From Ruminiclostridium cellulolyticum H10 (GTDB lineage: Bacteria > Bacillota > Clostridia > Acetivibrionales > DSM-1351), in assembly GCF_000022065.1 (NCBI RefSeq), contig NC_011898.1:3847501-3911500 (forward strand): 64,000 nt of DNA. Reading direction: 5' to 3'. Under the pieces are notes generated by a model. That model saw only the letters and a program-made list of their open reading frames with translations. It was not told the origin of the DNA and did no database searches. Below, in pieces: positions 1 to 64,000 of this stretch. The position numbers were made by a program, and so were the translations under genes. The stretch's first letter is position 1. The number at the start of each line of letters is the position of its first letter.

Positions 1-377
1 TCACTGATATCATCTATGTAAAAGAATCCTGGATGGTTTTTAGTTTCATCTAACCATTTCGTTAAGGCTTCATTGAGCAATTCCTCAAGGCGGTCTGTCT
101 CTTCTTTAGGCACACAATCCAAATAATCGTTCGCTACTTCCCCGCAGTTATCCATTGCATTCTCGGCTATTTGTTCTATCGCCCAATCAGCATCTAAACT
201 TGGAGTAAAAGTAATAATCTGCCCTACCTGATAACTGTCTTCACCACGTTTAATAGCTTCAATCCTTCCCATGCCTATTGCTTCCTCTTTGGTATCAAAG
301 TATTCTTCCTCGTTCCAGATTTCTTTTCCCCCGAAATTATACATCCATAGTCCATTATTCCAATTATCATGTTTCAT
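1..377 (-). CDS. Phage hypothetical protein, C-terminus beyond window edge
   Basis: An open frame on the minus strand starts at an ATG at 377 and stays open to the window edge (125 codons), so the stop lies outside. The upstream GCGAGGATTTT is a modest ribosome binding site. The protein is acidic and soluble with no membrane segment; it begins MKHDNWNNGLWMYNFGG and has a W/Y-rich N-terminus. I do not recognise the family. It follows the RusA gene by about 40 bases in the same direction, so it is probably the next gene of the phage early operon. Confidence 0.7.
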   Translation of the reverse strand, partial: MKHDNWNNGLWMYNFGGKEIWNEEEYFDTKEEAIGMGRIEAIKRGEDSYQVGQIITFTPSLDADWAIEQIAENAMDNCGEVANDYLDCVPKEETDRLEELLNEALTKWLDETKNHPGFFYIDDIS

Positions 378-417
378 AAAATCCTCGCTTTCCGGCCTCT
401 GGCCTATTATGATAAGA

Positions 418-921
418 TCAACTCAACTCTTCAATTGCAATGAATATCCCAGGTACTTCCGCCCAAAACTTTTCAACTATCTCTGAGGCAACCAGTGCAT
501 CGTCTTTCCAGAATCTTAAGTCAGTCATTACATCCTTTAGAAGTTTCTGCAGGTTATCTGTATCAGGCTTACTTGTCTTGTATTCACCGTTTTTATGTTT
601 GCCTGTAACAGGGAAGCACCACTTTACCATTAACCTTACAGGTCCTGTGTATGGCTTATCAGGTACATATTTTGCTAGGTGTGCCTGTAATTTTGCTCTT
701 GCAGCTTTAAGTTTGTCTGGTTCGTAAAATACCGGCTTGCCATTAACAACCTTCACTTGCTTTTCCTGATGAGTCACAGTAGGAACTTTTTTCATCGGCA
801 AGAAGAATTCTGTTTTTACAGGGAACATTTCTCTGCACTCTTTTAATCCATCACACTGGGAGCATTCTTCCTCCCAGTAATCAAGCTGATGTTTACAATT
901 CGGAATACCATTTTTGCTCAT
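418..921 (-). CDS. RusA-family Holliday junction resolvase
   Basis: This 167-residue protein is predicted to cut Holliday junctions or branched phage DNA. The C-terminal half carries the RusA signature: KPDTDNLQKLLKDV at about residues 117-130, then WKDDALV at about 138-144. The conserved aspartates are the known metal ligands of the family. The N-terminal 35 residues add a cysteine cluster (C-x12-C..C-x6-C) that might bind a metal. Its ATG overlaps the stop of the preceding gene (ATGA), indicating translational coupling. RusA next to replication genes is typical of siphophage early regions. Confidence 0.9.
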   Translation of the reverse strand: MSKNGIPNCKHQLDYWEEECSQCDGLKECREMFPVKTEFFLPMKKVPTVTHQEKQVKVVNGKPVFYEPDKLKAARAKLQAHLAKYVPDKPYTGPVRLMVKWCFPVTGKHKNGEYKTSKPDTDNLQKLLKDVMTDLRFWKDDALVASEIVEKFWAEVPGIFIAIEELS

Positions 922-1187
922 ATGTACACCTCAACTATAACCGGATCATCTTTTTCAGAGGGAGGAATACAGGTCATGTTCTTAGGTACCAATCTTCTTA
1001 TATTCTCGAGTGTGTCAGCCACAACAACAAATCTTGTAGGTTTGTTATTTATATCCCATAGCCTCGCTATATATTTGTCGGGGTAATCCTTCGGCTTTTT
1101 ATATACTGTGATAATTGGCACGGTTGACATAGTATTTAATTTAATTCCAACAAACGTGTCCAAAATCATGTCTGCTTTGTTTTGCAT
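918..1187 (-). CDS. Phage hypothetical protein
   Basis: This is a small 89-residue protein of unknown function. The frame opens at 1202, but I start it at the second ATG (1187) because GGAAGGTG lies just upstream of that codon and would sit inside the gene otherwise. The sequence mixes beta-prone stretches (TVPIITVYKK, RFVVVADTLENIRRLV) and has no cysteine motif or membrane segment. It is the first gene after the repeat-rich non-coding block at 1250-1546 and overlaps rusA by four bases. Confidence 0.7.
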   Translation of the reverse strand: MQNKADMILDTFVGIKLNTMSTVPIITVYKKPKDYPDKYIARLWDINNKPTRFVVVADTLENIRRLVPKNMTCIPPSEKDDPVIVEVYI

Positions 1188-1249
1188 TTTATCACCTTCC
1201 ATTTATTTACATTTAACTTTCTGAGATAAAATTCTTTTGTCAAAGGATA

Positions 1250-1296
1250 GGGGAAGAAGTACGTCGTGCGAAAGCTAACGCACGACTTCTTTCCCC
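1250..1296. repeat. Long imperfect hairpin at the edge of the phage repeat block
   Basis: GGGGAAGAAGT-CGTGCG on the left pairs with CGCACG-ACTTCTTTCCCC on the right, interrupted by a 4-base insertion and a one-base bulge around the loop AAAGCTAA. On the plus strand it is followed by TTTT. It could act as a terminator or as a structured part of a replication origin. It lies in a gap with no gene. Confidence 0.7.
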
Positions 1297-1320
1297 TTTT
1301 GACCGTGAGGGAAAAACGGA

Positions 1321-1546
1321 ATATATATATACGTAGTATATATAGTTTTTTCTTCCCTAGGGAAAATCTCGATTTTTACCGACTTTTTCCCTGCTGAATT
1401 TTTGAGGGAAATTCTCGAGGTTTTTTATTTTCCTAAATGAGGGAAATTTACGATAAAATCGACTTTTTCTCTTTTAGGGAAATTCTCGAAGTTTACCGAC
1501 TTTTTCCCTGCTTAAGAAAATCACTTTTTACCGACTTTTTCCCTGC
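1321..1546. repeat. AT-rich tract plus GGGAAA/TTTCCC repeat array; candidate phage origin
   Basis: An alternating A/T tract at 1321-1345 is followed by repeated units that begin AGGGAAA-TCTCGA and end TTTACCGACTTTTTCCCTGC. TTACCGACTTTTTCCCTGC occurs exactly at 1376-1394, 1493-1511 and 1528-1546. AGGGAAATTCTCGA occurs near 1405 and 1476, with degenerate copies near 1359 and 1440. Iterons beside an AT-rich tract and next to a primase-helicase gene resemble a theta-type origin. The role as origin is inference; the repeats are directly visible. Confidence 0.65.
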
Positions 1547-1547
1547 A

Positions 1548-3773
1548 TTATTTACTCTTTTTACCAATTTCACTACCATCAATCCAATAGCCACCATGCT
1601 CTTTTATCCTGTTTCTTATCGACTTGTCAGTAATACCCATGTATTCAGCCATTGCTTGAACTGTCACTGCACCATTCATACTACAAGCCTCAAAAGCTGT
1701 TTCCAGAGACATATTCCTTTCTTTTTTCCGGGCTTCGGGTGACTTTTTCTTTGCAAAGTTCTTTTTCCATGGAGGGGCTTCACCCTCTGTCTCAACATCC
1801 TTGAGACTTCCAACAGAATCAACTATATGCACCGGATAATTAAACCACAAATTAACTGGAGGAAACTTAGGGAACTCTCTTAACGTGCCTTCTATTCTCC
1901 AGGCTGTACGCTGCTGAACGGCTTTTCTAGCTGCTTCAACAGCAATCTGCATGGCTTGATATGTCTCTGCCTTAAGAAGCCGTTTTGAAGCTTCCATCAT
2001 AGCCTTTTCGCTGCATAAATCATCTTGAGATAGCTCTGCAAGTATGTCTACATTACACATTTTTAGCCAGTCATCACAAACTTTACAAACCGCTTTGTTT
2101 TCTTCCTGTTTCAAGAGACTATCTGTCAGATCTAGTTCGATGAGGTCCAGAAGAGCATCAGGGTCACGGGAGAATACTCCTGATCCAGATGCACGATCCA
2201 TACTTCGCTTACCTCCTTGGCTACCTTTACTGTGATGGTGACAATAGATTACTGCACACCCCAGCTCCGTACATACAAGGTCAAACTGGTTACAGAAATG
2301 GGCCATCTGGTCAGCACTGTTTTCATCACCGGTAATAACTTTGTAAATAGGGTCAATGATAATCGCAATATAGTTCTTTTTGGCAGCCCTACGGATGAGC
2401 TTAGGAGCCAACTTGTCCATTGGTACTGACTTACCTCTTAAATTCCATATATCAATATTGTCAAGGTTGTTGGCCTGCCATCCCAGTGCTTGGTATACGT
2501 CTTTAAATCGGTGCAAACAACTTGCTCTATCAAGTTCAAGATTTACATACATTACTTTGCCCTGGGTACATGACCAATCAAACCATTTTCGCCCCTCTGC
2601 AATGGCACAGGTTAACTCTATCAGTGCATATGACTTACCGGCCTTAGAAGGACCTGCAATAAGCATTTTGTGGCCTTGTCTTAGTACTCCGTTTATAAGC
2701 GGAGGTGAGAGTTCAGGAAGATTGTCCCATATACCAGTAAGACTTTCTGGATCCGGGAGATCATCGTTAATACTTTCAATCCATTCCTGCCATTCCTTCC
2801 AGCTTTCTTTACCTATGTTGGTATCTACAAGAAATTGCTTCTGGCCGTTTCTCTCAATGCCTGGCATTCTGGAAAGTCTGGAGGGGTTTTTATTCTGAGT
2901 GTCAATCTTTAGCCCATTTTTACGGCAGACGTTGTATAAGTAATCTACACGTTTTCTATATTCTTCATAGCTCCCTGCCTCTATTTTTACAATCGCATGA
3001 AGGCTTTTACCTCCGCTATGGACCAAACAAGCAACAGGAAGTTCCAACTCCCGGATGATTGCGTTCTGCTTCTCTATTTCGGTGTCATCGGATTCAACAA
3101 GGGCATACCGGTAATCTGTAACATTTTCATTCTTAATTCCTTTTCCATCAAGGGGATTGAAACGGATCCATGCACCAGCCTCATTCTTATAGTCTCCTAT
3201 AACACTTCCAATATCACCATTACACTTGTTTAGTTGCTGTATAAGTTCCCCTGCGGTACGATCCCAGGCTCCTTTTGTGGGAAGGTACTTCTGTTTTTCT
3301 TCGTTGAACCAACTTTCAGTAACATAACCGACGTTCTCTGATGCCTCAAAGAGTATTTCAAGATAACTAACCAGTTGGCCTACTGGGTCCCATGCTTCAG
3401 GCTCGATTACTTCTTTTCCTTCAAGCCAGCCCTTGTTTATAACTACTAGATCATCCTTGCTCCCTATAGAATCTTCCCAGTTAAGTTCATGCCCGGATTC
3501 ATTCCTTTTAGGAAGCCATCCGTTATCTTTAGCCATCTGTACAATAGTGCCTGCAGTAACGGGGCTTGAGGTACCTCGGAATGTATCCCACTTTTTGAAA
3601 CATTCTCCTGAATGATATCGTTTAGTATCCTGCCTACTCCATGTATCCCAGTCAGCTGCTGTGTATCCATCTTCTTTTAGTGCCATCCCTACGCTGAGCC
3701 ATTCCTGGTAGTCGAGTGAAGCAGGGTGTATGTATTGTAATAATTCACGCAAATCATGCTTGTTATTGTCCAT
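1548..3773 (-). CDS. Phage primase-helicase (PriCT_2 / AEP-like / RepA-type ATPase)
   Basis: This 741-residue protein probably primes and unwinds DNA during phage replication. Residues 8-65 resemble the PriCT_2 primase-associated domain (EWLSVGMALK, W-rich). A region around 220-310 with HSGGKSLHAIVKI looks like the end of an archaeo-eukaryotic-type primase fold. Residues 365-560 form a RecA/RepA-like helicase: Walker A GPSKAGKS, Walker B IIIDPIY and a conserved CHHHSKG. The extreme C-terminus has an HTH-like segment (MAEYMGITDKSIRNRI). AAGGGAGG precedes the ATG. The repeat block lies directly downstream. A D5-type helicase is less likely. Confidence 0.85.
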   Translation of the reverse strand: MDNNKHDLRELLQYIHPASLDYQEWLSVGMALKEDGYTAADWDTWSRQDTKRYHSGECFKKWDTFRGTSSPVTAGTIVQMAKDNGWLPKRNESGHELNWEDSIGSKDDLVVINKGWLEGKEVIEPEAWDPVGQLVSYLEILFEASENVGYVTESWFNEEKQKYLPTKGAWDRTAGELIQQLNKCNGDIGSVIGDYKNEAGAWIRFNPLDGKGIKNENVTDYRYALVESDDTEIEKQNAIIRELELPVACLVHSGGKSLHAIVKIEAGSYEEYRKRVDYLYNVCRKNGLKIDTQNKNPSRLSRMPGIERNGQKQFLVDTNIGKESWKEWQEWIESINDDLPDPESLTGIWDNLPELSPPLINGVLRQGHKMLIAGPSKAGKSYALIELTCAIAEGRKWFDWSCTQGKVMYVNLELDRASCLHRFKDVYQALGWQANNLDNIDIWNLRGKSVPMDKLAPKLIRRAAKKNYIAIIIDPIYKVITGDENSADQMAHFCNQFDLVCTELGCAVIYCHHHSKGSQGGKRSMDRASGSGVFSRDPDALLDLIELDLTDSLLKQEENKAVCKVCDDWLKMCNVDILAELSQDDLCSEKAMMEASKRLLKAETYQAMQIAVEAARKAVQQRTAWRIEGTLREFPKFPPVNLWFNYPVHIVDSVGSLKDVETEGEAPPWKKNFAKKKSPEARKKERNMSLETAFEACSMNGAVTVQAMAEYMGITDKSIRNRIKEHGGYWIDGSEIGKKSK

Positions 3774-3789
3774 AGCTAAAGTTCCTCCC

Positions 3790-4938
3790 TTAAGCCCTGT
3801 ATAAATTTCTTAAAACAGCCCATTTTCTTTGGTGTTGCTTCTTTCTGGCTTTCTTACATGAATCACAAATATCTGAAATTTGGCGGCTAAAGAAAGTAGC
3901 TCCGCATCGTTTACAGTATTGAGGCCTAATTCTTAGAAACTCAGTACACTCGTCACAGTTTCCCTGGCCAGCTGTGCATCCTCTTATGTCATGCCAATTC
4001 ATACACATATCTTTTTGCCAGTAACCGTCAAAATTAAGCTGATTTCTACGAATAAGTAGTAGTTCTAACAGTCTGGTTAAATCATTCTTTACCGGAGATT
4101 TACGTTTGCTATCAAAAACAGTCAATTCAGGTCTGCCAGTTCCCCAAGGACCATCACCAAGCATGACTCGTACCTTGTCTGCATTTTCGGTGCGATAGAA
4201 GTCGTAAACTCTTCCACGAACCGCCTTTTCCGATTTTCCAAGAGTTTCTCCTATAGCTCCATAGCTATATCCGGCACGTATCATATCAGCAAGAGTCTGA
4301 AAATGCCATTCTTCCCATGATTTATGATTGTCTGCTTTTACAGGGCGCTCTTTTAAGCCGAGGTCACATATTCGTCGCTGGATTGCACCAGCAGAACGTC
4401 CTAACATCTTTGAGAGTTCAGCATATCCATACTTAAATTGCTTGAGGTAGTCTTTCAGTAGGCCGTCCTCATGAGGTGTCCACGGACTTTTTCGGTAGTT
4501 GGCATTTGATATAAAGTCCCGTCGCCGCTGTTCGGCCAACCAATGAGGCTCCTTGCCTAGTATCATAGGCTCCATTTTTGAGAAGTCTATAAAACTCCGA
4601 TTTTTCTCTGCCCATTTCCAAAACTCGTCTATGTAGACAACCCGCCAGGTACTTTGGCTATTCCGCTTGTTGTGGACCGGAAGGCCTCTGTTTTCTACCC
4701 AGCTTTTCATCTTGTATGAATAACTGGTATCGGAGCCTGTTACCGCTTGGATGAGCTGATTTAGGGTGATGTACTCTCCACTATCAAGGAAGGGCGGGAG
4801 TCCCAGGCGCTGCACTCGTATTAGTATCGCACTTTTTGTACGATTAAGCTGCTTGCACAGGCCTGGTACCGGTATATGCCCCCAATTATCAGAGAGGTAA
4901 GTTTCATCTTCCTTTGTCCACTTACGCCCCATACCCAT
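3790..4938 (-). CDS. Myb/SANT-like DNA-binding protein with C-terminal zinc ribbons
   Basis: This 382-residue protein is a predicted phage DNA-binding factor. Two similar tryptophan-initiated HTH units are visible, RKWTKEDETYLSDNWG near residue 4 and SPWTPHEDGLLKDYLK near residue 165, with a third weaker unit near 220 (SWEEWHFQTLADMI). The C-terminus has two cysteine sets: C-x7-C-x2-C (MNWHDIRGC..CDEC) and CKRC..CDSC. Its start lies immediately after the ParB-like stop. Partners and targets are unknown; it may bind the nearby repeat block. Confidence 0.75.
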   Translation of the reverse strand: MGMGRKWTKEDETYLSDNWGHIPVPGLCKQLNRTKSAILIRVQRLGLPPFLDSGEYITLNQLIQAVTGSDTSYSYKMKSWVENRGLPVHNKRNSQSTWRVVYIDEFWKWAEKNRSFIDFSKMEPMILGKEPHWLAEQRRRDFISNANYRKSPWTPHEDGLLKDYLKQFKYGYAELSKMLGRSAGAIQRRICDLGLKERPVKADNHKSWEEWHFQTLADMIRAGYSYGAIGETLGKSEKAVRGRVYDFYRTENADKVRVMLGDGPWGTGRPELTVFDSKRKSPVKNDLTRLLELLLIRRNQLNFDGYWQKDMCMNWHDIRGCTAGQGNCDECTEFLRIRPQYCKRCGATFFSRQISDICDSCKKARKKQHQRKWAVLRNLYRA

Positions 4939-6288
4939 TTACTTCTCAGCCTCGCTGTTCTCAAATAGTTCATGAGTGCCGTCCCGCATGGACTTTTCTT
5001 CGTCTGACATTTCATATCCGAGTTTTTCAAGGAGATTATACACAGTGTTTAAAGTGCCATTATCCATATACTGGTTATTCCAACCATAATAAGTCTCACG
5101 CTCTTTATCAAGTGCTAAATAGGTTGCAATAAGCAGGTTACGTTCTGGCTGAGTGGAGACATGTTCGGATATAGTTGCAAAGTATAAGTCTTTTTCATCA
5201 TTTTCATCATCATTTTCCATACCGATGATTTCTGAAAACTCTTCATAATCAAGATAGTTGTAATCATCCAGCATAGCCCATAGTGAATATTGAATTATTG
5301 TACCTATATTCTTTTTTGCTTTGGCATTAGAAATGTCCAATACAAAAGCACGTCTTAGCTGATATGCACGTTTTGATATTTCATCCAGAGCAGCCCGTTG
5401 CTCGCTGATCCTTTTTTGTTTTTCTTCATAAGCTGAATTGTCAGAAGTCGATCTGCTATTGTTCTCTGACTTTTTATATAAGGTGATACTGCCATACTCC
5501 GATACAAAGAAGAAATATTCCACAGTATCAGCATCTGTAGGTTTAGTAATCTCAGGCTTTTGTGATAAATTATAGTAGGCATTGACTTGCTGTAAGCCGT
5601 TACTGTTTTTTACCTGCGTTGCAAATTTATTCAGTTCCGCAACCCACAAAGCCTTATTCTTTTCTCTCTTCTCTTTGTCAATGGCAGCCTGAAGCTCATA
5701 TTTAAAATTAGAGGTACCTATTTTATCAAGTACGTTATTTCTAAGTTTTATGTCCTGAATCTTATCTAGTTCCATGTAGTCCATCAATGTTCCGCCACGT
5801 TCTACTGACTTCTTAAATTTGTCACTGTCAAATTCCAGAAGCTTTACTCTGCGTCGTACTGTCGTTTCTGATAATCCTGTCTTTTCAGAGATATCATTAA
5901 GAGACTCGCCCAGGTCAAGCATCATTTGAAAGCCCTGTGCCTGTTCATATATTGTAAGATCATTACGCTGCATATTTTCAAGAAGCATTGTTGCAAGCTG
6001 AGTTTTATAGTCCATATCAGAAATTACACAAGGTAATTCTTCAAGTCCTGCAAGCTTAGCAGCTGCTAAACGACGATTTCCTATAACAACGAAATATCCC
6101 ATTTCTTCCTGCTGTTTTGGGTCATCTGCTCCAACTCCTGTTTCAAAACAGAACCATGGAACAACCGTTAAATTTTGAAAAACTCCGTAAGTCTTAATGC
6201 TCTCTGCAAGCTCAGTCAAATCTCCAAGCTCTTTTCGTGGGTTTTTGGGATGATTTTTTAACTTATTTATATTAATGTTTTGTATCAT
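4939..6288 (-). CDS. ParB/RepB/Spo0J-family nuclease-like DNA-binding protein
   Basis: This 449-residue protein opens with a ParB N-terminal domain: INKLKNHPKNPRKELGDLTE, then the VIGNRRLAAAKLAG box, LLENMQRNDLTIYEQAQGF and an HTH with TGLSETTVRRRVKLL. The C-terminal half is phage-specific and rich in acidic and tyrosine residues. The frame extends to a TTG at 6306, but AAAGGAG lies just before the ATG at 6288, which I take as the start. With no ParA in view, a role in replication or regulation fits better than partitioning. It sits 22 bases after the helicase gene. Confidence 0.88.
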   Translation of the reverse strand: MIQNININKLKNHPKNPRKELGDLTELAESIKTYGVFQNLTVVPWFCFETGVGADDPKQQEEMGYFVVIGNRRLAAAKLAGLEELPCVISDMDYKTQLATMLLENMQRNDLTIYEQAQGFQMMLDLGESLNDISEKTGLSETTVRRRVKLLEFDSDKFKKSVERGGTLMDYMELDKIQDIKLRNNVLDKIGTSNFKYELQAAIDKEKREKNKALWVAELNKFATQVKNSNGLQQVNAYYNLSQKPEITKPTDADTVEYFFFVSEYGSITLYKKSENNSRSTSDNSAYEEKQKRISEQRAALDEISKRAYQLRRAFVLDISNAKAKKNIGTIIQYSLWAMLDDYNYLDYEEFSEIIGMENDDENDEKDLYFATISEHVSTQPERNLLIATYLALDKERETYYGWNNQYMDNGTLNTVYNLLEKLGYEMSDEEKSMRDGTHELFENSEAEK

Positions 6289-6309
6289 ACCTTTTACTCC
6301 TTTCAACGA

Positions 6310-7920
6310 TTAAATCTCCCAACCAAGTGGTTGTTCTATCTGTGTCGGTTTGTACTCCGATGGATTTATTTCGTTAGGTACTCTCCAGCCATTAGCAGCT
6401 ATTCGGTCAATAAGACTCTTTGCTCCTTCAAATTGCCAGGTACCAACATGCTGAAATCCTCGTCCCTCCAAAAACCTTATCTGTTTTGGAGTTGTTAATC
6501 CCTCATTTCTACGTTTATCAAGTCTTTCAAGTAGCTTTGTTGCTTTACCAGCACTTTCAATTTCATCCGGGAATATACCGAGTTTCTCAAGAGTCTTTAT
6601 TTGTTTGTCAGAAGGTGGTCCCATTTCCCAACCAAATGCCGGTACATAGCTAGCAAGGTCTTCAGCCTGAATACTCATTTCAAACTGTAGCGGATCCACA
6701 AGTTTACGTTTACGGTTTTTCATCTCGGCCAGTTTCTTTGCAAGAGCTTCCTCTCTTTGAGCAACTACATCGTCTGCTGCCTGCTTTTCAGCTGCTTCTA
6801 TATCAACCGGGCATCCAGCAGCCTCAATATTTTCTGTCATCTTCTTTGCTACTTCTTCTGATTCACATATTAATGCAGCTGGATGACATAGTTCATGACG
6901 CTCAGTGTGCCATAAAAAATCTAGCAATAGTAAGTGGTCTTTTCCAGAATGTAGTCGGGTACCGCGCCCCACCATCTGAACATAAAGGCTTCTGATTTTC
7001 GTAGGTCGGAGGACCACAATACAGTCAACGCTGGGACAGTCCCAACCTTCAGTAAGCAACATAGAGTTACAAATGACATTGTATTTTCCAGAATCGAAAT
7101 CAGCTAAAACCTGTTCTCTATCTTGACTATTTCCATTAACCTCAGCAGCCCTGAAGCCTTTTTTATTGAGTATGTCTTTAAACTTTTGACTGGTTTTGAT
7201 AAGAGGTAGGAATACAACAGTTTTATGGTCCGTACAGCATTTTAGCATTTCATCTGCTATACTTTCGAGATATGGTTCCAGTGCGTTGCCCAGGTCACCG
7301 TTTTTAAAATCTCCAGCCTGAACACTGACCCCTGATAAATCTAATTTTAACGGAATAGTTTGAGCTTTTATCGGGCAGAGAAAGCCCTCCTTTATAGCTC
7401 TTGGAAGTGTATATTCATAAGCCAGTGATTCAAAAAACTGTCCTAAATTACGCATATCTCCCCGGTCAGGTGTTGCTGTTACTCCTAAAACTTTTGCTTC
7501 GTTAAAATGGCTTAAAACTCTTTGATAACCGTCAGACAGACAATGATGTGCTTCGTCAATTATGATAGTGTTAAAATAATCTTTTGGAAACTGATTGAGT
7601 CGCTTCTCTCTCATAAGAGATTGAACAGAACCTACTACTACTCTAAACCAACTACCGATACAGGATTCTTCAGCTTTCTCAGTGGCACAACCTAGATTTG
7701 TAGCTTTTTTTAATTTATCTGCTGCCTGGTCAAGGAGTTCTCCACGGTGAGCAAGTATTAACACCCGCTCACCATTTCTAACACATTCTTCAGTAATTTT
7801 GGAGAATACTATGGTTTTACCTCCACCAGTAACAAGAACCAAAAGAGTTTTTAGAATGCCTTTGCCCCATTCATTAAGTACCGCTTGTTTCGCTTCTTGC
7901 TGATATGGTCTCAGTTCCAT
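6310..7920 (-). CDS. Superfamily 2 DNA/RNA helicase (DEAH-type)
   Basis: This 536-residue ATP-dependent helicase of phage replication or repair has motif I at TGGGKTIV (about residue 31), motif II IIDEAHH, motif III TATPDRG, and motif VI QMVGRGTRLHSGKDH. Residues 440-536 form an extra C-terminal part with two similar segments (PPSDKQIKTLEKLGI and TTPKQIRFLEGRGF) seen in clostridial phage helicases. GGGAGG precedes the ATG. It lies between the DUF669 and ParB-like genes with 3- and 21-base gaps, so all are co-transcribed. Confidence 0.93.
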   Translation of the reverse strand: MELRPYQQEAKQAVLNEWGKGILKTLLVLVTGGGKTIVFSKITEECVRNGERVLILAHRGELLDQAADKLKKATNLGCATEKAEESCIGSWFRVVVGSVQSLMREKRLNQFPKDYFNTIIIDEAHHCLSDGYQRVLSHFNEAKVLGVTATPDRGDMRNLGQFFESLAYEYTLPRAIKEGFLCPIKAQTIPLKLDLSGVSVQAGDFKNGDLGNALEPYLESIADEMLKCCTDHKTVVFLPLIKTSQKFKDILNKKGFRAAEVNGNSQDREQVLADFDSGKYNVICNSMLLTEGWDCPSVDCIVVLRPTKIRSLYVQMVGRGTRLHSGKDHLLLLDFLWHTERHELCHPAALICESEEVAKKMTENIEAAGCPVDIEAAEKQAADDVVAQREEALAKKLAEMKNRKRKLVDPLQFEMSIQAEDLASYVPAFGWEMGPPSDKQIKTLEKLGIFPDEIESAGKATKLLERLDKRRNEGLTTPKQIRFLEGRGFQHVGTWQFEGAKSLIDRIAANGWRVPNEINPSEYKPTQIEQPLGWEI

Positions 7921-7923
7921 AAA

Positions 7924-8406
7924 CTAAAACCTCCCTGCCTCAAATGTCTTTTGAGCCGCAGGTTGAGAAATGCTACCTGGAACCTTATCGGTTTCAGGAT
8001 CATAAAACCTTTTTATATCATTTGAGGTCATCTCACGTCCATCATCAGTTTTCCATGTTCTAATGCCCACCTTACACCGGCCTTTTGAGCCAACTACTGC
8101 ATTCCAATTCATTGTGGCACGTTCACCTTTTTTTCTCTGACCAATTGCTGTAAAGAATGCACATAGCATACCTTCAGTTTTTGTATGAAGAAATAGATTA
8201 TGTTTGATTGTAGTAACACCTTCTGGTGCTTCAATTCTAATATGTATTACTGCTTTGTTGCAGGCTGGTAACTTCTCACTTCCGTTATGCCTTGCTCTCT
8301 CAAATTCTGTTACAACAAAGTCGTAATCTCCTTCCGGAAGTGTAATAAAATCCGGACTATCATTTTCGATTACTTCATTCCATCCAAGTTCACGTTCATT
8401 ATTCAT
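7924..8406 (-). CDS. DUF669 family phage protein
   Basis: This 160-residue protein is of the DUF669 family, found in phage replication modules next to AAA ATPases and helicases. Typical features are LPEGDYDFVVTEFERA, a central KHNLFLHTKTEGMLCAFF segment, and NDIKRFYDPE near the C-terminus. The biochemical role is not established; a single-strand DNA or recombination function is often assumed. Two ATGs are possible. The upstream one (8415) is only two bases from AAAGGAG, so I prefer 8406, which has a workable spacing. Confidence 0.9.
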   Translation of the reverse strand: MNNERELGWNEVIENDSPDFITLPEGDYDFVVTEFERARHNGSEKLPACNKAVIHIRIEAPEGVTTIKHNLFLHTKTEGMLCAFFTAIGQRKKGERATMNWNAVVGSKGRCKVGIRTWKTDDGREMTSNDIKRFYDPETDKVPGSISQPAAQKTFEAGRF

Positions 8407-8431
8407 ATTCTTCATATCTCCTTTTTATATT

Positions 8432-9598
8432 TTAGAATGGTGCTTCTTCGCCACTCCTTAGTAGTTCAATTACATTAAAAACTTGTGGCCATGCTGCGAT
8501 AAGTACACCTGACACAAATTCATCCGGGTATGCTTGAAATGGTGTATCTGCAGGAAAATATCCTTTATAAGACACTGCCCCCTGAATTTCCTTAAGTGTT
8601 ACTTGTTTTTCTTTCATCAGTGATGCCAGTGCTTTTGGAATACCTGAGAGATCTTCATCTGTTTTTATTTCAGTTGCTTGTTTAACTGGCGGCGTTTGCT
8701 GGGCTAAGTCGGTTTGTAACTGCTGCTGAGTTGGTTCGTTTACCGGCTTATTCTGTGAAACTGCAGGTGAAGGAACACTCTGTTGCTGTACTGGTTGAGT
8801 TGTGGCAGTGGAAGGGTAAGGTGACTCTACAGGCTGAACTTTTGTTTTGTATTCTACAGGGGCTGCTGAACCCTTTACAGGTATAAATTGAGCTATAACT
8901 GAATAGTCGAAATCAACATCAGGAGGCAGGTTGTATCTGTTCTTTGCATCCCAGCAAGGATGATGACTGGTATACATTACCCTTCTACCACCTTGTGGTT
9001 TGTTCTTACCTTTTGCTGTTCCCTGTCCGTCGACATTTACAACGTAGGTCTGGTAGTTAACGAATAGCACTGCATCTGCCCATTCTTTCAATAGTGGGGC
9101 AGTTTTCTTCTGCAACTTCATTTCCCAACGGTCATAAGCTCCCATTTCATCTGGTTGCTCAAACTTTCTCATTTGTGCATGTGCCGTAAATACTACATTC
9201 ACTCCCATATTCACAATTTCTTCTAGGGTATTCAGTAGTTTGCCAAAATCTTCAGCTAGGTAGACATATCCCTTGCCATAACCAAAATCTTCAATTCCTG
9301 CTTTCTGTGACTTTGCACATAAATCTTCGGAGCATAATTTCTCAGCCCAATCAGCTGTATCAATTACTAAAGTGTTGCATACTTCCGGATGAACGTATAC
9401 ATAATTAACATCATCTAATAGCATTTGCCAACTGTACGGTTTTGGCAGTCTTGCAACATCCATGTGCTTTGTACTACCTTCTGTATCTATAAAAAGGGCT
9501 CCTGGAAACATAGCAGCAAAGGTAGATTTCCCTATCCCCTCGGGTCCGTAAACAACTATCTTTTGAGCACTTTTAATCACGCCTCTGGCTATTTCCAT
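8432..9598 (-). CDS. Phage AAA_24-type nucleotide-binding protein (Sak4-like ATPase)
   Basis: This 388-residue protein has a RecA-type P-loop at residues 15-25 (YGPEGIGKSTF), FIDTEGS near 36, and a Walker B strand TLVIDTADW near 80. The architecture matches phage AAA_24 proteins, some of which (Sak4) act in single-strand annealing recombination. Residues 240-315 form a Q/P-rich linker, followed by a small C-terminal domain. Its ATG overlaps the stop of the Rad50-like gene by one base (TAATG). It is likely part of a recombination module with DUF669 and RusA. Confidence 0.85.
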   Translation of the reverse strand: MEIARGVIKSAQKIVVYGPEGIGKSTFAAMFPGALFIDTEGSTKHMDVARLPKPYSWQMLLDDVNYVYVHPEVCNTLVIDTADWAEKLCSEDLCAKSQKAGIEDFGYGKGYVYLAEDFGKLLNTLEEIVNMGVNVVFTAHAQMRKFEQPDEMGAYDRWEMKLQKKTAPLLKEWADAVLFVNYQTYVVNVDGQGTAKGKNKPQGGRRVMYTSHHPCWDAKNRYNLPPDVDFDYSVIAQFIPVKGSAAPVEYKTKVQPVESPYPSTATTQPVQQQSVPSPAVSQNKPVNEPTQQQLQTDLAQQTPPVKQATEIKTDEDLSGIPKALASLMKEKQVTLKEIQGAVSYKGYFPADTPFQAYPDEFVSGVLIAAWPQVFNVIELLRSGEEAPF

Positions 9599-10899
9599 TA
9601 AAATTCACCTGCTTTCCATTTCTGACTGTTATCAATAATAGACTCTCTTGGTTTTTCACTTTCAGAATATCCGTCTTCTATAATAATGCTGCATTCTTCC
9701 CCGGTACTTACACGTGTTGCTATTACTTGTAATCCTTCTTGTTCAAGCCACTGGCCAAACTCCTTGAGCGTGTCGAGGTCCATTTGCTCAAGCTTGTCCA
9801 TAAGAACGAATCCGCATTTCGGATTGAGTTTGCGGACAATGGCCGTTGAAACCTTAAGTTGTTCGGATCCTGACATACAATCCCACTTTTTGTCGTTGTA
9901 TGTAAGTTCCCCATCCACAACGGACAGCCCGGGAAGCGGTAAGTTAGCATTTTTAAGTAGGTCAATCTTAGATCGCCTTATATTCTCGATCTGAGTTGAC
10001 AGAGCGTTATATTGGTTTTTGTACTGCAGAGCATCTTCCTCAGCTTTGTCCTTGTCAAGATTTGCACGGACTTTTCTGTTAATCTGTTCAATGTTGGCTA
10101 TATTCTGCTCAAGTTCAGCAGTGGATTCATCGTACAGGTCTAAAGCTGATTTTTCAGCAATTTCTAAGTCTTTACTATTAAGTTCAAGTTTCTGCCGTAC
10201 TTCCGCCAGTCTTGCAATAAGTTCGTTTTCCTGTTCAATTAATCGTTGCCTCTGATCCTGTATAAATTTAAGATTCTGACGCTTTTTGTTGTTCTCACCG
10301 TTCCTGGTCAAAATCTCCTGTTGCTGACGAATCAGTTCTGAAGCTGAAACCAGTTCCTTCGGAGCATCCTTGTAATATGGCTGCTCCTTTGCAAACTTTG
10401 CCTTTTGGTCTGCGATTTGCCCTATTGTTAATCTGCGGTTATAAAGCTCTTTTTCCTGCTTGTCCAATTCAGTAAGCTTGTCACCTACTCCGATTATCTT
10501 AAGAAGTATTTCAGCCTTTTCCCTGCTACCGGCTTGCACAAACCGGGGAAGGTCCAGGGCCAGTTGCTCAACAAATTCATTTAAGAGTTGCTGACCAGCC
10601 TTCTGCCCAGTAGGATCAGTAACCTTCAAGTCGCTGTTTTTACCTTTTCGCTCAACTACCAAACCATTACTGAGAACAATATGTAGAGTGGGAGGTATAA
10701 CAGATCCTTCTCTTGTAGCACTGGATGGGCGGAATTTTTCCCCGCCAAGTGCCCATGCTATACTGTCAATAACTGATGTTTTACCCTGGCCGTTTTTACC
10801 CCCTACTATAGTAAGACCGTTTGAATTAGGCTCAATCTTAACAGCCTTTACACGCTTGACATTTTCAATTTCAAGTTTATTTATTTTGATAGTATCCAT
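9598..10899 (-). CDS. Rad50/SbcC-like ATP-binding protein
   Basis: This 433-residue protein has an ABC-type head split by a coiled coil. The N-terminal part has GGKNGQGKTSVIDSIAWALGG (Walker A) near residues 33-53. A helical, E/Q/K-rich coiled coil spans about 140-310. The signature MSGSEQLKVSTAI and the Walker B strand FVLMDKLEQMD follow near 345-375. The glutamate normally after the Walker B aspartate is replaced by lysine, so ATP hydrolysis may be weakened. No Mre11-like nuclease partner is in the window. The start is supported by AAAGGAG. Confidence 0.88.
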   Translation of the reverse strand: MDTIKINKLEIENVKRVKAVKIEPNSNGLTIVGGKNGQGKTSVIDSIAWALGGEKFRPSSATREGSVIPPTLHIVLSNGLVVERKGKNSDLKVTDPTGQKAGQQLLNEFVEQLALDLPRFVQAGSREKAEILLKIIGVGDKLTELDKQEKELYNRRLTIGQIADQKAKFAKEQPYYKDAPKELVSASELIRQQQEILTRNGENNKKRQNLKFIQDQRQRLIEQENELIARLAEVRQKLELNSKDLEIAEKSALDLYDESTAELEQNIANIEQINRKVRANLDKDKAEEDALQYKNQYNALSTQIENIRRSKIDLLKNANLPLPGLSVVDGELTYNDKKWDCMSGSEQLKVSTAIVRKLNPKCGFVLMDKLEQMDLDTLKEFGQWLEQEGLQVIATRVSTGEECSIIIEDGYSESEKPRESIIDNSQKWKAGEF

Positions 10900-10953
10900 T
10901 TACAACTTACTCCTTTCGGTATATAATTTTTTTAGGAAATTTATAATAGCGCC

Positions 10954-11241
10954 TCATTGATGGGCGTTTTCTTTTTTATAATCTAAAACTGTTTTTATAA
11001 AACCTACCACGACCAAATAAAGTAATGGTATTAATACCTCGCCTCCACCAGCCGAATATCCTCGTTGGACATTTACAATTCTATTGAGTTTTGGAACTGC
11101 AACACAGCAAATAATAAATCCTACTGCCGTTAACACCATTTTTTTAACTTTTGAACACCTTGGGCAAACGTACGGCTTATTAAGTTTTTTATGTACACTT
11201 ACATTCCAAGGTTGTCCACATTTTGAGCAAGCTGCTTTCAT
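10954..11241 (-). CDS. Small zinc-ribbon membrane protein of phage
   Basis: This 95-residue protein opens with a CxxC-x15-CxxC zinc ribbon (CSKCGQPW and CPRC) and continues with two hydrophobic segments at about residues 33-53 and 72-90. That predicts a membrane protein with a cytoplasmic zinc ribbon. The ATG at 11241 overlaps the stop of the AbrB-like gene (TGATG) and has AAGGGGG upstream. An in-frame GTG lies one codon earlier. Function is unknown. Confidence 0.7.
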   Translation of the reverse strand: MKAACSKCGQPWNVSVHKKLNKPYVCPRCSKVKKMVLTAVGFIICCVAVPKLNRIVNVQRGYSAGGGEVLIPLLYLVVVGFIKTVLDYKKENAHQ

Positions 11242-11486
11242 CACTTAGCCCCCTTAAGTTCCTTCATACAATCAGGGCAAATATTCTTACCCTTGTATAC
11301 GATTACATCTTTGGCATTTCCACAGAATACACACGCTGGCTCATACTTTTTAAGTACAATCGTTTCTTCATCAACAAGGATTTCCAGTGAGTCCTTTTCT
11401 TCGATATCCAATGTTCTGCGGAGCTCGATCGGAAGAACCACTCTCCCGAGTTCATCAACTTTTCTTACAATTCCCGTTGCTTTCAT
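11241..11486 (-). CDS. SpoVT/AbrB-family transcription regulator with zinc-finger tail
   Basis: This 81-residue protein has a classic AbrB swapped-hairpin domain at its N-terminus: GIVRKVDELGRVVLPIELRRTL followed by LEILVDEETIVLKKY. A CxxC-x15-CxxC tail (CVFCGN, CPDC) is predicted to bind zinc. An in-frame ATG exists at 11498, but AGAGG is correctly spaced only for 11486. It overlaps the preceding small gene by about 30 bases and is coupled to the zinc-ribbon membrane protein gene. It may regulate phage or host transition genes. Confidence 0.88.
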   Translation of the reverse strand: MKATGIVRKVDELGRVVLPIELRRTLDIEEKDSLEILVDEETIVLKKYEPACVFCGNAKDVIVYKGKNICPDCMKELKGAK

Positions 11487-11655
11487 ACCAATTACCATCC
11501 TCTCTTTTAATAAAAATTCTTATCCTACCGGATATTTTATGTACAAAGTGAAGTTCATTAGGCATATTCTTCACTTGTAAATACTGATTTGCCTTGATAT
11601 CTCGGTCTTGAAGAAACTCTTTCAATCTTACTGTCAGCTTTCGTCCGTGTTTCAT
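11455..11655 (-). CDS. DUF6906-like small phage protein
   Basis: This 66-residue protein starts MKHGRKLTVRLKEFL and contains QYLQVKNMPNELHFVHKISG. It follows the pattern MKHG(R/K)KxT..K..L....W/YLxVKN.P.E..hVHR..G of a small protein common in clostridial phages. The frame is open further upstream, but GGTGGGGTGAG lies directly before the ATG at 11655. The gene ends inside the AbrB-like coding region (32-base overlap), typical of compact phage operons. Function is unknown. Confidence 0.7.
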   Translation of the reverse strand: MKHGRKLTVRLKEFLQDRDIKANQYLQVKNMPNELHFVHKISGRIRIFIKREDGNWYESNGNCKKS

Positions 11656-11659
11656 AATC

Positions 11660-11914
11660 TCACCCCACCTTATGTAAGTTTTTGGCCAAACTATAAAAGT
11701 AATCAGGATCTCCCTCATAAGCTGTGGGAACAGGTAAATCATATACGCCTTGTGAGCATTCATAATTACCTTCTTCGGAGAACTCATATTTATTTTTAAA
11801 TGGAGAGTGCATCTTTTCACAGCGTTCACAATACCACCAACCGCACCAAAGCTTTTCTCGATACCACCATCTGCTTATTTTCCATTGAAACCTTTTGAAC
11901 CACTTTTTTAACAT
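11660..11914 (-). CDS. Phage hypothetical protein, tryptophan/cysteine-rich
   Basis: This 84-residue protein is basic and aromatic at the N-terminus (WFKRFQWKISRWWYREKLWCGWWYCERCEKMH). The cysteines in CGWWYCERC suggest a small metal site. The C-terminal half is acidic. GGAGGTGATTGATTT precedes the ATG. I do not recognise a family. Its stop overlaps the ribosome binding site of the following DUF6906-like gene, so the two are coupled. Confidence 0.6.
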   Translation of the reverse strand: MLKKWFKRFQWKISRWWYREKLWCGWWYCERCEKMHSPFKNKYEFSEEGNYECSQGVYDLPVPTAYEGDPDYFYSLAKNLHKVG

Positions 11915-11986
11915 AAATCAATCACCTCCATTTCAGATAAAGTCTAATAAATGCTTCCACCCTTTGAATGATATGTATTCAAGTTA

Positions 11987-12193
11987 TTAGGCTCCTTTTT
12001 GACTCTCTAAAGGAATCTGCTTACCCATCCAAGCCCAGAACCTATCTTTGGGAATAAAATATTTATTTCCTACTTTTTCCGACGGAAAGTTCTTGCTTCT
12101 AAATAAGTTATAGACCTGATCCTTTCTCCAATTTAATATTTCTTGAACATGCTTTGGATAAAGTATTTCGGGAAAATTAAAATAATTCGACAT
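11987..12193 (-). CDS. Excisionase-like HTH protein
   Basis: This 68-residue protein resembles MerR-type HTH_17 or excisionase proteins. It has EILYPKHVQEILNWRKDQVYNLFRSKNF, then the wing KVGNKYFIPKDRFWAWM. Position as the second leftward gene after the divergent switch fits a role in excision or early regulation. It is likely co-transcribed with the Cro-like gene 22 bases upstream. Confidence 0.75.
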   Translation of the reverse strand: MSNYFNFPEILYPKHVQEILNWRKDQVYNLFRSKNFPSEKVGNKYFIPKDRFWAWMGKQIPLESQKGA

Positions 12194-12215
12194 AATTAAC
12201 CTCTTTTCATAGGAT

Positions 12216-12398
12216 CTATGATAGTAATTGATCGACAGATGTATCTAAGGCCTTTGCCAATTCTCTGAGTGTTTCTACAGAACCTATCCTTTCACCGTTC
12301 TCGATCATAGAAATATGTTGCTGAGAAATACCTGTTCTTGATGCCAGTTCAGATTGTGTCAAGTTTTTGCTCTCTCTTGCTTGCTTCAACTTTTTCAT
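12216..12398 (-). CDS. Cro-like XRE-family repressor
   Basis: This 60-residue protein is essentially one HTH_XRE domain: LKQARESKNLTQSELASRTGISQQHISMIENG, then LRELAKALDTSVDQLL. It is divergent from the CI-like gene, as in lambdoid switches. The ribosome binding site GGGAGGTGAT overlaps operator 12404-12418, so a repressor bound there would block its own expression. Its promoter is at 12420-12448. Confidence 0.9.
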   Translation of the reverse strand: MKKLKQARESKNLTQSELASRTGISQQHISMIENGERIGSVETLRELAKALDTSVDQLLS

Positions 12399-12403
12399 AC
12401 AGT

Positions 12404-12566
12404 ATCACCTCCCGCGATAATAATATCGCATTACGCGATATTGAACAAGCACAGTATTTCACGATATGTGGTGATTTAACGAAAATAGCTTTAGTAATCT
12501 CAATGTATCACGTTTTGCGATGAATAATTATCACATTTCGTGATGGACAATACCACGTATTGTGAT
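12404..12566. promoter_or_regulatory. Six-operator CI/Cro switch region
   Basis: Six 15-bp sites match ATCRC-N5-GYGAT. The positions are 12404-12418, 12425-12439 (perfect dyad), 12458-12472 (two mismatches), 12507-12521, 12530-12544 (perfect dyad) and 12552-12566. The two clusters of three flank the two divergent promoters, with centre spacings of 21 and 33 bp on the left and 23 and 22 bp on the right. They overlap the promoter elements and the cro ribosome binding site. Confidence 0.85.
12420..12448 (-). promoter_or_regulatory. Leftward early promoter (cro operon)
   Basis: On the minus strand, TTGTTC (12443-12448) is separated by 17 bp from TATTAT (12420-12425). Operator 12425-12439 fills most of the spacer, so repressor binding should exclude RNA polymerase. 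It is expected to drive the whole leftward early operon. Confidence 0.7.
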
Positions 12567-12571
12567 ATAAT
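12544..12571 (+). promoter_or_regulatory. Rightward promoter of the CI-like repressor
   Basis: TGGACA (12544-12549) is followed after 16 bp by an extended -10, TGATATAAT, with TATAAT at 12566-12571. The operator at 12552-12566 lies between the two elements, consistent with autoregulation. Confidence 0.7.
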
Positions 12572-12594
12572 ACTTAAGAAAGGCGGTGCTAGTA

Positions 12595-13440
12595 TTGACA
12601 TTAGGAGAGAATATAAGAGAATTAAGAAAGAAAAAAGGCCTAACGATAGAGGCCTTGGCAGATGAATTAAATTCGAGTTATTCTACTATTGGGATGTATG
12701 AGTTAGATAAACGCAAACCGGATTATGATATGTTATGTAAGTTCGCAGAATATTTTAATGTTACCGTTGACTATTTACTTGGAGTTAAGAAAAAAAGTAT
12801 TCTAAGTGCATCTGACTTGTATAAAGAATTTATTGAGCAAAAAGTGCCTATAGAAAAATTAGCAGATAACATAGGCATATCTGCTGATACTCTTTTTAAA
12901 ATATTAAAATCCGAAGAAGGAGCCACAGAAGCTGATTATTATAGACTCTGTAAATGGTTAGGATATTCTGAAGAAAAAGCTGAAGAGTTTTATTTAAGAA
13001 ACTCTCCTTTAACAAATAAATCATTTAGATTTACACAAAACCTTGACTTTATTCCTGTTCCTGTTTTAGGTTTAATCCGAGCTGGACAACCAGCTTTTGC
13101 TGAAGAGAATAACGAAGGTTATTACCCAACTGATAGACAATTTATTTCGGATGACCATGAATATTTTTACCTTAGAATCAAAGGAGATAGCATGGATAAA
13201 GAGTTTAAAGAAGGAAGTCTGGTATTAGTTCAGATACAAAGTACCCTTGAGTCTGGAGAAATTGGAGTTGTTCTCATAAATGGATTTGACGCTACTGTAA
13301 AGAAAGTTTTTATTAGAGATAATTTAATTACCCTTATGCCTCAATCAAACAATGAAGATCATCAGCCCCAAACATATGATACTGTAAAGGAGGAAATTAA
13401 AATTCTTGGAAAGGTAGTACTTGCTGTAAAGAAATATTAA
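12595..13440 (+). CDS. CI/LexA-like phage repressor with S24 peptidase domain
   Basis: This 281-residue protein maintains lysogeny. The N-terminal HTH_XRE domain spans residues 1-65 (LRKKKGLTIEALADELNSSYSTI). A second helical region, possibly another HTH (KLADNIGISADTLFKIL), lies at about 88-105. The C-terminal S24 domain has a candidate Ala-Gly cleavage site in GLIRAGQPAF, the serine in KGDSMDKEF and the lysine in ATVKKVF, so self-cleavage on SOS induction is expected. I place the start at TTG 12595 because AAAGGCGGTG is spaced for it rather than for the GTG at 12586. Confidence 0.92.
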   Translation: MTLGENIRELRKKKGLTIEALADELNSSYSTIGMYELDKRKPDYDMLCKFAEYFNVTVDYLLGVKKKSILSASDLYKEFIEQKVPIEKLADNIGISADTLFKILKSEEGATEADYYRLCKWLGYSEEKAEEFYLRNSPLTNKSFRFTQNLDFIPVPVLGLIRAGQPAFAEENNEGYYPTDRQFISDDHEYFYLRIKGDSMDKEFKEGSLVLVQIQSTLESGEIGVVLINGFDATVKKVFIRDNLITLMPQSNNEDHQPQTYDTVKEEIKILGKVVLAVKKY

Positions 13441-13459
13441 TAAAAGGGAGGGTTTTTAT

Positions 13460-14731
13460 ATGCAAAAAAGTAATGATGATACTTCTCAGAAGAAAAAAAC
13501 TCGTCGTGCCAGAAACGAAGGTTCTGTTCGCTGGATAGAAGAAAAGCAATTATGGCAAGCCCGTTATCCTATTGGTTTAAAAGAAACAATAGATAAAAAT
13601 GGTAAACCCTGTTGTAAGACTGTTTACAAAAGTATCTACGGAAAAAAGAAAACTGGTCCAGGTGGAGTAATGGCTGAGATGAGAAACGCACTAGCTGCAC
13701 TCGGAAAAGGAACTTATATTGATCCGTCAGATAAAACACTTATCGTCTGGTGCCAAGAATGGTATGAGACTTACAAAGAGCCCAAGTTAAAAACAAATAC
13801 GCGTCTTAAATACGAAACCTCAATTACTAGATTAAAACGATATAGTATTGCCGATATGCAGTTAAAGAACCTAAGCCTTGAACTAATTCAAAAAGATTAC
13901 AACAGAATGGCCAAAGATGGATTAAGCGAAGAAACTATTAAAGCCACCCACAGTCTAGTAAATGGGGCACTAGAAAAAGCCGAAGCTTTAAATAAAATTA
14001 ATAAGAATCCTGCTCGCCATGTTACTATACCAAGGACTGATGAAGATGACGCTGAAGAAAGTAATACTAAGGCTTTAAACGACACCCAATTAGACGCCTT
14101 TCTTTATCAGATCGGTCGACGTAGTAAATATTTTATGTATGCTTTTTTTATGCTTAATACTGGTTTGAGACCCGGTGAAGCTTTGGCTTTAACTCGTTCT
14201 GATATTGACTTTACTACTAATAAGATTAAAGTTACAAAAACATATATCGAAAAATTAAAGAAGGTCCAAAACAGTACAAAAACAGCTTCCAGTAGACGCA
14301 AGGTACCCATACCAAGCGAAATGATAAGTTTGCTTAAAGAGTATATGTTGCAGCAACCGAAAAAGGAGCCTACCGACCCTTTATTTCAGACAGCCACCGG
14401 GAAAAGGCCGTCTCAGGGATATTTGCGTAAACGATTTAAATATGCTGGTGCCTCTGCTGGATGTGAATGGGTAAATCTACACACTATGCGTCACACATTT
14501 GCATCCAGATTATTTAAAAAGAAAGTCGATATTAAGGTTATCAGTGAATTATTAGGCCATAAAGATGTTTCAACAACTTATGACATATATGTACATTTCA
14601 TTGATAATATAGTGGAGGAGTCTGTCCAGGTATTAAATTCGGATATCCCTGAAAATCTTCCAACTAAGAGCAGAAAAGGTGAAAAGAAAGCCAAAAAGGT
14701 GATAGATATCAAAAAAGTTAGTAGCCATTAA
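13460..14731 (+). CDS. int: Tyrosine recombinase integrase
   Basis: This 423-residue site-specific recombinase has an N-terminal AP2-like arm-binding part (SVRWIEEKQLWQARYPIG), a SAM-like core-binding domain and a catalytic domain. Catalytic residues are Arg in NTGLRPGEAL, Lys in the following beta region, HxxR in LHTMRHTFAS, His in LLGHKDVSTT and Tyr in TYDIYVHF. It starts 19 bases after the repressor gene and ends about 120 bases from tRNA-Thr, the likely attachment gene. Confidence 0.95.
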   Translation: MQKSNDDTSQKKKTRRARNEGSVRWIEEKQLWQARYPIGLKETIDKNGKPCCKTVYKSIYGKKKTGPGGVMAEMRNALAALGKGTYIDPSDKTLIVWCQEWYETYKEPKLKTNTRLKYETSITRLKRYSIADMQLKNLSLELIQKDYNRMAKDGLSEETIKATHSLVNGALEKAEALNKINKNPARHVTIPRTDEDDAEESNTKALNDTQLDAFLYQIGRRSKYFMYAFFMLNTGLRPGEALALTRSDIDFTTNKIKVTKTYIEKLKKVQNSTKTASSRRKVPIPSEMISLLKEYMLQQPKKEPTDPLFQTATGKRPSQGYLRKRFKYAGASAGCEWVNLHTMRHTFASRLFKKKVDIKVISELLGHKDVSTTYDIYVHFIDNIVEESVQVLNSDIPENLPTKSRKGEKKAKKVIDIKKVSSH

Positions 14732-14774
14732 GTAGCCATTACTATGCAAGAAATTTTCAGAAAACATCAGAAAA
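14720..14774. repeat. Paired direct repeats, candidate integrase arm-type sites
   Basis: AGTAGCCATTA occurs twice in tandem (14720-14730, 14731-14741), and TCAGAAAA occurs twice at 10-bp phasing (14757-14764, 14767-14774). Helically phased direct repeats between int and the attachment gene resemble integrase arm-binding sites of Tn916-like and phage systems. The assignment is inference. Confidence 0.45.
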
Positions 14775-14854
14775 TACACGAATTGTTCTTTAATCGGTAC
14801 AAAGCAAAAATCCTTCAATCACCTGTACTATCAAGCAATTAAAGGATTTCTTTT

Positions 14855-14930
14855 TGGAGCTCCCAATCAGAGTCGAACTGATGACCTCATCCTTACCATG
14901 GATGCGCTCTGCCTACTGAGCTATGGGAGC
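14855..14930 (-). tRNA. tRNA-Thr(GGT)
   Basis: The minus strand folds as a full cloverleaf. The acceptor GCTCCCA pairs with TGGGAGC, the D-arm is GCTC/GAGC, and the anticodon stem CATCC/GGATG carries loop ATGGTAA (anticodon GGT). The T-arm is ATCAG/CTGAT. Discriminator T and an encoded CCA (14855-14857) follow. Its 3' end faces the integrase gene, so it is the likely prophage attachment site and has been kept intact. Confidence 0.95.
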
Positions 14931-14935
14931 AATAA

Positions 14936-15009
14936 TGGAGCGGGTGATGGGAATCGAACCCACGCTGTCAGCTTGGGAAGCTGATGTTCTACCATTGAAC
15001 TACACCCGC
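14936..15009 (-). tRNA. tRNA-Gly(CCC)
   Basis: The minus strand gives acceptor GCGGGTG/CACCCGC and an anticodon stem TCAGC/GCTGA around loop TTCCCAA, so the anticodon is CCC. An encoded CCA is at 14936-14938. It lies five bases upstream of tRNA-Thr on the same strand, so both are probably processed from one transcript. Confidence 0.95.
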
Positions 15010-15094
15010 ATAACGCCGCGGGAAACTAGAACGAACGTATTATAGCATGTTGCGGGTCAAATAGTCCAGTGCGGAATACGGCAATCTAAGCGAT

Positions 15095-15754
15095 TTAGGC
15101 TTTTTGTTCTTCTAGATATTTCTCTAACTTACGTTTTACACGCTGTAACGCGTTGTCGATAGATTTTACATGTCTATCCAAATCCTCGGCAATCTCTTGG
15201 TAGGACTTGCCATCCAAATATGAAGTCAGTACTTCCCATTCAAGAGAACTCAAAATTTCACCCATCTTACTTTCTATACCTTTGAACTCTTCCCTGTTTA
15301 TAATCAGTTCTTCCGGATCACTTATACTCTCCTCACTGATTATATCCATCAAGGTACGGTCAGATTCTTCGTCAAAAATGGGCTTATTTAAAGAAACGTA
15401 TGAATTTAGCGGAATATGTTTCTGTCTGGTAGCGGTTTTAATAGCAGTAATTATTTGTCTGGTAATGCAGAGTTCCGCAAACGCTCTGAAGGATGAAAGC
15501 TTGTCCCCCTTATAATCTCGGATCGCCTTAAACAATCCAATCATACCTTCTTGAATGATATCTTCTCTGTCAGCACCTATAAGAAAGTATGTTCTGGCTT
15601 TTGCCCGGACAAAGCTTTTGTACTTGTTTATGAGATATTCAAGAGCCATTGTATTACCAGCTTTAGCTTCTAATATTACATCTTCGTCAACCATACCAGA
15701 ATATGTTTGATAGACCTCAGCCTTTAAGTTTGTTTTCAATACATTTGCCCCCAT
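15095..15754 (-). CDS. sigH: RNA polymerase sporulation sigma factor SigH
   Basis: This 219-residue sigma-70 family protein directs transcription of early-sporulation and stationary-phase genes. Region 2 is highly conserved: NKYKSFVRAKARTYFLIGADREDIIQEGMIGLFKAIRDY, then FAELCITRQIITAIKTATRQKH. Region 4 includes YLDGKSYQEIAEDLDRHVKSIDNALQRVKRKLEKYL. The order with rlmB and mrnC upstream matches the Bacillus sigH neighbourhood. An ATG at 15754 is used, but the ribosome binding site is poor. Confidence 0.95.
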   Translation of the reverse strand: MGANVLKTNLKAEVYQTYSGMVDEDVILEAKAGNTMALEYLINKYKSFVRAKARTYFLIGADREDIIQEGMIGLFKAIRDYKGDKLSSFRAFAELCITRQIITAIKTATRQKHIPLNSYVSLNKPIFDEESDRTLMDIISEESISDPEELIINREEFKGIESKMGEILSSLEWEVLTSYLDGKSYQEIAEDLDRHVKSIDNALQRVKRKLEKYLEEQKA

Positions 15755-15872
15755 TTTGGCTTACATAAGTATGGTAAGAATTATTTCCAATAACAGATAC
15801 AGACACTTATCTCAAATTATAAGTGTCTGGGTCTGATATGTCAAGTTACTTTCCCTTTTCGGATTATCCCCT

Positions 15873-16820
15873 TTATTTACCCCTTTGCTTTAGTATCTCA
15901 TACATAACTATCGCCGCTGCAACTGATGCATTTAATGAGCTAATTTCTCCCTGCATTGGGATATTAACTACAAAATCACATTTTTCCCTTACAAGTTTCC
16001 CCATTCCTTCGCCTTCACTTCCTACAACAAGAGCAATCGGGCCTTTTAAATCGCTTTCATAAAAAGCTTTTTCTCCTGTAGAATCCGTACCTACCACCCA
16101 AACGTTATTTTTCTTGAGATACTCTATGGTCTGGGAGATATTTGTCACCCTTGATACAGGTACATACTCTACCGCTCCGGCAGATGCCTTTGCCACTGTA
16201 GAAGTTAATCCTATGGCACGTCTCTTTGGAATAATTACACCATGGGCTCCAACCGCATTGGCTGTTCTCAGGATTGCACCAAAATTATGCGGATCGGAAA
16301 TCTCATCAAGTATAATGATAAACGGGGGTTCCCCGTTCTCCTGAGCAACTGCAAGAATATCGTCTACCTCCACATAATCCTTGACTGCAACATAGGCTAT
16401 AACCCCTTGGTGAGATCTTGTAGTGGACATTCCATCTAGTATAATTTTGTCAACCTCGGTTGTAATAATCCCTTTTTGTCTTGCCAGAGCTATAATCTGA
16501 CGAATGGAACCTTCTTTTTCACCCTTGGCTATAAATAACTTGTTAATTGTCCTGTTTGCTTTCAAAGCTTCCATTACAGAGTTTCTTCCTTCAAGCTTGT
16601 CACTTTCCTCAGGGACAGCACTGTCCTTTTCAATATTTTCAAACCCAAGGTCTTTTGCAGGAGCCATATACGGTCCTCTGCCTGCTGTTTCCCCCTTGCG
16701 ATCTCCAAATTTACTACGTTTTTTGTCGTCTCCCGTAAAACTTTTTCTTCCAAAGCCGGAACTGGGGCCCTTCTTGTCATAACGGGCACTACCAGGTCTC
16801 TTATTTCTTGATTGAGCCAT
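15873..16820 (-). CDS. rlmB: 23S rRNA (guanosine-2'-O)-methyltransferase RlmB
   Basis: This 315-residue SpoU/TrmH-family enzyme is predicted to methylate G2251 of 23S rRNA. A substrate-binding domain begins at LEGRNSVMEALKANRTI (about residue 76). The SPOUT knot motifs are ILDEISDPHNFGAILRTANAVG, VVGSEGEGM and IPMQGEISSLNASVAAAI. The first ~70 residues are a basic, G/S/K/R-rich low-complexity tail not found in short homologues; it may bind RNA. It sits 31 bases after mrnC. Confidence 0.93.
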   Translation of the reverse strand: MAQSRNKRPGSARYDKKGPSSGFGRKSFTGDDKKRSKFGDRKGETAGRGPYMAPAKDLGFENIEKDSAVPEESDKLEGRNSVMEALKANRTINKLFIAKGEKEGSIRQIIALARQKGIITTEVDKIILDGMSTTRSHQGVIAYVAVKDYVEVDDILAVAQENGEPPFIIILDEISDPHNFGAILRTANAVGAHGVIIPKRRAIGLTSTVAKASAGAVEYVPVSRVTNISQTIEYLKKNNVWVVGTDSTGEKAFYESDLKGPIALVVGSEGEGMGKLVREKCDFVVNIPMQGEISSLNASVAAAIVMYEILKQRGK

Positions 16821-16851
16821 ATTATTAAATCCACACTTTCATCGTAATTTG

Positions 16852-17271
16852 TTATTCCTCAACAGCCAGTCTCAAAATTTCCATAAGCCGTTCATAACTG
16901 TTTGTAAGGTACAAATACCCTATCAAAGCTTCAAACCCGGTAGAATACCTGTAATCTGTAACGTCTGCATGTTTCGGAACTGTCGCTGACTTGGCATTGC
17001 GGCCTCTTCTGACTATATCGTGTTCATCCTCAGTTAGCCTGTCGTTTACACGATGAAGTATATCAGCTTGAGACTTTGCTTTAACATACTTGACAGACAT
17101 TTTATGAAGCATATTTACGTTTGACTTGTTTTTTACTACAAGCATGGTACGTATATACATCTCATAAACCGCATCACCTATATAAGCTAAAACCAATGGC
17201 TGAAGGTTCATCACTTCCATCGGTTTAATATCAAAATCCTTACGCATGTTTTGTATAATTTCTTCGTACAT
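16852..17271 (-). CDS. mrnC: Mini-ribonuclease III
   Basis: This 139-residue RNase III-like protein lacks a double-strand RNA-binding domain and matures 23S rRNA in Firmicutes. The catalytic core shows PLVLAYIGDAVYEMYIR near residue 25 and STGFEALIGYLYL near residue 112, with the acidic metal ligands. A GGAGATAATAA site precedes the ATG. It is co-directional with rlmB, matching the mrnC-rlmB pairing of other Firmicutes. Confidence 0.95.
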   Translation of the reverse strand: MYEEIIQNMRKDFDIKPMEVMNLQPLVLAYIGDAVYEMYIRTMLVVKNKSNVNMLHKMSVKYVKAKSQADILHRVNDRLTEDEHDIVRRGRNAKSATVPKHADVTDYRYSTGFEALIGYLYLTNSYERLMEILRLAVEE

Positions 17272-17371
17272 TTATTATCTCCAACTCTAATTATGCCTTT
17301 CTACGCTTATTTATTATACACGAAAGTAGCATATGTTAAAACAATTTTTGTCATGTTTCCGTTTTGTCAAC

Positions 17372-17522
17372 TTATCCACAGGAAAAGTAAAAAATACATG
17401 TTATTCAATACATTATCCACAGTGTGTTTATGTTGTGGACATGTTTTTCTGTGGATAATGTGAATAAATCTGTGTATATGTTTAAAATAGGCTTATCCAC
17501 CATGTGAATAATTCTGGGATAA
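17372..17522. promoter_or_regulatory. DnaA-box cluster in the xth-mrnC intergenic region
   Basis: Exact TTATCCACA boxes lie at 17372-17380 (+), 17413-17421 (+) and 17450-17458 (-). Near matches lie at 17434-17442 (-, ATGTCCACA), 17471-17479 (-, ATATACACA), 17493-17501 (+, TTATCCACC) and 17514-17522 (-, TTATCCCAG). Seven boxes in 150 bp of a 302-bp non-coding gap are far above chance. It may titrate DnaA, regulate flanking genes or belong to an origin-like region. No dnaA or dnaN gene is in the window. Confidence 0.75.
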
Positions 17523-17573
17523 GTCACTAAATAATTCACAGTATAAAATAAAAATATTAACATAAATATTTTT

Positions 17574-18335
17574 CTATTTAATTGTAAGTCCAACCGGACA
17601 GTGGTCAGAGCCCATTATTTCAGAGTATATATCAGCTTCTTCAATTATGTTCTTTAATACTTCTGAAACGCAGAAATAATCTATTCTCCAGCCTACATTC
17701 CTTTCTCTGGCTTTGAACATATATGACCACCATGTATAGGCCCCTGTCTTGTCAGGGTATAGAGTTCTGTAGCTATCAACAAACCCTTGTTCAAGCAGCT
17801 CGGAGAACTTCTCCCTTTCCTCCATGGTAAATCCGGCACTTCTCTTGTTTGAACGTGGATTCTTAATATCTATTTCCTTGTGGGCCACATTCATGTCCCC
17901 ACAAATTATAACCGGTTTTGTTTCCTCCAGCTGCTTCAGATATATCCTGAAATCATCTTCCCACTTCATGCGGTATTCCAGCCTTTCAAGTTCTCTCTTT
18001 GAGTTTGGCGTATAAACATTAACAAGAAAGTATTGGTCAAACTCAAGAGTTATAACCCTTCCCTCATTGTCATGTTCTTCTATACCGATTCCGCAGGAAG
18101 ATGAAACGGGCTTTATTTTTGTGAATATAGCCGTACCTGAATATCCCTTTTTTACAGCATAATTCCAATATTGTTCATAACCTTCAAGCTCTTGTTCCAG
18201 TTCAACCTGTCCTTCTTGAAGTTTAGTTTCTTGGATACAGAATATATCCGAATCAACCTCTTTGAAAAAATCCCAAAAACCTTTGCCAATGCACGCCCTA
18301 AGTCCGTTAACATTCCATGAAACAAGCTTTGTCAT
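17574..18335 (-). CDS. xth: Exodeoxyribonuclease III / AP endonuclease
   Basis: This 253-residue enzyme cuts at abasic sites and removes damaged 3' ends in base-excision repair. ExoIII motifs are KLVSWNVNGLRA at the N-terminus, FCIQETKLQ, GDMNVAH, FVDSYRTLYPDKTGAYTWWSY, RIDYFCVS and GSDHCPVGL at the C-terminus. The frame extends to a TTG at 18362, but CAGGAG is spaced for the ATG at 18335, which also matches the family N-terminus. It lies in the cysS-mrnC interval, unlike Bacillus. Confidence 0.96.
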   Translation of the reverse strand: MTKLVSWNVNGLRACIGKGFWDFFKEVDSDIFCIQETKLQEGQVELEQELEGYEQYWNYAVKKGYSGTAIFTKIKPVSSSCGIGIEEHDNEGRVITLEFDQYFLVNVYTPNSKRELERLEYRMKWEDDFRIYLKQLEETKPVIICGDMNVAHKEIDIKNPRSNKRSAGFTMEEREKFSELLEQGFVDSYRTLYPDKTGAYTWWSYMFKARERNVGWRIDYFCVSEVLKNIIEEADIYSEIMGSDHCPVGLTIK

Positions 18336-18400
18336 AAGTATTTTCTCCTGTTGTAAAATCAAATTAAATCCAGTATATCATAAACGTTAAAAAAATACTT

Positions 18401-19234
18401 CTAATTGAGATTTGCCCCAAATGCCTTTGCAATTTTAATAAAGCAGACATCCAGCCATTTAATATCCGCAGCATGATTGTACCAGTAAACATTGTCAATG
18501 CCCGCAGATTGGCTCAAAAAAGCAATAGCATTCGCCAGTTCAGAATAGTCCTCCAGTGTCAGAGCCTGTATAAAACCTGTTTTTCCGTTTAGATTTATCT
18601 GATACCATCCGTTATCAGTTTTCCCCGTCACATTTACTAAACTTCCTGCATTTATACTTCCTATTCCTGCAGTATTATCAAATGGCTGTTCGTTTACCAT
18701 TGTTTGAATTTTTGCCTTTTTAATGGATTTTTCAGGTTTAATTACCGCTTCCGGTTTTTCGTTGGCAAAGAATTTCAGCCTCCCAAAAGTGTTGAATGAA
18801 GAGAAAACCTGTGTTTCAACCACCCCATAAAAAGTACCTCTTGCATGAACAACCCTGCTGTTCCCCATGTACACACCCACATGGACTATACCTGAACCCG
18901 TTTTATTAAAGCACAAATCTCCTGCCTGCAAATCTTGTAACACTACATGCTCGCATAGTTGTGAGAAAATACCCTGTGCCGTATAATCCTCATTATTTTC
19001 TATAAGTCCCATTTTCCTCAGCGTATACACGACTAGTCCCGAACAATCGTAATACTCTTTTCCCAGCCATCTTTCAGCGGAGTAGCTGTTAAAATAGTAA
19101 TGAGATTTTCCGAACCTTTTTACCAGTTCTATTAATGCCTCCTTTGTCAGCGGATTATCACTCTGTCCTCCGTAAACGTAACCGCTGCCAAGCTTTGATC
19201 TGATGACTCCCATAAACTCCTGCAAACTGTTCAT
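18401..19234 (-). CDS. NlpC/P60 family cell-wall peptidase with SH3b-like domain
   Basis: This 277-residue protein is a predicted gamma-D-glutamyl-diamino acid endopeptidase. The C40 catalytic Cys is in YYDCSGLVVY (about residue 63) and the His in SGIVHVGVYMG (about 117), followed by RVVHARG. Residues 180-228 look like an SH3b domain (GSLVNVTGKTDNGWYQINLNGKTGFI). No signal peptide is visible, which is unusual for a wall hydrolase; it may act during sporulation or be released otherwise. AAGGAG precedes the ATG. A terminator separates it from cysS upstream. Confidence 0.88.
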   Translation of the reverse strand: MNSLQEFMGVIRSKLGSGYVYGGQSDNPLTKEALIELVKRFGKSHYYFNSYSAERWLGKEYYDCSGLVVYTLRKMGLIENNEDYTAQGIFSQLCEHVVLQDLQAGDLCFNKTGSGIVHVGVYMGNSRVVHARGTFYGVVETQVFSSFNTFGRLKFFANEKPEAVIKPEKSIKKAKIQTMVNEQPFDNTAGIGSINAGSLVNVTGKTDNGWYQINLNGKTGFIQALTLEDYSELANAIAFLSQSAGIDNVYWYNHAADIKWLDVCFIKIAKAFGANLN

Positions 19235-19294
19235 TAAAACACTCCTTCATATTCTAAATAAAAAATATCTATTAACATAATATGAATGTGGAGC

Positions 19295-19326
19295 AAAAAA
19301 ACACACCTTGGTTTGCCCAAGGTGTG
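19295..19326 (-). terminator. Terminator after cysS
   Basis: On the minus strand CACACCTTGG and CCAAGGTGTG form a 10-bp stem around a 5-base loop, followed by seven T. It lies 40 bases after the cysS stop. Confidence 0.9.
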
Positions 19327-19366
19327 AAAGGATTTGAGAAATATATAAATTTTACTTGTTATCAAA

Positions 19367-20752
19367 TTACAAAAGCTTTAATTTAGGCCCATTTGCAGTA
19401 TCTTCCACCGCATACCCCATAGTCTTTAATTCATCTCTTATCTCGTCCGAACGCTTCCAATTCTTCCCAGCTCTGGCCTCTTGTCTTTCTTCTAGGAGTC
19501 TATGAATCTCAGGACTTATTTCAGGTTCGCTTGTGCTTTCTTTCTTTTTATCCAGAATAAACCCGAATATACTGTTCATTTTGGTAAGAAGTTCATATAT
19601 CGCCTGTGACTTTTTACCGTATCTGATTGCGTTCCAAGCCACTCCCAGAGCCTTTGGAATATTCAGGTCATCGTTAATAGAATCTTCAAAATCACTTAGG
19701 AATTCTTTTACAACAGCACTATCAACCTGTTCCTTTCCATCCTTGTGAGAAAGTACACCTTCCACAAACCTATCATAGGAAACCTGTGCCGACTGCATAA
19801 CATCCCATGTAAAGTTGAGCTTATTTCTGTAGTGTGCGTTCAAACACATATATCTGAAAGCCATAGGGTCATAACCCTTTTCCTTTAAATTGTCTATAGT
19901 ATAAGTATTACCAAGGCTCTTCGACATTTTACCGTTGTTAACCATCATAAATTCACCGTGCATCCAGTAATTTACTGCCGATTTTTTAAGAAGTGCCTCT
20001 GACTGGGCAATTTCATTTTCATGATGAACGGGTATATGGTCAACTCCGCCTGTGTGAATATCAAAGGTATCTCCAAGATATTTTCTCCCCATTGCAGAAC
20101 ACTCAATATGCCATCCGGGATATCCCATTCCCCATTCGCTTGGCCACTGCATTATGTGTTCCTTTGGAGCCTTCTTCCAAAGAGCAAAGTCGGCAGGATG
20201 ACGCTTTTCCTCGTTTACCTCAACTCTTGCCCCTGCAATCTGGTCTTCAAGGTTGGCCCTTGAAAGTTTTCCATATCCTTCAAACTTCTGTATGTCAAAA
20301 TATATGCCGTCGCTGGTTTCGTAGCCATAGCCGCTGTCAACAAGGCCATGTACAAATTCCAGCATTTCCGGAATATGCTCAGTTGCTTTTGGTACTATTT
20401 CAGGAACTTGTATATTAAGTGCCCTTATATCTTTCATAAAAACGCTTGTATAATATTCAGCGATTTCCCAAGGCGTCTTTTTCTGCTCGCGGGCACCCTT
20501 TACCATTTTATCCTCACCTTCATCTTCATCAGATACCAGATGTCCTACATCAGTTATGTTCATAACATGTTTCAAACTGTAGCCGTTATATTGCAGAACT
20601 CTCCTAAGTATATCCATAAATACATATGTGCGGAGGTTTCCAATGTGAGCATAATTGTAAACTGTCGGGCCGCAGGAATATATACGTACCTCTTTATCAT
20701 TAATAGGCTTAAACTCTTCCTTTTGCCTTGAAAGTGTATTAAAGACCTTCAT
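19367..20752 (-). CDS. cysS: Cysteinyl-tRNA synthetase
   Basis: This 461-residue class I aminoacyl-tRNA synthetase charges tRNA-Cys. It shows YSCGPTVYNYAHIGNLRTYVF (zinc Cys plus HIGH box), the zinc-site region GWHIECSAMG, and KMSKSLGN near residue 268. Length is standard. GAGAGGAG lies before the ATG. It begins 22 bases after cysE, as in the Bacillus cysE-cysS operon, so both are co-transcribed. No T-box leader is apparent upstream of cysE. Confidence 0.98.
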   Translation of the reverse strand: MKVFNTLSRQKEEFKPINDKEVRIYSCGPTVYNYAHIGNLRTYVFMDILRRVLQYNGYSLKHVMNITDVGHLVSDEDEGEDKMVKGAREQKKTPWEIAEYYTSVFMKDIRALNIQVPEIVPKATEHIPEMLEFVHGLVDSGYGYETSDGIYFDIQKFEGYGKLSRANLEDQIAGARVEVNEEKRHPADFALWKKAPKEHIMQWPSEWGMGYPGWHIECSAMGRKYLGDTFDIHTGGVDHIPVHHENEIAQSEALLKKSAVNYWMHGEFMMVNNGKMSKSLGNTYTIDNLKEKGYDPMAFRYMCLNAHYRNKLNFTWDVMQSAQVSYDRFVEGVLSHKDGKEQVDSAVVKEFLSDFEDSINDDLNIPKALGVAWNAIRYGKKSQAIYELLTKMNSIFGFILDKKKESTSEPEISPEIHRLLEERQEARAGKNWKRSDEIRDELKTMGYAVEDTANGPKLKLL

Positions 20753-20774
20753 TTTTTTCTCCTCTCATGTACAT

Positions 20775-21506
20775 CTATTTATTAATTGTATTATTATCAT
20801 CCTTGTTATTCAAGGGTCGAGCATAATCCCCTTTCTCGGAATTAATCCCCCCACCTGCTACCTTGCCGCTACCGCATAACAAGTTTTCACAATGCTGTAA
20901 ACGACTTGCAAGTTTACATATTTCTTGCGATAATGGGTCAGGCATGTGTATCTGATCCAGAGACTCTGACGGACAATCAATTCTCTTACCCGCTTTTTTA
21001 ACGGTTCTCCCTTTTACACCTACAACTGTGGAATAAGGCTCAACCTCAAAGGAAACAAATGTGTTTGCACCTATGGTTGAATTATCTCCTATATTAAAAG
21101 GTCCTAAAACCTTAGCTCCTGCCCCTATAAGCACATTATTTCCAACCGTAGGATGACGTTTTCTTCCCTTGTCCTTACCTGTCCCCCCAAGAGTAACGCC
21201 ATGATATATTGTACAATTATCCCCTATTTCGGCTGACTCTCCTATAACAACACCCATCCCGTGATCAATAAACAACCCACTGCCTATTTTTGCTCCGGGG
21301 TGTATCTCTATACCCGTAAAATGCCTGCCGAACTGCGATATAAATCTGGCGATAAAGAACCTTTTTCTTTTATAAAACCAATGTGCTATCCTGTGAAATA
21401 CTAGAGCGTGAAAACCCGGATACAGCAATATAACCTCCAGAGTGCTTTTTGCAGCAGGATCACGACCAGCTATTGATTTGGCATCATACATCAGACCTTT
21501 TTTCAT
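20775..21506 (-). CDS. cysE: Serine O-acetyltransferase
   Basis: This 243-residue enzyme makes O-acetylserine for cysteine synthesis. A left-handed beta-helix of hexapeptide repeats runs from about residue 60 to 165 ([44 protein letters not shown]). The catalytic His is in IDHGMG. About 50 residues after the helix form a hydrophilic tail with no obvious domain. AAAGGATAAAGT precedes the ATG. It leads the cysE-cysS operon. Confidence 0.95.
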
Positions 21507-21643
21507 ACTTTATCCTTTAAATATAAAATAAATTCTAAATAATTATATTCCTATTTTTAAAAAACAATCCTGTACATCTATAGTAATTTTAACAGTTTTA
21601 ATTTTCTATGTAAATAAGTATACGTTGACAGGATAAGGCCAAA

Positions 21644-21672
21644 TAAAAAAGGAAGGAGCAAATCCTTCCTTT
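21644..21672 (-). terminator. Terminator after the 292-residue unknown gene
   Basis: AAAGGAAGGA and TCCTTCCTTT pair around GCAAA-type loop, followed on the minus strand by a T-rich run. It sits about 20 bases beyond the stop at 21691. Confidence 0.85.
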
Positions 21673-21690
21673 GTCTCGCAGTTGCCTATG

Positions 21691-22569
21691 CTATTCCTTG
21701 CACTCATTCGTATCTTCAAGCAAGAGCCTTTCTTGTTCTGTCGCACCAGGGAAATCAAATTTTTGAGGCGGATAGAACTCATCGTATGGAAAATCGAAGG
21801 TATCAAACAATTCACATGGATTGTCATCTGTTCCCGCAGGGCAGTGCTTATGTGGATATGAAAAATTAAAAGCAGGTATCAAGAGTGGTACAACCCTTGC
21901 AAGACTTACTATTGAGAATAGTCCTACTGTCACATATACTCTTTTTGTAAGTACAGGTCCAGGCTGAGGACCAGACCCTCTTTCCATTTCTCTGTCGTCA
22001 TCAAGTTTGTCTAAAAGACTTCTTATTTTTGCAGATAATGGAATAGGCTCAGCAACTTCTATCTTGCAGAAAGGCAGGTTACTTTGCTGTAGCTCGGAAT
22101 TGGATTGTATGTCCAGTGCCTTTGGCTGGTAAAGCGATTTAAAGATTTTAACTCCGCCCTCTGAACCGAATAATATGATTTTTTTGTCATAGGATATGTT
22201 GCCTTCTACTGTAGTAATCTGAATTCTTTCACTTCCTCCCATAGTTATTCTGATAAAGAAGTCAAGTGTTACAGCTATGATGAGTTTAACATCCACAGCA
22301 TAAAAGCCCCTCTTAAATGGAACTGCTTCTATATCCGTTATAACATCTGTTACCTCTGCCGCTCTGATTTTAACGTTAAAGGAATCATTTATAGCACGAA
22401 TTTCAGCATCTGTAAGACGATCAAAATATACTCTTGCATTTTCTATACAATCCCTGTCTTTACATGAATCGTATATTTTTTCAGCATGTACACCGACGGC
22501 TTCTCTTATTCTGCTGAGATCTCTCTCACAAATAAGCCCCGAGACCACTCTGTCATTATCTTGACCCAT
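21691..22569 (-). CDS. Unrecognised clostridial protein, 292 residues
   Basis: I do not recognise this protein. The N-terminal part (residues 1-110) includes a CKDRDC motif and ARVYFDRLTDAEIRAIN. The middle is beta-prone (GFYAVDVKLIIAVTLDFFIRI, RIQITTVEGNISYDKKIILFGSEGG). The C-terminus is proline-, acidic- and aromatic-rich with scattered cysteines (CPAG..CELF..CKE). There is no signal peptide; a moderately hydrophobic stretch (VGLFSIVSLARVVPLLI) lies near 220. The cysteine-rich, structural look would suit a spore-coat-type protein, but that is a guess. It is divergent from the propeller gene at 22710. Confidence 0.7.
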   Translation of the reverse strand: MGQDNDRVVSGLICERDLSRIREAVGVHAEKIYDSCKDRDCIENARVYFDRLTDAEIRAINDSFNVKIRAAEVTDVITDIEAVPFKRGFYAVDVKLIIAVTLDFFIRITMGGSERIQITTVEGNISYDKKIILFGSEGGVKIFKSLYQPKALDIQSNSELQQSNLPFCKIEVAEPIPLSAKIRSLLDKLDDDREMERGSGPQPGPVLTKRVYVTVGLFSIVSLARVVPLLIPAFNFSYPHKHCPAGTDDNPCELFDTFDFPYDEFYPPQKFDFPGATEQERLLLEDTNECKE

Positions 22570-22709
22570 AAAAATCCCCCTTAATTGCAGTTGTTTGATG
22601 ATTTCCCTTAATTACATAATATGTCACTTAAGGAAATGTGTGATTATTTTGTTTTGTTACTAAACAGCTAATTCTGAGCATATATATTAATGATTGGAGG
22701 CCGATAAAT

Positions 22710-24146
22710 ATGTACAATCCCAGTAGCAAACAATTTGTCTTTAAAGATTCCGAGGGGAAGCTGTGGAATTTTTACTATGATACCAGTCAGGGAATATGTT
22801 ATAGTGTATTTTCCAAAAGGATGGCATGGTCGGAGCCACGGGTAGTCCAACCAGAGGCCTACGAGCAATTCTATGCTGAAATAGATGAAAAGGATTGCTT
22901 CCATATTATATATCAGGATAAGAAAGGTAATATTATTTATTGTCTAATGCAGCAAAATGAGACAGTTAAGGCATTGCCTGTACTGACCAGTAAATCACAC
23001 TCTGTGTTTAATAAACATTTGTCGTTGATCGTCGCTAACAGCTGTGTACATATTTTCTTTATAATCGAGCATAACGGAATATACATGCTTTCATATCAGA
23101 CGATAACAGATGGTGTTCCTGTTGCACCAAAAAAAGTGGATAATATAACCGTACTTCCAAATCCTTACATGGTAGTTTATGACTTACATGATGACATTTA
23201 CGTTTTTTATCATATTTCTGACGGTAAAAATAATCAAATCGGTTATAAAAAGTACTCAACCGTAAATAAAACCTGGAGTGAGTATTCACAAATTACCATG
23301 TTCTCATCTAATAGCCAGAACCCTAGGTTAGTCGTTGACAGAAACGGTATCTTTCATATTTGTTATGTAAGAAAACAGGATAAACAGTTTCAGCTAGTAT
23401 ATCAGCAAAAGATACCGGACAGGAATATGTGGACATCGGAAAGCATACTGGCCGCTTCCAGTACCCCTATTACCAATTTTTGCATACTGTCCGTCAAGAG
23501 CAGTCTGGTGGTTTATTACATAAAAGATGAGGCTCTGCACTCATTTATTTCAAATGACTCCGGAGCTAGCTTCACAAAGTCCTCGAAAGGTGTGTCTCTT
23601 TCAAGGCAACATATTTGCGTCAGATATAAATCCAACAGTCCTTATGAGCATATTCAGGCTGATGAAATACCTGCATCCTTTGTTAATGGCTTTAAGCTTA
23701 TGTTTATTCATGATTCTGTAGACTTGGAAAGTGGTCTGAATACTGATGAAATGAGAGCTATTATAACTACGGAACTTAAATTTCTAAAAAGACAGGTAGC
23801 GGATTTAAAAGATGCCCAGAAAATTATCTTTAACAATATAAAATCACTTGAGACTAATCAACAAAATATGGAACGTTCCCTTTTGAAAGAAATATCCAAA
23901 ATAGTGATAGGCCTGAAGCCGGGAAAACCTAGTCCTGAACTGGTACAGGCAAATAAAAGCACTTACATATCAGAACCGTCGAATAATGTAAAGCATAATA
24001 ACAATCTTTATACTCATTCCTTTACCAATTTCCCAAAATCCAGAGAGGAAATGAAACGTTTATTTGCAGACAGGGTTAAGAAAAAGGCACGTTTACTAAA
24101 AGATTTTAAGGGTGTATGGAAAATAAAAAGAAAGAAAAATAAGTAA
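22710..24146 (+). CDS. Predicted beta-propeller protein with coiled coil and basic tail
   Basis: This 478-residue protein has no recognised family. Residues 1-310 hold repeated blades with Asp-box-like turns (FVFKDSEGKLWNFYYD, YQDKKGNIIYCL, VVDRNGIFHICYV, FISNDSGASF), suggesting a sialidase-like or BNR propeller. Residues 345-400 are a coiled coil (LKFLKRQVADLKDAQKIIFNNIKSLETNQQNMER). The last 40 residues are strongly basic. No signal peptide or membrane segment is seen. It is divergent from 21691-22569 across a 140-bp gap and shares the 3' hairpin with the convergent RNA gene. Confidence 0.75.
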   Translation: MYNPSSKQFVFKDSEGKLWNFYYDTSQGICYSVFSKRMAWSEPRVVQPEAYEQFYAEIDEKDCFHIIYQDKKGNIIYCLMQQNETVKALPVLTSKSHSVFNKHLSLIVANSCVHIFFIIEHNGIYMLSYQTITDGVPVAPKKVDNITVLPNPYMVVYDLHDDIYVFYHISDGKNNQIGYKKYSTVNKTWSEYSQITMFSSNSQNPRLVVDRNGIFHICYVRKQDKQFQLVYQQKIPDRNMWTSESILAASSTPITNFCILSVKSSLVVYYIKDEALHSFISNDSGASFTKSSKGVSLSRQHICVRYKSNSPYEHIQADEIPASFVNGFKLMFIHDSVDLESGLNTDEMRAIITTELKFLKRQVADLKDAQKIIFNNIKSLETNQQNMERSLLKEISKIVIGLKPGKPSPELVQANKSTYISEPSNNVKHNNNLYTHSFTNFPKSREEMKRLFADRVKKKARLLKDFKGVWKIKRKKNK

Positions 24147-24167
24147 AAGGGGCATTATAAATGCCCC
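24141..24167 (-). terminator. Terminator of the intergenic RNA gene
   Basis: GGGGCAT/ATGCCCC forms the stem. On the minus strand it is followed by TTTT and then ACTTATTTTTC, so it terminates the RNA transcribed from 24445. It begins inside the stop codon of the convergent propeller gene. Confidence 0.8.
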
Positions 24168-24445
24168 TCATCACTTTTAAGTTACTCCCAAAATGGCGTC
24201 CCCAGTATTTTGACACCTAGCCCAACGCTAGGTGGGTGTCCCGGTGGTATCTTCAGCCTTCCTTCGCCGTTGCACAACGTTCACGCCGTATGTCGGAATT
24301 ACCTAAGGCCTGGCATCGTATACCAGACAGCAGACTCCCTTATGAAAGATGTAGGTTCAAAATAAAAGGGTTCATTCGCTCATTTCAGGATAACTGTTAT
24401 TCATTTTTGAAAGTTCACCAGCCCTAATACCTGACTGCTTTCGAT
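24150..24445 (-). ncRNA. Candidate structured non-coding RNA, about 295 nt
   Basis: No plausible protein is encoded here on the minus strand, yet a consensus promoter (24452-24480) and a terminator (24141-24167) bracket the segment. Internal hairpins include CACCTAGC/GCTAGGTG (8 bp, loop GTTGG) and CTGGTAT/ATGCCAG (7 bp, loop ACG). Further stems are GTTG/CAAC and GCCTT/AAGGC. A 5'-3' pairing of CAGGTATT with AATACTG is also possible. The signature motifs of tmRNA, RNase P RNA and SRP RNA are absent. 6S RNA or the clostridial raiA RNA class remain possible; I cannot assign it. Confidence 0.6.
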
Positions 24446-24451
24446 GGATTT

Positions 24452-24480
24452 ATTATACCATCGGTTTTTATCCATGTAAA
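24452..24480 (-). promoter_or_regulatory. Consensus promoter of the intergenic RNA
   Basis: On the minus strand TTTACA (24475-24480) is separated by exactly 17 bp from a perfect TATAAT (24452-24457). It points into the non-coding segment and away from the DUF3343 gene that ends at 24537. Confidence 0.8.
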
Positions 24481-24536
24481 ATAGAGTTTAAATAATATAT
24501 CCTTTAATAGCGACTGTTTTCTCCCGTATAATTTGT

Positions 24537-24794
24537 CTAGTATAATCTTTCATACTTATTCTTTGAAAATCCAGAAATAACTCTGTATATTTCCTTTACG
24601 GGAGTGTTGATACGAGCGGCTTCAGCTTTTATTACATCCAGAAACTCTTCTGGGAATTTCAGGCAAAGCCCACATCCTCCTTTAGCAATACTGCAAGGAG
24701 TAGAAATAACTTCAAAGTCATATCCTTTTTTTATAAGCTCAGAGTTCAGCTTGTAAACATAATTCCCAGATTCTAATATTGCGATGCATTTCAT
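24537..24794 (-). CDS. DUF3343 family protein
   Basis: This 85-residue protein has the DUF3343 pattern: CIAILESGNYVYKLNSELIKKGYDFEVISTPCSIAKGGCGLCLKF. The C-x5-GGCG-x-C cluster is the conserved core; the family has been proposed as a selenium or sulfur carrier, not proven here. The frame opens at 24827, but GGAGTGGG fits the ATG at 24794, which also gives the family N-terminus. It follows the ogg-type glycosylase gene by about 100 bases. Confidence 0.85.
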   Translation of the reverse strand: MKCIAILESGNYVYKLNSELIKKGYDFEVISTPCSIAKGGCGLCLKFPEEFLDVIKAEAARINTPVKEIYRVISGFSKNKYERLY

Positions 24795-24890
24795 AAAACC
24801 CACTCCAATTCCATAATATCCCTGCACCCATACTAAGTTACTTTACATTACATAATATTGAAATGGCTTATAAAAAGTTCCGCAAATGTT

Positions 24891-25778
24891 TTATCTCGAC
24901 ATACCTATTTTATTTAACCTTGCATGGTAAAATAAATATTGCTGTGCGTACCCTGTCAGGCCCCCAAACTGTTTTGTAGCGAACTCCTGTATTTCCTTGT
25001 GACTGGATTCCTTTTTGAGATACAGTTCCTCCATCACACGTTTTACCCAAACATCAATCGGAAAAACATCATATTTCAATCCACTGAAAAGCAGTATACA
25101 GTCGGCAACCTTGGGTCCTACGCCGGGAAGAATCATAAGCTCCTTACGTGCCATGGCTGTGTCCATGCTTCGAAGAATTTCTTCGGTTACAATACCCTGT
25201 GCCATTAAAGCAGATGTTTTGTGAATATATTTGCATCTGAATCCGGCCTTGCACTGCTTTATATCCTCCAAAGATGTCTCTGCAAGGGCCTTAATTTCAG
25301 GAAAACTATATGCATTACGCCCGGAATCTATACATTTACCTCTTAAAACAGATAGAGCGTCTACAGTTTTCATTATTCTCGGTATCATGTTGTTAGCAGA
25401 TATTATAAATGAAATGAGCATTTCCCAGAAATCCTGTTTAAGAAGCCGTATTCCCCAGCCTGTTTTTATTGCCTCTCTCATTATTTCGTCCTGCTCCAGA
25501 ACAGACTTGATTTTTGAATAATCAGTACCAAGATCAAAATATTCGTACCATATATCTATAAAATCCTGCTCGCTTGAATTTGTTATACAAAAAACCTCAT
25601 TGTCATAACTTACATTTACCATCCGGCCTCTCGCTATCCCTCTATAGCTTCCGTCCTCCTGCCTGATCCAACGGAAACACTGTCCGCAATCGAATATGTG
25701 CGTTAAATTAAAGTCCTTTATATTTTCTACGTAAAGATTTCCATCCTCATTTTTCAGGGTATAGCCTTTATATTCCAT
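24891..25778 (-). CDS. ogg: 8-oxoguanine DNA glycosylase (OGG1-type)
   Basis: This 295-residue HhH-GPD enzyme removes oxidised guanine from DNA and cleaves the abasic strand. The N-terminal OGG_N domain has FNLTHIFDCGQCFRW. The catalytic domain has LISFIISANNMIPRI, the helix-hairpin-helix LMILPGVGPKVADCILLFS and the catalytic Asp in FPIDVWVKRVM. The lysine preceding the HhH-GPD (KYIHKTS region) is a candidate nucleophile. GGGGAGG precedes the ATG. Confidence 0.93.
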   Translation of the reverse strand: MEYKGYTLKNEDGNLYVENIKDFNLTHIFDCGQCFRWIRQEDGSYRGIARGRMVNVSYDNEVFCITNSSEQDFIDIWYEYFDLGTDYSKIKSVLEQDEIMREAIKTGWGIRLLKQDFWEMLISFIISANNMIPRIMKTVDALSVLRGKCIDSGRNAYSFPEIKALAETSLEDIKQCKAGFRCKYIHKTSALMAQGIVTEEILRSMDTAMARKELMILPGVGPKVADCILLFSGLKYDVFPIDVWVKRVMEELYLKKESSHKEIQEFATKQFGGLTGYAQQYLFYHARLNKIGMSR

Positions 25779-25993
25779 GTTTAATACCTCCCCTTACAAT
25801 AGTACCCGCCAAATTACTCGCAAAAACAAATATGTTATTTCAAAAAACATAATATATTAAGGATATTAATTAAAACCGGGAATATCAATGGTTATCTGTG
25901 GGAGAAATATATCCTTTTAAGCATACTGTTTCAATGGTATAATTTGAAAATATGGTGTTAATGTAGTTTTGATATTTTAAATGGAGGTTGTAT

Positions 25994-26770
25994 ATGAAGG
26001 AAAAAATATATACCATACCTGTGTCGGATGCTTTTGCAGAGGATTGTGAGTGTCCCCTTTGTGTTCTGGAAAAGAAGCTGGAGGATGAATGTATAGAGTA
26101 TGCATTGGGGCCGTCCCTGATGGAACCTGATATGAGACAGGAGACTAATGAAAAAGGATTTTGCAAAGATCATTTCGAGGCTATGTTCAATAGTCAGGCA
26201 AATCGACTAGGGCTTGCTTTGATGATTGACACCTTTATGCAGGAAAAAAACAAGAAGCTTCAAAAAATATTTGAAACACGTGCCGGCTCATTGGAAAAAG
26301 ATGCTAAGGCTGGCCTTATGAAGAATATTTCAAATAAAATTTCATCCAAACAGACTGAAACGGACAAGCTGTTACAGGAGCTTGTGGGCGAACTTGACAA
26401 AATAGAGCATAGCTGCACAATATGTAGCAAGCTTGAACATACCATGGGCAGATATATAGACGTCATTTTTTATTTGTATTTCAGGGAACCTGATTTCAGG
26501 GAGATTTTTGATTCTAAAAAAGGATTTTGCCTGAAACACCTTAAACAGCTGCTTGTTTCAACAAAAAAATATCTGAATACAAGCGAGACAGCTATATTTA
26601 CAAAAAAACTTATGGATATGCAGATTACTAATCTTGAAAGAGTAGAGAAGGAAGTTGATTGGTTCACAAAGAAATTTGATTACAGATATAACGATGCACC
26701 TTGGGGAAACTCAAAGGATGCTGTTTCAAGAAGTATTCAAAAAATAAGAGGAAATTGCAACTTAAAATAG
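25994..26770 (+). CDS. DUF6062 family protein
   Basis: This 258-residue protein resembles a clostridial family of unknown role. Cysteine pairs repeat through it: CECPLCVLE near residue 16, GFCKDHF near 55, SCTICSKL near 140 and GFCLKHL near 175. Each CxxC is paired with a later C-x2-H, so two metal sites are likely. The protein is helical and acidic. I use the ATG at 25994 because GGAGG lies six bases upstream; the TTG at 25988 is too close to it. Confidence 0.8.
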   Translation: MKEKIYTIPVSDAFAEDCECPLCVLEKKLEDECIEYALGPSLMEPDMRQETNEKGFCKDHFEAMFNSQANRLGLALMIDTFMQEKNKKLQKIFETRAGSLEKDAKAGLMKNISNKISSKQTETDKLLQELVGELDKIEHSCTICSKLEHTMGRYIDVIFYLYFREPDFREIFDSKKGFCLKHLKQLLVSTKKYLNTSETAIFTKKLMDMQITNLERVEKEVDWFTKKFDYRYNDAPWGNSKDAVSRSIQKIRGNCNLK

Positions 26771-26826
26771 TAACATTTTATAAAAAACTCAATATTATGT
26801 AAAGTAGATAGACTTATGTCTATTTA

Positions 26827-26952
26827 GCCTTGAGCACCATGTGACTACCACCAGTCCTGTACCAGCACTCCCCCTGGCACAGTTATCGAGTCATAACATG
26901 TTACGCCCGTCAAAAAGGTTATGATTATATCACCCTTTCAGGTGCTCAAGGC
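26827..26952. ncRNA. 126-nt cloverleaf-like structured element
   Basis: A perfect 12-bp closing stem GCCTTGAGCACC/GGTGCTCAAGGC brackets three further stems. These are GACT/AGTC (26843-26846/26853-26856), TGTACCAG/CTGGCACA (26858-26865/26874-26881) and TCATAAC/GTTATGA (26891-26897/26918-26924). It lies between two convergent genes, DUF6062 and metA. No T-run follows on either strand, so it is not a simple terminator. It could be an RNA, a small inverted-repeat mobile element or a 3'-UTR element. Strand cannot be decided. Confidence 0.5.
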
Positions 26953-26962
26953 ATTTAATTCA

Positions 26963-27883
26963 TTACTTTCCTATGTTAGTTAAATCGTAAGGTGTTTCCT
27001 GGTATACATAATAGTTAAGCCAATTTAAAAATAAAAGGTTTCCATGGCCTCGCCATCTGACAATAGGCTCCTTTGCAGGATCATCCCCGGGGAAGTAGTT
27101 TTTGGGAACCTCTATATCCAACCCCTTTTCCAAATCTCTCTCGTACTCAAATTTAAGGGTATACGGGTCATATTCGGAATGTCCAGTAGCAAATATATGA
27201 CGTCCGTCTTTTGATGCTACCAGATATACCCCAGCCTCCTTTGATTCGGCAAGTATTTCCAAATCATCTATTTTTGCCACATCTTCATGAGTAACCTCAG
27301 TATGTCTGGAGTGTGGTACAAAAAAGATATCGTCAAATCCTCTGAGAAGTTTTACATGCTCCTTTATTTTATTATGTTCAAATACACCAAACACCTTCTT
27401 AGGTAAATCACGTTTTGGTACACCGTAGTGATAATACAGACCCGCCTGTGCTCCCCAGCATATATGCAGTGTAGAGTAGACGTTTTTCTTACTCCAGTCC
27501 ATTATCTGTTTTAGCTCTTCCCAATAATTTACATCTTCAAAGGGCATTTGTTCAACAGGTGCTCCCGTAATAATCAGTCCGTCGAAATGCTCTCTTTGTA
27601 CCTCGTCAAAGGTTTTATAAAATGTTTCAAGGTGTTCCTCGGGAGTATTTTTCGACAAATGCGATGCCGGACGCAGCAGTATGATTTCGACCTGTATTGG
27701 AGTGTTCCCAAGAAGTCTGAGCAGCTGCGTCTCGGTAGTTATTTTAGTCGGCATTATATTTAGTATAGCAATTTTAAGCGGTCTTATGTCCTGATGGTAT
27801 GCCCTGTCCTCAGACATGACAAATATGTTCTCACTATTCAGGATTTCCACCGCAGGCAGATTGTCAGGTATTCTGATCGGCAT
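26963..27883 (-). CDS. metA: Homoserine O-acetyltransferase (MetA family)
   Basis: This 306-residue enzyme acylates homoserine at the start of methionine synthesis. Catalytic Cys142 is in HICWGAQAG; the His in [11 protein letters not shown] and Glu in ATGHSEYDP-type context match the family. Residue 111 is Glu ([10 protein letters not shown]), the residue that specifies acetyl-CoA in Bacillus MetA, so I predict acetylation although the family name says succinyl. GGAGG favours the ATG at 27883 over upstream in-frame starts. O-acetylhomoserine would feed the adjacent metY. Confidence 0.93.
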
Positions 27884-27914
27884 ATTGACCTCCATCAATT
27901 AAATAAATAAAATG

Positions 27915-27950
27915 TAAAAAAAGTGCATAATATAAATTATATTATGCACT
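27915..27950 (-). terminator. Terminator between metY and metA
   Basis: A 14-bp perfect stem, AGTGCATAATATAA with TTATATTATGCACT around a single A, is followed on the minus strand by seven T. It separates metY from metA, so metA may depend on read-through or on its own promoter. Confidence 0.85.
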
Positions 27951-27983
27951 GACGAAAAGTCAACTATATGCCACTAGATGATT

Positions 27984-29285
<1,302 letters not shown>

Positions 29286-29316
29286 CTAGTAAGTTGATAG
29301 GTTTTGTTGTGTTTAT

Positions 29317-29345
29317 ATAATATAATAAAATTAAATTTTAGTCAA
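29317..29345 (-). promoter_or_regulatory. metY promoter
   Basis: On the minus strand TTGACT (29340-29345) is followed after 17 bp by TATTAT (29317-29322). The leader to the metY ATG is only about 50 bases, too short for a SAM riboswitch. Confidence 0.65.
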
Positions 29346-29448
29346 CTACTTTTTTAAAAAATTTAATTATTTTTTTATTTTAATATTTGAAATTAAGTGC
29401 GTTAAAATTAGCTAAAATTCACTTTATATTTTTTGACTGTTTGATATT

Positions 29449-29491
29449 AAAAAAAGCCGTTGCAATCGTATTTGATTGCAACGGCTTTTTT
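29449..29491 (-). terminator. Terminator after the osmoprotectant transporter
   Basis: A 14-bp perfect stem AAGCCGTTGCAATC/GATTGCAACGGCTT has A/T runs on both sides and so can work in both directions. On the minus strand it ends the opu operon, 12 bases after the stop at 29503. Confidence 0.9.
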
Positions 29492-29502
29492 CTCATGCTA
29501 AA

Positions 29503-31077
29503 TCATTTTTTAATTAATCCTTTTTCAATCAGAAATTCTCTTGCTACTACTGAAGGGTCCATTTGAAGTTCATCAACTTTATAATTCAACTCTATCATAA
29601 CTTCATTTGAAAGGATTCCCCCCAGTTGTTCAATCAGCGGTTCTATCTCAGGATATTTTTTGAGTATATCCTCCCTTACCAGAGGAATAGCATAATAAGG
29701 AGGAAAGAAATTCTTATCGTCTTCCAGTGGTACAAGATCGAATTTCTTGAGCAAGCCATCTGTGGAAAATGCATCCACTACACTGGTCTCCTTATTTATT
29801 AAAGCCGTATATCTTGGAGAACCGTCTAACCCTTTGGTATCCTTGAACTTGAAGTTATACTTTTTAGTTATTCCTAAAAGACCATCCTCACGATTAACAA
29901 ATTCCAATGTAGCTCCTGCGGTTAAATTTGATGCAACCTTAGCCATATCGCTGATTGTTTTTAAATTGTACTTTTGTGCAGTTTCTTTCGTAACGGCAAG
30001 AACATAGGTATTATTAAAGCCCATCTGCTTTAACACCTCGATATTAAACTTTTCTTTAAAGTCCTTTTTAACAGTATTGTACACTTTATCCATATCTGAA
30101 ATAGGAGGATATTTTAATGTATCTCCATATGCCGTTCCACTATAATCAAAATACAAATCAATATCTCCTGATTTAAGAGCTGAGAAGCACACCTGCGTAC
30201 CACCCAGGTTCACTTTCCTTTCCACATTCAAATCGGTATTTTCTTCAATAAGATCGGAAAACATATATACAAGTATGTGCTGCTCTGTAAAATCTTTTCC
30301 TGCAATACGTATTACGTTTGTACTGCTTCCAAAACCGGGAATTATTGTAGGAATTATAAGTGCCGCTGTCAGAAGTCCGGAGACTGCCAGTACTATTTTA
30401 TTATATCTTTTTTCCTTCTTGAGCGTTTCCTTTGACTTTTTTGTTTTTTGCAGACTGATTGGCGTAACCATCTTTTCAATCAGTCCCACCAGATAATCTA
30501 CCGTCAGTGCCAGCAAACATGCCGGAATTGCACCTGCAAGAATCTGGTTGTTATTCACTGTCCTTATACCTGAGAAAACCAGAAATCCTAGTCCGCCTGC
30601 ACCAATAAATGCGGCTATAGTCATAAGCCCTACTGCTGTTACAGCTGAAATTCGGACCCCTGCCATGATTACCGGCAATGCCAGTGGAATTTGTACCTTC
30701 GTTAATATCTGGAATTTGGTCAGACCTATTCCACGGGCTGCTTCCAGTGTCAACGGATTGATATTCTGTATACCTGTAAATGTATTTTTTATAATAGGTA
30801 AAAGTGAATATAATATTACCATGACTACAGCAGGAAGTGTTCCTATACCTAAAAAGGGAATAGAAAAGCCAAGTAAAGCCATACTCGGAATGGCTTGGAC
30901 TACATTTGCAAAGCCTAATACCGGTTTATTCAGTTTTTTTACATAACTGATTAATATTCCCAAAGGCACGCCTAAAATTATTGCAAAGCCAACAGCAATA
31001 ACTGTAAGCTTAATATGATCCACGAAAAGATTCAGTATTTGAGTTTTGTTTTGTACCAAATATTCTATAAAATTCAT
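29503..31077 (-). CDS. Osmoprotectant ABC transporter permease/substrate-binding fusion
   Basis: This 524-residue membrane protein imports glycine betaine, choline or carnitine. Residues 1-215 are a five- to six-helix BPD permease domain with EAARGIGLTKFQI as the ATPase-coupling loop. A further membrane segment near 228-248 anchors an OpuAC/ProX-type binding domain (VIRIAGKDFTEQHILVYMFSDLIEEN to the C-terminus). Permease-receptor fusions are known for OpuC/BusB-type systems. AAAGGAGGG precedes the ATG. The ATPase gene ends 19 bases upstream. Confidence 0.93.
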   Translation of the reverse strand: MNFIEYLVQNKTQILNLFVDHIKLTVIAVGFAIILGVPLGILISYVKKLNKPVLGFANVVQAIPSMALLGFSIPFLGIGTLPAVVMVILYSLLPIIKNTFTGIQNINPLTLEAARGIGLTKFQILTKVQIPLALPVIMAGVRISAVTAVGLMTIAAFIGAGGLGFLVFSGIRTVNNNQILAGAIPACLLALTVDYLVGLIEKMVTPISLQKTKKSKETLKKEKRYNKIVLAVSGLLTAALIIPTIIPGFGSSTNVIRIAGKDFTEQHILVYMFSDLIEENTDLNVERKVNLGGTQVCFSALKSGDIDLYFDYSGTAYGDTLKYPPISDMDKVYNTVKKDFKEKFNIEVLKQMGFNNTYVLAVTKETAQKYNLKTISDMAKVASNLTAGATLEFVNREDGLLGITKKYNFKFKDTKGLDGSPRYTALINKETSVVDAFSTDGLLKKFDLVPLEDDKNFFPPYYAIPLVREDILKKYPEIEPLIEQLGGILSNEVMIELNYKVDELQMDPSVVAREFLIEKGLIKK

Positions 31078-31096
31078 ATAAACCCTCCTTTTCTAT

Positions 31097-32227
31097 TTAC
31101 TCCAGATTTTCCAAATCAAGATATTGCTGGCTTAGAGTAGTAACAAGACTGCTCTTTGTTATCAAGCCTAAAAGTCTGTCACTTTCGTTCAAAACAGGAA
31201 TTGCTGATACATGCTTTTCGTCTACAATTTTTAAAATATCTATAATTGAGTCGTCCTCAAGTACACTCAGGAAGTTAGTGGTCATAATATCGCCAACTTT
31301 TATTGTACGGTCTCTCTGGTTTTGTATTTGCTTTGCATTCACTATACCTAACAGTCTTTTTGTTTTTTCTTCAACTACCATAAGGCTATCTACCTTTTCC
31401 ACACGCATTCTTTCAATACACCCAAGAAGCGTCGTACTGCTCTGACAGGTTACCGGGGTATCAATCATAATATCCTTTGCCTTTATAAATTCGGGGGAAG
31501 TCCAGATTCTATTTCTACCTACAAACTCTGATACAAATTCATTCTGAGGATTTTTCAATATATTTTCAGGTGTATCATACTGAAGAATTTCTCCATCTTT
31601 CATTATACATATCTTATCCGATATCTTTATTGCCTCATCCATGTCATGTGTAACAAAGACTATTGTCTTTTTATAAATTGCCTGTATATTTATAAGCTCA
31701 TCCTGCAGGCTTATCCTGGTAATTGGATCAAGTGCTGAAAACGGCTCATCCATCAGGATAATCTCCGGGTCAGTTGCAAATGCTCTTGCTACCCCAACTC
31801 TCTGCTGTTGCCCACCACTTATCTCAGAAGGGTACCTATCAAGAAACTCGTCAGCTTCCAGCCCAACCATTTCCAATAATTCATAAGTTTTTTTTCTTAT
31901 TTCTTCAGAATCCTTTTTCTGGACCTTTGGGATTAGCTCAATATTTTCCTTTATTGTCATATGTGGAAATAACCCTGTCTGCTGAATTACATACCCCATA
32001 TTTCTTCTAAGCTTTATAATATCTCTTTTTTCTATGTCCTTACCATTAATAAATATTTTGCCGGACGAAGGCTTTATCAGGCGATTAATCATTTTTAATG
32101 TAGTTGTCTTACCGCAGCCACTTTCTCCGATAAGTGAAACCAATTGCCCTTTTTCAACTTCCAGCGAAATGTTTTTCAACACAGTTGTATCTTTGTATTT
32201 TTTGAATATATTTTCAAATTTAATCAA
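31097..32227 (-). CDS. Osmoprotectant ABC transporter ATP-binding protein with CBS domains
   Basis: This 376-residue ATPase powers the fused permease encoded next. It has Walker A GESGCGKTT, signature SGGQQQRVGVARA and Walker B IILMDEPFSALD. Two CBS domains follow from about residue 245; in OpuA-type importers these sense ionic strength or c-di-AMP. The frame opens at a TTG at 32248, but AAAAGGAAGG is spaced for the TTG at 32227, giving MIKFENIFKKY, which I prefer. The promoter at 32271-32300 carries a palindromic operator. Confidence 0.93.
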   Translation of the reverse strand: MIKFENIFKKYKDTTVLKNISLEVEKGQLVSLIGESGCGKTTTLKMINRLIKPSSGKIFINGKDIEKRDIIKLRRNMGYVIQQTGLFPHMTIKENIELIPKVQKKDSEEIRKKTYELLEMVGLEADEFLDRYPSEISGGQQQRVGVARAFATDPEIILMDEPFSALDPITRISLQDELINIQAIYKKTIVFVTHDMDEAIKISDKICIMKDGEILQYDTPENILKNPQNEFVSEFVGRNRIWTSPEFIKAKDIMIDTPVTCQSSTTLLGCIERMRVEKVDSLMVVEEKTKRLLGIVNAKQIQNQRDRTIKVGDIMTTNFLSVLEDDSIIDILKIVDEKHVSAIPVLNESDRLLGLITKSSLVTTLSQQYLDLENLE

Positions 32228-32256
32228 TTTATTACCTTCCTTTTCCAATCTTTTTT

Positions 32257-32310
32257 AAGTAACAACTTCTATTATATGTCCAAGTTGTTACTTTTGTCAA
32301 ACTGACAAAA
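32257..32310 (-). promoter_or_regulatory. Promoter and operator of the osmoprotectant operon
   Basis: On the minus strand TTGACA (32295-32300), 18 bp and TATAAT (32271-32276) form the promoter. A perfect 12-bp inverted repeat, AAGTAACAACTT (32257-32268) and AAGTTGTTACTT (32282-32293), flanks the -10. A second dyad, TTTTGTCA-AAC-TGACAAAA (32292-32310), covers the -35. Either could bind the adjacent BusR-like repressor. Confidence 0.7.
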
Positions 32311-32353
32311 AAATCCTCCTATCGTATTATCAACTACGGTAGGAGGATTTTAT
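32306..32353 (-). terminator. Terminator after the BusR-like gene
   Basis: AAAATCCTCCTA and TAGGAGGATTTT form the stem. On the minus strand it is followed by TTTTTTTG. It lies between the regulator stop (32366) and the opu promoter, so the two units are separate. Confidence 0.85.
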
Positions 32354-32365
32354 ACAGTACTGTTA

Positions 32366-33007
32366 TTAATTTTCAACATTTTCTGGATATAAAAAATTTC
32401 TAACTCGTTCAAAACAATTTTCATCACCTATAAAATATACAATATCGCCCGGTAAAAATATTGAGTATGGACCCGGTGATAGAAATAGTTTATTTTCCCT
32501 TTTTATGGCAACTATTGTTGCCGTTGTATTGTGCCAGAAATTTGTTTCAGATACGGTTTGATGCAAGCACGACGTTTCTTGTGTAATCTCTATTTCAAAT
32601 GGTGTAAAAGGATTTATAGAACGAAAACGGTCTGTTTTCTCAATGAGCTTAGTCAGACAATCATTAAAAAATTCAAATTCCTTGGTTTGTCGTTCCATAC
32701 TGCCCTGAATATCTTTTTTCAAACTATTTACAGTTTGTATATCATGATAACGATTAACAAAATTTACAGCCTTTTCGTAGGATTTTATTTTTACACCATT
32801 TCCTATTTCCGTTTCCACTATCCCTAAATCAGCTAAAACAGATATTGCTCGCCTTGCTGTTTCGGGTGATACCCCGTATTGGCTTGCTATGGATGACCTT
32901 GCATATATTTTATCTCCCACGGAATAATATTTGCTTGCAATTTTAGAAGCTATATCCGTAGCAATTTGTTGGTATCTTGGATTTATAATTCGAACACCCT
33001 TATCCAT
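32366..33007 (-). CDS. BusR-like GntR/RCK_C regulator of osmolyte uptake
   Basis: This 213-residue regulator has a GntR winged helix (residues 10-75: YYSVGDKIYARSSIASQYGVSPETARRAISVLADLGIVE). A helical linker and a C-terminal RCK_C/TrkA_C domain follow (about 125-205, LFLSPGPYSIFLPGDIVYFIGD). This is the BusR layout, where c-di-AMP binding to RCK_C makes the protein repress an osmoprotectant importer. Position directly upstream of such an operon supports the same role. AAAGGAGAG precedes the ATG. A 14-bp palindrome lies in its own promoter. Confidence 0.88.
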   Translation of the reverse strand: MDKGVRIINPRYQQIATDIASKIASKYYSVGDKIYARSSIASQYGVSPETARRAISVLADLGIVETEIGNGVKIKSYEKAVNFVNRYHDIQTVNSLKKDIQGSMERQTKEFEFFNDCLTKLIEKTDRFRSINPFTPFEIEITQETSCLHQTVSETNFWHNTTATIVAIKRENKLFLSPGPYSIFLPGDIVYFIGDENCFERVRNFLYPENVEN

Positions 33008-33066
33008 TCCGTCTCTCCTTTACAAATGTTGTTTATATAAATGAATATTATCTTCTATTATAGCCT

Positions 33067-33098
33067 CTATTTAACAAGTTGTGTAACTTGTTAAATAG
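33067..33098. promoter_or_regulatory. Palindrome upstream of the BusR-like gene
   Basis: CTATTTAACAAGTT and AACTTGTTAAATAG are perfect 14-bp arms around GTGT. The palindrome overlaps the expected -35 region of the gene whose -10 TATAAT is at 33057-33062 (minus strand). Autoregulation is the natural reading. Confidence 0.7.
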
Positions 33099-33157
33099 AC
33101 GGAATTAAAATTCAATCTTAATTTGTATTCTCATGTCTATTTAACTCAAGATAACGT

Positions 33158-33188
33158 AAAAAAACATCCGGCGTATTGCCGAATGTTT
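33158..33188 (-). terminator. Terminator after the secreted protein gene
   Basis: AACATCCGGC and GCCGAATGTT form a stem with one mismatch, followed on the minus strand by a run of T. It lies about 30 bases past the stop at 33216. Confidence 0.8.
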
Positions 33189-33215
33189 TTTAAGCTTCAC
33201 TCTTTTATATCGCGC

Positions 33216-34274
33216 TTACTTTAGTTTGAAATAAATAAAGCTCCCATCATAATCTACATTCCTAATCTGTTCATTCTGCATAACAAGAAAGTTTGTTTTA
33301 TTCTTATACAGGTCAAGAATAACTTTGCCTTCTGCCTTAAATGACTCTGTCATGCCGGGAGTTATTTTTCTCAAATCTGTGGCTTCATCTATAGCATCGT
33401 CCAGACTTCCGTCAAAGCCATAATTCATAGTCCCGATTATTGATGCCTTGTCGGAGGTTTTTATTCCCCATATATAAGGATCCCAGCCGACACTAAGGAA
33501 AGCCGACCCTTGACCTTTTACCTTTGTAATCTTGGCGTTTTGGACTTCCCACAAAATATCTACTATGGCATACTCGTGATCCTCTCTGTCTTTAGCAGTG
33601 ATTCCCATTTCTTTAAGCTCATCCAGAGTTACCTTTTTGAAACTTTTTACAGTCATTGAGAAAGTACCTGTTATTTGGTCATCAAGGAATGACTTTGTTT
33701 CACTCCATGTATATTTTTGGTTTAAAGGTACGGGATTATTAATAGATCCGATAGCTGTTGACGGATTCATAAGACTGTTTGCGGTCTTGTCTCCGTACTT
33801 GGAACTTAGATATTTTTTAACTTCATTTTTCTGACTACTGGTAAGATTTTTTACCTCAATTGCCTTTGTAGTTGTCGCAACTGCATTATAGGCGTATGTC
33901 TTTTTGTTTTTTGTTTTAAGGTAAACTCCGCAGCTTATACTAGAAACACTTAGTTTAGTCTTGCTGCTTATTACCAGCAAGCCCTTAAGATTAGCCGTAT
34001 ACAGCTTCTGTTTTGAATCGTAGCTCTTTGAATACTGCGGAGTTAGTATCTTTGCAGTTGACCCGTTCGGTATACTCAGCATTTTGTAGCTAACACCGCT
34101 GTACTTGTACTTGTTAACGTACTGTAAGTTTTTTGTTTCAAGGGTTTGTTGATATGCCTTTATGATGTTCATCTCAGAAGATGTCAATTTTGCTGAAGAA
34201 GCTGCCGTTACCGGAACCGCAAATACAGATAGTACAAGACATAAGCTTAATACTATTGACAATATTTTTTTCAT
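33216..34274 (-). CDS. Secreted protein with C-terminal DUF4352-like fold
   Basis: This 352-residue exported protein starts MKKILSIVLSLCLVLSVFAVPVTAASS, a clear signal peptide with an AxA cleavage site near residue 25. The mature N-terminal half is lysine/serine/tyrosine-rich with beta-prone repeats. The last ~150 residues (TFSMTVKSFKKVTLDEL..YAIVDILWEVQNAKI..VILDLYKNKTNFLV) resemble the DUF4352-type immunoglobulin-like domain. TAGGAGG before ATG 34274 decides the start over the open frame to 34301. Substrate or partner is unknown. Confidence 0.8.
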   Translation of the reverse strand: MKKILSIVLSLCLVLSVFAVPVTAASSAKLTSSEMNIIKAYQQTLETKNLQYVNKYKYSGVSYKMLSIPNGSTAKILTPQYSKSYDSKQKLYTANLKGLLVISSKTKLSVSSISCGVYLKTKNKKTYAYNAVATTTKAIEVKNLTSSQKNEVKKYLSSKYGDKTANSLMNPSTAIGSINNPVPLNQKYTWSETKSFLDDQITGTFSMTVKSFKKVTLDELKEMGITAKDREDHEYAIVDILWEVQNAKITKVKGQGSAFLSVGWDPYIWGIKTSDKASIIGTMNYGFDGSLDDAIDEATDLRKITPGMTESFKAEGKVILDLYKNKTNFLVMQNEQIRNVDYDGSFIYFKLK

Positions 34275-34410
34275 ATCCGACCTCCTAGGTTTTATATCCA
34301 AATAATAGCATTATGCCAAAATTTAGTCAATATAAACTAAGATTTATTGTAAACTTATACCACTTATTTCTTCGATGTTTTTATTTCCGCAACAATCCAA
34401 GTTATAACAA

Positions 34411-34454
34411 AAAATAAAACCTCAAAAAGCTAAATTGATAGCTAATTGAGGTTT
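34411..34454 (-). terminator. Terminator after the alcohol dehydrogenase gene
   Basis: AAACCTCAA and TTGAGGTTT pair, with an inner AGCT stem. On the minus strand it is followed by TATTTTTTG. It lies about 35 bases past the stop. Confidence 0.8.
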
Positions 34455-34489
34455 CTTTAGTTACTGTTTATTCGATTTCATTATTAGTT

Positions 34490-35665
34490 TTACTTCGCAA
34501 GCTTGTATATTTCAAGGACATCTTGCCAGTATAGTTTTTTGAGTCCTCCAATTGAATGTTCTTTTCCATATGCCTCACCGGTTGCTTTTCTGGCCATAAG
34601 CTCAAACTTACTCTCTTCTATGCCAACTTCTGTGAGAGTGGACGGAAGTCCCATCTTTTTATAAAATTCACGGAGTCTTGCTATTCCCTCCATCACAATG
34701 GCATCAAGGTCACGATAACTGCTCTCTACTCCCATTACGTTAACTGCAAACTGCACAAACATATTAATGTTGGTCTTATATACATACTGCATCCATGCAG
34801 GAGTTAATATCGCAAGGCCCGCCCCATGTGCAATATCATAAATGGCACTGAGCTCATGCTCCATATCGTGGCAAGCCCAATCCTGTTCTCTTCCGAGCCC
34901 CAGTATGTCGTTATGTGCCATAGTGCCACCAAATCCAACCTGACACCAAGCATCGTAATTTTGAGGATTCTTTGAAACGATAAGTGCATTTTTCATAATG
35001 GTTTTAAGTGTCGTCTCGCACAAGCCGTCTGTAAGGTCTGTATTCTTGGTATTTGTAAAGTATCTCTCAAAAATATGGCTCATCATATCTGCTACACCAT
35101 TAGAGATTTGGTTCTTGGGAAGTGTAAAAAACAATTCCGGGTTTACTATGCTCAGAATAGGTTTAAGTAGATTGCTACCATAACCCTTTTTAATCTGTTT
35201 TTCTTCGTTGGTAATTACGCTATGAGGGCTGGATTCACTTCCTGCCGCAGGTATAGTTAGGATAGTTGCAACAGGCAGTGCAGATTTAATCTCACCGCCT
35301 TCTTCGTAAAACTTCCAGATTTCATCATTACATGCACCTAATGCTATTGCCTTTGCTGAATCTATTACACTTCCGCCGCCTACTGCAAGTATAAGGTCGA
35401 CTCCTTCTTTTTTGCAGAGTGCAGCCCCTTCTTCGGCTAAGGCCAGACGGGGATTGGGAACTACGCCCCCAAGTTCAACAAATTCTATGTTATTTTCCTT
35501 TAGAGAAGCGACCACCTGGTCATATAATCCGCTATTCTTAATACTGTTTCCGCCGTAATGCAAAAGTGCCTTTTTTGTATACGGCTTTATCAAACTGCCT
35601 ATTTCTTTTTGGGCATCCCTGCCAAAAATTATACGAGTCGGTATGTGCATATCAAAGTTTAGCAT
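34490..35665 (-). CDS. Iron-containing alcohol dehydrogenase (butanol/YugJ type)
   Basis: This 391-residue group III dehydrogenase interconverts aldehydes and alcohols with NAD(P)H. It has the nucleotide-binding GGGSVIDSAKAIALGA and the iron site: Asp in NGVADMMSHIFERYF and His in the DMEHELSAIYDIAHGAGLAI stretch (two His plus a third). AAAGGG is spaced for the second ATG (35665), not the one at 35671. It is divergent from a MerR-family gene, which probably controls it. Confidence 0.93.
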   Translation of the reverse strand: MLNFDMHIPTRIIFGRDAQKEIGSLIKPYTKKALLHYGGNSIKNSGLYDQVVASLKENNIEFVELGGVVPNPRLALAEEGAALCKKEGVDLILAVGGGSVIDSAKAIALGACNDEIWKFYEEGGEIKSALPVATILTIPAAGSESSPHSVITNEEKQIKKGYGSNLLKPILSIVNPELFFTLPKNQISNGVADMMSHIFERYFTNTKNTDLTDGLCETTLKTIMKNALIVSKNPQNYDAWCQVGFGGTMAHNDILGLGREQDWACHDMEHELSAIYDIAHGAGLAILTPAWMQYVYKTNINMFVQFAVNVMGVESSYRDLDAIVMEGIARLREFYKKMGLPSTLTEVGIEESKFELMARKATGEAYGKEHSIGGLKKLYWQDVLEIYKLAK

Positions 35666-35866
35666 AGTCATTTCCCTTTCTTATTAAATATATTTTCATT
35701 AAGTATTATTATATCAGTTTTTATACTTAATTATTTTGAACACATCTTCCTTTAAAACATTTTCGTTTAAAACGTTGATAGCTATAAATAATTTATGTAT
35801 AATCAAATTGTAAACCTTAACGTAAACTTTAAGTCAAGGGTAAATTAAAAAACAGGAGAAACTTTT

Positions 35867-36241
35867 ATGGACTATTCAATAAAGCAAGTATCAGAAAAGA
35901 CAAATTTAAAGGCACATGTTTTACGCTATTATGAAAGAGAAGGACTTCTTCCTGATATATCCCGAAGCGAAAGCGGAATACGTCGTTATTCTGAAGAGGA
36001 TCTCGAATGGCTTGGCCTGGTATGCTGCCTAAAGAATACCGGAATGTCCATAAAGCAGATCAGGGATTTCGTTGCATTGAGTGCTCAGGGAAAGGAAACC
36101 TTGAGGCAGCGTTGTGATATGCTCATAGAGCATAGAAAGAATGTTGAAAGTCAAATTGAGGAAATGCATAACCACCTTAAAAAAGTTACTCATAAAATAG
36201 AATATTTTACTTCCCAGTATGAGGAGTATCTACATAGCTGA
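35867..36241 (+). CDS. MerR-family transcription regulator
   Basis: This 124-residue protein has a MerR winged HTH (SIKQVSEKTNLKAHVLRYYEREGLLPDISRSESGIRRYSEEDLEWL) and a coiled-coil dimerisation helix, but no cysteine sensor. It resembles AdhR-type regulators that respond to aldehydes. Divergence from the alcohol dehydrogenase gene suggests it controls that gene. An imperfect CTTAA-N8-TTAAG dyad lies about 40 bases upstream of its ATG. Confidence 0.9.
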   Translation: MDYSIKQVSEKTNLKAHVLRYYEREGLLPDISRSESGIRRYSEEDLEWLGLVCCLKNTGMSIKQIRDFVALSAQGKETLRQRCDMLIEHRKNVESQIEEMHNHLKKVTHKIEYFTSQYEEYLHS

Positions 36242-36247
36242 CAGACA

Positions 36248-36445
36248 TCAATTGTTCAGACAAATAAGTGATAAAAAACGGACGCATACCCTTAAAGTAA
36301 CGCGTCCGCTCCATGCACCTGCAACTGCCAGACCTTCTGAATACTTGCCGATGTAATCATACAGTTGTATCCCTTTTGCACTGGCGACTGTTAAAAACAG
36401 TGAAAGTGAAATACAAGAAAACATAAATAATCTTAATCTTTACAT
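36248..36445 (-). pseudogene. Remnant of a WG-repeat secreted protein, stop at codon 2
   Basis: AAGGGGAG and an ATG at 36445 are followed at once by TAA (36440-36442). Reading on in frame gives RLRLFMFSCISLSLFLTVASA, a signal peptide, then LYDYIGKYSEGLAVAG, which fits a WG-repeat fragment. The frame then falls into the terminator. A single base change from AAA would restore the start. An internal ATG at 36424 could still give a 58-residue protein. A TTGACA-N18-TAAAAT promoter (36497-36526) and a 13-bp inverted repeat (36465-36501) lie upstream. Confidence 0.6.
36273..36308 (-). terminator. Terminator within the WG-repeat remnant
   Basis: CGGACGC and GCGTCCG form a 7-bp GC-rich stem that extends with weaker pairs. 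On the minus strand six T follow. It overlaps the end of the decayed frame. Confidence 0.8.
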
Positions 36446-36626
36446 TGATACTCCCCTTACTAAAAAAATAGACAAAACTATTAATCTTTTTTGTCTATTT
36501 TAGCATATTTTGGATATTTTTGTCAATTTTTGAAAGTATCAATCATGAAGCATTCACTTTTTCTATATAGGACAATAAACAAGATGTACAATCAGAATAC
36601 TCCCTTTCCCACAATTACATATTCTT

Positions 36627-37451
36627 TTATTTCTTATTCTCAACTACAAGGCTTTTAGCCACTACATTCATTCTCTGGATATTAAGCGCAGTCAGATGTT
36701 TTATCTGCTCACTCACTTTTTCCTGGATTTCCCTTAAAAGAGGCTTAATCGTATAACCATAAATCAGAATAAGATCCATCTCGATATATATTCCGTCCGG
36801 CCTGTTCTCTGCCCTAAATCTGGATATCTTTGATACCCCAGGAATATTTGAAGTTACATACTCAACTATCTGATAAATTGTATAGTCCGAAATGGTATAA
36901 TTTCCCATATAACTGAACGTAGGGCGGACAACAGATTTTTCTCCTACCAGCTGGTAGCTGCCCTTCCCTTTTCGTCTGAATATTTGGAGCGGATCTAGAA
37001 AATAACCCGAGAAATCCTTCTTGATTTCAAATGTCGGTACAGGTATGACATGTTTTCCCTGTTCTCGTCTGGTAGCCAGAGCCTGTTTTATTTCGTATTC
37101 GCTGGCAACATCAGTAATATATACTTTCTCATCTAGAGGGCCTATCCCAATCCTTTCAGCTATGGTCTCCACCATCCCGTCGGAGGTTCCCAGAATGAGA
37201 AGTGATTGTGCATTGTATCGGACAAGTGCTTTTGCAACATCTTCCGTATGCTTTTTGTCTATAAATAAAGCCCTTTTAATAGAGGCAATCTTAGTACTTT
37301 CCTTTTTTGCTGAAACCCCTGCAATAATCTGGTTTCCCTTTATAAGCAGCCCATCATCTATAATAAAATCAGTCCCACGTTCTCTGGCAACCCAGGAAGC
37401 TCTGTGACTCTTGCCTGTCCCACTCGGGCCTATAAATCCTATTACTTTCAA
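36627..37451 (-). CDS. P-loop NTPase fused to an Asp23/Gls24-like domain
   Basis: This 274-residue protein has an N-terminal P-loop (GFIGPSGTGKSHRA, residues 4-17) within a kinase-like domain up to about 170. A C-terminal part follows (GNYTISDYTIYQIVEYVTSNIPGVSKISRFRAE..IYIEMDLILIYGYTIKPLLREIQEKVSEQIK) that matches the Asp23/Gls24 alkaline-shock fold. Such fusions occur across Clostridia with unknown function. The start codon is TTG, with AGGAGGAG upstream. It is monocistronic. Confidence 0.82.
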   Translation of the reverse strand: MKVIGFIGPSGTGKSHRASWVARERGTDFIIDDGLLIKGNQIIAGVSAKKESTKIASIKRALFIDKKHTEDVAKALVRYNAQSLLILGTSDGMVETIAERIGIGPLDEKVYITDVASEYEIKQALATRREQGKHVIPVPTFEIKKDFSGYFLDPLQIFRRKGKGSYQLVGEKSVVRPTFSYMGNYTISDYTIYQIVEYVTSNIPGVSKISRFRAENRPDGIYIEMDLILIYGYTIKPLLREIQEKVSEQIKHLTALNIQRMNVVAKSLVVENKK

Positions 37452-37815
37452 AAAGTACTCCTCCTAAAGATTTCCTGTTTATTTTTAATATTTTGAACTT
37501 GCTTAGTGTAACCTTGTTATATTAATATATCACAGAATACACAAAAAGGGAAAAGAGAGTCACAAGACTCTCTTTTCTTTTCCTCGGACATTCTTCTTTT
37601 GTAATTTCTTATTTTGTCTTTAGTAAGTAAGTTATATTTTGTCATTTGTACATTTAAAAATAAGCTATATCAGCAGTACTGCCAATACATTTTATTTATT
37701 ATCAAAATATTGTAATTACACAATATATTGTATTTATATACCGACTTTTTGTCAATATATAATGACCTTAAAAGATCTAGTACTATATTACTATTTTTCC
37801 CGGTGTTTGTAAATA
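37452..37815. other. Non-coding gap with one hairpin
   Basis: This 364-bp stretch has no credible gene. AAAAGAGAGTC and GACTCTCTTTT (37551-37576) form an 11-bp stem with a 4-base loop and T-rich flanks on both strands; it may end the ytxC transcript with a long 3' UTR. The remainder is AT-rich without clear motifs. Confidence 0.6.
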
Positions 37816-38733
37816 TTATTCTTTAATGTCTGTTTTTACCATAGCAATTGAGCATATGTCGCACCCGCTGCATAAAACGACTTTTCCTGAAAAAACGTTT
37901 TTTATAGTATCAAGAAGCTTCTTATTTTTAAATCTCTCCCAGTTATGAACTATTATATTTCTAGGAGCCAGTGTTATCAAAGAACTGACCAAAAGATCGT
38001 CATGGCTTATATCCGCCTCAGACAGCTCAGTTACAAATTCCTGAATACATTCATTGGTTATTTCATGCTTCTTGTCATCCAGAAGCATGTAATTATCGTC
38101 ATACTCCATAACAACATGAACAACATTGAATTTGGAATCCTGTATTTCAACAAAATATTTCAAAAGCCTTATAAACTCCTTGTATTCACGTTCAATTAAA
38201 AAATCATCAACGCCATTATCAATAATTTCTTCCAGCTCTTTGTTGTAATCCTTTAATCTGAAATTAACAAATCCATCCAGTATAATACTATTAGAGCTTT
38301 CGAAGTATTCTAATAACTTCTTTACAATAAGATTTCTTCTTCGTATTTGAAAAAGTGTATTAAAAAAAACCTTGTCATCATTTCTTATTATCTTTTTACA
38401 TATTTCCAATATTTCCCGTTTATCTGTGGAATTAAAGTATCCATAATTGCTGTTTATTATCCGGGTCAGAAGCCGTTCCTCGTACTGTTGTATTATATAA
38501 TCTGCAAGTGCATTGGATATATGGTATTTTAACAACTCATACTGACTGGCTTTTTTTGAAAAGCGTCCCTCCTCCTCCAAATTACATAGGACGGAAGTTG
38601 CACCTTCAATATCAACCACTTTAATTGAGTAATTAATCCTTTTTTCCTTTAACTGCTGAAGTTCATTGTCTATATGCTGTATAACGTTTTCTGCGCTATC
38701 ATTAACTCCTATTGAGAGGTATTGATACTGCAT
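37816..38733 (-). CDS. ytxC: Sporulation protein YtxC
   Basis: This 305-residue protein matches the YtxC-like family: N-terminal ALADYIIQQYEERLLTRIINSNYGYF, central EILEICKKII, DGFVNFRLKDYNKELEEIIDNGVDDFLIEREYKEFIRLLKYFV and a conserved end, LAPRNIIVHNWERFKNKKLLDTIKNVF..CSGCDIC. Biochemical role is unknown; the gene is conserved in endospore formers. The frame opens at 38787, but AAGGGAAGTGAAG favours the ATG at 38733. Confidence 0.9.
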   Translation of the reverse strand: MQYQYLSIGVNDSAENVIQHIDNELQQLKEKRINYSIKVVDIEGATSVLCNLEEEGRFSKKASQYELLKYHISNALADYIIQQYEERLLTRIINSNYGYFNSTDKREILEICKKIIRNDDKVFFNTLFQIRRRNLIVKKLLEYFESSNSIILDGFVNFRLKDYNKELEEIIDNGVDDFLIEREYKEFIRLLKYFVEIQDSKFNVVHVVMEYDDNYMLLDDKKHEITNECIQEFVTELSEADISHDDLLVSSLITLAPRNIIVHNWERFKNKKLLDTIKNVFSGKVVLCSGCDICSIAMVKTDIKE

Positions 38734-38877
38734 CAACTTCACTTCCCTTCGTGTGTAGTATATGTTTTCGTATAATGTTGTATACAATGGGCGTTTAACA
38801 GTTTATTCTAAGTTATGTTACATTATATGCATTGCGTATTTTATAGGTACTACACACATAAAGATTATTTGCGGCAA

Positions 38878-39633
38878 CTATTCCTGAAAAATGGGGATGA
38901 TTGTCCCTAAATCAATCAAATGTCCATCATTAATAATAACCATGTCTACAGCTTTTAAACTTAAAAAATCATTTATTTCTTTATAATTTTTATGAAGGGT
39001 AATATCTCCCGTAAAAAGCAGTTTATTTTTTGCTATTAGTCCGGTGGCTCCACCGATAAATCCCATATCAAAGGGTTCAAGCTTTATAGATTTATCCGGC
39101 TCAATTAAAAGTACATCCATTCCCACCGATTCCGCCTTCCTGCAAATCTCTCGGTCAGAGGTTATCATACTACTGCTGTCGACAACGCATGTAAGGCACT
39201 TGGAATATCCTTGATTTACGTGAATCAGCCGGATTTGTTGTTCCTCTAAAAGCTTCTTAACTACAGGATCAGTATATTTGGTATTATGAAATGCAAAATC
39301 CCCCACTCTTGCAACATTGTATGCAATAGTACCAGGATATTTATTTTTGAGGAAAGTTTCCCCTTCAATCATTTTAAATCCCATTTTGCAAATATATTCT
39401 ATTAAATATGGAGGCGTGTTGGGTGCATAAACAATAATATTTCCCATTATATGATGGAACATTATATCAGGATGACACGATACAGCCGGGTAAACATCCG
39501 GATGTGCAGGGATCGGGATGATTTCTATACCTCTGTTTTTTAATCCATCAATAATTTTTCTTGGAGCCCTCGAATCCAGCAAAACGCAGGAAACATTCCC
39601 CTCCGGCAGATTCGGCATCCTGAGTACATTCAT
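38878..39633 (-). CDS. DUF6873-like GME-fold protein
   Basis: This 251-residue soluble protein resembles a clostridial family predicted to have the guanidino-group-modifying (amidinotransferase) fold. Conserved pieces include PNLPEGNVSCVLLDSRAP, HPDIMFHHIMGNIIVY, VNQGYSKCLTCVVDSSSMITSD, FIGGATGLI and INDGHLIDLGTIIPI. The GYSKC..CVVD stretch with cysteines could form the active site. GGAGG before ATG 39633 decides the start. Substrate is unknown. Confidence 0.75.
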   Translation of the reverse strand: MNVLRMPNLPEGNVSCVLLDSRAPRKIIDGLKNRGIEIIPIPAHPDVYPAVSCHPDIMFHHIMGNIIVYAPNTPPYLIEYICKMGFKMIEGETFLKNKYPGTIAYNVARVGDFAFHNTKYTDPVVKKLLEEQQIRLIHVNQGYSKCLTCVVDSSSMITSDREICRKAESVGMDVLLIEPDKSIKLEPFDMGFIGGATGLIAKNKLLFTGDITLHKNYKEINDFLSLKAVDMVIINDGHLIDLGTIIPIFQE

Positions 39634-39714
39634 AATATTTCCTCCAGTGGTGATTTTAAACAAATTTTAGTATCACACATATTTTTAACATTTCATATTA
39701 TACTAAAGGAAGAA

Positions 39715-39762
39715 ATGTTTTTGCCAGTACTAACTGTTCTGCAAAAGCAGACAGTTATTTAA
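39715..39762 (+). CDS. Possible 15-residue microprotein
   Basis: AAAGGAAGAA precedes ATG 39715 and a 15-codon frame (MFLPVLTVLQKQTVI). An internal hairpin (39732-39742/39747-39756) overlaps it, and CCGCATTTCC/GGAAATGCGG (39768-39796) with T-rich sequence follows as a terminator. It could be a leader peptide, a hydrophobic microprotein or a small RNA with a chance frame. Confidence is low. Confidence 0.3.
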   Translation: MFLPVLTVLQKQTVI

Positions 39763-39903
39763 ATACACCGCATTTCCAAAAACAAAGGAAATGCGGTTAT
39801 TTTATTATGGTGTCTTTTTTACTGAATAAAATCCGTTTATTTAATAATAATATAAAACTGTAACATAATCTAATTCAATTTAAAAAAGAAGGGAGTTGGT
39901 AAT

Positions 39904-40119
39904 ATGAGAACACCATTGGATAGAGTTGCATTAGTACTCATTATAATCGGAGCTCTTAACTGGCTTTCTGTAGGGTTATTCCGCTATGATCTTGTAGGTG
40001 CAATTTTCGGACCCGCTTCGCTAATTACACGAGCAATTTTCGTCATTGTCGGTATCGCAGGGCTGTACAGTATCAGTCTTCTTTTCAGAGAAAATGATGA
40101 GGCCGTAAGGCAGCAATAG
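39904..40119 (+). CDS. DUF378 family membrane protein
   Basis: This 71-residue protein has two transmembrane helices (ALVLIIIGALNWLSVGLF and ITRAIFVIVGIAGLYSISLLF). The first carries the DUF378 signature GALNWLxVGLF. GGGAGTTGGTAAT precedes the ATG. Small paralogues are common in Firmicutes and no function is known. A long hairpin (AATCAAAGTGGCGTA, 40122-40153) follows the stop; it has no T-run. Confidence 0.9.
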   Translation: MRTPLDRVALVLIIIGALNWLSVGLFRYDLVGAIFGPASLITRAIFVIVGIAGLYSISLLFRENDEAVRQQ

Positions 40120-40271
40120 ACAATCAAAGTGGCGTACTTTACGCCACTTGATTATACGGGAAATAAGAACCAAGTAGACATAAATTTCCGTTATATTTTA
40201 ATTAATACTGCAAATTATATTAGTACACCAGTAAAATTCACAGGTGAAAATCACAAAGGAGGAATTCAATT

Positions 40272-40463
40272 ATGTCTAATAACAGAAGTAATAACAGACC
40301 GTCAGGATTTGAAAACTTAAAATACGAAATAGCTTCTCAGGTCGGCGTAGACCTAAAAGAAGGCTATAATGGTGATTTACCTTCAAGAGAAGCTGGTAAA
40401 GTCGGTGGAAATATAACTAAAAGAGTATTCCAGGTATACAGGGATCAACACCAGAATCAGTAA
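40272..40463 (+). CDS. Alpha/beta-type small acid-soluble spore protein
   Basis: This 63-residue SASP coats and protects spore DNA. It has the two family blocks: LKYEIASQVGVDLKEGYNGDLPSREAGKVGGNI and a C-terminal helix ITKRVFQVYR. The GPR protease site is expected at EIAS. AAAGGAGG precedes the ATG. Expression should be forespore-specific (sigma G), though I could not fix its promoter elements. A terminator follows at 40493-40534. Confidence 0.93.
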   Translation: MSNNRSNNRPSGFENLKYEIASQVGVDLKEGYNGDLPSREAGKVGGNITKRVFQVYRDQHQNQ

Positions 40464-40492
40464 AAATGATTCTCCTCTGAGGAAAAAATAAT

Positions 40493-40534
40493 AAAAGGAT
40501 GCCCGTCTTTTCCGACGTGCATCCTTTTATTTTA
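40493..40534 (+). terminator. Terminator after the SASP gene
   Basis: AAAAGGATGC and GCATCCTTTT form the outer stem, with a weaker inner CGTC/GACG pairing. TTTTATTTT follows. Confidence 0.9.
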
Positions 40535-40645
40535 AAATTTAACACTATAATGCTTTATTAGTTTCTAATATTTTTATATAATCTAATTTAGGTAGATTAT
40601 CCGCTTTTATATGTATTCCAAATATTAATGATAAGGAACAATACT

Positions 40646-41677
40646 ATGACAGACTTGAAATCAATATTTTCTAAAAAAATAACAAGGAGAATACTAATCC
40701 TTGCTGCATTCGCACTACTGATATATCTCTTGCGGGGTATGGCAAACATGTTTCTGCTGACCTTTATATTTGCTTATCTAGGCTATACCGCACAGAGCTA
40801 CGTTTTCAGACGAACAAAAATCATAAATTCAAGAGTTCTCAAGGCAATAATAATAACTTTTTACCTTGTGGCTGTAACACTGGCAGTTCTACTACTCTAC
40901 AGGTATATTCCCGTAATAATATCTGAGTTTAAAACCCTTATAAACCAGGCAACAACCTTTTATAACATGACTTACGAAAACGAAACGCTGAACTACTTTA
41001 TTTCCTTATCTAAAGAAATTAAGATTTCCTCCTATATACAGGATAATTTTGAGGTTCTTTACAAATCAATATCAAATATAGGCAAGCTAGGTTTTGATTT
41101 TGTTATGGCGATTGTGTTAAGCCTTTTCTTCATACTCGAAAAAAACAGAATTGTAAGATTTACATCCGGTTTTAAAAACAGTAAGCGGTCTATAGTTTAT
41201 GATGAACTTTCATTCTTTGGACGGAAATTTGTTCAGTCCTTCGGAAAAGTTATCCAGACCCAAATAACTATTTCATTTATAAATGCGATTTTGTCAATGA
41301 TTATGCTTTATATACTCAAGTTTCCGCAAATTTTCGGACTTGGATTTATGATTTTCATACTTGGCCTCGTACCTGTGGCAGGTGTTGTAATCTCCCTAGT
41401 TCCTCTAGCAATGATAGCCTTTAGAATTGGCGGTCCAACAATGATAGTTTATGTTCTGGTTCTGGTTACAATTCTTCACGCTCTTGAAAGCTATATACTT
41501 AACCCAAAGCTAATGTCACATAAAACTAAACTTCCTGTTTTCTACACATTTGTGGTATTAATTGTTTCAGAGCATATACTTGGAATCTGGGGGCTTATTA
41601 TAGGTATACCCATTTTCATATTTATCCTTGATGTTCTTGAAGTTAAAAATCCTGATGTACCTGTATCATCCGATTAA
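40646..41677 (+). CDS. AI-2E family (PerM-like) membrane transporter
   Basis: This 343-residue protein has about eight membrane helices. The family pattern is visible in the C-terminal half: FGRKFVQSFGKVIQTQITISFINAILS, GLGFMIFILGLVPVAGVVISLVPLAMIAF and LESYILNPKLMSHKTKLPVFYTFVVLI. Substrates of such proteins vary (autoinducer-2, Na+/H+ exchange, others). AAGGAAC fits ATG 40646 better than the frame opening at 40628. A second paralogue is at 62840. Confidence 0.9.
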   Translation: MTDLKSIFSKKITRRILILAAFALLIYLLRGMANMFLLTFIFAYLGYTAQSYVFRRTKIINSRVLKAIIITFYLVAVTLAVLLLYRYIPVIISEFKTLINQATTFYNMTYENETLNYFISLSKEIKISSYIQDNFEVLYKSISNIGKLGFDFVMAIVLSLFFILEKNRIVRFTSGFKNSKRSIVYDELSFFGRKFVQSFGKVIQTQITISFINAILSMIMLYILKFPQIFGLGFMIFILGLVPVAGVVISLVPLAMIAFRIGGPTMIVYVLVLVTILHALESYILNPKLMSHKTKLPVFYTFVVLIVSEHILGIWGLIIGIPIFIFILDVLEVKNPDVPVSSD

Positions 41678-41737
41678 AATAATAGTTAGTATGGTATACT
41701 GTACTTATATAAAAATTACCAAGAGGAGGCAATATAA

Positions 41738-42004
41738 ATGGCAAAATATAATGTTATGTCGGTTCTTACTAATAAAAGAGTTGAAAATGTCAATCAGATG
41801 CAAAATGTCCTTACCGAATCCGGTTGTATAATTAAAACCCGTCTTGGAATTCATGACGCAAGCGAGGACAGCTGCTCAAACGAAGGTCTTATCATACTTC
41901 ATCTTACAGGTTCTGATGATGAAATTGAGAGACTGGAAAGTAAATTAAATGAAATTCCGGGAATAAAAGCCAAAAATATTCGCCTAAGCTCAGAAGAGGT
42001 ATAG
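41738..42004 (+). CDS. TM1266-like ferredoxin-fold (ACT-like) small protein
   Basis: This 88-residue protein has the alternating beta-alpha-beta pattern of the TM1266 family. VMSVLTNKR..VNQMQNVLTESGCIIKTRLGIHDASED is followed by GLIILHLTGSDDEIERLESKLNEIPGIKAKNIRL. In other bacteria, homologues are annotated as iron-only hydrogenase system regulators, but no FeFe-hydrogenase gene is nearby. Cysteines occur at 'SGC' and 'DSC'. AGAGGAGG precedes the ATG. Likely a small-molecule-binding protein. Confidence 0.7.
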   Translation: MAKYNVMSVLTNKRVENVNQMQNVLTESGCIIKTRLGIHDASEDSCSNEGLIILHLTGSDDEIERLESKLNEIPGIKAKNIRLSSEEV

Positions 42005-42036
42005 TTTAATATATTTATAATCAGGGGGAAATTTCG

Positions 42037-42270
42037 GTGGCTGAACCTAAACGCTGTAAAGAGTGTAACGGCATCTTCCAGTATGTAACCAGTAAGCAAC
42101 TATGTTTAAGTTGCAGTCAGAAAGACGAATTCGAATTCCGGCGTATTAAAGAATTTTTGAAGGACAATCCAAAATCTTCTGTAAGTATGGTAGCCTCTTC
42201 TCTTGATATAAGCGTGTCACATATACAGAAGTTTATCGATGAGGGAAGGCTGGAAATAGTCGTTAAGTAA
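42037..42270 (+). CDS. Flagellar operon protein (TIGR03826/YvyF-like)
   Basis: This 77-residue protein has CKECNGIFQYVTSKQLCLSCSQKDEFEFRRIKEFLKDNPKSSVSMVASSLDISVSHIQKFIDEGRLEI: two CxxC pairs that form a zinc ribbon, then an HTH. This is the pattern of the YvyF/TIGR03826 family, usually found in flagellar operons. No flagellar gene is nearby. The start codon is GTG with GGGGGAAA upstream. Function is not established. Confidence 0.8.
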   Translation: MAEPKRCKECNGIFQYVTSKQLCLSCSQKDEFEFRRIKEFLKDNPKSSVSMVASSLDISVSHIQKFIDEGRLEIVVK

Positions 42271-42316
42271 AGAAGAATTAAACTGTTAAAATACTAAATT
42301 ATAAGGAGGAGCAGAT

Positions 42317-42733
42317 ATGGATATTTTTGAACTTATTACATATCTCAAGGAAACAGAGGATTACATAGAATATTCATTTTATAAACATTCATCGGAAATC
42401 ATGAATGCTATTTCCAACAAAGGTATAGATGAAATTTTAGGCATCATTTCCATGAGAGAAATTAAAAAAGGTGCATATGAATGTGTAACTACTTGGGAAG
42501 TAGATAACAATACCTGCTTTAGTAAAACAGTATTAATTGACATTTCTAACGAAATGATTTATATTACTGAAACTCTGGATGGAACCGACAGCCAGTCAGC
42601 TAAAGCAGATTTAATTTCGGATTTTGATGTACAGAAAGAATACTCTGAAATTATTGATTTAATGAAAACTAAACAATTAAACAGTATTGAAAAGGAATTA
42701 CTCACAAAAGTTGTTGCTACTTTTTTTAAATAA
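42317..42733 (+). CDS. Unrecognised acidic protein, 138 residues
   Basis: I do not recognise this protein. It is soluble and acidic, with an N-terminal helix region (MDIFELITYLKETEDYIEYS), a central beta portion (YECVTTWEVDNNTCFSKTVLIDISNEMIYITETL) and a C-terminal helix (NSIEKELLTKVVATFFK). GGAGGAG precedes the ATG. It follows the YvyF-like gene and precedes the PAP2 gene in the same direction, so it may be part of a short operon. Confidence 0.75.
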   Translation: MDIFELITYLKETEDYIEYSFYKHSSEIMNAISNKGIDEILGIISMREIKKGAYECVTTWEVDNNTCFSKTVLIDISNEMIYITETLDGTDSQSAKADLISDFDVQKEYSEIIDLMKTKQLNSIEKELLTKVVATFFK

Positions 42734-42778
42734 TACATAAAACGGCAAATGTTAAAAAATTTCTTACAAGGTGATAAA

Positions 42779-43339
42779 ATGCTTTCAGCTATTCAACATA
42801 TAGACATTTTTATATTAAACTTAATTCAAAACAATCTTCACTCACCTTTTATGGATAAACTTATGCCGGCAATTACCTTTCTGGGAAACGGCGGTGCGAT
42901 CTGGGTTATTATTGCTCTTTTACTGGTTGTATCAAAGAAGCACAGGGTTACAGGCATTATGGTAATAGGTGCGTTGATAATCTGTCTCATTATAGGTAAT
43001 TTTACTTTAAAACCTATTATTGCAAGGGCACGCCCCTGTTGGGTAAATACAAACATTCAATTACTTGTGTCCTCCCCACGGGATTATTCTTTCCCGTCCG
43101 GGCATACCATGTCCTCCTTTGCAGTCGCTACAGTTCTTTTTTTAAGAAACAGACGTTATGGTCTATGGGCCTTACTCTTGGCAGCTTTGATATCATTTTC
43201 AAGGCTATATCTCTATGTCCATTATCCTTCAGATGTGGCAGCTGGGTTGGTTCTTGGAGTAGCGGCTTCATGTTTGTCGTTAAAGGCCATACCTGCTATT
43301 ATAAATAGTTCCGTCAAAATACAAAAAACCCGGCGATAA
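42779..43339 (+). CDS. PAP2-family phosphatase (possible undecaprenyl-diphosphatase)
   Basis: This 186-residue membrane protein has the three PAP2 motifs: KPIIARARP, PSGHTMSS and SRLYLYVHYPSDVAAG, with about five helices. It probably dephosphorylates a lipid such as undecaprenyl pyrophosphate. CAAGGTGAT fits the ATG at 42779 over the frame opening at 42749. Its stop lies inside the stem of the bidirectional terminator at 43325-43352. Confidence 0.92.
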   Translation: MLSAIQHIDIFILNLIQNNLHSPFMDKLMPAITFLGNGGAIWVIIALLLVVSKKHRVTGIMVIGALIICLIIGNFTLKPIIARARPCWVNTNIQLLVSSPRDYSFPSGHTMSSFAVATVLFLRNRRYGLWALLLAALISFSRLYLYVHYPSDVAAGLVLGVAASCLSLKAIPAIINSSVKIQKTRR

Positions 43340-43352
43340 GGCCGGGGTTTTT
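43325..43352. terminator. Bidirectional terminator between PAP2 and DNRLRE genes
   Basis: AAACCCGGC and GCCGGGGTTT pair around a 6-base loop with A and T runs on either side. It overlaps the PAP2 stop and lies just before the stop of the convergent gene. Confidence 0.88.
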
Positions 43353-43355
43353 AAT

Positions 43356-44462
43356 TTATTTTGGTTTTACTTGCTGTGCAGAGGTTTCTACAATAATAGA
43401 TACCTGACTTTTATCGCTGTTCACCTTGGCTAAGGACGGGCTAGTTGAAGGAATTAAAGCAGTTATAGGCAGAACAGGGATAAATACAGGTGTATTTCCG
43501 CTACCATCCGATAATACTATGATTCCACATTCATTCTTATATATTGTCCCTGTAGCATGTATGTTTGAGCCCGTATATATGTCAATATCAGTCTTATCGT
43601 TTAAGTATTCGTAGTATGCCGTTACGAGATCAGTATCACAGCCCACAGGGAAAGTCGGCGCCGGCAGATAATCGAAAGAGGGATTGTATACCGTACCATC
43701 GCCTGTATATATTGCTGTTATTGAGTTAACCGGGATTACCTGCTGCTGCCCGCTGTCCATGACAATAAATAAAGCTCCATTTGAACTAACCGAAGAAGAA
43801 AACAGCTGGTGTGGCGTACCGGTTATAGATGAAGCAGTTAAGCCTTTTGTAAAAACAGTTATGGTGCTTGCCGGATAAAACATTATAATCTGCTGAATAA
43901 CGTGTGCCAACTGGGAATAGCAGAAGCAGGTTGCTGAATTTCCTCCGTGTGTTCCTGAGTATGTAAGAAGTAGCTTCGGAAAATACGGCTCCCATGAGAT
44001 ATTATCTGTACCAAATTGTACAACTGTATTTCCATCAGAATTGGTTAAGGCTAAGCCGTTGTTTGCAACGGTTCCGTTAAGCCAGCTGTTCACCAGAGAT
44101 GTTATGTCAATTTCAACTGTTTTGTAAAGATCTGCTGTAGTTACATTAATCTGTGAAGAAGTTGGCGTATAAGCCGGCCGTGTATCATAGGTCACACTAG
44201 TTCTGTTATATGGTTCCATTACTGTATTTACTAAAACAGGGCTGGGATTAGTTCCGCTTTTTGCTATAACAGCCAGCTGAAGAACAGCACTGTCAACAAA
44301 ATTAACGGGTAATGATGGTAATACTATTTGCATTAAACTTATACAATTTTGATACTGTCCATCGGTACCTGCATAGATGGTTGGATACACAGAAAAATTC
44401 ATACCCGGCTGTGCAGAAGATACAAATGTCGTGCTCGGGATATCCACTACAACGGTTGACAT
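43356..44462 (-). CDS. DNRLRE domain-containing protein
   Basis: This 368-residue protein begins with a DNRLRE-type beta-sandwich (residues 1-170): MQIVLPSLPVNFVDSAVLQL, VMEPYNRTSVTYDTRPAYT and VEIDITSLVNSWLNGTVANNGLALT. The remainder (CFCYSQLAHVIQQIIMFYPAS onward) is threonine-, serine- and valine-rich and contains two SH3-like repeats (LFIVMDSGQQQVIPVNSITAI and GIIVLSDGSG). No signal peptide is present, so a forespore/mother-cell or coat location is possible. Function is unknown. Confidence 0.75.
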   Translation of the reverse strand: MSTVVVDIPSTTFVSSAQPGMNFSVYPTIYAGTDGQYQNCISLMQIVLPSLPVNFVDSAVLQLAVIAKSGTNPSPVLVNTVMEPYNRTSVTYDTRPAYTPTSSQINVTTADLYKTVEIDITSLVNSWLNGTVANNGLALTNSDGNTVVQFGTDNISWEPYFPKLLLTYSGTHGGNSATCFCYSQLAHVIQQIIMFYPASTITVFTKGLTASSITGTPHQLFSSSVSSNGALFIVMDSGQQQVIPVNSITAIYTGDGTVYNPSFDYLPAPTFPVGCDTDLVTAYYEYLNDKTDIDIYTGSNIHATGTIYKNECGIIVLSDGSGNTPVFIPVLPITALIPSTSPSLAKVNSDKSQVSIIVETSAQQVKPK

Positions 44463-44532
44463 AATATGATTCCTTCTTTCATATTTGTTATTTTACTTAT
44501 ATAATATGACATTAGGAACACTATGTTGAATA

Positions 44533-45837
44533 CTATTTTTCTTTATTTGTTTTCTTAAACGAATTTTCAATTTCCTTAACCGCCTGCTCCTTTGTAAAAG
44601 TTTTTGCAATATATCCCTGCATTATTTCTCCGAACTTCTGATGAAAATCATCAGTCACATAGTTTACATACATATCTCCAACCCTATTTTCCTTTTTAGA
44701 TGTCTCAAATTCTTTTGCAATCTGCATTTTTGACATATCCCCACCGTTTATGGGCGGCATCACCTTGGCAACCTTTGAAAACCACTTTTTACCGTAGTCG
44801 GAAGTAAAAAGCCAGTTGTATAGGTCCAGAACTTCAGCCAATGCAGGTGAATCCTTGTATATCCTCGTAGCCTGCTCAGTTCCCGCCACAATAAATGCAT
44901 TTGAGGTTTTATCGTCTACCGGGTACCCTGTAACTCCAAGCTTTATTTTGGGATTAATTTTTAGAATATCAGCCTCAGCCCATGAGCCCTGTCCTATAAT
45001 CATAGCCGCCTTTCCCATTGCAAAGTCGGCAAGTTCTGCAGAGAGATCCGTTTCAAGTGGTTTTATATCACCGTACTTTACTGTCAGATCAATAAATTTA
45101 AAGAAATTATCGTTAATAAGGGGGTATGTTTCAAATTTTGCTTTTCCTGACGAAAGACTCTTGACAAGCCCTTCAACATCGTCCGGCTGGGATGCATCTA
45201 AAAAATGAATAAAAACATCCCTGAATACCCAAAATTCGTTATAACCTGTTGAAAAGGGCTGTATACCCTTAGATTTTAGTTTCTGAGCCGCAGCTTCAAG
45301 CTCAACCAATGTTTTTGGTACAGGTATCTTGTTCTTATCAAACAAATCCTTGTTGTATACCAAGCCATATACATTTTCCTTGATAGGGAATCCATAAACC
45401 TTACCTTTATATGACATATTCATTCTGACTTCGTCAGTCATAGCTTTTACAAGAGGTTGCCCTGTAAGGTCATAGGAGTATTTAGCATACTCCTTGATTT
45501 CACTGCCTGCAGAAGTTGTAAAGACATCAGGCATATCTCCTGACTTAATTTTCATTTTAAGCAATTGAGAATAATCCGATTGAACTGTTTTCAGATTAAC
45601 AGTTATGTTTGGTTTGTTCTTTTTATATTCCTTAATATATTCATTTATTGCGTCAACATACTCCGGGTTGTTAACAAAAATGTTGATATTTGCAGAGGTT
45701 ACCTTTGAGGTCTTTGAAGTTTTAGAAGCAGTGCTTTTTGCGGAAGACTTCGGTGAAGCTTCTTCCCTTTTACATCCTGTAAGCATACATACAGACAAAA
45801 TAACAGCTATTATTAAAGATAACAGTCTTCTTTTCAT
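44533..45837 (-). CDS. ABC transporter extracellular solute-binding lipoprotein (family 1)
   Basis: This 434-residue lipoprotein starts MKRRLLSLIIAVILSVCMLTGC, with a lipobox LTGC. It continues as a sugar-type family 1 binding protein (INIFVNNPEYVDAINEYIKEYKKNKPNITVNLKT..DMPDVFTTSAGSEI). The ATG at 45837 is set by AAGGAG; the open frame upstream is chance. No permease or ATPase of an importer lies next to it, so it is an orphan here and may pair with a transporter encoded elsewhere. Confidence 0.92.
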   Translation of the reverse strand: MKRRLLSLIIAVILSVCMLTGCKREEASPKSSAKSTASKTSKTSKVTSANINIFVNNPEYVDAINEYIKEYKKNKPNITVNLKTVQSDYSQLLKMKIKSGDMPDVFTTSAGSEIKEYAKYSYDLTGQPLVKAMTDEVRMNMSYKGKVYGFPIKENVYGLVYNKDLFDKNKIPVPKTLVELEAAAQKLKSKGIQPFSTGYNEFWVFRDVFIHFLDASQPDDVEGLVKSLSSGKAKFETYPLINDNFFKFIDLTVKYGDIKPLETDLSAELADFAMGKAAMIIGQGSWAEADILKINPKIKLGVTGYPVDDKTSNAFIVAGTEQATRIYKDSPALAEVLDLYNWLFTSDYGKKWFSKVAKVMPPINGGDMSKMQIAKEFETSKKENRVGDMYVNYVTDDFHQKFGEIMQGYIAKTFTKEQAVKEIENSFKKTNKEK

Positions 45838-46035
45838 CGGTATTCTCCTTTTTATTCCTTTATCAAGTTTAATATAATCAATATTATGGTTTTTTATACA
45901 GTAAAAGGGTCTTATCATATATACTTTCCGCCCATATAAACCTACTAATGTGGTAAAATACATCATATATATTAATTTACAAAAAATAAGCGGATCCATT
46001 AAAAAGAAAATATCCGCTACTTAACGGGAGGTCAT

Positions 46036-47775
46036 ATGCAAACTTTAAAAAAATTTATCAGATTTTATAAACCCTATAAAAAACTTTTCTTTGTAGATAT
46101 GCTTTGTGCACTTATTGCCTCTGCTATAGACCTTGCTTTTCCACAGATATTGAATCTATTGACAAAGGATGTATTCACAGGCAGTTCTTCTCAAATAATA
46201 CGGTCACTATGGATAATAGGCATAGGTTTAATCTTAATGTATATAGTGAGGTATTTCTGCCAGTATTTTATAACCTCATGGGGACACATAATGGGGGCCC
46301 GTATGGAAAGTGACATGCGTCAGGAATTATTCGATCACTATCAGAAGCTGTCTTTTTCATACTACGACAAAAACAACACGGGAGAGATGATGTCAAAGCT
46401 CATTTCCGATTTGTTCGATATAACCGAGCTGGCCCATCATGGCCCTGAAAACTTTTTCATTTCCGCTATAAAGATAATAGGTTCTTTTATACTGCTGGCA
46501 ATGATTAATGTGCCAATGACACTGATTCTTCTTGCAGTTACTTTAATTATGGGTGTTTTCAGCCTTTTTAAGAACAGAAAAATGCGATCAGTATTTTTCG
46601 ATAACAGAAAAAAGATAGCCAATGTTAATTCACGTTTGCAGGACAGCCTGTCAGGAATCAGGGTGGTCCAATCCTTTGCAAATGAAGAAATTGAAAAGGA
46701 CAAATTCTGCGAAAGTAATTTGAAATTTCTGGACTCAAAAAAGGACAGTTATTTTATAATGGGAAGCTTTCACGCAGGAAATTCTTTCTTTCAGGGGCTG
46801 CTCTACACTGTAGTACTGGTCAGTGGGGGCTTCTTTATAGCCAAAGGTACTCTAAGAGCGGCAGATCTTGCCATTTATGCACTGTATATAGGCATTTTCC
46901 TTAATCCCCTTGATGTTCTCATAAACTTTACCGAGGCGTTTCAGAAGGGACTTTCGGGCTTCAGGCGTTTTCTTGATGTAGTGGAGACAAAGCCTGAAAT
47001 ATTGGACAGAAAGGGTGCAAAACCACTGGTGAACCCACGTGGGGATATCAGCTATAATAATGTCTCATTCAGATATGAGAATGACTCTGAAGTACTGGAT
47101 AACGTGAATATTTCCATAAAAGCAGGAAAAACAATTGCATTTGTAGGACCCTCCGGGGGAGGCAAAACTACCTTATGCTCTCTTCTTCCTCGATTTTATG
47201 ATGTAACAGAAGGACAAATAACAATCGACGGAAAAGATATCAGAGATATAACTCTCAAGTCCCTTCGAAACTGTATCGGAATTGTCCAGCAAGATGTTTA
47301 CTTATTTGCTGGAAGCATCGGCGAAAACATCGCATACGGAAAACCCGATGCATCAGAACAAGAAATAATCCAAGCCGCTAAAAATGCAAACATACATGAC
47401 TTTGTTATGAGCCTTGAAGACGGTTATGACACATATGTAGGCGAACGAGGGACACGCCTTTCAGGGGGACAGAAGCAGAGAATTGCCATTGCCCGTGTAT
47501 TTTTAAAGAATCCGCCTATTCTTATTTTGGACGAAGCCACCTCTGCGTTGGATAATGAAAGTGAACGCCATATACAGGCTTCTTTGGAACATCTTGCAAA
47601 AAACCGTACTACAATAGTAATAGCTCACAGACTTAGTACAATCCGTAACGCAGATGAAATAATCGTTATCAACCAAAGCGGAATTCAAGAAAGAGGTACT
47701 CATGATGAACTGCTAAACCTCAACGGCTTGTATTCAAAGTATTACAACATGCAATTCGAAGGATTAGGTGACTAA
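46036..47775 (+). CDS. ABC exporter (fused permease-ATPase)
   Basis: This 579-residue protein combines six membrane helices (residues 15-300) with a nucleotide-binding domain. It has Walker A GPSGGGKTTL, Q-loop QQDVYLF, signature LSGGQKQRIAIARVF and Walker B LILDEATSALD, then IVIAHRLST. It is of the MsbA/multidrug or lipid exporter class and probably homodimeric. GGGAGG precedes the ATG. A 7-bp hairpin (AGCGGAT/ATCCGCT) lies in the leader. It stands alone as an operon. Confidence 0.93.
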   Translation: MQTLKKFIRFYKPYKKLFFVDMLCALIASAIDLAFPQILNLLTKDVFTGSSSQIIRSLWIIGIGLILMYIVRYFCQYFITSWGHIMGARMESDMRQELFDHYQKLSFSYYDKNNTGEMMSKLISDLFDITELAHHGPENFFISAIKIIGSFILLAMINVPMTLILLAVTLIMGVFSLFKNRKMRSVFFDNRKKIANVNSRLQDSLSGIRVVQSFANEEIEKDKFCESNLKFLDSKKDSYFIMGSFHAGNSFFQGLLYTVVLVSGGFFIAKGTLRAADLAIYALYIGIFLNPLDVLINFTEAFQKGLSGFRRFLDVVETKPEILDRKGAKPLVNPRGDISYNNVSFRYENDSEVLDNVNISIKAGKTIAFVGPSGGGKTTLCSLLPRFYDVTEGQITIDGKDIRDITLKSLRNCIGIVQQDVYLFAGSIGENIAYGKPDASEQEIIQAAKNANIHDFVMSLEDGYDTYVGERGTRLSGGQKQRIAIARVFLKNPPILILDEATSALDNESERHIQASLEHLAKNRTTIVIAHRLSTIRNADEIIVINQSGIQERGTHDELLNLNGLYSKYYNMQFEGLGD

Positions 47776-47782
47776 GTTACTC

Positions 47783-47828
47783 AAAAAGGCTGTAGAACCC
47801 ACCAAAGTGGATTTTACAGCCTTTTATT
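47783..47828. terminator. Bidirectional terminator after the ABC exporter
   Basis: AAAAGGCTGTA and TACAGCCTTTT pair, with an inner CCAC/GTGG stem and T/A runs at both ends. It sits between two convergent genes. Confidence 0.88.
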
Positions 47829-48855
47829 ATGTGAATGATGCAAGCCTCTTCTTACCGGTAATATCCTGTATTGGCTTGATATCCTGGGTAACCTCAATAG
47901 TTCCAAGGTATTCACTCTTTGCATTCCTAACTGCAAAATACCGGATGTACGCAAATCTGTCCCCCATCCTGATCCAGAAGTCCTCGTGATCCTTTTTGCC
48001 GGAGCTGAGCTCCTCTACAATTTTTTCAACAATATGAACACTGGCTGGAGGATGGCAGTTCTGGACTTCCCTGCCTATAATTGCCTTTGTTCTTGCGAAT
48101 ATCCTTTCCTTTCCCTGTGTAAAGTATTTCACGATTCCATCCTTGTCTACGAAAGTCATATCAAAAGGAAGTGTATTCAAAACTGCATTAATTTCATCGG
48201 GAGACATAATTCCTGCATCAAACTTGATATACCCGTTATTAGACGGCTGTTCACCTTCTTTTTCAACCTTTTTTTCCACGTTGACCTTAACGGGCTCCCA
48301 TTTAGCAACGTTATCTAAAAAACAGTATCCTATCTCACTGCTACCCTCTTCGATAATGAACCATTCATCCTCCGCCAATGTTTCCATAACCATTGGAAAA
48401 AGGATATTTTCTTCTTTAAAAATCATCTCTTTTACTCTTACAGTCGTTTCTTCCGCCTTGCCTGTCAAGTGCTCCCTGTTAACACTGCTGTAGTCTGATA
48501 ATAATGCCCTCACTTCCTTAATGGCATCTCTTATCTCATCATCAACTCCCCACATTACCTTAGGAGGTGCCGTAATTTGATACTTTTCCATAAAAGGAAA
48601 CAAAAGATTTTCCTTTCTTGAGTAGTGCTTGTCAATTTCCCAAAGCTTTTCAAAGCCATTTCTGAGATTTTGTATATTTTCATGTGAATCCTTGCTTCGG
48701 AATTTATCAATATCTGTCTTGATTTTGTCGATCAGACTTTCTATTTTTTTATTTTCAAGCTTAAAAGTGTGGACAGGGTGTCCCGGAACATCCTCCGGCT
48801 TTTGTGGCCTGTGAATTTCTTCAATCGAACCCTTAAAAACAGCCGTTAAAAGCAA
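47827..48855 (-). pseudogene. 5'-truncated DUF438/hemerythrin/PAS protein
   Basis: The frame opens at a TTG (48855) with LLTAVFKGSIEEIHRPQKPEDVPGHPVHTFKLEN, which in full-length DUF438 proteins lies after an N-terminal domain of roughly 70 residues. That domain is absent. A hemerythrin-like domain (about 30-155, HYSRKENLLFPFME, EENILFPMV) and a PAS-like domain (about 225-325) remain. The first codons lie in a terminator hairpin and no ribosome binding site is visible. I read it as a gene that lost its start; it could still give an internal-start protein. Confidence 0.65.
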
Positions 48856-48877
48856 ATCTCAGATTGCTTTTAGCGGC
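48835..48877 (-). terminator. Terminator after the 97-residue gene
   Basis: GCCGTTAAAAGCAAATC and ATTGCTTTTAGCGGC form a long stem with loop TCAG. On the minus strand TGTTTTT follows. It runs into the truncated DUF438 frame. Confidence 0.8.
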
Positions 48878-48893
48878 CTCTATCCCTTGTGAA

Positions 48894-49187
48894 TTAAAGA
48901 CAAACCTTTTGTTTTGTTTCGCCCTCTATTTTTCCAATACCATAACCGTAGCAAAAAGATTGGTACATACTTGTTACTATCAGTGAATGTAAACAATCCC
49001 TTTCTTCCTCGTTAAGCCCCATATCCATAGTTCGCATAAAATTTCTTGTTTTATCACGTGCTATAAGCTTTATAGCCTCTCTTGTGCCTGCCAGATCCTT
49101 TTCCAGTTTTTCTTTTCCCTGATGCAGGTATTCTTTTATGATGGTTTCAAATGTTTGTGACGGTTGTACATTGTGAGTATCTGCCAT
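48894..49187 (-). CDS. Unrecognised small protein, 97 residues
   Basis: This protein has no recognised family. It is helical and charged (FETIIKEYLHQGKEKLEKDLAGTREAIKLIARDKTRNF) with a C-terminal stretch SMYQSFCYGYGIGKIEGETK. The start at ATG 49187 is set by GGAGGCTAAA; the frame opens earlier at 49262. It is separated by less than 90 bases from the DUF951 gene upstream and ends just before a strong terminator. Confidence 0.65.
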   Translation of the reverse strand: MADTHNVQPSQTFETIIKEYLHQGKEKLEKDLAGTREAIKLIARDKTRNFMRTMDMGLNEEERDCLHSLIVTSMYQSFCYGYGIGKIEGETKQKVCL

Positions 49188-49274
49188 TTTAGCCTCCATA
49201 ACCCAATATCCTAAGATAAAGGCTCTTTTGTAATATTTAATAATATTACTAAGTGTTTCCATGACATGGATTTC

Positions 49275-49484
49275 CTATACATCCGCCTTGTCAGATACCA
49301 TAAATTTTATAATCTTTTTTACGCTCTTTTCAAATTTAGTTCTAGCCAGCATTACCTGGTGGGCACAGCCAACACATTTTATCCTGAAATCAGCCCCGGT
49401 ACGAATAATCTCCCATTGCTTGCTGCCGCAGGGATGCTGTTTTTTCATTTCAACTATATCACCAACTGAAAATTTATCAGACAT
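49275..49484 (-). CDS. DUF951 family protein
   Basis: This 69-residue protein follows the DUF951 pattern: KFSVGDIVEMKKQHPCGSKQWEIIRTGADFRIKCVGCAHQVMLAR. The cysteines in HPCGS and KCVGC are conserved and could bind a metal. It commonly lies beside a MscS-type channel in Firmicutes and does so here, 15 bases after it. The ATG follows AAAGGAATAACAAAAC. Confidence 0.9.
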   Translation of the reverse strand: MSDKFSVGDIVEMKKQHPCGSKQWEIIRTGADFRIKCVGCAHQVMLARTKFEKSVKKIIKFMVSDKADV

Positions 49485-49499
49485 GTTTTGTTATTCCTT

Positions 49500-50336
49500 T
49501 CATTCAGGCCTTATAAGTCTGGTTCTGTCAAAGAACTCAAGCCCGTTTTTCTCAAACTCTTCCTTTATTTTAAGACGTATATGCCGTTCAATCTCCCACT
49601 GTCCATTTGGGAGCGTCCGTGCAGTAATCCTAAGATTCATATTATGTTCACCAAGACTGGTTATTCCGAGTATGGACGGTTCTTCAGTAAATGTGTCAAA
49701 TTCATCTTTCACCTCACTGCAAACCTTTTTTGCAATTTCAGTAACCTTACCCATATTGCTTGAATAAGCTATCGGAATATCCACAATAACCAGTTTGTTA
49801 TCTCTGGTATGGTTAATAACCTTTCTTATCTCTCCATTAGGGATAATATACAAATCTCCTGTATAATTTTTCAGTCTTGTAACTCTCAGCTCCATATGCT
49901 CAACAGTACCTGTCAGGCCTTCAATAGTTACCATATCCCCAACTGCATACTGATCCTCAAGGAGTATAAAAAAACCTGAAATTGTATCCTTCACAAGACT
50001 CTGTGCACCAAACCCCAAAGCAACACCTCCTACGCCTGCCGCGGCAAGTATTGCCTTTAAGTCAAGAATCCCTGATAATATTATGAGCAAAGCACTTATA
50101 TAAACAGTGTATTTAAATACGCTTATTGTCAGTGTTGAAATGGTGTCAATCCTTTTATCATCAATCTTAAATTTTAATTTCTTTTGTTTATCAAAAAGCT
50201 TTTTTATTACTATTCTTCCGATTTTTACTAACACAAATGAAACTATCAGGACTACCACTGTTTTAAGTACAATCATGGCAGGGTCGTAAAAATCCCCAAG
50301 CAGATTTTCAAGCCTTTCTTTTAAAGTACCCAGCAA
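49500..50336 (-). CDS. MscS-family mechanosensitive channel
   Basis: This 278-residue channel relieves osmotic pressure. Three membrane helices occur at about residues 20-42, 70-90 and 92-120. The pore helix [35 protein letters not shown]-type sequence is rich in Ala/Gly as in MscS TM3. A beta domain and a C-terminal cytoplasmic cage follow ([27 protein letters not shown]). The start is TTG with GGAGG upstream. It is coupled to the DUF951 gene. Confidence 0.92.
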   Translation of the reverse strand: [278 protein letters not shown]

Positions 50337-50398
50337 TTCTTTTTCCTCCGCTTCTGTGTCATAGCCTAAAAAATTTATAGTGTACTCTTCGGACTATT

Positions 50399-51115
50399 TT
50401 AACATACTGAAACAAGCCTTTCAAATAGCTTTAAATGCGTACGGTTCTTTCTCCACAAATTCTCAGGATGCCACTGTACACTTAGAACGAACTTCTTATT
50501 CTCATTACTTATTGCTTCAATAATACCATCCTTAGAACACGCATTTACAGTAAATCCTGGAGCAACCTCGTTGACGGCCTGATGATGAAAAGAATTAACC
50601 TTCAAATTATCCATTCCAAAAACACTATAAAGGCAGGAAGATTTCATTATATTAACATCGTGTATCTGAAACCACCTTGGAGCCTGCTGACTGTGCTTTA
50701 ACAACGTGTTTCCGGTACTACATTCGGCATATATGTCTTGATATATACTTCCTCCCGCAGCAATATTCATAATCTGACAGCCCCTACAAATACCAAGAAT
50801 AGGTTTATCCATGACTATTGCCTGTTGCGTAAGAAAAATCTCCATACTGTCCCGGATTGGTGAAATTTCATTTGTATATGGCATATTCCCTTTGCCGAAA
50901 TATGCTGCATCGATATCCGGGCCTCCTGAAAGTATAAACCCGTTACATATGTCCAGATACTCAACCCACGCACTTTTTTCTTCAGTTACAGGGATTATAA
51001 CAGGTAATCCTCCACATTGAATAATTGCCTCATAATAATCGTCCTTTAAAGTGCTGATACTTTTCTCATAATCAAATGCAGCAGTAATTCCAATTATCGG
51101 CTTGCCCTTATACAT
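50399..51115 (-). CDS. Gamma-glutamyl-GABA hydrolase-like class I amidotransferase (PuuD type)
   Basis: This 238-residue C26-family hydrolase probably cleaves gamma-glutamyl amides. It has PIIGITAAFDYE, the nucleophile Cys in ILGICRGCQIMNIA, and the His/Glu pair in LSVQWHPENLW. FHHQAVNEVAPGF is also conserved. The ATG at 51115 is set by GGGAGG; the frame opens at 51130. It stands alone; no polyamine genes are near. Confidence 0.9.
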   Translation of the reverse strand: MYKGKPIIGITAAFDYEKSISTLKDDYYEAIIQCGGLPVIIPVTEEKSAWVEYLDICNGFILSGGPDIDAAYFGKGNMPYTNEISPIRDSMEIFLTQQAIVMDKPILGICRGCQIMNIAAGGSIYQDIYAECSTGNTLLKHSQQAPRWFQIHDVNIMKSSCLYSVFGMDNLKVNSFHHQAVNEVAPGFTVNACSKDGIIEAISNENKKFVLSVQWHPENLWRKNRTHLKLFERLVSVC

Positions 51116-51157
51116 TTTTCTGCCTCCCATCTTGATATTTTAGTCTTTATTCAGCGA

Positions 51158-51197
51158 ATAAAAACGGCCTTCCTCTGACTATAGGGAAAACCGTTTT
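51158..51197 (-). terminator. Terminator after rubredoxin
   Basis: AAAACGG and CCGTTTT form the outer stem, with inner TTCC/GGAA pairs. On the minus strand TTTTTATT follows. It lies 36 bases past the rubredoxin stop. Confidence 0.8.
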
Positions 51198-51232
51198 CTC
51201 TCCAGCTTACGTTTTTTATTGTGCATATGCTT

Positions 51233-51391
51233 TTATTGTTTTTCAAACATGTCCTTGCCTACTCCGCAAAGTGGACAAACCCAATCCTCGGGTATATCTT
51301 CAAAAGCTGTTCCCGGTGCAATTCCACCATCGGGGTCCCCTTCTTCTGGGTCATAAACATAACTGCATACTGTACAAACGTATTTATCCAT
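51233..51391 (-). CDS. Rubredoxin
   Basis: This 52-residue iron protein is too short for many gene callers but is clear: [20 protein letters not shown] at the start and [15 protein letters not shown] at the end. The two CxxC pairs bind one iron. It transfers electrons to oxygen- or peroxide-reducing enzymes in anaerobes. The upstream GGAGGGTAACT is a good ribosome binding site. It is transcribed alone, with its own terminator. Confidence 0.96.
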
Positions 51392-51474
51392 AGTTACCCT
51401 CCTAATTTAATCCGAGCCGAAAAAGAGATTCTGACTCATTGTATTGTAATTACTACAATATATATTCCCAAATT

Positions 51475-51675
51475 TTATCTTGCATAACACCTTTTTTTAA
51501 AATTTCTTTCAATTTTAAGAGCCTTTTGGTGTTTAGTCGGTTTATACTTCCGGGTATTCGCAGAAGCACTGACTTCTACAGTCTCTGTACTCTGGGAAAT
51601 CAAACGTTGTATTTCATTATACATATAGCATTTAAGATCTTCCAGTCTAGCTCTGATATCATCCCCGCTACTCAT
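51475..51675 (-). CDS. Small hypothetical protein, possibly Spo0E-like
   Basis: This 66-residue protein starts MSSGDDIRARLEDLKCYMYNEIQRLIS, a helix reminiscent of Spo0E-family phosphatases, but the family SQELD motif is not present (only SQSTE). The C-terminus is basic. AGAGGTG precedes ATG 51675. The function is unknown and the Spo0E link is a weak guess. Confidence 0.5.
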   Translation of the reverse strand: MSSGDDIRARLEDLKCYMYNEIQRLISQSTETVEVSASANTRKYKPTKHQKALKIERNFKKRCYAR

Positions 51676-51738
51676 AAAAGCACACCTCTGTCCCCTGCCC
51701 TTGATATTCGCCAAGCAGTATTTATGTATTATAATTTT

Positions 51739-51774
51739 TTAAAAAGATTCTAAGGGCAACTCCTAAGAATCTTC
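51739..51774 (-). terminator. Terminator after the LiaF-like gene
   Basis: AAGATTCTAAGG and CCTAAGAATCTT pair with one mismatch, followed on the minus strand by TTTTTA. It ends the gene at 51818. Confidence 0.8.
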
Positions 51775-51817
51775 TTAATAACTAATACATTATATGCAAT
51801 TAATGAGCAAACAGGCA

Positions 51818-52333
51818 CTAAATTCTTCTATTTCTTGATACTATCAATATTCCTCCCAGAATAAGTATAAGCGGTACAAGGTAGGTTCTTAGTACCCAAG
51901 AATTTCCAAGAGAGAAAGTAAAGAAAATAAGTGATAACCCTCCCAGAATAAATACGGGAATCAAAAGCCCCTTTTCTCTCGTACCAAAAATGTAAAGTTC
52001 AAAGAGTCCTACTGCTACCGCAAGTATAAAGCCCGGCCACATATAGGCCCATAAATTGAACAGCATTGAAATCTGACAAGTGAGACCAGTTACCAGTAAA
52101 ATGCCTCCCGGCACCAACAGTCCGGCATCCGGGGTTTTTGCAGTAAAATATGAGTAATGAAAAATAATTCCAGGAATTATGAGAAACATAGGCCATAAAT
52201 TTGAAAAAAGAAAACCTATATCAAAGATATCAAAATAAATCTGAAATATACCGAAATTGCTGAGTAGAAAAAGTACTCCTAATAATATCAGCACCACTCC
52301 TACAACCATTGTGCCTCTGTGCCTATTATTCAT
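51818..52333 (-). CDS. LiaF/DUF5668-like membrane protein
   Basis: This 171-residue protein is almost entirely membrane-embedded. About five helices are visible, starting MVVGVVLILLGVLFLLSNFGIF and ending VPLILILGGILIVSRNRR. The pattern matches the LiaI/LiaF-TM region of cell-envelope stress proteins, without the soluble C-terminal domain of LiaF. No lia-type two-component genes are adjacent. Confidence 0.75.
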   Translation of the reverse strand: MNNRHRGTMVVGVVLILLGVLFLLSNFGIFQIYFDIFDIGFLFSNLWPMFLIIPGIIFHYSYFTAKTPDAGLLVPGGILLVTGLTCQISMLFNLWAYMWPGFILAVAVGLFELYIFGTREKGLLIPVFILGGLSLIFFTFSLGNSWVLRTYLVPLILILGGILIVSRNRRI

Positions 52334-52460
52334 ATAAATCCTCCTTAAAAGTCCTTTAACATATATAAGAATATTAGTCCAGCTCTATTGCTTCTTATAT
52401 ACTATTATAAGTATAAACTTTTAAAAAGTCTGAAAATGAATTAAATAAAATACTTTATGA

Positions 52461-53069
52461 CTATTCTGCTCTTATAATCTCATTCTCTGACAACATATCT
52501 TCCCTTGACACCTTCCACATAACATATTTAATCCCGGCTGCCACAATATCAGCTATCTTCATTACTGTGCCAAGTCTGGTATTCTGAAGAATCATAAATT
52601 CCATAAAACCACCGGCATTTACAATCCCAGTAACGTGCATATGCCCTATAGGTTCAAGTTCCTTGTTCAATGCAGAACCCGGTCTTATAGAGCCCTTTCC
52701 GACAGAAATGAAACCTACATGCTCAGTCCTTCCTAAGGATGCATCAACGGCAATCAGAAAAGGTTTTTCATACCTTTTATATATAGTTCCGATTGTATCC
52801 TCGAGGTTCTTTGCATGTACTGGACTTTCCAAGTCGCCGTATACATGTACATTACTGTAATTCATTCCTCTGAGTTTGTAGCCGATAATCGGCCCCAGGC
52901 TGTCCCCAGTTGATCTGTCTGTTCCGATACATACAATTACGATGTCCCGGTACCCTTCTGTTTTACAATATGTGAATGTCTGGTACAGAGCATCGGAGAA
53001 AGTCAACATTGCAGTTACATTATTAGAGTCAATGTATTTTAAATTTTTAACGTTGCTGCCTGAATTCAT
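52461..53069 (-). CDS. yyaC: Spore protease YyaC family
   Basis: This 202-residue protein has the DUF1256 fold: VIVCIGTDRSTGDSLGPIIGYKL, NVHVYGDLESPVHAKNL, FLIAVDASLGRTEHVGFI and HVTGIVNAGGFMEFMILQNTRLG. It is related to GPR/hydrogenase-maturation-type proteases and is found in spore formers. GGTGATAG precedes the ATG. Its exact substrate is not established. Confidence 0.9.
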   Translation of the reverse strand: MNSGSNVKNLKYIDSNNVTAMLTFSDALYQTFTYCKTEGYRDIVIVCIGTDRSTGDSLGPIIGYKLRGMNYSNVHVYGDLESPVHAKNLEDTIGTIYKRYEKPFLIAVDASLGRTEHVGFISVGKGSIRPGSALNKELEPIGHMHVTGIVNAGGFMEFMILQNTRLGTVMKIADIVAAGIKYVMWKVSREDMLSENEIIRAE

Positions 53070-53217
53070 ACAGCTATCACCATCTAATCCCTTCTATATG
53101 ATTATTTGTAGTATTGACAAGAATAAGATTAAATAGTACGTTCTAAATAAACTATGTTAAAATATATGTAAATCTAAAAAAAGTATGTTTTAGCCATATA
53201 CGAAAGGTTGGTAATTA

Positions 53218-54339
53218 TTGTCAAATAAAATTGTTAAAGAATTTGCATCAACGGAATCAAATTTCATAGAAGATATAATAGATGGAATGCAGGATTGGGT
53301 CAGAGTCATAGACAGAGACGGCAATATTTTATTTGTCAATAAACCAATGTGCGAGGGTCTTGGCTATAACGCTGTTGGTCGAAAATGCTACGAGGTACTT
53401 GGCCGTTCCTCACCTTGTGCTAATTGTATATCCAGCCTGAAAGGTGAAAATATTCCTAATTGCAAGGAAGAAACAATAAACGGCCGCGTTTTTTCAGTAA
53501 CAAGTTCGCCATTAAAAAGTTTCCAATCAAACAATGTAGAAGCTGTTATTGAAGTACTCCATGATATAACAGAACTAAAGATGTTAAGTCAGGAACTTGA
53601 AAAACAGAACGAACAACTTAGAGAAGACCTCTCCATAGCCAGAAAACTGCAATGTAGTCTTCTGCCAAAGCAGCAGTTTATAGGAGATAAAATCAGCTTC
53701 AGCTATATTTATAAGCCCTGCGAAATGATTGGCGGTGATTTCCTTGATATATTTGAAATTGACGAAGACCATATAGGTATTTATATTGCTGATGTATCAG
53801 GTCATGGTATTGCGGCATCTATGCTTACAATGTTTTTGCGTGCAGCTATAGACAAGTCCTCCCTTTCACCGTCAAAGGTGCTGACTCAACTCTACCATGA
53901 GTTTAATAAGAACGGATTTGAGAACGAGCTTTATATTTCCGTATTTTTTGGAATAATAAATACATCTGACTATAGTTTTGCATACTCAAATGCCGGGTTA
54001 AATGTATCACCGGTTTTATTTTCTGGCAATGAATTTAAGCTGCTGAGAGCCACAGGAATACCTATAAGCAACTGGGTGGATAAGCCTGAATATACGGAGG
54101 TAACACAAAAGCTTTCATCAAAGGACAGATTGCTATTCTTAACAGATGGAATCATTGAGATTAAAAACAAGTCCAGTGAGCAGTTTGGAGAAGACAGAAT
54201 CATAGAGCACTTATTAAAAAATGATTTAAAGCCTTCGAGTTCGATAACGAAGCTGGTAGATAAAGCATTGGCCTTCTCCGGCAGCAGTATCCACGACATA
54301 ATGGACGATATTACTGTAGCTTTACTGGAAATGAAATAA
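53218..54339 (+). CDS. PAS domain protein serine phosphatase (RsbU/SpoIIE type)
   Basis: This 373-residue protein has an N-terminal PAS domain (20-120; MQDWVRVIDRDGNILFVNKPMCEGLGYN, with a cysteine pair in SPCANC). A coiled coil (QELEKQNEQLREDLSIARKLQCSLLP) and a PP2C-like SpoIIE phosphatase domain follow, with GGDFLDIFEIDEDH, IADVSGHGIAASMLT and DDITVALLEMK. Such proteins dephosphorylate anti-anti-sigma factors. The start is TTG. No anti-sigma genes are adjacent. Confidence 0.9.
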   Translation: MSNKIVKEFASTESNFIEDIIDGMQDWVRVIDRDGNILFVNKPMCEGLGYNAVGRKCYEVLGRSSPCANCISSLKGENIPNCKEETINGRVFSVTSSPLKSFQSNNVEAVIEVLHDITELKMLSQELEKQNEQLREDLSIARKLQCSLLPKQQFIGDKISFSYIYKPCEMIGGDFLDIFEIDEDHIGIYIADVSGHGIAASMLTMFLRAAIDKSSLSPSKVLTQLYHEFNKNGFENELYISVFFGIINTSDYSFAYSNAGLNVSPVLFSGNEFKLLRATGIPISNWVDKPEYTEVTQKLSSKDRLLFLTDGIIEIKNKSSEQFGEDRIIEHLLKNDLKPSSSITKLVDKALAFSGSSIHDIMDDITVALLEMK

Positions 54340-54402
54340 ATATAGTTTATATTTGTTATAATTATATAAAGATTAAAAAACATTATTAAGGAAGTGTATT
54401 CA

Positions 54403-55215
54403 GTGAGCATTAATGACATTGCAGATAAATTGGAATCATTCAGAAATATGGGATACATAATACCCCATAAATCTTTATTAAAGAATCCCCAGCAAATTGA
54501 AGGTATTCGCAAGAGCGGTGAGATAACAACTCAGATACTCGACTTATTGGAGAAGGAAGTAAAGCCAGGCATAACAACTGCTGAAATAGACAAAATAGTG
54601 TACGAACATACAGTTTCGAACAATGCAATTCCAGCACCGCTTAATTATGACGGCTTTCCCAAAAGCGTTTGTACTTCTATAAATAACGTTGTCTGCCATG
54701 GAATACCAAATGAGAAAACCGTACTCAAATCCGGCGATATAGTAAACATAGATGTATCTACAATTTTAGACGGATATTATTCAGATGCGAGCAGAATGTA
54801 TATGATAGGCGATGTTTCACCTAATGCAAGAAAACTTGTAGAGGTAACAAAAGAGTGTCTCGATATCGGAACAAAACAGGTGAAACCTTTCGGTTCAATT
54901 AATGATATAGGAAGAGCTATTGAGCCATTTGCAAATAAGAACGGATATACAGTTGTCCGTGACCTTGGTGGCCATGGTGTGGGAATTCAATTTCATGAGG
55001 AACCCCATGTCAATCATTTCCATTTGAAAGACATGGGATTTCTGATACTTCCTGGAATGGTATTTACTATAGAACCTATGATAAACGAAGGCGATTACAG
55101 AGTTCAGATCGGATATGATAATTGGACCGTGACCACAGAAGACGGTTCCTTATCAGCTCAATGGGAATATACTATTGCCGTTACACAGACTGGTTATGAG
55201 ATACTTGCACATTAA
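54403..55215 (+). CDS. map: Methionine aminopeptidase, type I
   Basis: This 270-residue enzyme removes the initiator methionine. Metal ligands are Asp in NIDVSTILDGYYSDASRMY, His in GGHGVGIQFHEEPH, and Glu in TIEPMINEG and WEYTIAVT. A ~25-residue N-terminal extension is present. GTG 54403 fits AAGGAAG better than the GTG at 54394. Its 3' end overlaps hypB by 35 bases in a convergent arrangement. Confidence 0.93.
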   Translation: MSINDIADKLESFRNMGYIIPHKSLLKNPQQIEGIRKSGEITTQILDLLEKEVKPGITTAEIDKIVYEHTVSNNAIPAPLNYDGFPKSVCTSINNVVCHGIPNEKTVLKSGDIVNIDVSTILDGYYSDASRMYMIGDVSPNARKLVEVTKECLDIGTKQVKPFGSINDIGRAIEPFANKNGYTVVRDLGGHGVGIQFHEEPHVNHFHLKDMGFLILPGMVFTIEPMINEGDYRVQIGYDNWTVTTEDGSLSAQWEYTIAVTQTGYEILAH

Positions 55216-55843
55216 GCATCCAATCTGCAAGTTTACTGATACCTTCACCTGTTTTACATGATACCTCAATAATTTCTGCTTTTTCATTTAATGCCTTAAC
55301 GCCTTTGTAGAAGCTATCCTTATCAAAGTCGATATAAGGCATTAAATCTGTCTTGTTAAGCACTACAACATCAGCAAGTTCAAACATGGAGGTATATTTG
55401 TACGGCTTGTCATGTCCCTCCGGAACACTGGCAATGACCATTTTTATACCTTCTCCAAGGTCAAAGGAAGAAGGGCATACAAGATTTCCTACATTTTCAA
55501 TAAAAAGGATGGCTCCATCCTTGAGCCGCAGACTCACAGCAGCACTTTTTATCATATTTGCATCAAGATGGCAGCCGCCTCCTGTATTTATCTGGATAAC
55601 CGGATTGCCAAGCTTGTCTATCTTTTCAGCATCAATTGAGGAAGCAATATCTCCTTCAACTACAGCTACATTTGCTCTATCTCCAAAAGCCTGTATAAGT
55701 TTAATAATAACACTAGTCTTTCCTGAACCGGGTGATGCCATTATATTAACAGCCTTTATTCCCTTGCTTTTAAAATAATTTCTATTTTCCTCAGCAAGCC
55801 TGTCATTGGCATGCATTATGTTTTTCATAACCTTTATTTCCAT
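55181..55843 (-). CDS. hypB: Hydrogenase nickel-incorporation GTPase HypB
   Basis: This 220-residue GTPase inserts nickel into [NiFe] hydrogenase. It has Walker A ASPGSGKTSVI, the GGGCHLDANMI metal site, INTGGGC, VVLNKTDLMPYID and the switch regions. The N-terminus lacks the extra cysteine/histidine-rich nickel store found in some homologues. GGAGG sets the start at ATG 55843. It lies in the same direction as hypA and the ech genes. Confidence 0.95.
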   Translation of the reverse strand: MEIKVMKNIMHANDRLAEENRNYFKSKGIKAVNIMASPGSGKTSVIIKLIQAFGDRANVAVVEGDIASSIDAEKIDKLGNPVIQINTGGGCHLDANMIKSAAVSLRLKDGAILFIENVGNLVCPSSFDLGEGIKMVIASVPEGHDKPYKYTSMFELADVVVLNKTDLMPYIDFDKDSFYKGVKALNEKAEIIEVSCKTGEGISKLADWMLNVQVSHNQSV

Positions 55844-55874
55844 AAGTACCTCCAAATATTAATATAACTTATTC

Positions 55875-56543
55875 TTACATCCTAAAGTTCTTACGACTTC
55901 TGTCTATGGTTGGTTCAGTGCCTCCCTTGCTGATAACAGGCAGATGCAGCCTTAGCTTTACTGATATCATTCTAATGGCAAATATTATACCTACACATAG
56001 ATATATGTTAATGCAAAGTCCAATGCAATCATACAAAAAATAAAACATCAGTGAGCCTACAATCGAAGGTACGGCATATACTTCACTTCTGAATATAAGG
56101 GGTATTTCATTAACCATTATGTCTCTTAGTATACCTCCGCCAACACCGGTTATAACACCTGCAAAAACAATACCAAGAACAGGCAAGCCATACTCCATAG
56201 CCTTATATGTAGCAATTACGGTAAAAACTCCAAGCCCCACTGCATCAGCGAGTACTATAAAAGACATAACCCTATTAACCATACTGTACAACAGGCAAGT
56301 AGTCACCATCGTTACTGATATTGCTGCAAAGTACTTCCATTGAATAAAAAAAACAGGGACTTCTCTACCGATAACAATATCCCTAATAATCCCGCCACCT
56401 GAGGCTGTCGCCAAAGCCAGCACATATATACCGAATAAATCAAGCTTGCTCCTGATTCCTACAAGAACGCCGGAAACAGCAAAAGCTACTGTCCCTATTA
56501 TATCAACTATGCTCAAAACCAACATAAAGTTTTCATTTAGCAT
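55875..56543 (-). CDS. TRIC-like (UPF0126) membrane channel protein
   Basis: This 222-residue protein has about seven membrane helices and two inverted repeats with glycine-rich signatures: GTVAFAVSGVLVGIR and ASGGGIIRDIVIGREVPVF, then GITGVGGGILRDIMVNEIPLIFR-type. This is the UPF0126/trimeric intracellular cation channel family, often K+-selective. It is inserted between hypA and hypB, where a role in ion balance around the Na+/H+-pumping Ech complex is imaginable but unproven. Confidence 0.85.
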   Translation of the reverse strand: MLNENFMLVLSIVDIIGTVAFAVSGVLVGIRSKLDLFGIYVLALATASGGGIIRDIVIGREVPVFFIQWKYFAAISVTMVTTCLLYSMVNRVMSFIVLADAVGLGVFTVIATYKAMEYGLPVLGIVFAGVITGVGGGILRDIMVNEIPLIFRSEVYAVPSIVGSLMFYFLYDCIGLCINIYLCVGIIFAIRMISVKLRLHLPVISKGGTEPTIDRSRKNFRM

Positions 56544-56611
56544 AAATTAAGGCCACTCCGGCAGCATATTATACTTTTATAATATGAAAATGCTGAAAGA
56601 ATGTGTTTTTG

Positions 56612-56953
56612 TTATTCAATTTCAAGACTTTCTATATAAAACTCCTTACCAACACCTGTTGGCATACCAAGTCCGCCGCACTTTGGGCAGTCAAAACCTG
56701 TAGTTGGCTTTATAAACACCTCGCCGCACTCCCTACATTTGAACTCAGCTTTTACACGTCTAAAAACAAGCTTTGCACCTTGGGCTATGGTTCCTTCGCT
56801 CATAATATCAAAATACATTTGAACCGAATCATCAACTATAGTTGACAAATCGCCTATTACAAGGCGTATTTCCAGTACTTTAGAAGCCTCAACCCGCTTG
56901 GCCTCATCTACAACCAGCTTTAACAATGACTGGGTTACCGCATATTCATGCAC
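56612..56953 (-). CDS. hypA: Hydrogenase nickel-metallochaperone HypA
   Basis: This 113-residue protein delivers nickel for [NiFe] hydrogenase. The start must be the GTG at 56953, so that the protein begins Met-His (MHEYAVTQSLLKLV), because His2 binds nickel; GGAGG is spaced 8 bases upstream. Two CxxC pairs (CREC, CPKC) form the zinc site. The gene follows echF by about 130 bases, with a partial hairpin (57019-57054) between them. Confidence 0.95.
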   Translation of the reverse strand: MHEYAVTQSLLKLVVDEAKRVEASKVLEIRLVIGDLSTIVDDSVQMYFDIMSEGTIAQGAKLVFRRVKAEFKCRECGEVFIKPTTGFDCPKCGGLGMPTGVGKEFYIESLEIE

Positions 56954-57090
56954 ATCCACAACCTCCGTGTCTCAAATATATATGTTTCGTCACATTATAT
57001 ATTCTATCCCCAAACACTAAAATTCAGAGAAAGACTTATCTTCCCCTGAATTTTGAGTTGTATATAAAAATTCACTTATTTACTGCTATA

Positions 57091-57465
57091 CTAAGCTGTT
57101 ACCTTGCTGTTATCACCTTCAACTTCCTTTGGAGGCTGAACAGCTTTGTAGTTTTCCTTTTTGGCTTGTGCAGTTTTATGTTCGGAACTTGCTACAATAC
57201 ACTTCTTTGGACAAACCTCAACACATACATTGCATATTACACACTTAAACTGGTTTATTTCCCAGGATTTTTCGGCCTTGTTTACCACTATGGCATTAGC
57301 CGGACATTTTCTCTGACAAATACTGCAAAAAATACATTTCTCTATTTCAATACCTTCAATTTGACCTCTCGAATCCTTGAATGGCTCTCTTTTTTCAAAG
57401 GGATACATTCTTGTTGCAGGCTTTGAAGTAAGATTCTTAAATATATTTTCCATCATCTTAAACAT
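57091..57465 (-). CDS. echF: Ech hydrogenase ferredoxin subunit EchF
   Basis: This 124-residue subunit carries two 4Fe-4S clusters: CIFCSICQRKCP and CVICNVCVEVCPKKC. It passes electrons between ferredoxin and the small subunit. The C-terminal 35 residues are charged and not conserved. AGGAGG precedes the ATG. It is the last ech gene. Confidence 0.93.
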   Translation of the reverse strand: MFKMMENIFKNLTSKPATRMYPFEKREPFKDSRGQIEGIEIEKCIFCSICQRKCPANAIVVNKAEKSWEINQFKCVICNVCVEVCPKKCIVASSEHKTAQAKKENYKAVQPPKEVEGDNSKVTA

Positions 57466-57500
57466 CTCTTATGACCTCCTATCTACCAAATATATTCCTA

Positions 57501-58580
57501 TTATCTCTCGGTACAGGATATACATGGGTCAATGGTTAGAATAAGCATAGGTACATCTGCAAGCTGACTTCCCGGCAACATCTTCAAAAGTGACGGGATA
57601 TTTGCAAATGTTGGAGTTCTAAGTCTCAATCTATCCAGATTCTTAGTACCATTCCCTCTTAAATAATAAAGAACTTCACCTCTTGGCTGCTCAACTCTGG
57701 AAATTACATCACCCTTTGGCGGGAATCCCTTAAAAGGAACAACGTGTTCACCCTCAGGTATCTTTGCTATGGCCTGTTTTATAAGGTCAATAGACTGGTA
57801 AACCTCTTTGAGTCTTACATAAGTTCTTGCATAGCAGTCACCATCATTATGGGTAATAGGCTCAAAGTCCAATTGTCCGTATGCAGAATACCCGGTAGTT
57901 CTCAAATCGGTAGCAATACCGCTCGCTCTTGCCATCGGTCCTACTGTAGAATATTCGATTGCATCAGCTTTTGTGAGAACACCAACACCAACCAACCTGT
58001 GCTTAACTGTATAGTTGTTGAGGAATACAGCTTCAAGCTGTTCCAAGTCATGCTTTATTTCATCAACAGTTGAAACAATCTTCGCCATTTGTTCTTTAGT
58101 CAGGTCTCGTCTTGTTCCCCCAATTGTATTACATGAAATCACAACCCTGCTTCCGGCTGTTTCTTCCATTATATCCATTACCTTTTCCCTGTCTCTCCAT
58201 GTCTGCATGAAAAGGCTCTCAAAACCAAATGCATCGGCCACCAATCCCAGCCAAAGGAAGTGGCTGTGCATTCTGTGCAACTCAGCCCAGATAACTCTCA
58301 AAAACTTTGCCCTGTCAGAAATCTCGATATTCATCAATTCTTCGATACCCTGACAATATGCCATTGCATGCATTACACTGCATATACCACAAACTCTTTC
58401 AACAACATATGTGTTTTGAGTAAACTCTTTTGTTTCGGTGAGCTTTTCAAGCCCCCTGTGAACATATCCAATTGCAGGTATTGCCTCTACAATGTTTTCG
58501 TCTTCCATAACTAGCTTAATATGAAGGGGTTCCGGAAGCACAGGATGCTGCGGCCCAAAAGGAATTACAGTTGAACTCAT
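57501..58580 (-). CDS. echE: Ech hydrogenase large subunit EchE
   Basis: This 359-residue catalytic subunit holds the NiFe site. The N-terminal ligands are in ERVCGICSVMH and the C-terminal ones in DPCISCTER. The protein ends directly after that motif, with no C-terminal extension, so no maturation protease is needed for cleavage. Its ATG overlaps the echD stop (TAATG). Confidence 0.95.
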   Translation of the reverse strand: MSSTVIPFGPQHPVLPEPLHIKLVMEDENIVEAIPAIGYVHRGLEKLTETKEFTQNTYVVERVCGICSVMHAMAYCQGIEELMNIEISDRAKFLRVIWAELHRMHSHFLWLGLVADAFGFESLFMQTWRDREKVMDIMEETAGSRVVISCNTIGGTRRDLTKEQMAKIVSTVDEIKHDLEQLEAVFLNNYTVKHRLVGVGVLTKADAIEYSTVGPMARASGIATDLRTTGYSAYGQLDFEPITHNDGDCYARTYVRLKEVYQSIDLIKQAIAKIPEGEHVVPFKGFPPKGDVISRVEQPRGEVLYYLRGNGTKNLDRLRLRTPTFANIPSLLKMLPGSQLADVPMLILTIDPCISCTER

Positions 58581-58960
58581 TATGAATTACCCCCTCTTTT
58601 TTCAATAGTAATTTGCTGCCTTAACATTGGTGAACCAAGTTCTTCCTCTGAGAGAAGCATGTGTCCGCCGTAGTCTATTATAATTCCGGTGATATTTACT
58701 CCAAACAGTTCCTTTATTTCGTTTTCAACAAGTAAAGCACTAAAATAAACTTTGGAAATACTCGGAACTTCTTCATCCTTTTTAACAGTGATCTTCAAGT
58801 TCTTCATTTTATAGTCGATATCAAAATGATATACAATATCTATAGTGTCATCACCATTATCTATACTTGTCATAGTAATGAATCTGTATCCATCATACTT
58901 GCATTTCTGTACTTCTGCAAGCAGCTGATCCCTTGTAATTTCCACTAAATTTTCAACCAT
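58580..58960 (-). CDS. echD: Ech hydrogenase subunit EchD
   Basis: This 126-residue subunit belongs to the NuoC/30-kDa family: VENEIKELFGVNITGIIIDYGGHML matches the family signature. It is a peripheral connecting subunit of the complex. The start follows AGGTAAGATTGA. It is translationally coupled to echE. Confidence 0.9.
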   Translation of the reverse strand: MVENLVEITRDQLLAEVQKCKYDGYRFITMTSIDNGDDTIDIVYHFDIDYKMKNLKITVKKDEEVPSISKVYFSALLVENEIKELFGVNITGIIIDYGGHMLLSEEELGSPMLRQQITIEKRGGNS

Positions 58961-58991
58961 TCAATCTTACCTCCATGAGCCTTGCAGCCCC

Positions 58992-59441
58992 TTATTTAGC
59001 TACCTTCTTCATTGCATCAGCCTTATCGTCAAGTTTACCTATAGCCTGAACTATACCGTCTATTATGGCTTCAGGTCTTGCACAACAGCCCGGAACAAAT
59101 ACATCAACAGGGATTACGTTTTCAACTCCGCCCAGTACATTGTAACATTCCTTAAAAATACCACCTGTACATGCACATGCTCCAATAGCAACAACACACT
59201 TAGGGTCAGGCATTTGATTGTATATATTTTTTAACACAAGTTCGTTTCTTTTGTTTACAGAACCGGTTACAAGCAATATGTCAGCATGTTTTGGGTTACC
59301 TACGTTAATTATACCCAAACGCTCTGCATCATACATTGGAGTGAGACAGGCAAGTGTTTCAATATCACATCCGTTACAGCTTGTACAGTCGTAATGTATT
59401 ATCCAGGGTGATTTCTTTCTTGATTTGCTTATTATACCCAT
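58992..59441 (-). CDS. echC: Ech hydrogenase small subunit EchC
   Basis: This 149-residue NuoB-like subunit carries one 4Fe-4S cluster: CTSCNGCDIETLACLTP, then ACACTGG and PGCCARPEAIIDGIVQ supply the cysteines. It transfers electrons to the NiFe site. AAAGGTG fits ATG 59441 better than the frame opening at 59450. Confidence 0.95.
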   Translation of the reverse strand: MGIISKSRKKSPWIIHYDCTSCNGCDIETLACLTPMYDAERLGIINVGNPKHADILLVTGSVNKRNELVLKNIYNQMPDPKCVVAIGACACTGGIFKECYNVLGGVENVIPVDVFVPGCCARPEAIIDGIVQAIGKLDDKADAMKKVAK

Positions 59442-59519
59442 ACAATTCACCTTTCTTACAGGATAGGCTGCTTGTTAACAACTCATACAAGCAACCTCCA
59501 ATATATTTAGTCTTTCCAA

Positions 59520-60371
59520 TTATGGAATGAGATACATCCAAACTATATTTACCAGAGCTGCCCCGATACCTACAACCCATGTAATTTTAACCATCCACTG
59601 CCAGGTTACTCTGGCACTGATGTTATCAATAACTATTTCAATGAAATAACATGCTAATGCTATTAATATACCTACCCATAAAGGCTTTGCAAAAAACATT
59701 GAAATTAAACCCATAAACAATACCAGATCAATCCAGTCTGTTAATTCAAGCAATGCCAACTGAGTACCTGAGAATTCCGTTGTTATACCCTTTATCAATT
59801 CCTGGTGACCATGGTGTGAAGTTGAGAAATCAAAAGGAGACTTTCTCAGCTTTATCGTCAAAACATAAATAAATGCCAGGAATACCAAAGGCAAGCTGTA
59901 TAACAGCGGTTGGCTGTGGTTAAATATATCGGAGATCATAAAGCTTCCTGTCACCTTGTATACTCCCACAACCATTAAAAGCAGTACAGGCTCATACGCC
60001 ATCATCTGCATAATCTCTCTTTGAGCACCAATCTTGCTGTACGGAGAACGGACACTCATTGCACCTACTATCAATGATACGCCGGAGAATGTCAGAATAA
60101 ACATAAGCATAAGTAAATCCTGTTTTAAAACCAGCATAACCAAAGCACCTATTGCAAAGACCAAATGTCCGAGGACATAAACCATCTGAGTTTGGTTTAC
60201 AGCAACTCCCTGCTTGCCTATCAATTTAAAGAAATCATAGAAGGGCTGAAGCACTGGAGGTCCGAATCTATTCTGCATTCTTGCAGTTATTTTTCTGTCA
60301 ATACCAAAAAGTAATCCACCCAATATCGGAGCAGCTATTATGGCAATAACAGCTATTAAAATATTGCTCAT
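59520..60371 (-). CDS. echB: Ech hydrogenase membrane subunit EchB
   Basis: This 283-residue NuoH-like subunit has about eight membrane helices. Conserved segments are GIDRKITARMQNRFGPPVLQPFYDFFKL and SPYSKIGAQREIMQMMAYEPVLL. It joins the catalytic arm to the ion-pumping subunit. It overlaps echA by four bases (ATGA). Confidence 0.93.
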   Translation of the reverse strand: MSNILIAVIAIIAAPILGGLLFGIDRKITARMQNRFGPPVLQPFYDFFKLIGKQGVAVNQTQMVYVLGHLVFAIGALVMLVLKQDLLMLMFILTFSGVSLIVGAMSVRSPYSKIGAQREIMQMMAYEPVLLLMVVGVYKVTGSFMISDIFNHSQPLLYSLPLVFLAFIYVLTIKLRKSPFDFSTSHHGHQELIKGITTEFSGTQLALLELTDWIDLVLFMGLISMFFAKPLWVGILIALACYFIEIVIDNISARVTWQWMVKITWVVGIGAALVNIVWMYLIP

Positions 60372-62353
60372 AATCCGATCACCACCCCTAACATAATTAT
60401 AATAATTGCACCCGCCGAAAGATTAGACCAGAAAGTCAGCTTGTTTTCACCGAAAACAGATGCCATGTAGTAGTTTCTAACAACTACCTTTTCAACCTTG
60501 TCAGCTGGACTTACAAACTCCAACCCTCTCAAATCATCATCTACGTTACTGCCGCAAAGATACGGCGGCTTTAATCTTGCTGGTTTGATTCTGTTTATAA
60601 TGATAGGTATTGCAACTATCAATAATAAAATCACCCCGAAGAATATAATGGAAGAGAAACCTCCATATACAACTTGATTAACCTTTTCCAACCACAAACC
60701 CATACCGGTTCCTGAAAGCATCTCTTTGTCGGCAATATTAAATGCTGTTATCTGAGGCTTTACAAACTGATTGTATAAAGGTACTATTCCTATACTTGCG
60801 GCCATAACCAAGGCAATTAACACAGATAAAGCAGCTTTAATTGAAAAAGATAGCTTTTCCATATAATACTTAGGTTTGTACGACATTGTAAGGATTATTC
60901 CTATCCACTTTGACCAGAATACAATTGTAAATGCACTTCCAAGTATTATAAACACAAGCACCAGCGGAAGATGTATAGCTGTCTCTATTGCCATCCACTT
61001 TGTTATCAAAACACCAAAAGGCGGCAGGAGCATCGAAACCTGACCGATTACTGTAATAACGGTAGTAAACGGCATCTTCTTGAATAAGCCCTGCATATCT
61101 TCGATATCACGGCTTCCAATACCCATCTCAATAGTACCCACGCACAGGAAGAGCAATCCCTTTGATACAGCATGGAAAATCATGAGCAGAACAGCAGCCG
61201 CAAGTGATATCCTAGTACCGATACCTGCACAGCATATTATCAAGCCAAGGTTTGCTATTGTTGAATAAGCAAGAACCTTCTTTGCATTACTCTGACTTAT
61301 TGCTATGGCTGAGGCGGCTACAAAAGTAAAGCCTCCGGCAACAGCTACCAGTTGTCCAAGTCTGGTTCCTGCAAAAGCAGGAGCAATTCTGATAATCAAA
61401 TACACGCCCGCTTTAACCATTGTACTTGAGTGAAGCAATGCAGATACAGGTGTAGGTGCAACCATGGCTCCCAACAACCAACTCTGGAACGGGAACTGTG
61501 CCGACTTTGTAAAACCTGCTATACACAGGAGTCCAAGTGCTACTGGCATCATCCCTGCGAAAGCACCCTGCATACCTGAATTTGAAATAGCCTGTATAGA
61601 AAGTGTGCCCAGACTGGTGTTAACCATTAATATAGCGATAATAAAAGCTACACCGCCCACTGAGTTTAACCATAAAGCTCTTAAACCGTTTTTCACTGCA
61701 ATTTCAGTCCCGTCATGTGATATAAGCAGGAATGAGCAAAGTGTTGTTACTTCCCAGAAAAAATACATCCAGGAAAGGTTGTCGGTCATAACCAATGCAT
61801 TCATTGCACCAAGGAATATGAAAAGTATCATAAAGAATCTTGGTTGTCTTGATACTTTTAGATGCAAGTGATGTTCATGCTCCTTCATATAACCGAGTCC
61901 GAAAAATGTAACAATCGGTCCGATAATTGAAATAAGCATTATCATGATTAATGACAGATGGTCAATTACAAATGCCTGTGCAGGCTCGTGAACCTTGCCA
62001 AACACTCCGAATATCTCAAATAAAACCCAAGGAATAAATTGTAATACTGTTAATGCTAGTACTATTGCTTTTTTATGCTTTATACCGAAATACCCGATGT
62101 AGCATAAGAGCAGGAAGTCAAATCCTTTAATCAACCAGCCCACAATCTCGAGTACATGCTCATCCATCTGGAAAACAAGTTTCCCTTCAGGAGAGTTCAT
62201 TATAAGTGCTATGAAGCCGCCTGCAACTGCAAAAAGCAGTAGAGTAGAAATGCTTACTACAGCAATACGCACCTTCTGATTCTTTAGAATGAAGCATAAT
62301 GCCGCACTTAGTGCAGGCAGCAGAATAGCTGCCAGTAATAAATACCAATCCAC
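60368..62353 (-). CDS. echA: Ech hydrogenase membrane ion-pumping subunit EchA
   Basis: This 661-residue NuoL/MrpA-like subunit has about 16 membrane helices and pumps H+ or Na+ coupled to hydrogen formation from ferredoxin. The conserved lysine- and histidine-bearing core is in SAQFPFQSWLLGAMVAPTPVSALLHSSTMVKAGVYLI. The start is GTG with AAAGGAG upstream. It leads the echABCDEF-hypA operon. Confidence 0.93.
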   Translation of the reverse strand: MDWYLLLAAILLPALSAALCFILKNQKVRIAVVSISTLLLFAVAGGFIALIMNSPEGKLVFQMDEHVLEIVGWLIKGFDFLLLCYIGYFGIKHKKAIVLALTVLQFIPWVLFEIFGVFGKVHEPAQAFVIDHLSLIMIMLISIIGPIVTFFGLGYMKEHEHHLHLKVSRQPRFFMILFIFLGAMNALVMTDNLSWMYFFWEVTTLCSFLLISHDGTEIAVKNGLRALWLNSVGGVAFIIAILMVNTSLGTLSIQAISNSGMQGAFAGMMPVALGLLCIAGFTKSAQFPFQSWLLGAMVAPTPVSALLHSSTMVKAGVYLIIRIAPAFAGTRLGQLVAVAGGFTFVAASAIAISQSNAKKVLAYSTIANLGLIICCAGIGTRISLAAAVLLMIFHAVSKGLLFLCVGTIEMGIGSRDIEDMQGLFKKMPFTTVITVIGQVSMLLPPFGVLITKWMAIETAIHLPLVLVFIILGSAFTIVFWSKWIGIILTMSYKPKYYMEKLSFSIKAALSVLIALVMAASIGIVPLYNQFVKPQITAFNIADKEMLSGTGMGLWLEKVNQVVYGGFSSIIFFGVILLLIVAIPIIINRIKPARLKPPYLCGSNVDDDLRGLEFVSPADKVEKVVVRNYYMASVFGENKLTFWSNLSAGAIIIIMLGVVIGL

Positions 62354-62839
62354 AGCTTATTCTCCTTTCAAAATGTAATTTTAACCCTCATATTTTTAAG
62401 AATCTCATTAATTTAAAATCATAACAAAATTCTAAAAAAGACATAAAAATAAAAAAACTGATTAAATCCCTTATCCATGATAATTTATAAACAGTGTATA
62501 AGTCAATCTCGCTATTTGTTAAAAAAAATATTCAATTATGACTTTTGTCACTTATTCTCCTGCAATGTCTTCCGTTTATCAATTTACATATATTTTTTTA
62601 ATGAATTGAATTAAAAGCCTATGTTTTAAGGCATTTGGATATGCTATAACTGTGTATTGTATACAAAATTTCTAGAAACCTACTAATAGTGTTCCAAATT
62701 ACCTTTTCAGGTTCTATTTCTGAACTTTAAGTTTGTCATATAGTATTTCCAGTAATTTTTTTGAATATGTACTTTTGTACAATTATATTGTATAAATTAA
62801 ATATAAGGATTTACAAACAGCATAAAGGAGTAATAGCAC
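62354..62839. other. Long AT-rich gap upstream of the ech operon
   Basis: This 486-bp divergent region has no credible gene. It must hold the leftward ech promoter and a rightward promoter. Near the right end TTGAAT (62761-62766), 17 bp and TATATT (62784-62789) make a fair rightward promoter for the AI-2E gene. I see no strong structured element or repeat. Confidence 0.55.
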
Positions 62840-63901
62840 ATGGAGTTATGGAACAAATATCAACATATAATAAAAAAAATATTACTGATTTTGTTTATTT
62901 TCGCATTGATTTATCTATCTATTACATATTTGCTGCCATTTTTCGCTCCATTTATTATAGCTTTAATAGTCTCCTATATAAATGAGCCGGTTATAAAGCT
63001 TCTTCTAAAATTTAAAATATCAAGAAAGTCCGCTGCTGCGATTTCTCTATTATTTACCATGTCAGTACTTGGATTTGGAATAACTGTAGGAATCATAAAA
63101 ATATATAATGAATTGACAATATTACAGGACAACCTCACAGCATATTCAAGTGATATATCCGGAAAAATAAACGGCTTGATTGATAAGGCAACCCTCTTTT
63201 ATAACGGGCTTCCGGATCAGGTGACAAACACTATAACCAAAAACCTGGAATCCTTTTCGGAACAGCTTGGAACAATGATAGCTTCAATTATACAGTATGT
63301 AATAAATACCGTATCATCAATTCCAAGGCTTACGGTTTTTGTGATTGTAACCATTCTGGGTACATATTTCATAAGCAGCGACAGAAAAAGTATTTCATCC
63401 TTTTTTTACAGGCAGTTACCCTTTTCATGGCGAAAAAATATAGTCAGCCTGAAAAAAGATACCTTTAAGGCACTTATAGGTTATTTTAAGGCTATTCTTA
63501 TTCTTATGGGCTTTACTTTTCTGGAAGTAAGTGCTGGCTTGTTCATTTTAAATGTAAAGTATGCATTTCTTATAGCGTTGATAGTGGGATTATCAGATGC
63601 AATTCCCATCGTTGGTACAGGCGTTGTAATGGTCCCGTGGATTTTGTGGACTATAATTACTGGAGATATGCCTCTTGCTTTCGGCCTTGGCATAATATAC
63701 GTCCTTGGAATACTCATAAGACAGATAATGGAGCCTAAGATAGTTGGCAGTCAGATAGGCTTGCATCCACTTGTAACCCTTCTTGCAATGTATATAGGAT
63801 TAAAGTTTTTCGGTATAATTGGAATGTTTGTAGGCCCCATAAGCATTATAGTGGTAAAAAATTTTCAGGATTCCGGTGCAATGCGGTTATGGAATGACTA
63901 G
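62840..63901 (+). CDS. AI-2E family (PerM-like) membrane transporter, second paralogue
   Basis: This 353-residue membrane protein has about eight helices. LLPFFAPFIIALIVSYINEPVIKLL near the start, FFYRQLPFSWRKNIVSLKKDTFKALIGYFKAILIL in the middle and GLSDAIPIVGTGVVMVPWILWTII with RQIMEPKIVGSQIGLHPLVTLLAMY near the end are typical. It is related to 40646-41677; such long forms include the sporulation protein YtvI. AAAGGAG precedes the ATG. Confidence 0.92.
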   Translation: MELWNKYQHIIKKILLILFIFALIYLSITYLLPFFAPFIIALIVSYINEPVIKLLLKFKISRKSAAAISLLFTMSVLGFGITVGIIKIYNELTILQDNLTAYSSDISGKINGLIDKATLFYNGLPDQVTNTITKNLESFSEQLGTMIASIIQYVINTVSSIPRLTVFVIVTILGTYFISSDRKSISSFFYRQLPFSWRKNIVSLKKDTFKALIGYFKAILILMGFTFLEVSAGLFILNVKYAFLIALIVGLSDAIPIVGTGVVMVPWILWTIITGDMPLAFGLGIIYVLGILIRQIMEPKIVGSQIGLHPLVTLLAMYIGLKFFGIIGMFVGPISIIVVKNFQDSGAMRLWND

Positions 63902-63903
63902 CC

Positions 63904-64000
63904 TCAAGGTATCAGCTGCCCTATTACGACCCTGTCATTACCTCCGTAGTCCTTGAATATCTGTATGTCGACAAAGGATTCCTTCATTAGTGCAGAAACC
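63904..64000 (-). CDS. prmC: PrmC release-factor glutamine methyltransferase, C-terminal fragment
   Basis: The last 32 codons of a minus-strand gene run off the right edge and read ...KESFVDIQIFKDYGGNDRVVIGQLIP. The K-D-x-x-G-x-D-R-V-V-I-G ending matches PrmC/HemK, which methylates the GGQ glutamine of release factors. It is convergent with the AI-2E gene, two bases away. The remainder is outside the window. Confidence 0.75.
   Translation of the reverse strand, partial: VSALMKESFVDIQIFKDYGGNDRVVIGQLIP

Follow-up and report, generated by a model that had tools for sequence, protein, structure and literature searches.

The window analysed here, a stretch of 64,000 nucleotides from the genome of Ruminiclostridium cellulolyticum H10, carries on its minus strand, within the segment 24141-24480, an RNA gene at about 24445-24141 whose body matches the 6S (SsrS) family of Rfam (Table 1). 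On its downstream side it meets a convergent plus-strand gene (22710-24146, 478 aa), the product of which matched no Pfam family at E 0.001. Just upstream of its promoter is a small minus-strand open reading frame (24537-24827) with a match to the Pfam family Se_S_carrier (PF11823), and further upstream lies a gene for an 8-oxoguanine DNA glycosylase (24891-25778). Between 24146 and 24537 the minus strand contains no open reading frame of at least 40 aa, on which ground a protein-coding role of this strand was rejected, in agreement with an earlier note on this DNA that had seen no credible minus-strand protein here; two plus-strand frames, of 51 aa and 63 aa, cross the gap.

Table 1. Features of the 6S RNA gene in the window, and related elements in other genomes
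Feature	Position	Strand	Basis or remark
Promoter: -35 TTTACA, 17-nt spacer, -10 TATAAT, preceding TG	24452..24480	-	Pattern scan; 11/12 consensus letters
5' leader, about 50 nt, from presumed start to 6S body	24395..24445	-	Alignment of 11 genus rows
6S/SsrS RNA body	24181..24394	-	RF00013, full model, 1-187 of 187
Presumed product-RNA (pRNA) template, RNA positions 31-44	24351..24364	-	Position and conservation; start site presumed
Extra apical hairpin	24267..24296	-	Rfam alignment; helices 8 and 9 (columns 106-139)
Hairpin on 3' side of central bubble (ACCUAGC...GCUAGGU)	24215..24233	-	Helix 10, 100.0% of cells paired
Intrinsic terminator stem, 10 pairs, 3-nt loop, then T-rich tail	24147..24169	-	Pattern scan
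Repeat-like element	L058:1395-1497	-	G001
Repeat-like element directly after 6S	G010:C342:1595-1695 (L059)		G010
Short 6S copies	L015; G040:C58:26578-26766; G043:C44:50897-51085		Match listing

Promoter, leader and terminator

The earlier note had described a TTTACA-N17-TATAAT promoter pointing into the segment and a terminator closing it, and both were recovered where the table places them. With the start of transcription taken, by assumption, as 7 nt 3' of the -10 element, the transcript would extend from about 24445 to about 24141 and be approximately 300 nt long. Neither the promoter nor the terminator signal is strong by itself. Sites with at least 11 of the 12 promoter consensus letters and spacers of 16-18 occur 16 times on the two strands of the window, with the TG in 3 of the 16, and a scan of 1.7 kb gave 6 promoter-like sites, with an average of 5.8 in shuffles, and 2 terminator-like sites, which are the two strands of the stem at 24169-24147, with an average of 1.2. 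Conservation is the better evidence: in 10 of the 11 aligned rows of the genus, the window's own included, a TATAAT with a -35 element 17 nt upstream of it stands 62-81 nt 5' of the 6S body, the -35 element reading TTTACA in eight of these rows and TTTACT in two, and the terminator stem is kept in nine of the 11, two of which carry two-sided changes in it. In the 11th row (G010) the TATAAT is displaced to 128 nt 5' of the 6S body, with the -35 element falling beyond the extracted stretch.

The leader is poorly conserved beyond the closest relatives among the same 11 rows, and one row has an insertion in it. This row is again G010 (L059), and the location of the insertion, 3' of the -10 region and ahead of the 6S body, suggests that the leader tolerates additions. 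At the other end of the gene, the terminator stem scores on both the plus and the minus strand and ends beside the convergent gene, so that it may be shared by the two genes and serve both. The place directly 3' of the 6S body, where the other genus rows have their terminator, is taken in G001 and G010 by a repeat-like element approximately 100 bp long; among five genomes searched, whole or partial matches to this element number 27 in G010, 19 in G003, 7 in G001 and 4 in G008, and the genome of the window has a single one.

Assignment to the 6S family and conservation of the fold

The earlier note had left the nature of the RNA between 6S, raiA and an undescribed class, and had proposed an Rfam search, which came out in favour of the first of the three. 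The scan of the window at gathering thresholds picked out two loci, a tRNA at 15009-14939(-) and 6S/SsrS at 24394-24181(-), the latter along the whole RF00013 model with 65.2 bits as compared with a gathering score of 46.4 (E 1.3e-10); it is the one 6S match in the entire genome of 4,068,724 bases (one contig). A permissive scan of the 551 bases from 24050 to 24600, in which matches up to E 1 were accepted, returned 6S with an E of 1.1e-12 and, on the opposite strand, a Giardia U4 match (E 0.68) that was judged to be due to chance. Many 6S RNAs of the class score higher than 65.2 bits, up to a maximum of 110.4 bits, and the extra apical hairpin may be the reason for the lower score of this RNA. 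The locus is almost certainly a 6S (SsrS) RNA gene, the sole one found in the genome.

The 306-nt stretch 24445-24140 has a predicted folding energy of -101.5 kcal/mol (z -3.66), a value that none of 100 shuffles equalled. One local hairpin of this single-sequence minimum-energy fold, UGGUAU-ACG-AUGCCA, was rejected, as the alignment with relatives has the first of its strands paired to the opposite side of the apical arm. The alignment consists of 48 rows, the window's own included, namely 46 of the 62 matches from a search of 60 genomes (own included) and two genus rows taken from a DNA similarity search. The 16 matches left out are those of G018, G023, G029, G044, G048, G056 and G058, two each of G025 and G043, three of the four of G032, and the second ones of G026 and G040; two of these 16, L015 and L050 (184 and 183 nt), were dropped as short, a choice that biases the pair counts towards the longer form.

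The 48 aligned 6S bodies keep the 6S rod, the central bubble and the hairpin on the 3' side of the bubble. Their consensus has 56 pairs, with 97.0% of the cells paired versus 89.1% in shuffles, and the covarying pairs that the earlier note had suggested looking for in an alignment with relatives are present, two-sided changes occurring at 21 of the 56 pairs versus 14.8 in the shuffles. The covariation score is 0.303 versus 0.146, and no shuffle out of 500 reached the observed value in even one of five measures, in a type of comparison in which relatedness alone can beat the shuffles. When the pairing partners were slid by 1-3 columns, pairing fell to 33.4-48.9%, a control that favours the structure, as the pairs counted were derived from the same alignment. 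The two-sided changes are found mostly in the apical arm, with few in the closing stem, and many pairs of the closing stem and bubble are invariant; the 3'-bubble hairpin is nearly so, with no two-sided changes in the 48 rows. In the alignment of the 11 genus rows, the gaps within the 6S body are all short. The rod of closing stem, central bubble and apical arm that is typical of 6S is supported by covariation.

Three other readings of the locus have to be weighed against this. It is highly improbable that the RNA belongs to an undescribed class merely resembling 6S, in favour of which one might cite the leader (about 50 nt) and the greater length of the apical hairpin in comparison with the Rfam consensus; all 187 model positions align, the extra parts are additions to the model, and few stretches of the alignment are as conserved as the presumed pRNA template and the 3' side of the bubble. 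The earlier note had itself said that a strong Rfam match would remove the novelty, and because of the full-length RF00013 match above the gathering score the undescribed class was rejected. A degenerate 6S relic, or an intergenic stretch that is not transcribed, has an exceedingly small probability: an 11/12 promoter match alone is not rare in the window and transcription here is a prediction, but the single copy in the genome and the compensatory changes argue against this reading, as do a promoter in register in 10 and a terminator stem in nine of the 11 genus rows. The chance that the locus encodes the raiA-motif RNA of Clostridia, proposed in the earlier note and compatible with the similar size and the clostridial-looking host, is practically nil, since the permissive scan of the same 551 bases gave no match to raiA (RF03072) up to E 1 and a strong one to 6S on the same bases (a search of the genome gave 0 raiA matches as well, but was also silent in its control genomes, so that absence from the genome as a whole is not implied).

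The 6S RNA recognized at this locus is an already-known, ordinary bacterial RNA, and neither the leader nor the apical hairpin removes it from the 6S family; both are compatible with a primary transcript and with a clade-specific form of an RNA already described.

Distribution among relatives and the extra apical hairpin

With the stricter filters, an Rfam 6S match at E of at most 0.001 was obtained in 54 of the 60 genomes, own included, and was over the cut-off in 53. Two of the six misses were losses to the filters, as laxer settings gave 57 bits in G002 and 56.5 bits in G006, both over the cut-off, which brings the genomes with 6S RNA by Rfam to 56 of 60. G011, G041, G050 and G059 had no 6S match even with the laxer filters; the completeness of G041 is 93% and that of the other three 73-87%. 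In a draw from the whole class, 165 of 196 genomes had a 6S match with the strict filters, own included.

Within the genus, the DNA similarity search found the RNA in all 11 genomes, i.e., the window's own and ten others. The upstream glycosylase gene was recovered from every one of them, in each case on the contig and strand that carry the RNA, its match lying 404-916 bases away from where the RNA match ends. In G010 the glycosylase gene is split across two contigs. A glycosylase protein search of the genome contigs gave only 2 distant loci.

In the apical loop, 8 positions of the Rfam consensus correspond to 40 letters in the window's RNA. A covarying apical hairpin of about 30 nt is present throughout the 48-row alignment, with 99.3% of the cells paired in helix 8 and 91.5% in helix 9, the inner helix, all 5 pairs of which are changed on both sides. 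From the 60-genome search, 58 of the 62 matches span at least 200 nt, as compared with the 187 positions of the model. Six of the 60 genomes have 2-4 6S matches each, three of them with one short copy (184-189 nt) in the set; judging from their length, the short copies are perhaps devoid of the extra apical hairpin. It could be supposed that this order-wide, covarying hairpin is a functional add-on to 6S, e.g., one that contacts an extra protein or tunes the affinity for the sigma-A polymerase, a proposal that we consider doubtful.

Comparison with known 6S RNAs and the presumed pRNA

Along with the full-length model match, the RF00013 consensus and the window's RNA have in common a closing stem, a central bubble and an apical arm, to which the latter adds the apical hairpin of about 30 nt and the leader of about 50 nt that precedes the body. 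Bacillus subtilis has two 6S RNAs, whereas the window's genome has one Rfam 6S match. The 6S-1 RNA of B. subtilis is presented in the available text of PMC8876501 and PMC12005410 as an open-promoter mimic that binds the holoenzyme with the housekeeping sigma factor and is released upon the copying of a pRNA from its bubble, and the first of these sources describes a hairpin in the 3' side of its central bubble, as is the case in the window's RNA. The 6S RNA of Clostridioides difficile (RCd3) likewise has its own sigma-A-type promoter and a predicted 6S fold, according to the accessible part of PMC3649979, where the bands reported measure about 200 nt and 175 nt, in comparison with the primary transcript of about 300 nt predicted here. 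For Clostridium acetobutylicum, PMC3879012 reports, in the portion available, three 6S bands that its authors ascribe to processing; the expression and fold of the C. difficile and C. acetobutylicum RNAs are described in these two sources. Among the literature titles listed, none is devoted to the 6S RNA of C. cellulolyticum or C. thermocellum, and none reports such a transcript as abundant and stable in the former.

In the presumed pRNA template, TTTGAACCTAC is identical in all 48 aligned rows. The 14-mer predicted from it, 5'-GUAGGUUCAAAAUA, with its start placed presumptively, agrees without gaps in 9 of 14 letters with the pRNA of B. subtilis 6S-1 as given in the available text of PMC12005410, and this is the best agreement among the 201 14-mer positions in the window's RNA.

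By analogy with the family, polymerase carrying the housekeeping sigma factor would transcribe a precursor of about 300 nt, the leader and tail of which would probably be trimmed. The resulting 6S rod would imitate an open promoter and thereby occupy the sigma-A holoenzyme at low growth or when nucleotides are scarce. On regrowth, the 5' side of the bubble would serve the polymerase as template for a short pRNA, with the products predicted to begin 5'-GUAGGUUC, and the 6S RNA would refold and the polymerase be freed. For the window's 6S RNA, we infer from these parallels the start nucleotide as well as the binding and the release of polymerase.

The assignment to 6S settles the identity of the intergenic segment, which encodes a housekeeping regulator of RNA polymerase, and the clade-specific apical hairpin together with the variable leader could serve in studies of the extent to which a 6S RNA can accommodate extra sequence.
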